Part shown: positions 1 to 30,411 of the stretch, in pieces
Numbering within the stretch: position 1 is the first letter of the stretch
How the letters are laid out: every line of letters starts with the position of its first letter
Virus record (IMG/VR): IMGVR_UViG_3300012666_000098
Coordinates: 1 to 30,411 of that record
Direction: 5' to 3' (one strand)
DNA from: a virus
DNA length: 30,411 nucleotides
Made by a program: the position numbers and the translations under genes
The notes under the pieces: generated by a model
Told to the model about the DNA's origin: nothing
The model's database searches: none
What the model saw: the letters and a program-made list of their open reading frames with translations, nothing else

Positions 1-59
1 GCCAATGGTTGTGTGGCGAACATTATCATGACGAAACATTTGGACGCGATGGAAACTAA
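1..59 (+). CDS. 3' end of a small phage protein (partial at window edge)
   Basis: Reading from base 3, the frame ends at a TAA at 57-59 and gives QWLCGEHYHDETFGRDGN. This is the same C-terminus as the complete gene at 29977-30213 (which ends in GRDGK), identical in DNA for the first 55 bases. It is therefore the tail of a second copy of that gene, or of the same gene if the molecule is circular. It overlaps the next gene by 11 bases if that gene starts at 49. No function is known to me. Confidence 0.75.
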   Translation, partial: QWLCGEHYHDETFGRDGN

Positions 60-435
60 AACAAAGGAATCAGCTGATTTCATGTCAAATGTTTATGACA
101 TTATCGAAAAATACAAATTGACGCGTAATGACCGACATCATGCGATTATTTACAAACGATATTATTTATATCATCAATTGCACATGGCGAAATTATCATT
201 GTCACACATTGGATTGTTGTTTAATAAAGACCATGCAACCGTCATCAATGGATTGAAAAAACATAAATTGTATACAAAATCAAATGATGCAGTTTATTTG
301 CATCACGTTCAACCCGTAATTGATGACCTGGATCACAAACCACAACCACGATTTTTGATTGATGATATCATGAATTGCGAATCGATGGATGAATTGTTGA
401 TAATAAAAACAAACATCAAAAGGAATCTTTATTAA
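49..435 (+). CDS. Stand-alone DnaA domain IV-like DNA-binding protein
   Basis: A small protein of about 128 residues. Its middle (LSLSHIGLLFNKDHATVIN, encoded near 193-249) resembles the helix-turn-helix and signature of the DnaA C-terminal DNA-binding domain, where the pattern is roughly 'sl.eIG..f..RDHtTV..a'. No AAA+ domain is present, so it could bind DnaA-box-like DNA but not act as a full initiator. The second half (ending KTNIKRNLY) is not recognised. Start choice: GTG at 13, ATG at 28 and ATG at 49 are in frame. I prefer 49 because the two copies in this window first diverge just after it and it gives the short overlap typical of this genome. A diverged partial copy lies at 30203-30411. 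Its position just before the replication genes suggests a role in origin recognition or host DnaA interference; this is inference. Confidence 0.7.
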   Translation: METKTKESADFMSNVYDIIEKYKLTRNDRHHAIIYKRYYLYHQLHMAKLSLSHIGLLFNKDHATVINGLKKHKLYTKSNDAVYLHHVQPVIDDLDHKPQPRFLIDDIMNCESMDELLIIKTNIKRNLY

Positions 436-440
436 ATTAG

Positions 441-535
441 CGGTGTTCGCTCTCACAATATAGAACACATGGCATTATTGCCCCTTTATTTGACACGCGA
501 TGTGAGAGCCGCGCCGATAATGAAGGGGTTTTTTT
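441..535 (+). ncRNA. Candidate structured RNA / attenuator with interlocking stems and U-tract
   Basis: The 119-base gap between two genes holds a dense set of complementary segments: 443-448 with 463-468 (6 bp hairpin); the loop segment 449-457 with 501-509 (9 bp, perfect); 473-480 with 515-522 (8 bp including one G-U); and 481-486 with 523-528 (6 bp, CCCCTT/AAGGGG) followed directly by seven T (529-535). The last three pairings interleave (A-B-C then A'-B'-C'), so they form pseudoknots or are mutually exclusive. The 3' GGGG plus T-tract places it on the + strand and suggests a terminator arm. It does not match any RNA family I can name with confidence. Confidence 0.5.
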
Positions 536-554
536 ATGCACTAAAATCAAACAA

Positions 555-1307
555 ATGGCAACCAATAAAAAATCGTTTCTTTTGTATGTGGATTTGATTC
601 ACACAATCGAAAAATTGCCCGATGAATATGCGGGGAAATTATTTAAACACCTTTTGGAATACGTCAATGACCGCGATCCGGTCACCGATGACATCGTTGT
701 CAACATCGCATTTGAACCAATCAAACAATCGTTGAAACGTGATTTGGTGCGATGGGATGAAACCAGGGAAAAGCGAAGCAAGGCGGGAAAAATGTCAGCT
801 GAAAAACGCAACAAAAATGAACACATGTTAACACATGTTGAAAGTGTTGAACACATGTTAACACATGTTGATTTTGTTGAACACAATTCAACAAACGTCA
901 ACAAACGTCAACACACGTCAACAAATCCAACTGATAGTGTTAATGTTAATGTTAATGTAATAAATAACAATATAGATGATGTCGATGTCAAGACAATCGA
1001 CCATATCGATTTCGATTCCCTTTTGAAATTAATCAATGATACATTCAAACGTAATTTTCGCACCATCAATTCAAAGAACCGAACCGCGTTCATGGCACGA
1101 TTGAAACAAGGATATCGGAAGGATGATATTGCGACCGCCATTGTGAATTGCAAATCGAACGAATATCACATCAATACGGCATATCGATATTGCACACCCG
1201 AATTTTTTTCACGGGCGGATGTGTTGGATAAATATTCCGCGGTGACGGTTCCCGATAAAAACACGAACAAACCAAATGCTAAAAATGTGCCATGTTGGAA
1301 TCGATAA
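555..1307 (+). CDS. Replication-initiation-like protein (DUF6291-type N-terminus)
   Basis: A 250-residue protein. The N-terminal ~85 residues (FLLYVDLIHTIEKLPDEYAG, then acidic and basic helices and KRSKAGKMSAEK) match my memory of the DUF6291 domain found in Bacteroidota phage replication regions. The middle (about residues 88-137) is low complexity and Asn/His/Thr/Val rich because it is encoded by a repeat array (see 819-930). The C-terminal ~100 residues resemble a helical DnaD/RepO-like tail ending YRYCTPEFFSRADVLDKY, as in phage replisome organisers. Initiator genes with the origin inside them are known from lambda O, and the array fits that model. It overlaps the next gene (ATPase) by 16 bases. 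Role as origin binder or helicase loader is inferred. Confidence 0.6.
   Translation: MATNKKSFLLYVDLIHTIEKLPDEYAGKLFKHLLEYVNDRDPVTDDIVVNIAFEPIKQSLKRDLVRWDETREKRSKAGKMSAEKRNKNEHMLTHVESVEHMLTHVDFVEHNSTNVNKRQHTSTNPTDSVNVNVNVINNNIDDVDVKTIDHIDFDSLLKLINDTFKRNFRTINSKNRTAFMARLKQGYRKDDIATAIVNCKSNEYHINTAYRYCTPEFFSRADVLDKYSAVTVPDKNTNKPNAKNVPCWNR
819..930 (+). repeat. 10-bp-phased direct repeat array inside the replication gene (candidate iterons)
   Basis: From 821 the sequence falls into consecutive 10-mers: ACACATGTTA, ACACATGTTG, AAAGTGTTGA, then the same three again with 3 changes (30-bp units 821-850 and 851-880), then ACACAATTCA, ACAAACGTCA twice, ACACACGTCA and ACAAATCCAA. The period is one DNA helical turn, and 10 is not a multiple of 3, so the regularity is at DNA rather than protein level. 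It resembles an iteron origin. Confidence 0.75.
936..975 (+). other. AT-rich segment next to the repeat array (candidate unwinding element)
   Basis: Directly after the array come three GTTAAT repeats and an AT-rich run (938-975), still inside the same reading frame as VNVNVNVINNN. An iteron array followed by an AT-rich stretch is the layout of lambdoid origins located in the initiator gene. This is inference from arrangement only. Confidence 0.4.
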
Positions 1308-2290
1308 AGGGATTCAAGGTCACATCCGCATCGGATGTATTGAACAAATTGCAATCGTATCGAACAACGTATCATGACAAAGGGAAATATTTGGGATTTC
1401 CTTCCATCAACAACCATTATTCGATGCAATTGGGGAACGTCACCGATTGGACGGGGTATCCAATTTCGGGCAAAACACAATTTTTGATGGAAATGTTGAT
1501 GAACACATCGGTGATGTACGGATGGCGGCATTTGATATATTTTCCCGATGTTGGTTCAAATGTGGAAATCATTGCCGATTTGATTCACAAAAAAACGGGC
1601 AAATCATTTGATCCAGGTTCACCGAATCATATCAGCGAAAAGGAAATATTTTCGACATTGGATTGGATTACACACCATTTTTTGGTATTGACCAAACATG
1701 ATGTCAAGGCGAAAATGACACCGATGGATTTTTGGGACATGGCGGTCAAAATCAAAAACGATTCTGGATTGGAAACCGCATCAATCGATTCATGGAAGGA
1801 TTTGAATCATCCGTATAATGAACATGGGGGATACGCACAATATTTGGAAATGGTGTTGCCATATCGAAATGCGATTGCGGAAAATAACGACCTACATTTG
1901 CACACCATCATTCACCCTAAATTGACCGAAAAGGAAAATGGCAAAAGGAAACCGCCCGTCCCATACGATTTAAAAGGGGGTTCGGAATGGTTCAATTCGG
2001 GCAAATGTATGATTACAATTGACCGCCCCGATTTTGAAACCAATGAGGTTGATATTTATTTCAACAAAATCAAACCGCGATCCATTGGAAACATCGGACA
2101 AATTACGATGCGATACGATGTTGATGCGGGACGATATTACGAATCAAATGACATCCACGGAATTGAACATCGTCATTATGCGGATGAAAAAAAAGAACCC
2201 ATCACAACAAAAAATATTTATGGCGGTGTTCCATGGAATGCCACAACGGATGATGACGAATTCAAACCAATCAATGACGTACCATTTTAA
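1292..2290 (+). CDS. DnaB/Twinkle-like RecA-fold replicative ATPase with SSB-like C-terminal tip
   Basis: A 332-residue protein with a Walker A motif GYPISGKT (residues 55-62) in a context (LGNVTDWTGYPISGKTQFL) typical of DnaB/Twinkle-type helicases. The following helix-strand (GWRHLIYFPDVGSN) matches their H1a region, and the late segment IIHPKLTEKENG ... KIKPRSIGNIGQ resembles the Walker B to arginine-finger part of this group. It is shorter than full DnaB (about 450) and has no primase or N-terminal domain, so it is a RecA-core-only helicase or a related recombination ATPase. The C-terminus is acidic and ends DVPF, like the SSB tip. It probably unwinds DNA at the phage fork. ATG 1292 overlaps the upstream gene; the next gene starts after an 11-base gap. 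Confidence 0.7.
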   Translation: MLESIKGFKVTSASDVLNKLQSYRTTYHDKGKYLGFPSINNHYSMQLGNVTDWTGYPISGKTQFLMEMLMNTSVMYGWRHLIYFPDVGSNVEIIADLIHKKTGKSFDPGSPNHISEKEIFSTLDWITHHFLVLTKHDVKAKMTPMDFWDMAVKIKNDSGLETASIDSWKDLNHPYNEHGGYAQYLEMVLPYRNAIAENNDLHLHTIIHPKLTEKENGKRKPPVPYDLKGGSEWFNSGKCMITIDRPDFETNEVDIYFNKIKPRSIGNIGQITMRYDVDAGRYYESNDIHGIEHRHYADEKKEPITTKNIYGGVPWNATTDDDEFKPINDVPF

Positions 2291-2301
2291 TCCTGGATCA
2301 C

Positions 2302-2595
2302 ATGGAACAATTAGATTTAATTTTAGCGAAATCAAATGTCACGGCAATCATTCATTCATTGCGAATGTCAATTGATGAGGTGACGGAAAAACGACCGAAT
2401 GCAACCGATTACATTGATGGGATGAATAAACACATGAAATCAATGCTTGATGTTTATGCCGCCATTGAACAAATGGAAAATGAGATTTCAACCATGCGTT
2501 CATTGATGTATAATTATCATCGTGAGAACATGGAAATGCGGTTGGAAATCAAAAATTTGAAGGAACAAAATACGAACCTTTACAACGGATTATGA
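2302..2595 (+). CDS. Small coiled-coil protein
   Basis: A 97-residue hypothetical protein, mostly helical, with a heptad-rich C-terminal half (MENEISTMRSLMYNYHREN, then LEIKNLKEQN) indicating a coiled coil. No catalytic motif is visible. It lies between the ATPase and NinG genes and overlaps NinG by 4 bases (ATGA, 2592-2595), so it is cotranslated with DNA metabolism genes. Its start is preceded by the junction TTTTAATCCTGGATCACATG, nearly the same as the one before 6019. Function unknown; a structural or regulatory partner of its neighbours is possible. Confidence 0.7.
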   Translation: MEQLDLILAKSNVTAIIHSLRMSIDEVTEKRPNATDYIDGMNKHMKSMLDVYAAIEQMENEISTMRSLMYNYHRENMEMRLEIKNLKEQNTNLYNGL

Positions 2596-3146
2596 AAAAA
2601 TGCAAACATTGCCGCGCCGAATTCGAACCACGGTTCACAACATTGGAAAAATATTGTTGGAATCCAGAATGCAAAACCATCGAAGCAATGCAACGATTGG
2701 AACAATTGAAAAAAATGGAATCACGAAATTGGCAACAACGGAAAAACGAAATGAAAAAATCGTTGAAAAACACATCCGATTATCGGAATGATTTGCAAAA
2801 GGTATTCAATCATTGGGTTCGATTGCGTGACAAAAACGATGGATGCATTTCATGTGGCAAACCCTTCCGTTCAAAATATGACGCGGGACATTATTTTTCC
2901 GTGGGTTCATATCCAAATTTACGTTACCACATACAAAATTGCCATGGTCAATGTGTTCATTGCAACCATGAAAAGGGCGGCAACCTGGTTGAATATCGTC
3001 CACGATTGATTGCGAAAATTGGTCAAGAAAAATTTGATGAATTGGAATCGATCCGGAATCAACCTTTGAAATTAACAACACCCGAAATCATTGAATTGAT
3101 TCAAACATATCAGATGGCAATAAAAATATTTTTATCGAATGAATAG
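2592..3146 (+). CDS. ninG: NinG/Rap-like recombination nuclease
   Basis: A 184-residue protein matching the lambda NinG (Rap, recombination adept with plasmid) family. The N-terminal zinc-binding CKHC ... CWNPEC (residues 4-27) is followed by a basic helical linker, then the signature CISCGKPF, DAGHYFSVG, NLRYHIQNCHGQC, HCNHEKGGN and a helical tail. Lambda Rap is known to cleave branched recombination intermediates, and the second half has an HNH-like arrangement of Cys and His. Length is close to lambda NinG (204). It sits beside an ERF annealase and exonuclease genes, so a role in resolving recombination or replication intermediates before packaging is likely. Confidence 0.88.
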   Translation: MKKCKHCRAEFEPRFTTLEKYCWNPECKTIEAMQRLEQLKKMESRNWQQRKNEMKKSLKNTSDYRNDLQKVFNHWVRLRDKNDGCISCGKPFRSKYDAGHYFSVGSYPNLRYHIQNCHGQCVHCNHEKGGNLVEYRPRLIAKIGQEKFDELESIRNQPLKLTTPEIIELIQTYQMAIKIFLSNE

Positions 3147-3165
3147 TTATATTGATTTTAATTAA

Positions 3166-3173
3166 TATATTTG
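3166..3173 (+). promoter_or_regulatory. Possible -7 promoter box (TATATTTG)
   Basis: TATATTTG fits the Bacteroidota -7 consensus TAnnTTTG and lies in an AT-rich gap right after ninG. No TTG is at the usual 17-23 base distance upstream (nearest at 3152-3154), so this is weak. Confidence 0.3.
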
Positions 3174-3278
3174 ATGACACAAAACATAAACGACATGAAA
3201 AACTACAAAAACGACAATGAAAATGATGACAAAGATTTCGATGAACTTTGTTTCACACATTTCATGAACATGGATTAA
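3174..3278 (+). CDS. Very small acidic protein (34 aa)
   Basis: An ORF encoding MTQNINDMKNYKNDNENDDK and an acidic tail ending FMNMD. It is rich in Asn, Asp and Lys and resembles nothing I know. It starts directly after the TATATTTG box, which makes this a doubtful gene because the box and start touch; the later ATG (3195) is an alternative start. Kept because the frame fills an otherwise empty gap and ends just before another small gene. Confidence 0.35.
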   Translation: MTQNINDMKNYKNDNENDDKDFDELCFTHFMNMD

Positions 3279-3297
3279 CTTTTTAAATATTAAACAC

Positions 3298-3444
3298 ATG
3301 AAAAAAATGTCAACAATCGCGGAACTTGATGCCAAAATGGAACGCATCGCGGCATCCGTAAACATGACCATTGAGCAATTCAGAAAATTGCCGCGTCAAC
3401 GATTCATTAAAATTTGTAATCAATTCAACCTAAACAATAAATAA
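3298..3444 (+). CDS. Small basic hypothetical protein (48 aa)
   Basis: The product begins MKKMSTIAELDAKMERIAAS and ends ICNQFNLNNK. It has two predicted helices with a turn (VNMTIEQFRKLPRQRF), looking like a short DNA- or RNA-binding helical bundle, but no family is recognised. The start has the A-rich leader TTAAACACATG seen at other starts here, and codon use (gcg, atc, cgc, ttg) matches the neighbours, so I consider it a real gene. Confidence 0.6.
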   Translation: MKKMSTIAELDAKMERIAASVNMTIEQFRKLPRQRFIKICNQFNLNNK

Positions 3445-3453
3445 CAAAAGAAA

Positions 3454-3678
3454 ATGGAAAATCGATTGAACAAAGAACAAACAATGCAAAAAATGAATCT
3501 CAAAGGTTCATGCGTAAAGCCGCGCGGATTGGCATGTGGCAAAACATTGTGGGAATTATTCGAAGGTAAACAAAGGAAATCATGTCAATTTGTAGATGGT
3601 CGCGTGATGATTGGTTTGTTGAAATCCAATTTGGTTGAAAAAAACCAAAAAAACGAATTTGTAATCAATTTAATTTAA
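3454..3678 (+). CDS. Small basic hypothetical protein (74 aa)
   Basis: A basic protein containing MNLKGSCVKPRGLACGKTLW, with two Cys near residues 20 and 28. The rest is WELFEGKQRKSCQFVDGRVM and IGLLKSNLVEKNQ, which reads like a short winged-helix or phage regulatory fold, but I cannot name a family. It lies 9 bases after the 3298-3444 gene and 15 bases before the HTH-like gene at 3694. Function unknown. Confidence 0.6.
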   Translation: MENRLNKEQTMQKMNLKGSCVKPRGLACGKTLWELFEGKQRKSCQFVDGRVMIGLLKSNLVEKNQKNEFVINLI

Positions 3679-3693
3679 ATAACAAATAACAAC

Positions 3694-4263
3694 ATGAAAA
3701 GAAAAGGAATCAGTCAAACGACAATTGCGCGATACATGGCGGCATTTATCGAAATCAAGGCGGCATTGGATGCAAATCCAAAAGCGAACACAACACCCAT
3801 TGCGCGTGAATTCAAAATTGGGGCGCATCCCATCACGTTTTTGAAAAAATTGGGTGTCATTGAACACGCAAAAGGCGGTCACAAAAAATGGGTTGGAAAC
3901 AATCCCAATGTTGCAATGGTCATTCAGATTGCCGAAGCGGTTCACAATTATCATGCTGAATTGCGTTCACGCAAATCAAAGGGGGAAATGTTCACCAAAA
4001 CAAAGAAACGTCCGCAAATCGCACCAATTGCCGTTGAAAAGGAATCACACAACGCATGGAAGGAATCATTCGGCAAACAAATCGCGGAAAAATCGGATGT
4101 GTTGATCCAGGAACAACCATTTGACCAATCGTTGGTGTCCGAATTTATTCAACACGATGAAAAAATCCAGGTTAAACACGGCGAAATTGAATCATCAAAG
4201 CCAAAACCGCGCACATTTGAGGTCAAAATATTTGGCATCCGTTTATTTACAATTAATTATTAA
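3694..4263 (+). CDS. Putative helix-turn-helix protein with conserved hydrophobic C-terminal tail
   Basis: A 189-residue protein. The N-terminal ~60 residues (TIARYMAAFIEIKAALDANP, TTPIAREFKIGAHPITFLKK) look like a helix-turn-helix: helix, turn around G-A-H-P, recognition helix. The centre is Lys/Glu/Gln rich and probably disordered. The C-terminus EVKIFGIRLFTINY is hydrophobic and resembles the short terminal motif (in the style of SxFWGLIKINY) that I recall on many Bacteroidota phage early proteins; that is memory, not a search. It lies upstream of the ERF, exonuclease and SSB genes, so a regulator or adaptor for the recombination cluster is plausible. Confidence 0.55.
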   Translation: MKRKGISQTTIARYMAAFIEIKAALDANPKANTTPIAREFKIGAHPITFLKKLGVIEHAKGGHKKWVGNNPNVAMVIQIAEAVHNYHAELRSRKSKGEMFTKTKKRPQIAPIAVEKESHNAWKESFGKQIAEKSDVLIQEQPFDQSLVSEFIQHDEKIQVKHGEIESSKPKPRTFEVKIFGIRLFTINY

Positions 4264-4284
4264 TCAAACAAACATCAAAACATC

Positions 4285-4827
4285 ATGCAAGATATCAATT
4301 CAGAATTATTGAAAGCAATGGCGCAATTTCAATACGAATGCCCCATCATCCACAAAACAACAAAGGGATACGGCTATTCTTATGCGGATTTGCCCACAAT
4401 CATCGAAAAAATCACACCGATTTTGAAAAAAAATGAATTAGGATTCACCCAATTGGTCAACGGGCAAACCATCACAACGATTGTTTTTCATTTCCCAACG
4501 GGGGGACGCATCATGTCAACCACGGATATCATCGGCGGATTGGATTTCAAGGGGATGAATGCATTGCAATCGTTCGGATCACAACTTTCATACATGCGCC
4601 GTTACGCATTGACATCCATTTTGGGTATTGTATCTGATTCAGACACCGATGGTCAAGGACAACCGAAGAAAAAAGCTGAAAAGCCAATGGAAAAAACATT
4701 GAACGACCAACAATTCATCCGCGCCATTTCAGCGGTTCAAAATGGGACATTGGACGCGAACAAATTAAAAGGTGATTTTAAATTAACCGAATCACAATTG
4801 GCAACATTGGGTGAAATAAATGATTAA
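4285..4827 (+). CDS. erf: ERF-family single-strand annealing protein
   Basis: A 180-residue protein of the ERF superfamily. The N-terminus (LLKAMAQFQYECPIIHKTTK, YGYSYADLPTIIEKITPILK) and the central signature MNALQSFGSQLSYMRRYALT followed by SILGIVSDSDTDGQ are diagnostic; ERF proteins carry a 'QaiGSaiTYaRRYaL' motif and a following DxDG. The C-terminal part (after residue ~130) is a variable linker and small helical domain. ERF proteins anneal complementary strands during phage recombination and circularisation. The adjacent exonuclease and SSB-like genes complete the usual recombination trio. It starts after the leader CAAACATCAAAACATC. Confidence 0.9.
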   Translation: MQDINSELLKAMAQFQYECPIIHKTTKGYGYSYADLPTIIEKITPILKKNELGFTQLVNGQTITTIVFHFPTGGRIMSTTDIIGGLDFKGMNALQSFGSQLSYMRRYALTSILGIVSDSDTDGQGQPKKKAEKPMEKTLNDQQFIRAISAVQNGTLDANKLKGDFKLTESQLATLGEIND

Positions 4828-4841
4828 ATTCGTTATATTTG
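4807..4841 (+). promoter_or_regulatory. Possible promoter (TTG-N24-TATATTTG)
   Basis: A -7-like box TATATTTG is at 4834-4841, just after the ERF stop codon, with TTG at 4807-4809. The spacer (24) is slightly longer than the 17-23 usual for Bacteroidota promoters. It would give a transcript starting close to the exonuclease gene at 4869. Confidence 0.4.
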
Positions 4842-4868
4842 CAAAACAAAACATCAAAACATCAAAAC

Positions 4869-5579
4869 ATGACGCATCAATTTATCGCGAGGGCATCGCA
4901 AATGGGGGATTTAATGACAAATCCCCGTTCAAAATCTGAATTACTTTCAGAAACCGCAAAAAAATCCGTTCAAAAATCCGTGTTGTTTGACAAATATGGC
5001 ATCACCGATGACATTTCAAGCAAACCAATCGACAAAGGGATTCAATTAGAACCAGAAGGGATTGACACCGCATCACGCGTGTTGGGTTGGTTCGATGTTG
5101 AACCGACAAAAAAACGGATGATTAACGAATTTTTCACGGGTGAACCCGATGTGTTGACACAAACATTGTTGGCGGATATCAAGTGTTCCTATTCGGGTTT
5201 GACATTCCCATGGTTCGCGGATGAAATCCCAACGGCGGGATATTTTTTTCAATTGCAGGTTTACATGGAATTATCGGGACACCGAACATCCGAATTGGTT
5301 TATGTATTATTGGACACACCCGAACAAATGGTGTTGGATGAAATCAATCGGAAGGTGTGGAAAATGTTGCCCGATCCGCGATTTGCAAATCACGACCAAA
5401 GCGAAATCGAATTAATTGCCGATGAGGAAATCCGCCGAATGCATAATTTCGGACACATAGCAATTGAAAAACGGGTGAAAAAATTCGTTGTCGATTATGA
5501 TGCGGATGTCATCCAGGCAATGCAACAACGGGTGACGTTATGCCGCGAATATTACGATGCAATTTACAATACAATTTAA
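4869..5579 (+). CDS. YqaJ/lambda Exo-like PD-(D/E)XK exonuclease
   Basis: A protein of about 236 residues. The active site is visible as G-E-P-D (residues 91-94) and D-I-K (103-105) in EFFTGEPDVL...LADIKCSYSG, with a downstream Gln-rich helix FQLQVYMELSG, all as in YqaJ/lambda Exo/RecE-type exonucleases. The upstream QLEPEGID could supply the helix-A Glu. Such enzymes degrade one strand at ends and load an annealase, here the ERF protein encoded directly upstream. Start: ATG 4869 follows the leader AAAACATCAAAACATC; the in-frame TTG at 4839 overlaps the -7 box and is unlikely. The C-terminal ~70 residues are helical. Confidence 0.82.
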   Translation: MTHQFIARASQMGDLMTNPRSKSELLSETAKKSVQKSVLFDKYGITDDISSKPIDKGIQLEPEGIDTASRVLGWFDVEPTKKRMINEFFTGEPDVLTQTLLADIKCSYSGLTFPWFADEIPTAGYFFQLQVYMELSGHRTSELVYVLLDTPEQMVLDEINRKVWKMLPDPRFANHDQSEIELIADEEIRRMHNFGHIAIEKRVKKFVVDYDADVIQAMQQRVTLCREYYDAIYNTI

Positions 5580-5599
5580 CAATCAAATAAACAAATCAA

Positions 5600-6007
5600 A
5601 TGGGAACAACGAACACAATCACGGGAACCGTGTACAAAATCGGACAAACAAATCATGTATCCGATAAATTCAGCAAACGCGAAATCGCGATAAAAACGGA
5701 TGACACATATCCGCAAACGATATTGATTCAATTCAGCAACGATAAATGTGCGTTGTTGGACAATGTGAGCATTGGAAACAATGTGTCAATCAATTACAAT
5801 TTACGCGGTCGCGCATGGACGGGCAACGATGGCATTGAAAAGGTATTCAATACAATCGATGGTTGGGCAATTTCATTGACGAACCAGGGCGCAACACCGC
5901 AACCAATTCAATCAAATCAATCCTTCCAACAAAGGGAACAACAATCAATCGTCACAAAAACGGATGCATCCAATGTGCAATTGGGTGATGATGGGTTGCC
6001 ATTTTAA
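5600..6007 (+). CDS. DUF3127 OB-fold single-stranded DNA-binding-like protein
   Basis: A 135-residue protein. The first ~95 residues match DUF3127, a Bacteroidota family: TGTVYKIGQTNHVSDKFSKR with an I-A-I-K strand, then YPQTILIQFSNDKCALLDNV, and later YNLRGRAW and FNTIDGWAISL. The fold is an OB-barrel typical of SSB. The linker (about 96-125) is Gln/Ser rich as in SSB tails, and the last residues are an acidic DDGLPF, equivalent to the SSB tip that recruits partner enzymes. It is therefore the probable phage SSB, working with the ERF and exonuclease products. The ATPase at 1292-2290 also ends in an acidic-PF tip. Confidence 0.85.
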   Translation: MGTTNTITGTVYKIGQTNHVSDKFSKREIAIKTDDTYPQTILIQFSNDKCALLDNVSIGNNVSINYNLRGRAWTGNDGIEKVFNTIDGWAISLTNQGATPQPIQSNQSFQQREQQSIVTKTDASNVQLGDDGLPF

Positions 6008-6018
6008 ACCTGGATCAA

Positions 6019-6231
6019 ATGAAAGCGAAAGATTTAATGACCATCAACACGGAAACAAAGCGGTTGATTGCCGAATACATGGAAAAAAAGCAAATGACAT
6101 TGGCATCATTCGCAAGGGGTGCGGGTGTTCATCAATCACAATTGTGGATTTATATTCACGGGGACATGAACAAGGGATTGCATGGCAATACAATCGAAAA
6201 GATTGGTAAATTTTTAACTGAAAATCCATGA
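6019..6231 (+). CDS. Cro/XRE-like HTH regulator
   Basis: A 70-residue protein consisting of one helix-turn-helix: TKRLIAEYMEKKQMTLASFA, RGAGVHQSQLWIYIHGDMNK, then GNTIEKIGKFL. The pattern (LASFARGAGVHQSQLWIYI) is that of Cro/YdaS-like phage repressors. It overlaps the methyltransferase gene by 4 bases (ATGA), so the two are translationally coupled. Controller proteins beside methyltransferases often tune their expression, so it may control the methyltransferase or the early-late switch. Its start follows the same junction (TTTTAAACCTGGATCAAATG) as the 2302 gene. Confidence 0.75.
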   Translation: MKAKDLMTINTETKRLIAEYMEKKQMTLASFARGAGVHQSQLWIYIHGDMNKGLHGNTIEKIGKFLTENP

Positions 6232-7412
6232 AAACAATCAATGTTGGTTCGGATTTTAGCGGTGTGGGTGCGTTCGATTATGCAATCGGGCGCATCGCAT
6301 CATCCAAAGGATTCAAGGTGAACACGATTTTTGCGTGTGACATGGATAAATATGCGCGAACAACCTACATTCACAATCATGGTGAACCTTCATATTTCCC
6401 CGAAAATGTGTACAATCGCACAATTCCGGATCAACCTTTGGATTTTTACATGACATCCCCGCCATGTCAATCATTCAGCAAAGCGGGGGCGCGATTAGGG
6501 AAGGATGACAAACGCGGAATTTTGTTTTTCAATTCATTGGAATTTATCACCAAAAATCAACCGCGGTTTTTCATTTTTGAGAATGTTCGCGGGTTGATGT
6601 CGGATGATGGGGGAAAAACATTTAGTGAATGGTTGAACCTTTTGGGCGGGAAATCGGTTAATGGATTGCCCGTGTTATTTCCCTACGAAAACGCGGTCAA
6701 TTATCACATTTACCATGATGTATTGAATGCAAAGGAACATGGCATCCCACAAAACCGCGAACGCGTGTTCATCATCGGCATACGCGATGACAATGACAAC
6801 GATTTCAGATTCCCGATCCAGGAACAATTGACAAAACGATTGGTTGATATTCTGGAATCAAACATCGATTCAAAATATTACCTACCAATCAAAAAGTTTT
6901 CAACATTGATTAAACACGGCGAAAATGATTCCGTCAATCCATACGTCAAGGTAAAAACCAATAATACATTGGGACATGAAATCGCGCAACATGGTGACGC
7001 AATTTGTTATGAGAATCTGAATTCAAAAACGCGCCGCGGTCGTGTTGGTATCCAGGTTGCGCAAACATTGGATACACAAGTTCAACAAGCGGTGTTGATG
7101 TACGAAAACAAACGATTGAATGCCACACTACAAAAACACGATTTATCAGATGGTGAACCCATGGCAATTGATGTATACAATCAAAGCATAAACACAAATT
7201 GTCCAACATTGGTTGAACCACATCACAACGCGGTTCGATTATGGGATGGGTTCGCAATTAGACGGTTTACACCGCGCGAATGTTTCCGTTTGATGGATTT
7301 CCCCGATTCATTTGATTTTTCCGTTGTATCCGATACACAAGCATACAAACAAGCGGGGAATTCAATTGTGGTTCGTGTACTTGAAAAAATAATTGGTAAT
7401 TTGCCGTTGTGA
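6228..7412 (+). CDS. DNA cytosine-5 methyltransferase
   Basis: A 394-residue enzyme with the ordered motifs of m5C methyltransferases: motif I FSGVGAFDYAI (SAM binding, residues 10-20), acidic CDMD (37-40, motif II), motif IV TSPPCQSFSKAG with catalytic Cys80, motif VI FENVRG with Glu118, motif VIII QNRERVFIIG (175-184), and motif X QAGNSIVVRVLEKI near the C-terminus. It is full length and looks active. The target recognition domain should lie between motifs VIII and IX (about 190-340) and does not tell me the target. No restriction gene is present, so it is a lone methyltransferase, probably for anti-restriction. It would methylate the phage DNA and could also affect transcription. Confidence 0.93.
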   Translation: MKTINVGSDFSGVGAFDYAIGRIASSKGFKVNTIFACDMDKYARTTYIHNHGEPSYFPENVYNRTIPDQPLDFYMTSPPCQSFSKAGARLGKDDKRGILFFNSLEFITKNQPRFFIFENVRGLMSDDGGKTFSEWLNLLGGKSVNGLPVLFPYENAVNYHIYHDVLNAKEHGIPQNRERVFIIGIRDDNDNDFRFPIQEQLTKRLVDILESNIDSKYYLPIKKFSTLIKHGENDSVNPYVKVKTNNTLGHEIAQHGDAICYENLNSKTRRGRVGIQVAQTLDTQVQQAVLMYENKRLNATLQKHDLSDGEPMAIDVYNQSINTNCPTLVEPHHNAVRLWDGFAIRRFTPRECFRLMDFPDSFDFSVVSDTQAYKQAGNSIVVRVLEKIIGNLPL

Positions 7413-7696
7413 AAAAACGATATCAAAACGGATTGATTACATCGAAAGCATTGCGCGATTTATTGATTGATTATTATATCAGTCAACCATGTTGCAATTG
7501 GAATGCCATCGTTCAAATATCAACCGATTTTGGACATTCACCATTGAACGCGATCCGAATTCACGATGACAAACGCAAATCAATCAAACCAATCATCCAA
7601 TTGTTGCGTCAACATCATGTGTACGTTTTACACGTTGAACGCAATGATGAATTCACACATACGATTACCATCATGAACCACACAACCGAAAATTAA
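7409..7696 (+). CDS. Hypothetical protein coupled to the methyltransferase gene
   Basis: A 95-residue protein starting at GTG 7409, overlapping the methyltransferase stop by 4 bases (GTGA). It contains ITSKALRDLLIDYYISQPCC, then AIVQISTDFGHSP and KPIIQLLRQHHVYVLHVERN. The pattern of helices and a C-terminal strand hints at a winged-helix protein, but I cannot assign a family. Position suggests a partner in the methyltransferase unit. Confidence 0.65.
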   Translation: MKKRYQNGLITSKALRDLLIDYYISQPCCNWNAIVQISTDFGHSPLNAIRIHDDKRKSIKPIIQLLRQHHVYVLHVERNDEFTHTITIMNHTTEN

Positions 7697-7710
7697 CCTA
7701 CCTTTGTAGG
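7697..7710 (+). promoter_or_regulatory. Possible -7 promoter box within a small hairpin
   Basis: TACCTTTG at 7699-7706 matches TAnnTTTG. It overlaps a small inverted repeat, CCTAC (7697-7701) with GTAGG (7706-7710), loop CTTT. No correctly spaced TTG is visible upstream. The hairpin might be an operator, or chance. Confidence 0.35.
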
Positions 7711-7716
7711 GATGTT

Positions 7717-8001
7717 TTGAAACCGCGCCCGTTGATTCAACCGTTGCCATGGCAATTGACGGGCGCACAAAACGATTTAAACATGACAAAAAAACGATTC
7801 AAAATTGCATTGGGAATGGCATTGTTGCCAATATTCACAATCATTTATTTCATAGACCGCGCAATCCTGGTTTCATTACCATGGATTGAACAAAAGACAA
7901 TCAAAAAATGGTTTGATGACATCCCATTGATGGTGTATTCATTTACACGCGTATCGGTTGGATGCATCCTTTGGGTGATTTATCAATTGATATTCGGTTA
8001 A
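7717..8001 (+). CDS. Small two-helix membrane protein
   Basis: The frame opens with TTG 7717 (KPRPLIQPLPWQLTGAQNDL) and has an internal ATG at 7783 (MTKKRFKIAL). Codon use upstream of 7783 matches the genome, so I keep the longer 94-residue form. Two hydrophobic segments, around IALGMALLPIFTIIYFI and SVGCILWVIYQLIFG, are separated by a short polar loop, giving a membrane hairpin. It lies far from the lysis genes, among early genes, so an inner-membrane or superinfection function is conceivable. No family recognised. Confidence 0.55.
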   Translation: MKPRPLIQPLPWQLTGAQNDLNMTKKRFKIALGMALLPIFTIIYFIDRAILVSLPWIEQKTIKKWFDDIPLMVYSFTRVSVGCILWVIYQLIFG

Positions 8002-8003
8002 AC

Positions 8004-8246
8004 ATGCGTTATTATGAAATATTCGATGACCTGGATCGTTGCTTTGGTGATGATTACGATGGATGTATCATCGGATATTGCGTTGAATCACATCAACCAA
8101 TCTATTCAATGGACAAAATCGCGCTTGTCGTGATGAAAAGAACAAAAACAAATTACCACGAATCAATCGATTTTATCATCAACAACATGAAGGGATGCGC
8201 CAATGGTTCATGCGAACCAATATTGTGCATGGATTGCGATGATTAA
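8004..8246 (+). CDS. Small acidic Cys-containing protein
   Basis: An 80-residue protein that starts at ATG 8004 (MRYYEIFDDLDRCFGDDYDG); an in-frame ATG at 7962 would overlap the upstream gene by 40 bases and is unlikely. The protein is acidic, with Cys residues clustered near the C-terminus (GCANGSCEPILCMDCDD), suggesting metal binding. No family recognised. It follows the membrane protein gene by two bases. Confidence 0.6.
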   Translation: MRYYEIFDDLDRCFGDDYDGCIIGYCVESHQPIYSMDKIALVVMKRTKTNYHESIDFIINNMKGCANGSCEPILCMDCDD

Positions 8247-8267
8247 ACAACAAAAACACGGAACAAA

Positions 8268-8498
8268 ATGGAACAAATAAGCGAACAACAAATTGATTTG
8301 GATATCAATGACACATTAAGCATCAACACCCTAATTGAAAAGGCGGAACAATTGGCATACGATGGGCAAATAAACAATGCCGCAATCGGAACAATTCCCG
8401 TTCAAATCCTTTTGGTTGATGGTCGACCTTATGTATTTAGTGTCAAAATGGAATTGGTCGAATTCGAACCAAAATCAGCTGATTCAGATTTAAAATAA
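8268..8498 (+). CDS. Small hypothetical protein before the packaging genes
   Basis: A 76-residue acidic protein: helical N-terminal half (ISEQQIDLDINDTLSINTLI) followed by strands IPVQILLVDGRPYVFSVKM and an acidic end. The fold is probably a small alpha-beta domain. It is 8 bases upstream of TerS. Not recognised; it might assist packaging, but nothing in the sequence shows this. Confidence 0.6.
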   Translation: MEQISEQQIDLDINDTLSINTLIEKAEQLAYDGQINNAAIGTIPVQILLVDGRPYVFSVKMELVEFEPKSADSDLK

Positions 8499-8506
8499 CA
8501 ATCAAC

Positions 8507-8899
8507 ATGGCATACGACAAAAACGAATTGATTCGGCTTTCATTGGAAGCAATCGAACAACATCAATTGGTGTTCATCGATGAGGTCGTGACATTTATCC
8601 CATGTTCACGCGCGACCTTTTACAATCATGAATTGGATAAATTAGACGATATAAAGGAAGCATTGAACAATGTGCGCACATCAACCAAAACGCAATTGCG
8701 GAACAAATGGCGCGATTCAGAGAATGCCGCATTGCAAATAGGATTGATGAAATTGATGGCAACGGATGAGGAACGCAAACGATTGTCGACATCCTTCATG
8801 GAAACGCGTCAACAACACATCGCGCCCGATTTGTCGAATCTGACAACCGAACAAATCATTGAATTGTTGGGCAATGATCCAGGAACAAACAACGAATAA
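8507..8899 (+). CDS. terS: Terminase small subunit
   Basis: A 130-residue helical protein. The N-terminus (NELIRLSLEAIEQHQLVFID, EVVTFIPCSRATFYNHELDK) contains a helix-turn-helix whose recognition helix begins at S-R-A-T-F-Y, and the middle (KTQLRNKWRDSENAALQIGL, KLMATDEERKRLST) is the oligomerisation helix pair. This is the pattern of Bacteroidota-phage small terminases as I know them, and it directly precedes TerL, overlapping it by 26 bases. It should bind the packaging site and load the motor; that site was not identifiable here. Confidence 0.78.
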   Translation: MAYDKNELIRLSLEAIEQHQLVFIDEVVTFIPCSRATFYNHELDKLDDIKEALNNVRTSTKTQLRNKWRDSENAALQIGLMKLMATDEERKRLSTSFMETRQQHIAPDLSNLTTEQIIELLGNDPGTNNE

Positions 8900-10247
8900 A
8901 CGGGAAATCATTCGCGAATTGTTGCGAATTGAATTGTGCAAAAGGTCATTTTGGCATTTTTGTTTGTATTATGACGAACAATTTTATACCGAACGACCAT
9001 TTTTGAAGGATGTCGCGGATGGATTTCAAGCCATCGAGGATAAAAAAATCAAATCATTATCGGTATCCATGCCCCCACGCGCGGGTAAAAGTTACATTAC
9101 GTCGTTATTTTGTGCATGGACAATTGGTCGCAACCCGTCAAAATCCGTGATGCGCAACACATGCACCGCGACATTGTATCTTAAATTTTCGTATGACGTT
9201 CGCGCCATCGTGAAAAACGACCGATTTAAACGTGTGTTCGCCGATGTCCAATTGTCAGATGATAAAGCAAATTTACAAGGTTGGAACACCAATCATGCAA
9301 AAATGGTATCGTATTTTGGTGCGGGTGTTGGGGGAACAATCATCGGGTTCGGTGCGTCCAATGTCGCAATCACGGATGACCTTTATCGCGGCATCGAGGA
9401 TGCGTTGTCGGACACGGTTAACGACCGAATAATCCAATGGAAGGAATCAACACACGATTCACGATTCGAATCGGGATGTTCACGCATCGACATTGGGACA
9501 CGTTGGTCATTGAATGATGTCATTGGTCGCAACATGGGGCAAAATCAATACGAACAATCAGTCATCGTTCCCGCCCTGGATCACAACGATGTGTCATTTT
9601 GTGATGCCGTCATGACATCGGATGAATATAAAATCAAACGATTACGCACCGCAAACGAAATATGGTTGGCGGAATATCAGCAACAACCCGTTGACATGAA
9701 AGGACGTTTGTTCGCCGATTTACAATTCATTGACAAATCAGAATTCGAAGCAATGACGGCAACCAATCCCATCGAAGGAACGATTGCATACATTGATGTT
9801 AGCGACCAGGGTACGGATTACACCGCCATGGCAATATGTGCCATCATTAAAAACACACCATTCGTTGTTGATTATGTGTTCACCCGTGACAACACCGATG
9901 TGACATTGCCAATGTGCGCGGAAAAATTAACACGATGGAACGTCACATATTGCCGCGTTGAATCGAACAACATGGGTGCAATGTTCGCCCGTCAATTGCA
10001 AACATTGACCAAAACACGGATATTGCAAGTCAACAACACAACGAACAAAATCACCCGGATCATCATGCAATCCGCATTCATCATGCACACCTTGCAATTC
10101 GTTAAAAATGGGGACAATCATTCGGAATTATTCATCCAAAATGTGTTGTCATTTAGCAAGGAAGGCAAGAACAAAAACGATGATGCGCCCGATTGTATCG
10201 CGGGGTTGTCAATTTTTATGGTATCAATGTTCAAAAATTTGCATTAA
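8874..10247 (+). CDS. terL: Terminase large subunit (packaging ATPase/nuclease)
   Basis: 457 residues from ATG 8874 (TTG 8859 would add five residues). Walker A is MPPRAGKS (about residues 66-73). Walker B is VAITDD (164-169), followed by a DALSD segment as usual. The C-terminal nuclease shows the RNase H-like acid residues in IAYIDVSDQGTDYTAM (Asp308, Asp315), a central Glu (RVESNN, 363) and the late Asp in DDAPD (440). Length and order match siphophage TerL. It packages DNA into the prohead and cuts concatemers. Portal follows 27 bases downstream. Confidence 0.93.
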   Translation: MIQEQTTNKREIIRELLRIELCKRSFWHFCLYYDEQFYTERPFLKDVADGFQAIEDKKIKSLSVSMPPRAGKSYITSLFCAWTIGRNPSKSVMRNTCTATLYLKFSYDVRAIVKNDRFKRVFADVQLSDDKANLQGWNTNHAKMVSYFGAGVGGTIIGFGASNVAITDDLYRGIEDALSDTVNDRIIQWKESTHDSRFESGCSRIDIGTRWSLNDVIGRNMGQNQYEQSVIVPALDHNDVSFCDAVMTSDEYKIKRLRTANEIWLAEYQQQPVDMKGRLFADLQFIDKSEFEAMTATNPIEGTIAYIDVSDQGTDYTAMAICAIIKNTPFVVDYVFTRDNTDVTLPMCAEKLTRWNVTYCRVESNNMGAMFARQLQTLTKTRILQVNNTTNKITRIIMQSAFIMHTLQFVKNGDNHSELFIQNVLSFSKEGKNKNDDAPDCIAGLSIFMVSMFKNLH

Positions 10248-10252
10248 CTTTG
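10245..10252 (+). promoter_or_regulatory. Possible -7 promoter box (TAACTTTG) before the portal gene
   Basis: TAACTTTG overlaps the terL stop and lies 22 bases before the portal start, fitting TAnnTTTG. No spaced TTG is visible, so it is weak. If real it would drive the head genes. Confidence 0.35.
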
Positions 10253-10274
10253 CTAAAACCAATCCAAAAATAAT

Positions 10275-11708
10275 GTGGAAATAAACTTTTGGGACGCATT
10301 TTTCGGTGTCAACGCGAATCGCGAGAACCGATACATTAACCAGATGCGGCGGTTGTTCCCGACCGCAAATCAATTGTGGGGTGTAAAAACCGCCGTTTGG
10401 ATTGATACACAAAACGCATGGGAATTGTTCATGACCATTCCCGAATTACGGGCGGTGATTGACAAACGCGCATCCATGATGTCATCGAACAAACCTGTAA
10501 TGTTTGACCGCGATGGGAATAAAGTGACAAATCATTGGTTGTTGGACTTGATCCAGAAACCAAACCCAATGCAATCATGGTCGGATGTCGTATATTCATT
10601 GTCAGTCAATGACGCATTATATTCCAATTCCTTTGCCTATTCACCATTACGTTCGTTCAATCAACGCAACATCATGGTGACATTGCCATCGGGAAAAATG
10701 GAAATAAGCACAACGGGACGCACATTGAAACAAATGGATGTGGACGGTTTGATTGATTCCTTCCGATTTCGATATGACAATGAATCGTTTGAAAAATTGG
10801 ACATCAACGATGTGGTTTATTTAACAACCGCCGATGGGATGAATCTGATTCGACCAACGTCAAAGATTGACGCGTTGAAATATCCATTGTCAAACATCAA
10901 AGCATCGTATCATAAAAGGAATGTATTGCTTGAAAATATCGGCGCGATTGGTATCCTTTCGGCTCAAAAATCTGACATCGGTGGTTCGATTCCAATGACA
11001 CCCGAAGAAAAACAAGAGATTCAACGCGATTGGTATTCACGTTCAAAGGATGAATTAATCATCACCGAATCACAAGTGAATTGGCAACCGATGTCATATC
11101 CCACACGGGATTTGATGTTATTCGAAGAATTGACCGCGGATAAATTAGCCATTATCGATGCATACGGATTGAATTACAATCTATTTTCATCTGATAAAGG
11201 GGCAACATTCAGCAACGTAAAAGATTCGATCCGGATGTGCTACACCGATACCATCATCCCCGAAACGCAACAAATGTATGATACCATCATGCAACAATTC
11301 AAATTGACGGATGAGGGATACAAATTGATTGCTGATTTCAGTCATTTGCCCGTTTTACAAGATGATGAGGTGTCAAAGGAACAAGCAATGACCGCGCGTG
11401 TGAATAATTATTCAACCATGTTGCGTGATGGTGTAATCACATCGGAACAATACGCGGCGGAATTCGGCATTGAATTGATGAAAATTGACGCGGCAACCGC
11501 ACAAGCGGCGGGATTGGCACAAGCGCAAACCCAATTGAGGGGAACCGTTGGGGGATTAGATGGTATCATCGCATTGAACACCGCCGTTTCAACGGGGCAA
11601 ATGGATCGCGTGACCGCCATCAACACATTGGTAAATTATTACGGGTATAGTGAATCGATTGCATCGGCAATGATTACATCACCACAACCGCCACAAATCA
11701 ACGCATAA
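10275..11708 (+). CDS. HK97-like portal protein
   Basis: A 477-residue protein between TerL and the prohead protease. The start is GTG 10275 (MEINFWDAFF), because the nearby ATG 10273 hits a stop after three codons. Features of HK97 portals: N-terminal VKTAVWIDTQNAWELFMTIP, ELRAVIDKRASMMSSNKPVM, the QKPNPMQSWSDVVYSLSVND helix region, LRPTSKID-like strand, then FEELTADKLAIIDAYGLNYNLFSSDKGATFSN (in parts) and a long C-terminal helical tail. It forms the dodecameric DNA entry channel at the capsid vertex. The stop overlaps the protease start (TAATG). The Ala/Gln-rich tail after residue 400 is typical of this class. Confidence 0.85.
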   Translation: MEINFWDAFFGVNANRENRYINQMRRLFPTANQLWGVKTAVWIDTQNAWELFMTIPELRAVIDKRASMMSSNKPVMFDRDGNKVTNHWLLDLIQKPNPMQSWSDVVYSLSVNDALYSNSFAYSPLRSFNQRNIMVTLPSGKMEISTTGRTLKQMDVDGLIDSFRFRYDNESFEKLDINDVVYLTTADGMNLIRPTSKIDALKYPLSNIKASYHKRNVLLENIGAIGILSAQKSDIGGSIPMTPEEKQEIQRDWYSRSKDELIITESQVNWQPMSYPTRDLMLFEELTADKLAIIDAYGLNYNLFSSDKGATFSNVKDSIRMCYTDTIIPETQQMYDTIMQQFKLTDEGYKLIADFSHLPVLQDDEVSKEQAMTARVNNYSTMLRDGVITSEQYAAEFGIELMKIDAATAQAAGLAQAQTQLRGTVGGLDGIIALNTAVSTGQMDRVTAINTLVNYYGYSESIASAMITSPQPPQINA

Positions 11709-12469
11709 TGAGAAAAGAAACGAACATATATAGCACCAAATCCGCGTTCGAAATCAAAGAAATGGACGCGGGGAAACGTGAGGTCGCAATTTATTTATCC
11801 AAATTTGGGGTGATTGATTCCGATATGGACATGATCCAGAAGGGCGCATTTGCAAAATCCATTTTGGAACGCGGTGTCAATTCAGAATCAAACCGAAAAA
11901 TTGCATTTTTACGCAACCACGATTGGGAAAAACCAATTGGAAAATTCCTTACATTACAAGAGGATGAATTCGGATTGTTCGCGGTTGCTGAATTGGGACA
12001 TTCATCGTATGCAAATGACGCATGGAACGATTACCAGGACGGCATAATCCGTGAACATTCGATTGGTTTTAAATACATGAAGGACAAAATGCGATTCATC
12101 GAGGATACAAGCGCACCCGATGGGATTGGATTTTGGAACATCACCGAAGTTCAATTATATGAAGGTTCGGCGGTGTTATTCGGGGCGAATGAATTCACAC
12201 CCGTTGTTGATGTCATGAAATCAGAGGAACGCAAATCGTATTTTGAAAAGGTATCCAATGACATCGATGTTTTAATCAAAGCATTGGTGAATGGCAAAGG
12301 GACGGATGAACGTCTATACAACATGGAAATGAAATTAAAATTTTTGAACGGGCAATTGTTGTCACTTGCATCCATCGAACCGCTTGATGTAAAGCATTCG
12401 AATGAAGCAAAGCCGATTGAACAACCTGGATCGTTCGATTGGGATAAAGTAATCAAATCAATTAATTAA
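11708..12469 (+). CDS. HK97-family prohead protease
   Basis: A 253-residue serine protease of the U35/S78 type. Visible elements: DSDMDMIQKGAFAKSILERG (residues 38-56), catalytic His in FLRNHDWEKPIGKF (His71), nucleophile Ser in REHSIGFK (Ser118), and the helix ITEVQLYEGSAVLFGANEFT that closes the domain. The extra ~75 C-terminal residues are helical and may be scaffolding-like. It cleaves the N-terminal delta region of the capsid protein during maturation. It lies immediately before the major capsid gene as in HK97. Confidence 0.9.
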   Translation: MRKETNIYSTKSAFEIKEMDAGKREVAIYLSKFGVIDSDMDMIQKGAFAKSILERGVNSESNRKIAFLRNHDWEKPIGKFLTLQEDEFGLFAVAELGHSSYANDAWNDYQDGIIREHSIGFKYMKDKMRFIEDTSAPDGIGFWNITEVQLYEGSAVLFGANEFTPVVDVMKSEERKSYFEKVSNDIDVLIKALVNGKGTDERLYNMEMKLKFLNGQLLSLASIEPLDVKHSNEAKPIEQPGSFDWDKVIKSIN

Positions 12470-12487
12470 AAACAAACAAAAAAAGCA

Positions 12488-13687
12488 ATGGAAAATACAT
12501 TGACACCAGAACAAGTTGTGGAAAAATTAAACACAATGTTCACTGAAAAAATGGAAGGAACGGCAACGAAAAGTGACGTTAACGACCTAAAAAATGAAGT
12601 TGAATCTTTGAAGGGATTGAACGAAAAAAGCGCGGAAATCGAAAAGGCAATCGCACGATTCGAAGGACGTTTGGAATCAATGGGTGAAAAGGCAGTAAAC
12701 AACGCACCAAAAAAATTGCAAACATTGGCGGGTGCATTTGCTGAAAAGCATTCCGATATCCTTGATTCAGTACAAAAAGGGCAAACATTCAATTTGAATG
12801 TTAAAGCAATGGGGGACACATCGATTGTTGATTCATACACGGGAAATGTTGCATTGTCAACGTTGGAATTGGGCATTGACCGCGTTCAACGACCAATCAT
12901 CAAGGTTCGAAACGTTGTGAATAGCGGAACAACAACATCAAAATATGTTGTTTACATCACACAAACAAACGCAATTGGTGCTGATTGGACGGGTGAAACA
13001 ATCGAAAAAACTTTGTTTTCCCCAACATACGAAGAGGTATCCGAAGAGGTTAAAAAGGTAGCGGGAACAATCAAAATTTCAAAGGAAATGTTGTCTGATT
13101 TGGCATTCATCCAATCAGAAATCAACACGGATTTGATGGAAGCAATCGCATCACAAATCGAAGATTCATTAATCAATGGCGCGGGTGGTTCGGAAATTAA
13201 CGGATTGATTGGATACGCACAAACATTTGCGGCGGGTTCATTCGCGGGTTCAATTCCTTTGGCAAATGAAACGGATGTGATCCGTGTTGCAATTGCACAA
13301 ATCCAATCGGCTAATTTCGAACCAACGCATGTTGTTTTGAATCCAAATGATGTTGCAAAAATGCAATTGACAAAAACCAATACGGGCGAATATACATATC
13401 CGATGTTCCTGGTTGATTCAAATGGTGTTCAAACGGTTGCAACATTACCAATCATTTCAACAACAAATATCGCCGCGGGTGATTTCCTTGTTGGTGACAT
13501 GACGAAATCAAATGTTCGTGTTCGTGAGGATGTTAACATGCAAGTTGGATATGTGAATGATGATTTTCAACGTAATATGGTGACCATTTTGGCGGAAGCG
13601 CGTTTGGTTCATTATGTGAAAGCAAATCAAGTGTTCGCATTTGTGACGGGTGATTTCACAACCGCAAAGGCGGCAATCAACGACTAA
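12488..13687 (+). CDS. HK97-fold major capsid protein
   Basis: A 399-residue protein. The first ~100 residues form a coiled delta domain (VNDLKNEVESLKGLNEKSAE, IEKAIARFEGRLESM) that the adjacent protease likely removes. The rest matches the HK97 capsid fold: STLELGIDRVQRPIIKVRNV, ADWTGETIEK, EVKKVAGTIKISKEMLSDLA, long helix (LMEAIASQIEDSLINGAGGS), THVVLNPNDVAKMQLTKTN and a terminal LAEARLVHYVKANQVF strand. It forms the icosahedral head. Val is often gtt and Gly ggt, more than in neighbours, as in strongly expressed genes. A terminator-like hairpin lies 12 bases after the stop. Confidence 0.93.
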   Translation: MENTLTPEQVVEKLNTMFTEKMEGTATKSDVNDLKNEVESLKGLNEKSAEIEKAIARFEGRLESMGEKAVNNAPKKLQTLAGAFAEKHSDILDSVQKGQTFNLNVKAMGDTSIVDSYTGNVALSTLELGIDRVQRPIIKVRNVVNSGTTTSKYVVYITQTNAIGADWTGETIEKTLFSPTYEEVSEEVKKVAGTIKISKEMLSDLAFIQSEINTDLMEAIASQIEDSLINGAGGSEINGLIGYAQTFAAGSFAGSIPLANETDVIRVAIAQIQSANFEPTHVVLNPNDVAKMQLTKTNTGEYTYPMFLVDSNGVQTVATLPIISTTNIAAGDFLVGDMTKSNVRVREDVNMQVGYVNDDFQRNMVTILAEARLVHYVKANQVFAFVTGDFTTAKAAIND

Positions 13688-13699
13688 TTAAATGTTAAT

Positions 13700-13725
13700 G
13701 GGGGACGCAAATCCCCCGTTTATTT
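13700..13725 (+). terminator. Terminator-like hairpin after the capsid gene
   Basis: GGGGGA (13700-13705) pairs with TCCCCC (13712-13717) across the loop CGCAAA, followed by GTTTATTT. The T-run is interrupted, so it probably reduces rather than stops transcription, which would raise capsid mRNA relative to downstream genes. Confidence 0.55.
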
Positions 13726-13732
13726 GCATCAA

Positions 13733-14047
13733 ATGGAAAATAAGAAACGCACACGGAAACCAAAACGCGATGTTGCCATCAACATTGACACACCCAACAT
13801 CGATTTGAATATCGAAAAGGATGTCAACGGGGACATTCGCGCGGATTTGGATACGAAAAAAGTTGATATCCATGTCGAAAAAACAGCTGATAAATTGACC
13901 ATCAATGTTGATATCGATGACCAATCCATTTATGAGTTCGAATCCAATGGAAAATCGAAGCACATGGGTAAAGGTCAAATTTTCAAGGTTGCGGGGAAAT
14001 TGGCGAAATATTTCATTCAACGAGGATTTGGACGCATAAAAAAATAG
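13733..14047 (+). CDS. Small protein with repeated I/V-D-I/V strand pattern
   Basis: 104 residues from ATG 13733 (TTG 13724 also in frame). A basic N-terminus (MENKKRTRKPKRD) is followed by alternating short strands: INIDTPNIDLNIEKDVNGDI, LDTKKVDIHVEK, KLTINVDIDD. The C-terminus (FKVAGKLAKYFIQRGFGRIK) is a basic amphipathic helix. The strand repeats suggest a small beta-structure that may bind the capsid or DNA. Between the capsid and connector genes, it could be a head decoration, head-completion or packaged protein. I do not recognise a family. Confidence 0.6.
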   Translation: MENKKRTRKPKRDVAINIDTPNIDLNIEKDVNGDIRADLDTKKVDIHVEKTADKLTINVDIDDQSIYEFESNGKSKHMGKGQIFKVAGKLAKYFIQRGFGRIKK

Positions 14048-14050
14048 ACG

Positions 14051-14803
14051 ATGTATTATTTGACACCGAACGATTTTAATGGGAAATTTGCATTGCATAC
14101 GGGAATGTATGCGAACGCAACGATCCAGGATTACATTGACCGATACGAACCTTTGTACATGATGCAGTTGTTCGGTGCTAAAATGTACGATGAATATGTT
14201 GGGGATATGGGAATTTTAAACATCCCAATTTCACCAAATTTTCAATATTTGTTCAATCCCTTCCATGAAAATATTGCATTCAACACATTGATTGTGTCGA
14301 ATGGGTTGATTGACATGCTGAAAGGATTCGTTTATTTTGAGTATTGCAAAGATTTAACGAACCAAATGACCATCAACGGGAATGTACGTCCAACGGGCGA
14401 AAATTCGGCGGATGTGTCCACGTTGTATTCAATGATGTATGCACGATACAATGAATCAATTCGCACATATCGCGCAATTCAACGACACATCGTCAATAAT
14501 TTCAACGCACCAACGGGGCAAATTGTAAGCGCATCAATCACAAATCAAGGTTCGGGATATGTTGACGCGCAAAATGTCATCGTCACGGGCGGTTCCGGAT
14601 CGGGTGCATTGGTTTCAATAAATGAAACGGGCGGCGCAATTGATACGGCATATTTCACCAACAAGGGAATCAATTATCAAATTGGTGATGTGTTGACCAT
14701 TACGGGCGGAAATGATGACGCGATATTGGTCGTTGATTTAATCGGGATTGGCAATTACAACAATTTTTCGGGTGTTCATAAACAATTCAATTATTGGATA
14801 TGA
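14051..14803 (+). CDS. Head-tail connector protein with inserted beta module
   Basis: A 250-residue protein. Residues 1-150 (MYYLTPNDFNGKFALHTGMY, QDYIDRYEPLYMMQLFGAKM, NGLIDMLKGFVYFEYCKD) are helical and look like the connector/adaptor (gp6-like, DUF6712-like) seen after the capsid in Bacteroidota phages. Residues about 155-234 (QGSGYVDAQNVIVTGGSGSG and TNKGINYQIGDVLTITGGND) form two copies of a GSGY...VTGGSGSGA / GDVLTI beta motif common in phage tail and decoration proteins, inserted before the last conserved residues. It lies 3 bases after the previous gene and its stop overlaps the next start (ATGA). Confidence 0.65.
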   Translation: MYYLTPNDFNGKFALHTGMYANATIQDYIDRYEPLYMMQLFGAKMYDEYVGDMGILNIPISPNFQYLFNPFHENIAFNTLIVSNGLIDMLKGFVYFEYCKDLTNQMTINGNVRPTGENSADVSTLYSMMYARYNESIRTYRAIQRHIVNNFNAPTGQIVSASITNQGSGYVDAQNVIVTGGSGSGALVSINETGGAIDTAYFTNKGINYQIGDVLTITGGNDDAILVVDLIGIGNYNNFSGVHKQFNYWI

Positions 14804-15498
14804 TGACGGACATCGCAAATGAGGTTGGTATATTGGTTCAATCAATTGATTGCAATATTTACGGCGAATTAAATGATGATGTTGATCCGAACATTTGGGT
14901 GTCATGCAACCTTAAATGGGCGCGTATTGGAAAAATTATCATGGATGAAACAACGGGGAATTCGTTCACCATTGTTGCGGTTGTTGATGATGGGTTGATT
15001 TTAGAACCTTTACCAACAAATCCAACGGGCGAACCGCCATCAAATGTTTTATTGTTGCCGTGTCCATTTTATTTGTCGGGTACAAAAATCGCCGCGAACA
15101 ACGAATGGTCAAAGGTCACCAATTCATTGATGGCAAAAACACCCGTCATTTGGTTGTTGGAATTAATACGATTCAAATCATACGGACGCGAATCAACGAT
15201 TGATTTCGAAACGGATGTGCGATTGTTTTTCCTGGATGAAACCAACGTGACACAATATTACACAAGTGACCATCGGTCAAATGTTGTGATGCCAATGTCA
15301 CATTTGGCGAATGAATTTATGGATGCGGTTGCGCGATCCAGGTCATATCAGACAATTGACCAATACGAAATCATCACATTTTCGCGGTTTGGTGTGGAAC
15401 AAGAACAAGGGGTGTTTAAAAACATCCTGGATGCAAATTTAAGCGGGGTTGAAATGCGTGTCACCTTGACAAAGTATAAACAAAATTGTAAATGTTAA
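14800..15498 (+). CDS. Putative neck/tail completion protein
   Basis: A protein of about 232 residues that starts at ATG 14800 (overlap ATGA with the connector). It has a beta-rich centre (NIWVSCNLKWARIGKIIMDE, FTIVAVVDDGLILEPL) and a late alpha-beta part (LANEFMDAVARSRSYQTIDQ) ending NCKC. The position between connector and tail tube fits a head closure or tail-completion component. No confident family match from memory. Confidence 0.5.
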   Translation: MMTDIANEVGILVQSIDCNIYGELNDDVDPNIWVSCNLKWARIGKIIMDETTGNSFTIVAVVDDGLILEPLPTNPTGEPPSNVLLLPCPFYLSGTKIAANNEWSKVTNSLMAKTPVIWLLELIRFKSYGRESTIDFETDVRLFFLDETNVTQYYTSDHRSNVVMPMSHLANEFMDAVARSRSYQTIDQYEIITFSRFGVEQEQGVFKNILDANLSGVEMRVTLTKYKQNCKC

Positions 15499-15510
15499 AA
15501 TTTAGAAAAT

Positions 15511-16410
15511 ATGGCATTAGGATGTAATTGTAATTCGGGATTGTCCAACACGGGACGTCCGAATTGTGTTCCACTGCAAAGTGTAACATCAAAATTGATA
15601 ATGGTACCGTTAAAAGCAAATGACGGAACATTGAACTACATTGATTTAACGTCACCCCTTCCAACATGGGATGATTTAATCAATGAAGCGGATGCATCAA
15701 AACGATGGTTTCCGTTACCAAATTTCGAAAATGTTGAATTGCCAAAGGCGGATTCACAATTCGAGGAAGCCAATTCGGGACGAATGGTGTTTTTGCGTCA
15801 AGGCAAAAGGTCTTTCAGCGGTGAATTGTGGGCTGAAGATTCCACACCAACATTGTTGGGTAAATTACAAAACAATCGTTGTGTTGATTTCGGTGTTTAC
15901 ATCGTTGATGTGAATGGAAATTTGGTTGGTTCAAAGGTGAATGGTGGATTGTATCCAATCCCCGTTGATAATCCTTCATTCAATCCAACATTCGTGTTCG
16001 CAACGGATTCAACAACGCAAAAAATCATGGTCACTTTTGATTTCGACCGATTGTTTGACGAATCAACGATGTACATGATTACACCATTGGAAGCGGGAAT
16101 CAATTTCAACGATTTAACGGGATTATTGGATGTGATTTTTTCCGTTCCTGGATCAACCTCAACCACATATCAAGCGACATTGGCATTGGAATATGGCACG
16201 GCATTGAATCCAATTCAATTTGTTGGGGCGGTTGCCGCGGATTTTGAATTGTTCAACAATGATACGTCATCAATCGTTTCAATTTCAGTTAGTGAAGCAC
16301 CATCGGGAACATATGTGTTCACATTTGTTGCACAAACAACGGGTGATGAAATGATATTATCGGTTGTTAAACCTGGTTATGATGGTGAGGTGACATTTTT
16401 AGCATTGTAA
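15511..16410 (+). CDS. Putative major tail tube protein with C-terminal beta domain
   Basis: A 299-residue protein. Residues 1-~190 (CNSGLSNTGRPNCVPLQSVT, DLTSPLPTWDDLINEADASK) look like a tail-tube subunit, with alternating strands and a late DVNGNLVGSKVNGGLYPIPV. The last ~90 residues (FNDLTGLLDVIFSVPGSTST, YEVTF-like strands) form an immunoglobulin-like extension, as many tail tubes carry. Position before the small ORF, terminator and tape measure supports the call. The Cys-containing N-terminus (CNCNSG) is unusual. Confidence 0.6.
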   Translation: MALGCNCNSGLSNTGRPNCVPLQSVTSKLIMVPLKANDGTLNYIDLTSPLPTWDDLINEADASKRWFPLPNFENVELPKADSQFEEANSGRMVFLRQGKRSFSGELWAEDSTPTLLGKLQNNRCVDFGVYIVDVNGNLVGSKVNGGLYPIPVDNPSFNPTFVFATDSTTQKIMVTFDFDRLFDESTMYMITPLEAGINFNDLTGLLDVIFSVPGSTSTTYQATLALEYGTALNPIQFVGAVAADFELFNNDTSSIVSISVSEAPSGTYVFTFVAQTTGDEMILSVVKPGYDGEVTFLAL

Positions 16411-16412
16411 TC

Positions 16413-16580
16413 ATGGCACATATCAAGGTTGGAAGCATCGAATTCGCCGTTGAACATTTGACGGGGATTTCATTGGTTGAATGTCAAGCATTTTTTGCAC
16501 ACATCCGAAAGGATATTGTGAAAATTGCATGGGACAAAGCCAATCCAAAAGGGAAATCAAAACCGAAAACCAACGAATAA
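16413..16580 (+). CDS. Small protein after the tail tube gene (55 aa)
   Basis: The product begins MAHIKVGSIEFAVEHLTGIS, has a central helix LVECQAFFAHIRKDIVKIAW, and ends DKANPKGKSKPKTNE. It starts two bases after the tube stop, has genome-like codon use and ends just before a strong terminator. In siphophages this position is typical of tail assembly chaperones, but it is short and no frameshift partner is clear. Confidence 0.65.
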   Translation: MAHIKVGSIEFAVEHLTGISLVECQAFFAHIRKDIVKIAWDKANPKGKSKPKTNE

Positions 16581-16599
16581 TTGGTTGCTACTAACAAAC

Positions 16600-16634
16600 A
16601 AAGGGGACGCGTGAATCATGCGTCCCTTTTTTTT
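16600..16634 (+). terminator. Rho-independent terminator
   Basis: GGGACGC (16604-16610) pairs with GCGTCCC (16620-16626) across a 9-base loop, extended by A-T pairs and followed by eight T (16627-16634). It would end the head-neck-tube transcript. The hairpin is the strongest classic terminator in the window. Confidence 0.85.
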
Positions 16635-16641
16635 ACCTTTG
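16634..16641 (+). promoter_or_regulatory. Possible -7 promoter box (TACCTTTG) after the terminator
   Basis: TACCTTTG follows the T-tract immediately and lies 4 bases before the next ATG (16646), matching TAnnTTTG. No TTG is seen at the expected distance. A transcript from here would be almost leaderless, so it is weak, but it would restart transcription of the tail genes. Confidence 0.35.
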
Positions 16642-16645
16642 TGGT

Positions 16646-17116
16646 ATGTTCGATTTGATGCAAACGAAATTGGGGGAATTGTTGTTAAAATCACGGGGAT
16701 TGATATTTTCGGATGTATGGCGCGAGGTGTTCCGTGATGAACAATTTCAAACCGAAATCCTGGATTGGATACGATGGGAACAATTATTCGCCGATGGTGT
16801 AGATGAATTGGGACAAATAATCGGAACATATTCCGCATACACGGCAATGTTGAATCCCGAAAAGGCAATTGGAACACCATACACGTTATATGATACGGGC
16901 GCATTTTACACATCCATGGTGATGACCATTTTGGATGATGCAATTGAAATTGATGCCGATCCGATGAAAACGGATGAATTCGGACAAACAACCGATTTGT
17001 TCGCGGAATATGGTGATGGCATTATTGGGTTAACGGATGAAAACAAAACACGATTGGCAAATGAATTGGTTCAAAGGTTTCAAATCGAAGCCGCGCGAAT
17101 ATTACAAGGGGATTGA
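16646..17116 (+). CDS. Putative neck/tail assembly protein
   Basis: A 156-residue protein containing QILGTYSAYTAMLNP-like region (DELGQIIGTYSAYTAMLNPE), YTLYDTGAFYTSM and an ADPMKTDEFGQTTDLF segment, ending EYGDGIIGLTDENKTRLANE. The phrase 'dTG.fy.s' followed by acidic strand and 'yG..ilgLt' resembles a Bacteroidota phage morphogenesis protein placed upstream of the tape measure. It follows the terminator, so it begins a tail transcript. Exact role in head-tail joining or tail length control not shown by the sequence. Confidence 0.55.
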   Translation: MFDLMQTKLGELLLKSRGLIFSDVWREVFRDEQFQTEILDWIRWEQLFADGVDELGQIIGTYSAYTAMLNPEKAIGTPYTLYDTGAFYTSMVMTILDDAIEIDADPMKTDEFGQTTDLFAEYGDGIIGLTDENKTRLANELVQRFQIEAARILQGD

Positions 17117-17120
17117 TGAC

Positions 17121-17534
17121 ATGCCATTGTTCAATTGGATTCAATGCCACAATGGCAAATTGGAATTCACGCGAATTGGTATTCCTGGATCACCCGAACA
17201 TGACATCGAAGCATGGCAACAAATTTACGATGATTACATCCGTGAATTCGGATTATCAGACGTACAAAAAAAATTATTTGACGCGATGAAAAAACGGGCA
17301 ATATTGGAATGTGATTTTGTAATCACGGGCAATCGGTTTAAATTGACCGAAATTGAAATTGCCATTGCAAAAATTGATTCGATGTTGGCAAATCGCGGTG
17401 ATGGAATAAGTATTGACCAAATGTTGATTCATTTATCAAAATGGATTGGGCATTGGATAAATTCCAAAAACATCACAACAAGGGAATATTTTACATTAAT
17501 TGACCAATATGGCAAAGCAAATAAAGGCAAATGA
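17121..17534 (+). CDS. Hypothetical protein before the tape measure (137 aa)
   Basis: Starts at ATG 17121 (MPLFNWIQCHNGKLEFTRIG); the frame is open upstream to 17037 but would overlap the previous gene. It is helical: EAWQQIYDDYIREFGLSDVQ, KLFDAMKKRAILECDFVITG, NRFKLTEIEIAIAKIDSML, and IGHWINSKNITTREYFTLID. Siphophage tail assembly chaperones sit in this position, and its 26-base overlap with the tape measure gene fits a coupled assembly factor. I recall similar Bacteroidota phage proteins without a known function. Confidence 0.55.
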   Translation: MPLFNWIQCHNGKLEFTRIGIPGSPEHDIEAWQQIYDDYIREFGLSDVQKKLFDAMKKRAILECDFVITGNRFKLTEIEIAIAKIDSMLANRGDGISIDQMLIHLSKWIGHWINSKNITTREYFTLIDQYGKANKGK

Positions 17535-20442
17535 TTTATTTGAGAATGAAGACATTTTCAAAGGGATACGCGAATCAGCTGAAAAAACGATATCAACAAT
17601 TGATAAATTAAACGCGGAATTTAAACAAACCGCCGAAGGATTGAAAAACGCCATCGGCAATGCTGATTTTGGTTCGACAAAGGGAATAAATGAATTCACC
17701 AAAGCAACGACACAAGCGAACCAGGTTCAAAAGGATGCCGCCGAATTGGCAAAATTACGCGCCGAAGCGGAAAAACAAGCCGCCATCGCGCAACGTGAAC
17801 AATCAAAGGCACAAGCCGAAGCATTGAAAACCGCACAAGCCGAAGCAAAGGCGAAGGAACAAGCGGCAAAAGCGGCGGAAAAGGTCGCAAAAGCGGCGGC
17901 AAATGAAGCATCCGCATACAAGCAATTGGAAAAAAACACCCGTGATTTAAAAAATCAGTCAAAAGAATTGGCGGCATCGATGTTGCAATTGGAAAAATCG
18001 GGGCAACAAAATACGGCGGCATACGCAAAATTGGAAGAACAATATCGTGAGGTGACCAAAGCCGCAAAAGATGGTGACCATGCATTAAAGGGGATTGATA
18101 AAACCGTTGGTGACAATTTTCGCAATGTGGGGAATTATGAGGGCGCAACGAAATCATTGAAATTGGAATTGCGTCAATTAACACAAGCATTGCAACAAAT
18201 GGAACAATCCGATCCGCGATTCGCTGAAATGGCGCAACGGGCGGGTGACCTTAAAGACCAAATTTCCGATACACAAGCGGTCATTAAAGCAACGGGGGGA
18301 ACGGCGGTTGAAACATTATCCAAAGGGATTGCGGGTGTTGGTTCAATTGGTGTTGCGGCATTTCAAGGGATTGAATCATCCATGGCATTGATGGGTGTTG
18401 AATCGGAAGCGGTTATGGAAACAATGATGCGATTACAAGCATTGGCGGGATTGGGTGATGCATTGGAAACATTGGGCGGATTGGGTGATAAATTGACCGA
18501 AATTCGCGCGGCATTTGCGGCAACGGCGGCAAAAATGGGATTGTTCACAACCGCAAAATCCGTTGACACGGCGGTCACCATTGGACAAACGGCGGCAACG
18601 GAAGGGGCAACGGTTGCAACGTCTGGATTGGGCAAAGCAATGAAAGCATTGCCAATTGTTGCATTGATTGCGGGATTGGCGGCATTATCGGCGGCGGTTT
18701 ACGCATACTTTGCAAGTCAAAAAGAATTAAGTGCAAGTCAACAAGCATATAATGAAACATTGTCAAGTTATAGTCAAGCACAAGCGGGTGCAATAAAGAT
18801 TACAATGGAAGTTGGAAATGCATTTAAAATGGCAAAAAATGGTGTGATTTCGAAGGAAGAAGCATTAAAAAAATACAATGATACATTGGGTGATTCATTC
18901 GGTCGCGCTAAAAATTTAAATGAAGCGGAAAAATTATTTCGTGAAAAAACAAAGGCATACATTGAAAGTGTTGGATTACGCGCACAAGCCGATGAATTAT
19001 TCCGCCGCGCGGCTGAAGCATCCGCGGATGCAAAACAACGCGAAATTGAAACTGAAGATGACATCGCAAACATTCGTAAAGGAATGGGGGCATACAAATT
19101 TAAAAAAGACCAAATCGCATTGATACGCGAAGAAACTGAAAGGATACGCGACAAATCAAAAGTTTATGAAGATGAAGCATCAAAATTATTAGAACGCGCA
19201 ATGCTGATTGAAAAAAAGAATGAAGTTGTTGCCGAAGAAAATGTGGTCGAAGAAAAGGCGGTCAAGGTCACAAAAGAAAAAACAAAAGAAACCAAACTAC
19301 AAATTGAATTGTTGCAAAACATAGCACATTACACAAATGAAGCGACCAAAGCAACATTTGAATGGTATCAAGCACAAAAATTGGCGGTTGATGTGGATGA
19401 AATGGAAGCAATCAACAACGCAATCAAGGAACGCGCATTGATTACGGCGGATATTGCGGTTTTGGATGCTGAAATGGCATTGACACGGGCAAAAGAAAAG
19501 GGGGATACGGAAGCAATTGCAAAGGCACAAAAGGAATTGACCGATGCAAAGATAAAAGCGATCCAGGAACAATTGAAATTGGATTTGGAAGCGAATGCGG
19601 ATAGCGGTGCAAAACGCGCATTGTTGGAAAAACAAGCGGATGCGGATATTTTGGCGGCGCAAAATGAATTCGCCGCGGAATACATCGACACCGAAAAGAA
19701 AATGTTTGAAGATTCAGCAAAAATGGCGGAACAAACGGCGAATTTCTTTGTGGAACAAAGCGAAAAAAAGATTGCCCAATTGGACAAAGAATCAGAAGCG
19801 GCGCAACAACAATATGACAACCTTTCAGAATTGGCGGCAAATGGAAATATCAGCGCAAAGGAATCATTGGCGGAACAACAACGCATCATCAATGAAGCGA
19901 ACCAACGGAAAGAAAAGGAAATGCGCCGTCAACAACGTATCAAATTAGCTGAATCCGTTTATTCAACGTATGCGGCAAAGGTTGCATCCGGATCAAAGAA
20001 CCCATTACAAGAAACCATGATGGAAACGGCATTATTGCAAACATTCATTTCATCCCTTCCGACATTTGATAAAGGTATCGAAGACACGGGGACAAATGGT
20101 CGCGGATTGGACGGCAAAGGTGGATTCCTTTCAGTATTGCACCCGAACGAACGTGTTGTTCCGAAATCATTGAATGAACAAATCGGTTCAATGTCGAATG
20201 AATCATTGGCGAAAATGGCAATGGAATATCAAGCGGGGAAATTGGTTCGCGGAAACAAGGGTGCGGAATCAATGCAATTGGCGGTGTTGGTGAATGAAAT
20301 GCGTGATTTGAAACAAGTGATTCAAAACAAACCAGAAACCAACATTGAATTGGGGGAAATAACGCAATCCATGATGGAAATTGTTAAGACAACCAGGATT
20401 GGGAACACGCATACATTTAACCGTTACAAAGTAAGGAAATGA
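17509..20442 (+). CDS. Tail tape measure protein
   Basis: 977 residues from ATG 17509, the longest protein here. It has long coiled-coil stretches rich in Ala, Lys, Glu and Gln (residues about 30-260 and 480-830), a hydrophobic segment (ALPIVALIAGLAALSAAVYA) that would insert in the membrane during DNA entry, and a C-terminal FDKGIEDTGTNG ... GKGGFLSVLHPNERVVPKSL motif common in Bacteroidota phage tape measures. The length sets tail length; at roughly 1.5 Angstrom per residue the tail would be near 145 nm. It overlaps the tail hub gene by ATGA. Confidence 0.88.
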   Translation: MAKQIKANDLFENEDIFKGIRESAEKTISTIDKLNAEFKQTAEGLKNAIGNADFGSTKGINEFTKATTQANQVQKDAAELAKLRAEAEKQAAIAQREQSKAQAEALKTAQAEAKAKEQAAKAAEKVAKAAANEASAYKQLEKNTRDLKNQSKELAASMLQLEKSGQQNTAAYAKLEEQYREVTKAAKDGDHALKGIDKTVGDNFRNVGNYEGATKSLKLELRQLTQALQQMEQSDPRFAEMAQRAGDLKDQISDTQAVIKATGGTAVETLSKGIAGVGSIGVAAFQGIESSMALMGVESEAVMETMMRLQALAGLGDALETLGGLGDKLTEIRAAFAATAAKMGLFTTAKSVDTAVTIGQTAATEGATVATSGLGKAMKALPIVALIAGLAALSAAVYAYFASQKELSASQQAYNETLSSYSQAQAGAIKITMEVGNAFKMAKNGVISKEEALKKYNDTLGDSFGRAKNLNEAEKLFREKTKAYIESVGLRAQADELFRRAAEASADAKQREIETEDDIANIRKGMGAYKFKKDQIALIREETERIRDKSKVYEDEASKLLERAMLIEKKNEVVAEENVVEEKAVKVTKEKTKETKLQIELLQNIAHYTNEATKATFEWYQAQKLAVDVDEMEAINNAIKERALITADIAVLDAEMALTRAKEKGDTEAIAKAQKELTDAKIKAIQEQLKLDLEANADSGAKRALLEKQADADILAAQNEFAAEYIDTEKKMFEDSAKMAEQTANFFVEQSEKKIAQLDKESEAAQQQYDNLSELAANGNISAKESLAEQQRIINEANQRKEKEMRRQQRIKLAESVYSTYAAKVASGSKNPLQETMMETALLQTFISSLPTFDKGIEDTGTNGRGLDGKGGFLSVLHPNERVVPKSLNEQIGSMSNESLAKMAMEYQAGKLVRGNKGAESMQLAVLVNEMRDLKQVIQNKPETNIELGEITQSMMEIVKTTRIGNTHTFNRYKVRK

Positions 20443-22157
20443 GGCATTTACTAAATGGTGTTGAAATCACACCGCGCAACCGCGATTCCATCGGTGTCGT
20501 GTCCACATTTGAAGGAAATCCCGATGAATTGTCATTGAATATTGATTCCGTTGTGTTGCCACGCGAAGCATACGACATGGTTAAACAACACATTCAAACG
20601 ATTGGATTATTTGAAGGGATTCCCTATTCGGTCGAATCGGGCGGTGTCACATTGGATTATTACATTGATTTGACCGATCCGTCCAACACGTTTAAATCGT
20701 TTGAATGCGAATTAAAAATCAAACGGCGCAAAGCAATTGACAATTTTAACGACAATGCCGCGGGTACATCATGGGAATTAATGTTGAAAAAAGGGGTTGA
20801 ATTCCCCACGTTCAATGTCCCGTATGTGATAATAAAAGACAATCAAACGGAATTGGCATTGATTACGGGGATTACTTTGTACATGATGACATCCGCATTG
20901 ATTCAATCAATCAAGGATTTAACGACAACGATTTCACAAGGTATTCAAGCATCGACACCCAATTTGGGTGTGACACCTTCCGTTGATGTTGGTGACATCA
21001 TCGCATACATTCTAAATGTGACCGCGCAAGTTGTGTTTATTGCGGCGCAATTGGTCGCGGTGATCCAGATGGCAACGAAATTTTACGCGTTGATTTTTCC
21101 GCCCGTTCGAAATTTATTAGCATGTAAAATTTGGGATTTGATGCGTGTGGGATGCGAACATTTGGGATACACATTTGAATCATCGTTGGAAATTGAATTT
21201 CCGAATTACACAATTTTGCCCGTTCCCCTGGTTCGCAATCGCAAATCAATTTTCGAATGGATTCCCGAAGAATTGACCGCCCCATTTAACAAAGGTATTC
21301 CATCATCATCGGACACGACACCAACGATTGGAACATTATTCGATGCGGCGGAAACAATTTTCAATGCACGAACACGCGTTGTTGATGGTGTTGTTCAATT
21401 TCAACGGCGCGATTGGTGGGCAAACGTCACACCGAATAACATAATCCCCGCATTGAATATTCAAGCGGAACGAACGGATGAATTTTCATACAATACGGAT
21501 GATGTTTGGAAACGATATTACATCCATTACAATTTGGATACGATGGACATCCACACCATGGATAAAATTTACAATTACCATGATGCGGAATATTCAACCG
21601 AACCAACAAATGTTGTGAATGCGGATTTGGTGTGTATAAAAGGATTGAATGATGTCAACATTCCCTTTGCGATGGGTGCGCGAAAAGAATCATTGAATTG
21701 GTTGGAAAAATTAGTCAAAGGAATGTTCGAATTTATCGATTTTTTGACGGGTATTTTTGGCGGCGGAACAAATTTCGCGTCACAAATCCAAAGCCGAATC
21801 GGTGTGTTGATGGTGTCGCAAAATTATTTCACAACAACCAAATTATTGTATTGTGTAAATGGCAAACAACAAGGGGATTATCTGGATTACATTGCCGCGA
21901 GGGCAATTTGGGGGAAATTTCATTACATCAACCAAATCCAATTGAATGATTATGTGATAAAAAATGAAGCGCGTATCCGAATGACGCAATCCGATTTCGT
22001 AAATTTGTTAAACAATAATTTTGCTGAAATAAATGGCATCATGTGTGAAATTTTACGAATCGAATGGATTGATGAAAAATCATTCGCGCAAATAACGTAT
22101 CGCGAACGGAACAATTATTCAACGGGCAAAGTGAATACATTAGTAATTAACGATTAA
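20439..22157 (+). CDS. Putative tail hub/distal tail protein with hydrophobic segments
   Basis: A 572-residue protein directly after the tape measure, the usual place for distal tail or hub proteins. N-terminal region: MRHLLNGVEITPRNRDSIGV, with strand-rich residues 10-135. Residues 138-158 (LALITGITLYMMTSALIQSI) and 186-220 (DIIAYILNVTAQVVFIAAQL) are strongly hydrophobic, and a third less strong stretch (FEFIDFLTGIFGGG) lies near residue 435. The second half (RTDEFSYNTDDVWKRYYIHY) is beta-rich. Hydrophobic segments are unusual in a tail hub and may help membrane penetration. Family not named with certainty. Confidence 0.55.
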   Translation: MRHLLNGVEITPRNRDSIGVVSTFEGNPDELSLNIDSVVLPREAYDMVKQHIQTIGLFEGIPYSVESGGVTLDYYIDLTDPSNTFKSFECELKIKRRKAIDNFNDNAAGTSWELMLKKGVEFPTFNVPYVIIKDNQTELALITGITLYMMTSALIQSIKDLTTTISQGIQASTPNLGVTPSVDVGDIIAYILNVTAQVVFIAAQLVAVIQMATKFYALIFPPVRNLLACKIWDLMRVGCEHLGYTFESSLEIEFPNYTILPVPLVRNRKSIFEWIPEELTAPFNKGIPSSSDTTPTIGTLFDAAETIFNARTRVVDGVVQFQRRDWWANVTPNNIIPALNIQAERTDEFSYNTDDVWKRYYIHYNLDTMDIHTMDKIYNYHDAEYSTEPTNVVNADLVCIKGLNDVNIPFAMGARKESLNWLEKLVKGMFEFIDFLTGIFGGGTNFASQIQSRIGVLMVSQNYFTTTKLLYCVNGKQQGDYLDYIAARAIWGKFHYINQIQLNDYVIKNEARIRMTQSDFVNLLNNNFAEINGIMCEILRIEWIDEKSFAQITYRERNNYSTGKVNTLVIND

Positions 22158-22158
22158 A

Positions 22159-22374
22159 ATGGAACATTTAAAACAAGCGGTTGAACAATTGGCGGTCATC
22201 CTGGATCGCGTGAAAATTGAACAATCACAATTGATGTCACAATTGACACCCGAACAAATGGCAATGGTCGCACCCATTCAAGCCGATGTGACAAACGCAT
22301 TGGATGCATTGAAAAAAGGTGATGCGGAATTAATCAACAACCTACAAAAAAAGTATGCCGATATCAATCAGTAA
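22159..22374 (+). CDS. Small helical protein in the tail module
   Basis: A 71-residue protein (MEHLKQAVEQLAVILDRVKI) with continuous helices and a Gln/Leu pattern typical of a coiled coil. It begins one base after the hub stop and overlaps the next gene by 20 bases. Probably a small tail component or chaperone for the flanking large proteins. No family recognised. Confidence 0.65.
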   Translation: MEHLKQAVEQLAVILDRVKIEQSQLMSQLTPEQMAMVAPIQADVTNALDALKKGDAELINNLQKKYADINQ

Positions 22375-24622
22375 TAAACAATTTGTTGATGTATTCAGCA
22401 ATTTAACATCGTATTATCAAGCCAATGCGGGTGACCAAATCGCGGTTCAATTTGATTTGACGGAATCGATTCGTGTTCAATCGGGCGGCGCAAACAATTT
22501 TTCCCTTGATCCAATCAACAACATTATCATTTGGGCAACGGGGAATTTTCTTGATGAGGGATTCCGCATTGGGGATGTTGTCGAAATTAACGTGTACACA
22601 AATGGCGGTTCGGTGATTTCATCGACAACCACATCCGTGACCAACGTCACCGCGAACCAATTGGATGTGAATTCCATTCCCGTTTGGTATGATTTCACCG
22701 CGGGGGAAATTTTACGGGTGACGGTTACGGGACGCAAACGCGAAGGATTGATTGTCAATTTGAACCATGTCGCAAACGGCGCAACGGGGACAAAATTTTC
22801 ATTGATTGATGGCGAGGTCACAACATTCACATTTGACATTTCGGGAACAACAACGGGTGACACAATTTCGGGAACACAAGTTGGAAATCGTTCGGGGCAA
22901 TTTGATTGCATCGTTGACATTACGGACAACACAACATATCCAAATGACGTTCGGTCGTATCAATTAAATTTATTTGTGATCCAGGCGGGACAATACAATC
23001 AAACATCGTTCGACACATCGGGCGCGTTAAAATTGTTTGTTCAAACCAATTGGCAATCTTTGTTGGGTGAACCATATAATCAATTGACATTCACATTTTC
23101 CGAAGATGCGAACACGGGATGGTTTAACCAGGCATATAACATTGGCACACCATCGGGAACAATTGTTCAACAAATCACATCATTGGATTATGCGATTCCG
23201 ACATCGGGGCAATTTGTTATTGATTGGACATCCACGGATTGGGCAATTGGTGGCGCGTATTTTTCATTGGATGATTCGTATTATCGCAATCGACCATTTT
23301 CACAATCGCAATTGTCGATGGTATTGCCATCAACCGCGTTGGGATTTGGTTCGGCATTTTCATCACAATTAAACGAAGATGGTGCGGCATGGACAATAAA
23401 TATCACCGGATCAACAACGGCGGGTTCAATCACCACATTTGATTTTGTATTCACACCAAATCCCGAATTTACGGCATTCATTGATGGACGCGAAATCGGT
23501 GATAGAACTATGTACATTTGGGCAAAGATTGACAACATTAATTTATTGATTTATTCGGGACAATTGACCAAATCACCGCCCGTTGCGGGTGAATTGTTGG
23601 TGGCAAAATCGACATTTTTCGACCATGGACAAAATTATGATTACATCACGGATTCAACAACGGGATTTGTTGGTGACATCGAGGATGATATTGAATTCGC
23701 GGGGGTATTTTTGTTCGAAAAGGGTGTGATTTACGATTCATTTACGGGGCGCATCGAAGCATTTAACGATGTGACGGGCGAAAAATTTACCTTGCATCAA
23801 GCATTTTTTGATTTGTCATCCATTCCATTCAACGGAACAAACCAAATCATTTATCAGCAACAACCAATTTTGACGCAATTACCAACAACATCTGATAAAA
23901 GGGATTCAAGGTTGGAATTGTCATCGGTGGATGACACAATTTCGCATTACGGGGTATTTTTTACATTGCCATTTTTGTATCGATGGGAATATTGGTTGGC
24001 GCAAATCAACGCGGATGCCGATTTTTATCCCTTTGAACAAACGCGAAATTGGTTTCCATACGCGAACACGGGTGATTGGTCGATTCGATTGCATTGCGAA
24101 GCGGTGACGGGCGGATTGGCATACGTTTTTGACAACAATTTGACGTTGAAAAATTATTCGTCAAATTATGACATTGACCAAACGATGGAATTGATTATCG
24201 ATTCAACAAATGATGTTGTTGGTGTCGTTGTTGAAAATGAATTGATGCGTGTTGTTGCATATCATGAATTGACCAATGGCACAATTTGGGATGCAACGAA
24301 TATTTGGGGGATGATTACAATCGAACCATACGAAAATGCACCGCGATTTTTGACATCATCGGCGGTTGGATATGATGGAAATCCGAACAATCCATTGACA
24401 CCATTAACGGGGGGAATTGGGGACATCACACCAATCACATATCCATCACCCGAAATCGCACGAATGGAATGCTATTTCAATCCCAATTTGGTCAATCTGA
24501 CAAATGGGGTTAAATTTACGATAAAAATAAAAGGTTGCACAATATCAAAAGACATTTTGAAGGTCACAACCAGGGATGACGAAAAAATCACAACGGACAA
24601 TCAATTTAAAATCATAGCATAA
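22355..24622 (+). CDS. Large beta-rich tail tip protein
   Basis: A 755-residue protein composed almost only of predicted strands with Thr/Asn/Gly/Asp turns. Several repeated-looking modules can be seen, for example SVTNVTANQLDVNSIPVWYD (about residues 95-115), TTFTFDISGTTTGDTISG (155-172) and SITTFDFVFTPNPEFTAFID. This composition is typical of baseplate or tail-tip proteins with stacked immunoglobulin-like or jelly-roll domains. It follows the hub gene and precedes likely receptor-binding genes; the stop overlaps the next start (TAATG). Function as a fibre or baseplate protein is inferred. Confidence 0.55.
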   Translation: MPISISNKQFVDVFSNLTSYYQANAGDQIAVQFDLTESIRVQSGGANNFSLDPINNIIIWATGNFLDEGFRIGDVVEINVYTNGGSVISSTTTSVTNVTANQLDVNSIPVWYDFTAGEILRVTVTGRKREGLIVNLNHVANGATGTKFSLIDGEVTTFTFDISGTTTGDTISGTQVGNRSGQFDCIVDITDNTTYPNDVRSYQLNLFVIQAGQYNQTSFDTSGALKLFVQTNWQSLLGEPYNQLTFTFSEDANTGWFNQAYNIGTPSGTIVQQITSLDYAIPTSGQFVIDWTSTDWAIGGAYFSLDDSYYRNRPFSQSQLSMVLPSTALGFGSAFSSQLNEDGAAWTINITGSTTAGSITTFDFVFTPNPEFTAFIDGREIGDRTMYIWAKIDNINLLIYSGQLTKSPPVAGELLVAKSTFFDHGQNYDYITDSTTGFVGDIEDDIEFAGVFLFEKGVIYDSFTGRIEAFNDVTGEKFTLHQAFFDLSSIPFNGTNQIIYQQQPILTQLPTTSDKRDSRLELSSVDDTISHYGVFFTLPFLYRWEYWLAQINADADFYPFEQTRNWFPYANTGDWSIRLHCEAVTGGLAYVFDNNLTLKNYSSNYDIDQTMELIIDSTNDVVGVVVENELMRVVAYHELTNGTIWDATNIWGMITIEPYENAPRFLTSSAVGYDGNPNNPLTPLTGGIGDITPITYPSPEIARMECYFNPNLVNLTNGVKFTIKIKGCTISKDILKVTTRDDEKITTDNQFKIIA

Positions 24623-25236
24623 TGGGAATAAAAATCAATCAATACACAAACGAAATATTTGCAATCAATGATTTGGATTATTTTGATTCGGATGCATGGG
24701 ATGGTGTGGGATACAAATCAAGCAAATTAAGCGGTGCGAATCTAAGAACACAAGTTGAAGCATGGGCGGGAAATAAAAATTTCGGTTCATTTTACGATTT
24801 ATCCACACAAACGTGTGCATCTGGATCAATCAAAGCAATGGAAACGGCATCATCTGATTCGTTCAATAATGGTGTTTTTGTAGGTACGGATATTTTTGTG
24901 AAAAAAACATTGTTTAGTGTTGCCGATCCAGGTGTGTACAATGTACAATTCAGCGCACAATTTAATCGAACATCGGGCGGTTCATCAAAAACGATATCAA
25001 TTTGGTTGCGAAAAAATGGGACGGACGTTCCCAATTCCGCAACACATGTAAGTGTACAAGCAAATGCGGGAAAATTGGTTGCCGCATGGAATTTTTTCAT
25101 TGATATTGGTTCAACGGATGCGATTCAAATCATGTGGTCACAAGATGATGCAATTGATATTTTGTATCAATCAGCTGATTTGGCATTGCCACATCCCGCC
25201 ATTCCTTCCGTGATTGTCACCATTAATCAATTGTAA
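24622..25236 (+). CDS. Putative receptor-binding/tail spike protein with C-terminal jelly-roll
   Basis: A 204-residue protein. The N-terminus (INQYTNEIFAINDLDYFDSD) resembles an attachment domain. Residues ~85-204 form a beta sandwich: DPGVYNVQFSAQFNRTSGGS, KTISIWLRKNGTDVPNSATH, AAWNFFIDIGSTDAIQIMWS, and ending PAIPSVIVTINQL. The same pattern (G-x-Y-x-v-x-fs, I-x-i-W-l-r-k-N-G, then P-x-i-P-s-v-i-v-t) is familiar from tail fibre head domains of the C1q/TNF-like type. It is a candidate for host receptor binding. It overlaps the previous gene by one base (TAATG). Confidence 0.6.
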   Translation: MGIKINQYTNEIFAINDLDYFDSDAWDGVGYKSSKLSGANLRTQVEAWAGNKNFGSFYDLSTQTCASGSIKAMETASSDSFNNGVFVGTDIFVKKTLFSVADPGVYNVQFSAQFNRTSGGSSKTISIWLRKNGTDVPNSATHVSVQANAGKLVAAWNFFIDIGSTDAIQIMWSQDDAIDILYQSADLALPHPAIPSVIVTINQL

Positions 25237-25238
25237 TC

Positions 25239-26696
25239 ATGTGCAATTGCATACAAATAACATATCAATTCGAACCAGAAGGATTGACGCAAACCATCGA
25301 GGTTGACGCGGTTGGAACATACAACGGATACAATTATTTTATTTGGGTTATTGATGCGGTCACATATACCATGTGGCACGATCCGTTTGACAATTGGTAT
25401 GTCACAACCGATGGATTGGGCGGAACAATATTCGTTGCAAATATCAAATCAACATACGCGGAATGTCCAATTGCGGCAATCCCCGTTTGGATTGTTGGTG
25501 AATCATTTTCAATATTCACAACCGAATTGTGTCCCGCAATTGAATTGAATTGTGATTGTGGAATCAAAGTTACTTTGAACAATCCACGCGAAAACATTTG
25601 GGATGTGACCGCATTGGGATTGATTAATGGTCGCGCTTATTATGAGTTTATTTTTATTGCAACGGTTTACGAATTCCGTTTGTTTTGGGACACAACCCAA
25701 TGGGTGATTGTGAACATGATTGATTCGGTTATTTTTTGGACGTTAGATTACAATGCAACGTGTCCAATTGGTACGGATTGGGTGAATCAAATCGAAAACG
25801 ATTTCACGGCATTAACTGAAAGTGTGAATTGTGGATGTGTTCCAATGGAAGAACGAACCGCGTTTGACTTCCAATCAATTAAATTTCCGCCAATTTTCAT
25901 TGAACAAAAACGCGGATTAAAAGATTGTTGTTGTGAACAAATCGTATTGGCGGGGGGCGGAACGGAATCATGGAAAAATGACCTTTCATCCGCCTGGATC
26001 AAATTATCATCATTTGATGATTCATGTTTGTTTAAATTATACAAATGTGGGGTTGTTGCAACATACGCACCAACACCGATTGCATTCGTAAATGAAGCAA
26101 ATGCATTTTATACAACGATAAATTGGGCGGATGTTTTGGTTTCAGATGGTGTTGGAAATTACGAATTGATTGTAACATTCAACATTTCGGGTGTTGCGGG
26201 ACAATTCACATGGGGCGAATATAATTTGCAACAATACACAATCCAGAATGCATTGACAACGGCGCGTGTTCGGGCAATATTCAACGGATATCATGAGGTC
26301 GAAGGAATTAATTTCACGGGTTCGAATGTTGAATCAACACATCGTTTCCATGGGTTCATCGGAAACCGTCAACCCAATACCGAAATCGACAATATTATAT
26401 ACAACAACCGCGAAATGAAACGCGTCATTCGTGAGAATCTAAATGATTACGAAATCACGACCGATCCAGAGGATGAATGTATCATCAAACCATTGGTTGA
26501 TTTGTATCTTTTGAGTGAAAACGAATTATTTATTTCGGATTACAATGCACACAACCATTCATATCGATACCTGGATGTGCCCGTAATTGTTAGCGAATCA
26601 GCATCAATCGAATACAAACAATTTTCACGCAAAGCCGTATTGACATGCAAGGTTGCGGATAAATTAAAGAACCAAAGAACATATTTTAACGGATAA
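25239..26696 (+). CDS. Tail protein with tandem duplicated N-terminal domains
   Basis: A 485-residue protein. The N-terminus holds two related ~95-residue units, residues 2-98 and 105-200, each beginning with a C-x-C pair, having an N-G-x-x-Y-[FY] strand, a W after an aromatic turn (WHDPFDNWYV / WDTTQWVIV), a CPI segment and a final Cys. The second half (RGLKDCCCEQIVLAGGGTES, TRVRAIFNGYHEVEG-like regions) looks like a virion structural domain of Bacteroidota phages, with a Cys triplet at 230-232. It is probably a tail tip or adhesin. The spacer from the upstream gene is two bases. Confidence 0.55.
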   Translation: MCNCIQITYQFEPEGLTQTIEVDAVGTYNGYNYFIWVIDAVTYTMWHDPFDNWYVTTDGLGGTIFVANIKSTYAECPIAAIPVWIVGESFSIFTTELCPAIELNCDCGIKVTLNNPRENIWDVTALGLINGRAYYEFIFIATVYEFRLFWDTTQWVIVNMIDSVIFWTLDYNATCPIGTDWVNQIENDFTALTESVNCGCVPMEERTAFDFQSIKFPPIFIEQKRGLKDCCCEQIVLAGGGTESWKNDLSSAWIKLSSFDDSCLFKLYKCGVVATYAPTPIAFVNEANAFYTTINWADVLVSDGVGNYELIVTFNISGVAGQFTWGEYNLQQYTIQNALTTARVRAIFNGYHEVEGINFTGSNVESTHRFHGFIGNRQPNTEIDNIIYNNREMKRVIRENLNDYEITTDPEDECIIKPLVDLYLLSENELFISDYNAHNHSYRYLDVPVIVSESASIEYKQFSRKAVLTCKVADKLKNQRTYFNG

Positions 26697-26719
26697 ATTA
26701 ACAAACAAACAAACCACAA

Positions 26720-26983
26720 ATGAGAACAAATTTGATAAAAGTGATTGGAAATTATTTAACGATTCAAATCGGAAATGACACAACCGAATTTCAATTAAAA
26801 AATGTATTTTTTCGAACTGAAAATGATACGTTTATTATTCGTGATGTAACGTATCGCGTCATTATTCCATTTGCGGATGTGATTAATTATTCAGATGGAA
26901 AAGCAAATTTTACAATTGAAACATTAAACACGTTTTTATTGCAAAATACGGGTTCATTGGGATTGCCATTTCCACAATTGTAA
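26720..26983 (+). CDS. Small beta-rich hypothetical protein
   Basis: An 87-residue protein containing IKVIGNYLTIQIGNDTTEF, QLKNVFFRTENDTFIIRDVT and VIIPFADVINYSDGKANF. It is mostly strands and ends with FLLQNTGSLGLPFPQL. It lies between the last tail gene and the lysis genes and may be a small virion protein; the final residues look like a docking tail. No family recognised. Confidence 0.6.
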   Translation: MRTNLIKVIGNYLTIQIGNDTTEFQLKNVFFRTENDTFIIRDVTYRVIIPFADVINYSDGKANFTIETLNTFLLQNTGSLGLPFPQL

Positions 26984-26995
26984 TTGATAAATTTG
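26963..26995 (+). promoter_or_regulatory. Promoter candidate for the lysis genes (TTG-N22-TAAATTTG)
   Basis: TTG at 26963-26965 and TAAATTTG at 26988-26995 fit the Bacteroidota promoter form TTG-N17-23-TAnnTTTG. The box is 15 bases before the holin start at 27011, so the predicted transcript has a very short leader. Confidence 0.5.
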
Positions 26996-27010
26996 TATAA
27001 AAAATAAGGG

Positions 27011-27331
27011 ATGAAATTTTTGAACGAATTCGGTGATTTGTTGTCAATGGCGGTCGGAATGATTGGGGCATTGCTAAAAGGATTAAAATCGCGTTTACAT
27101 TTCACATCCGTGATTTTGGGAATGATGATTGCGGGAATATTGACATTCTCGATTATTGGTGTAATTGAACAATTTTATTCGGCATTATCACCTAAATTTA
27201 TTATTCTGATTTCGTTTTGTGTGGGTTGGGTTGCCAATGAAATCACATCGAAATTGGATTCAATGGTCAATGATTTATACAACATTTTCATTGATTGGAT
27301 AAAAGCAAAATTCAAATCAAAATCAAAATGA
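27011..27331 (+). CDS. Putative holin
   Basis: A 106-residue protein with hydrophobic segments at residues 33-54 (SVILGMMIAGILTFSIIG) and 62-78 (FIILISFCVGW) and a possible shorter one at 10-23, then an amphipathic and strongly basic C-terminus (KAKFKSKSK). Two or three transmembrane helices plus a positively charged tail are typical of holins. The position directly upstream of a spanin-like gene and cell-wall enzyme supports the call. It would form lesions in the inner membrane for lysis. The stop overlaps the next start. Confidence 0.65.
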   Translation: MKFLNEFGDLLSMAVGMIGALLKGLKSRLHFTSVILGMMIAGILTFSIIGVIEQFYSALSPKFIILISFCVGWVANEITSKLDSMVNDLYNIFIDWIKAKFKSKSK

Positions 27332-27621
27332 AAAACATCGCAATAATTGCATTGTTTGTGGCATGGACTGGATGCGCACAAGCAAAACCATTGGTGACGA
27401 TTACCATCGACACAAACGTCATTCATTCGCAACCATTGGTCATTGATGAACACATGGTCATAATCGACACCATCATCATTGAAAAGGTCATTGAAAAAAC
27501 ATTCCCAAAAGCAACACCGGATCAACGCAATGATTACGGAAAAATCGCGGCGGCATTTTTTTCGTTTGTGTTCGTAATCATGTCCATCATTTGGGGCAAA
27601 AAGAAATCGAAAAATGGTTAA
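27328..27621 (+). CDS. Spanin-like small membrane protein (u-spanin topology)
   Basis: 97 residues from ATG 27328 (overlap ATGA with the holin). It has an N-terminal export signal, MKNIAIIALFVAWTGCAQAK, with a Cys at 16 preceded by W-T-G, an approximate lipobox; cleavage after A-Q-A by signal peptidase I is the alternative. The middle (~residues 20-70) is a beta-prone periplasmic segment with many Ile/Val. A single transmembrane helix (73-90) and basic end (KKKSKNG) close it. A lipoprotein N-terminus plus C-terminal membrane anchor is the layout of unimolecular spanins such as phage T1 gp11, which bridge both membranes. Function inferred from layout and neighbours. Confidence 0.55.
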   Translation: MKNIAIIALFVAWTGCAQAKPLVTITIDTNVIHSQPLVIDEHMVIIDTIIIEKVIEKTFPKATPDQRNDYGKIAAAFFSFVFVIMSIIWGKKKSKNG

Positions 27622-28186
27622 AAATTACACGGACAAACAATTATTGACAAAGGTAAAATCATTACCATCGTTCAAATCGATTCCATCGGGTTATTGGATT
27701 TTGGGTGTTCAATCAATCCTGGATCAATTCAATACGTTTGATGATAAATTTTATCTTTTTAAGGGTGAACAATTTGTGATGGTGACAACGGGAACAACCA
27801 ACGCGGGGAAAAACGGAATGGTGAACTACGAATCACAAAATCCCGCGGGTGTTGCGGTCATCAAAACGAACGAATGGTATTATGACGTTTGGCGGTACGG
27901 ATTGCACAAGGGCAAAATGAGGGCATTAAAGCAAGTTAGGACGTTTTTAATTAGCCGTGACGGGGATAAAGATGACCGCATCGAGGAAAACGCGTCAAAA
28001 CCCGTCATTTGCGGTATTAATTTCCACGCGAACACATACAATTTGGCGAACCAGGATATCAAATCCATCATCGGCGCATGGTCGTTGGGTTGTCAAGTTG
28101 TGAACGACACACCAAAATATGTTCAATTCATGGATTATTTGCAACCGCAAAAGGATGTGACGTATTGTTTGATAAAAGAATTTTAG
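27614..28186 (+). CDS. Putative endolysin / cell-wall enzyme with SxGC motif
   Basis: A 190-residue protein. The C-terminal half contains CGINFHANTY (His138) and IGAWSLGCQVVND (Cys160), then FMDYL and TYCLIKEF. A His about 20 residues before an S-x-G-C is the arrangement of L,D-transpeptidase (YkuD)-type catalytic sites, normally H-x(14-17)-[ST]-H-G-C-x-N, and I recall similar phage proteins ending this way. There is no signal peptide, so it would need the holin upstream. It overlaps the spanin-like gene by 8 bases. It probably cuts peptidoglycan peptides; the exact bond is unknown. A terminator follows about 75 bases downstream. Confidence 0.6.
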   Translation: MVKNYTDKQLLTKVKSLPSFKSIPSGYWILGVQSILDQFNTFDDKFYLFKGEQFVMVTTGTTNAGKNGMVNYESQNPAGVAVIKTNEWYYDVWRYGLHKGKMRALKQVRTFLISRDGDKDDRIEENASKPVICGINFHANTYNLANQDIKSIIGAWSLGCQVVNDTPKYVQFMDYLQPQKDVTYCLIKEF

Positions 28187-28258
28187 TACATTTACAAACG
28201 CACAAGTTTAGTTTATTAGGTATTTTTTCTTTTCATGTAGAAAATTTAGGTCACAAGA

Positions 28259-28282
28259 ATCCCCGTATCCACGGGGGTTTTT
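28259..28282 (+). terminator. Rho-independent terminator after the lysis genes
   Basis: CCCCGT (28261-28266) pairs with ACGGGG (28271-28276) across ATCC, followed by G and five T. It closes the late transcript. Confidence 0.85.
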
Positions 28283-28291
28283 GCGTTTATA

Positions 28292-28325
28292 CAATCTTTT
28301 TTCAATCTTTTTTCACTTTTTTTTC
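28292..28325 (+). repeat. T-rich 11-bp tandem repeat
   Basis: CAATCTTTTTT occurs twice in tandem (28292-28302 and 28303-28313), followed by a related CACTTTTTTTTC (28314-28325). It sits between terminator and promoter. It could be an UP-like element or a back-up termination region. Confidence 0.7.
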
Positions 28326-28335
28326 TTGATAAGTG

Positions 28336-28364
28336 TTGTATATCAAATTTAATTTTTATCTTTG
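28336..28364 (+). promoter_or_regulatory. Strong Bacteroidota-type promoter (TTG-N18-TATCTTTG)
   Basis: TTG at 28336-28338, an 18-base AT-rich spacer and TATCTTTG at 28357-28364 match TTG-N17-23-TAnnTTTG. It lies 35 bases before the first small gene (28400) and just after a terminator, so it probably starts the early transcript that continues across the window edge into position 1. Confidence 0.75.
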
Positions 28365-28399
28365 TAAGGTCAATAAGGCACAAAACAAAATATCAACAC

Positions 28400-28660
28400 A
28401 TGAAAACAAAATTTATTTACAACATCGAGGGTGCGGAAAAAATTGTAAACAAAACACAAATCGAATCGGGTGATACAATTGATTGGGCAAATGCACAAAC
28501 ATTGGTCGAAGCCAAAAGCAAAGCAAATACAATGTTGAAACGAAAAGACATTTTTAGTGTATGGATTTACAAATTTTCAGTCAGCGAAATTTATGGTGAT
28601 CCGCTTTGCCAATGGGTACGTTATGATGGGGACAAATGGAAAACAAATTTTGGTTGGTAA
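28400..28660 (+). CDS. Small hypothetical protein, first gene of the early cluster
   Basis: An 86-residue protein: FIYNIEGAEKIVNKTQIESG (strand-helix), TLVEAKSKANTMLKRKDIFS, then VWIYKFSVSEIYG and an aromatic end (WVRYDGDKWKTNFGW). The pattern resembles small alpha-beta phage early proteins with a strand pair. It is the first gene after the promoter, so it is probably made soon after infection; such genes often affect host processes. No family recognised. Confidence 0.6.
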   Translation: MKTKFIYNIEGAEKIVNKTQIESGDTIDWANAQTLVEAKSKANTMLKRKDIFSVWIYKFSVSEIYGDPLCQWVRYDGDKWKTNFGW

Positions 28661-28677
28661 TCTAAAAACAAAACATC

Positions 28678-28899
28678 ATGAAAAACTTTATCAATCAATT
28701 TATCCCACGCAATCCGGAACAAATGGAATCAATCAAAGAGTTTAAAACATATACCTATACATCAAATGTAAATGGTGAAACAATTATTTTTTGCGGAACA
28801 ATTTACGCGTTTGACGTAGAGGATGCAATTTATCAAGCAAAAAAAGAAACATCATTATCTGGATATAATCAAAATGAAATAACAATAAAATTTAATTAA
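28678..28899 (+). CDS. Small early protein sharing its N-terminus with the next gene
   Basis: A 73-residue protein. Its first residues MKNFINQFIPR, and then EQMES, are the same as in the product at 28955, at nearly identical DNA level. The rest (KEFKTYTYTSNVNGETIIFC, AFDVEDAIYQAKKETSLSGY) looks like an alpha-beta fold with an Asp/Glu-rich helix. The leader AACATCATG precedes the start. Function unknown. Confidence 0.6.
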   Translation: MKNFINQFIPRNPEQMESIKEFKTYTYTSNVNGETIIFCGTIYAFDVEDAIYQAKKETSLSGYNQNEITIKFN

Positions 28900-28954
28900 T
28901 AAACAAAACGGGGGGTGCGCATCCACAACGCACATTTACAAAACATCAAATCAA

Positions 28955-29071
28955 ATGAAAAACTTTATCAATCAATTTATCCCACGCGATTTGGAACAAA
29001 TGGAATCCTTCATTGGAATGCTTTGTGGCATCGCAATCCTTGCAATCGTATTTTATTTATATTCAATTTAA
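28955..29071 (+). CDS. 38-residue single-span membrane protein with shared N-terminus
   Basis: The product is MKNFINQFIPRDLEQMES followed by a hydrophobic stretch (FIGMLCGIAILAIVFYLYSI) that ends the protein. The N-terminal module is the same as at 28678, here joined to one transmembrane helix. Such tiny early membrane proteins can act in superinfection exclusion or host membrane targeting; this is only a guess. It starts with ATG 28955 in an A-rich context. Confidence 0.6.
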   Translation: MKNFINQFIPRDLEQMESFIGMLCGIAILAIVFYLYSI

Positions 29072-29082
29072 CACAAAACATC

Positions 29083-29346
29083 ATGACACCAACACAAGAA
29101 CAAAAGCAAAGATTTGCATTGCACCAATCGTTGATTGGACACCATGTCACATTGGATGGATACAAATCAATGAAAATCGTTGAAATATTTGATTCATTAT
29201 CAAGCATGATAATATCAATTGACCATTTGGAAAATCAAATGTGCAAAAATGGTATTCATCACATTGGAACACCCGAATATCATTCAACGCGAACCGTCAT
29301 TGATTCATTCAAAATGGATATCATCAAAAAAATCACGGAATTATGA
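29083..29346 (+). CDS. Small hypothetical early protein (87 aa)
   Basis: Starts at ATG 29083 after AACATCATG. It contains FALHQSLIGHHVTLDGYKSM, IVEIFDSLSSMIISIDHLEN and HSTRTVIDSFKMDIIKKITE, a helical protein. The frame remains open upstream to 28915, but that part overlaps the 28955 gene and is a shadow. It overlaps the next gene by ATGA. No family recognised. Confidence 0.6.
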   Translation: MTPTQEQKQRFALHQSLIGHHVTLDGYKSMKIVEIFDSLSSMIISIDHLENQMCKNGIHHIGTPEYHSTRTVIDSFKMDIIKKITEL

Positions 29347-29498
29347 CACGCGAAATCAAATGTAATGAATGCCATGGAACGGGCATCATCGAAGGATACA
29401 CAAACGATGGGGATTATTCAATCCCCTTCCGTGACGAATGCATTGAATGCGATGGGAATGGAACAATTGAAACCGAAATTGATGATGACCATGAATAA
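29343..29498 (+). CDS. Small zinc-finger-like protein (DnaJ-type CxxCxGxG)
   Basis: The 51-residue product begins MTREIKCNECHGTGIIEGYT and contains a second unit CIECDGNGTI. The two C-x-x-C-x-G-x-G motifs (residues 7-14 and 33-40) match the zinc-binding repeats of the DnaJ cysteine-rich domain, with a short acidic end (DDDHE). It lacks a J domain, so it cannot stimulate DnaK itself; it may compete for or bind partner proteins. It overlaps both neighbours. Confidence 0.7.
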   Translation: MTREIKCNECHGTGIIEGYTNDGDYSIPFRDECIECDGNGTIETEIDDDHE

Positions 29499-29643
29499 AT
29501 TTGAAATCCGTTTTTTTAACGTGTGTTCCAAAACATTCAAAAGAAAATTGGAAACGATCCAGGTTGACGCATACGACCAACAACACGCGGTTCGAATTAT
29601 TGACCGCCATCATTCATTAATCAAATCAATTCGAAGGATATGA
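29491..29643 (+). CDS. Small basic protein (50 aa)
   Basis: Starts at ATG 29491 (MNKFEIRFFNVCSKTFKRKL), overlapping the zinc-finger gene by 8 bases. It has two strands (FEIRFFNV, LETIQVDA) and a basic helix (QQHAVRIIDRHHSLIKSIRR). It resembles a small alpha-beta domain (strand-turn-strand-helix) often seen in phage early genes. It ends in ATGA with the next gene. Function unknown. Confidence 0.6.
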   Translation: MNKFEIRFFNVCSKTFKRKLETIQVDAYDQQHAVRIIDRHHSLIKSIRRI

Positions 29644-29822
29644 ACGAACAAACCAAAACCCAAATCGAACATTCACGCGAAATCAATCGATTGCAAAGGT
29701 CAATTGATAATTTGAATAGGTCACTTGAAATATCCAATACAAGTGTTGAAATTTATGAAAATTTAATTGTTCAAATGGCTGATAAAATCAAGGAATTACA
29801 ATCACAAATTGAATCGAAATGA
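29640..29822 (+). CDS. Small coiled-coil protein (60 aa)
   Basis: A continuous coiled coil: EINRLQRSIDNLNRSLEISN, then IYENLIVQMADKIKELQSQI. No other motif. It overlaps the previous and next genes by 4 bases each, so it is part of a tightly coupled cluster. Confidence 0.65.
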   Translation: MNEQTKTQIEHSREINRLQRSIDNLNRSLEISNTSVEIYENLIVQMADKIKELQSQIESK

Positions 29823-29980
29823 AATCAAAAAGAACCATCAAGCAACCAGGACAACAAACCAATATCATCAAACCACAATTCGCACATGGAATCACCCACG
29901 CGGATCGCAAACGATGGTGGAACAATTACGATGCATTATTGGTGAATCGAATCAGCGAAATCAAAAAAGCAACATCATGA
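29819..29980 (+). CDS. Small basic hypothetical protein (53 aa)
   Basis: The product begins MKSKRTIKQPGQQTNIIKPQ and has a Trp pair in HADRKRWWNNYDALLVNRIS before IKKATS. It is rich in Lys and Gln at the N-terminus and helical later. It overlaps the neighbours by ATGA at both ends. No family recognised. Confidence 0.6.
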   Translation: MKSKRTIKQPGQQTNIIKPQFAHGITHADRKRWWNNYDALLVNRISEIKKATS

Positions 29981-30213
29981 AACCAAAGGAAAAAAAGCAA
30001 TCATCCATAGAATGGTTGATGAATGAGGTATCGGGAATCAATGAGAATTCCGAAATAATGAAACAAGCAAAACAAAAACACAAGGATGAAATATCAGACG
30101 CATGGGAATCGGGATACGATGACGGATTTAGCGAAGGACAATGGACAAAATCCCGCCAATGGTTGTGTGGCGAACATTATCATGACGAAACATTTGGACG
30201 CGATGGAAAATGA
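29977..30213 (+). CDS. Small early protein of a Bacteroidota phage family (78 aa)
   Basis: Starts at ATG 29977 (ATGA overlap; leader AACATCATG). The product contains IMKQAKQKHKDEISDAWESG, YDDGFSEG and a final GEHYHDETFGRDG. The pattern 'A-K-x-x-h-K-x-e-I ... a-x-x-x-G ... e-q-Y-Y-n-e-T-Y/F-G' resembles a small protein family I recall from Bacteroidota phages and mobile elements, with unknown function. The C-terminal coding part is repeated exactly at 1-55 of the window. Confidence 0.65.
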   Translation: MKPKEKKQSSIEWLMNEVSGINENSEIMKQAKQKHKDEISDAWESGYDDGFSEGQWTKSRQWLCGEHYHDETFGRDGK

Positions 30214-30411
30214 AACAAACGAATCAAACGATTTCATGTCAAATGTTTATGACATCATCGAAAAATACAAATTGACACGGCGCGACCGCCATCAATCAAT
30301 CATTTACAAACGATATTATTTGTATCATCAATTGCACATGGCGAAATTGTCATTGTCACACATTGGATTGCTATTCAATAAAGACCATGCAACCGTCATT
30401 CACGGGATTAA
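30203..30411 (+). CDS. Second, diverged DnaA domain IV-like gene (partial at window edge)
   Basis: Starts at ATG 30203 (GTG 30167 and ATG 30182 are also in frame) and runs off the end. The product (MENETNESNDFMSNVYDIIE, then KLSLSHIGLLFNKDHATVI) aligns without gaps to the protein at 49-435, differing at several residues (for example TRRDRHQSI against TRNDRHHAI). Many changes are synonymous. It is the same gene from another variant, or a true paralogue; see findings. Confidence 0.7.
   Translation, partial: MENETNESNDFMSNVYDIIEKYKLTRRDRHQSIIYKRYYLYHQLHMAKLSLSHIGLLFNKDHATVIHGI

Follow-up and report, generated by a model that had tools for sequence, protein, structure and literature searches.

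Structure of the Window RNA

The window analysed in this study is a stretch of 30,411 bases from one virus record (IMGVR_UViG_3300012666_000098), and its positions 441-535 raise the question of what kind of RNA this short interval could encode and what such an RNA could do ahead of a set of replication genes. The interval is placed between a gene for a DnaA domain IV-like helix-turn-helix protein (13..435; Pfam Bac_DnaA_C, E=2.6e-6, just under the curated cut-off) and a replication module. The gene directly downstream encodes a DUF6291/replication-initiation-like protein (555..1307), whose ATG lies 19 nt past the U-tract of the RNA, and is followed by a replicative helicase-like ATPase gene (1292..2290; PHROG 5482, E=2.7e-76, with matches also to DNA primase/helicase families). 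These three genes and the RNA are on the + strand, and NinG and Erf homologues come after the ATPase gene. An earlier note had described the interval as complementary segments in the order A-B-C-A'-B'-C', forming either a multi-pseudoknot or competing stems; its observation was partly confirmed and its interpretation partly supported, and the actual layout is that of two hairpins with kissing loops.

The first hairpin, H1, is closed by the arms GUGUUC (443..448) and GAACAC (463..468), and its loop consists of the first kissing strand, GCUCUCAC (449..456), and a 3' part, AAUAUA (457..462), lying in conserved alignment columns that read AUUAUA in the family. A single-stranded linker (469..480), with a family consensus ending in UUAUUNN, contains segment B of the earlier note and leads to the second hairpin, H2. 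This hairpin comprises an outer stem (481..490 paired with AAUGAAGGGG at 519..528), an internal loop with UGA(CA) on the 5' side (491..495) and (C)CGAU on the 3' side (514..518), and an inner stem of CGCG (496..499) with CGCG (510..513). The conserved family version of the internal loop, UGAA opposite GGAU, could be compatible with tandem sheared G.A pairs. In the apical loop, two free nucleotides are followed by the eight paired nucleotides of the second kissing strand, GUGAGAGC (502..509), and then by the stem. The outer stem is GC-based and stands directly before seven T (529..535), as in an intrinsic terminator or attenuator.

A standard terminator scan missed H2 in the window because it permits loops of 3-8 only, and no tRNA or tmRNA was found. 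Folding alone returned the hairpin 443-448/463-468 and a long H2 with 481-490/519-528 and 496-499/510-513. Single-sequence folding of the window RNA beat shuffles modestly (z -2.0 to -3.0), as expected, since the kissing helix is absent from the folding energy count.

Search for Related RNAs

With the ATPase as bait, 80 viral loci were collected. In one of them, the 93% identical locus L002, compensated differences affect the inner stem of H2, which reads UUGCA/UGCAA, as well as the kissing helix, and a descriptor scan found the same arrangement in dozens of the other bait loci. A covariance model was then seeded with five distant members of equal length, chosen because an alignment of all members by MAFFT was misregistered at stem ends; the seed excluded the window, and the model contained the two nested hairpins only. 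It found 54 members among the bait loci and matched window positions 439-533 at E=3.6e-8. The 8-bp loop-loop complementarity, which the model does not use, is present in the window (449-456/502-509).

An independent DNA pattern, in which ACATTATA, TTATT..CC.T, and GG.TTTTTT were fixed while H1, the inner stem, and six variable kissing positions were left free, matched at least 120 stretches in viral contigs. All of the 79 loci submitted from this set matched the covariance model, and a second covariance model added 41 further members in the remaining stretches. In total, the family amounts to at least 175 hits at a minimum of 172 loci, with at least 113 distinct sequences; some contigs recur across searches, so that the loci are not all independent phages. 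The carriers number well above a hundred phages of Flavobacterium-type bacteria. The full descriptor (H1, kissing helix, H2, and T-run), together with the promoter motif TAnnTTTG, gave 107 hits in the loci versus 1 in dinucleotide-shuffled copies, and zero shuffled hits at a score of 28 or more. The RNA structure and family membership are secure.

The suggestion that this layout belongs to no known family was borne out by Rfam 15, in which the window and ten relatives had no match at gathering cut-offs, and open thresholds returned no more than chance-level matches. Literature searches for kissing-loop RNAs of Bacteroidetes phages brought up no relevant description, and the family is apparently undescribed to date. 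A prophage or host origin was considered and rejected: among 84,980 bacterial genomes the pattern had one hit, in Pedobacter, which the covariance model fails to recognise, and 395 Bacteroidia genomes, searched without a positive control genome, gave zero matches. This near-absence from bacterial genomes suggests that the phages with this RNA do not usually integrate.

Covariation of the Helices

Four helices, namely H1, the kissing helix, and the outer and inner stems of H2, were supported by covariation. All pair counts were made on alignments to the models, which contain no kissing pairs. Across 26 pairs in 41 distinct sequences, 98.6% were paired and 23 pairs had changed on both sides, and no shuffled or slid control came near these values. 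Both arms of H1 covary at 5/5 modelled pairs, as do all four pairs of the inner stem. The kissing helix was 98.1% paired on the first model alignment, with 6/8 pairs covarying, and 99.8% paired in the pattern-collected set, where two of its positions are fixed by the pattern and hence uninformative. Likewise, AUUAUA is fixed by the pattern, and its conservation in that set proves nothing.

These results bear on the three complementarities of the earlier note, all of which exist in the window about where it had placed them, with only A/A' and C/C' conserved in the family. The first (449-457/501-509) has nine perfect pairs in the window, eight of which (449-456/502-509) are conserved and covarying as the loop-loop kissing helix; A457 is able to supply the ninth. 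C/C' (481-486/523-528), which had been read as a terminator stem, forms the base of the 10-bp stem 481-490/519-528 before the U-tract, with 98.4% of cells paired, 5/6 pairs changed on both sides, and 0/500 shuffles as high. The compensatory changes that the note had named as support in relatives are therefore present in both helices. By contrast, B/B' (473-480/515-522) is complementary in the window and was paired in 43.9% of cells across the family versus 42.1% in shuffles. It is also incompatible with the upper part of H2. Since B/B' is not conserved, the proposed competition, in which it would block the terminator stem, fails. A scan over every pair of columns in the family alignment yielded one plausible addition, an extra outer pair of the terminator stem, and no conserved alternative (antiterminator) helix, so that a classical two-state attenuator or riboswitch is not visible. 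What stands is a compact, pseudoknotted phage RNA that ends in a terminator ahead of a replication operon. That first description did not include H1 itself, the inner stem 496-499/510-513 with the second kissing loop on top, the promoter-like sequence (433-440), or the nearly constant distance of ~19 nt to the next start codon.

The pairs also differ in their composition. In the outer stem of H2, U.G pairs are frequent (151/846 cells), with the U on the 5' arm in a ratio of 127:24, which indicates that selection acts on the + strand RNA. Of 752 kissing cells, only 5 contain a wobble pair, so that this helix is nearly pure Watson-Crick. A DNA element, such as an origin hairpin or a site of recombination, or a plain terminator whose complementarities arose by chance, would fit a position next to the replication module and the iteron-like repeats in the downstream gene. 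However, the strand-biased U.G pairs, the four covarying helices, and a promoter at a fixed distance make this explanation highly improbable.

Promoter, Terminator, and Spacing to the Next Gene

Bacteroidetes promoters have TAnnTTTG as their -7 element. Of 107 distinct loci, 88 carry TATATTTG, of this type, at the same place 5' of H1, its end varying within about 3 bases, whereas 3.9% of random stretches contain the motif anywhere. The remaining loci mostly carry close variants, as does the window, in which TAAATTAG (433..440, + strand) has one mismatch to the motif and overlaps the stop of the upstream gene. On the opposite strand, no promoter was detected at the RNA by a sigma-70 scan, which covers the sigma-70 model only. 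At the other end, a T-run of 6-7 was present in 98/107 distinct loci, and the first downstream ATG that opens a reading frame of 30 or more codons stood at a median distance of 19 nt. This ATG lay 11-27 nt past the T-run in 98/106 cases, compared with 9% of 262 other terminator-like sites on the same contigs. The constant unit consists of a Bacteroidetes-type promoter, an RNA of ~92 nt that includes its own terminator, and an ATG ~19 nt further on. As the gap between terminator and gene is too short for another promoter, transcripts reaching the replication genes must cross the terminator, and this is the main argument for a role in cis. A standalone small RNA in a coincidental position is, in the strict sense, still conceivable.

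The reading that we favour, with a probability of roughly 55%, is that of a promoter-proximal leader RNA of ~92 nt that attenuates the operon behind it. Judged from the promoter position, transcription would start just 5' of H1, which would form first and expose its loop. H2 would then kiss this loop with its own apical loop over 8 bp, and the outer stem of H2 with the U-tract would act as an intrinsic terminator. Most transcripts should stop there and yield a compact, stable small RNA, and read-through would supply the replication genes starting ~19 nt on. From these sequence features we infer transcription, termination, regulation, and a controlling factor, as well as the release of the small RNA; the leader probably throttles the genes behind it. 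The kissing contact would couple the 5' hairpin to the terminator as a natural control point, so that whatever makes or breaks it could set the level of read-through. Candidates for this control are RNA polymerase, a phage protein bound to the conserved single-stranded parts, and a second copy of the RNA. Attenuation is disfavoured by the lack of a conserved alternative fold, by a few related phages without the RNA (L030 and L056), and by the mismatch in the promoter element of the window.

Genomic Position and Variant Backbones

The RNA usually heads the replication operon, also where it was found without a protein query. At such protein-free loci, the ATPase homologue, where detected, starts ~0.5-2.6 kb and NinG ~1.8-4.9 kb downstream, and a DnaA-like gene is often directly upstream. 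The earlier note had named as refuting the case in which relatives lack the arms and keep the flanking genes; this occurs in a few loci (L030 and L056, in which the next gene follows after 3 nt). The RNA is thus a self-contained cassette, which some phages lack.

The gene right behind the RNA swaps among several unrelated families with the RNA retained, which favours a cis-acting leader. The same observation bears on a further explanation, in which the folded RNA would be bound by a protein of the phage or the host, for autoregulation of a replication protein or for RNA capture, with the kissing helix only as a scaffold. The conserved unpaired AUUAUA, the linker UUAUU, and the UGAA/GGAU loop look like recognition surfaces; however, an autoregulating downstream protein is unlikely when that protein is exchanged between unrelated families and the RNA is kept, and some variants, among them those of L013, L045, and the cultured phage FCV-1, have no AUUAUA. 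A protein site as the main function is accordingly judged quite unlikely.

Several loci carry variant backbones, which were identified by eye and with the descriptor and not by the covariance model. For instance, L013, L014, and L065 have the same plan with the words GCGTGAGA/TCTCACGC and GCGTAGGA/TCCTACGC. A smaller variant occupies the same place in L045 (about 4245-4350) and L078, with fully paired 6-nt kissing loops (AGGCAG/CTGCCT), and the variants of L068 and L075 have GGTAGGA/TCCTACC and GGTCGGA/TCCGACC.

Relatives in Cultured Flavophages

A blastn search of cultured-phage and plasmid collections with a consensus member gave nothing meaningful, and relatives in cultured phages surfaced only via the covariance model and the descriptor. 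The variant hits in these phages came from a promoter-anchored descriptor, which had 25 hits in 1.5 Mb of shuffled control, and are also supported by position and by conservation across genera. Two contigs (L171 and L080) and three cultured flavophages (hattifnatt9-1, FCV-1, and snork6-1) hold two or three related RNAs with differing kissing words.

In L171, two RNAs lie 2.3 kb apart on the reverse strand (5501-5593 and 7873-7967), with the words CATCCTAC and GCTCTCAC; the first heads a different operon and the other heads the replication genes. By eye, the former operon consists of a 145-aa gene followed by PAPS-reductase-like and ParB-like genes. Phage hattifnatt9-1 (L209, NC_048832.1) has one clear member (9368-9463, E=1.7e-7, word GCTTCGAC) and two RNAs of variant type, with GTCGTCG near 13299 and GTGAGACG near 14349. 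The annotated start of its helicase gene gp34 (9441) lies inside the RNA (9358-9470), and the gene probably begins at the ATG directly past the terminator. In the study that isolated this phage, 38 phages were virulent and one, laban6-1, was temperate (PMC7077304).

Ficleduovirus FCV-1 (L206, FCV-1.01) has variants at 35781-35901 and 40253-40365, with the words GTAGTGC and GTAGAGAG, and FCL-2 (L207) has one variant (4470-4597, word CATCCAC) ahead of its replication genes. The kissing-hairpin leaders of these two Flavobacterium columnare phages are unannotated, and the position that corresponds in the two genomes is occupied by different variants. FCV-1 and hattifnatt9-1 share most of the variant backbone, whereas the word has changed on both sides. 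The shared architecture in these two cultured phages, as well as the copy in L171 ahead of a different operon, is consistent with the leader acting in cis.

Turnover of the Kissing Words

Among 94 RNAs, 32 kissing words were counted. When backbones differing by at most 4 bases were compared, pair changes on both sides occurred 8 times in the kissing helix versus once elsewhere, and the per-base difference in the same near-identical groups was 0.066-0.110 at kissing positions compared with 0.002-0.010 in the other stems. In L127 and L089, the kissing word is the sole difference. At larger distances, however, the other stems differ as much as the kissing helix or more. Taken together, the near and far comparisons are a strong hint, from few groups and short of a rate test, that the word turns over quickly, within limits.

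This pattern is what could be expected of a trans-acting phage small RNA whose loops also pair between molecules, the kissing word being an identity tag. Such a tag could give feedback on copy number or let related phages exclude each other, as happens in plasmid incompatibility and in P1/P7 c4 immunity. The concentration of double-sided changes in the kissing helix, the L127/L089 pair, the number of words, and the use of different words in multi-copy genomes all agree with such a function. However, intramolecular pairing should beat pairing in trans, differing words per genome are expected by chance given the word diversity, and the tight ATG spacing favours a role in cis. The phage flanks were also scanned for a second target of the word, which was rejected: in up to ~15 kb of flank, the phages' own words occurred as 8-mers 2 times in sense (3.2 expected) and 5 times in antisense (7.5 expected), a slight depletion rather than an enrichment. 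On balance, a trans-acting RNA is a tentative alternative with a limited chance of being correct. Control of the leader by other RNA copies would explain the fast words. A doubtful extension of the attenuating leader is a self-coded recognition RNA: since both halves of the kissing pair are in the leader, released copies would pair with nascent leaders of matching word and so determine their termination.

Comparison with Known RNAs

The phi29 packaging RNA has a kissing-loop sequence that covaries between phages, as in the leader RNA, but it pairs between subunits of the packaging ring, and its position, size, and fold differ. The P4 CI RNA, likened here alongside c4 of P1/P7, is a short phage RNA with loop recognition sequences. 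To our knowledge, lambda OOP RNA has no kissing structure, and we know of no other family in which a 5' hairpin kisses the apical loop of a terminator hairpin.

The attenuators of the pT181 type (PMC3753616) and ColE1-type control are similar in that loop-loop recognition takes place upstream of replication genes, a terminator decides read-through, and the loop sequence helps set specificity; there, an antisense transcript of the opposite strand supplies the partner, whereas here one transcript contains both loops. The c4 antisense RNA of P1/P7 (PMC12197685) is also a short phage RNA with loop recognition sequences and differing specificity types, although it pairs with separate targets, and no second target was found here in the phage flanks. 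Phages with the kissing leader, unlike those with c4 or the P4 RNA, do not appear as prophages in the bacterial genomes searched. Lambda OOP RNA (PMC12197685) is short and tied to the replication region as well, but is antisense to cII on the opposite strand.

HK022 putL is described as an RNA of ~70 nt with two stem-loops, located just past an early promoter, that needs no phage protein (PMC9378689). By that description, the two RNAs are alike as two-hairpin phage RNAs near an early promoter, and put acts on transcription in cis, its antitermination working through the beta' zinc-binding domain of RNA polymerase. The similar position and size could point to a put-like antiterminator here, in which the folded nascent RNA would bind RNA polymerase and carry it past its own and later terminators. 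However, put has no built-in terminator in the same account, which presents it as a V of two stem-loops and describes no loop-loop kissing, whereas the present RNA pairs its two loops and has as its second hairpin a terminator with a U-tract. Such antitermination is therefore considered unlikely.

The leader represents a widespread and sharply defined RNA family heading the flavophage replication operon that seems to have escaped description, even in sequenced cultured isolates. The compensated, fast switching of words opens replication timing and the separation of related control circuits to tests with phage-host pairs that already exist. Loops acting in trans would make the words a natural set of orthogonal transcription regulators; if self-recognition is true, the RNA would allow phage replication to sense copy number, and rapidly changing words would keep co-infecting phages, as well as several operons of one phage, independent.

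Repeats in the Window

Iteron-like direct repeats were observed at 818-919 of the window, within the replication-initiation-like gene. They comprise a 30-nt unit present twice, with ACACATGTTA/ACACATGTTG, and a 10-nt-spaced unit, AACAAACGTC, in three overlapping copies. By analogy with the origin inside lambda O, they are possibly the phage origin. In addition, the ends of the window (1-254 and 30155-30409) are mutual repeats with only 90% identity, which suggests that the genome may be circular or repeat-ended and the record a mixed-strain assembly.
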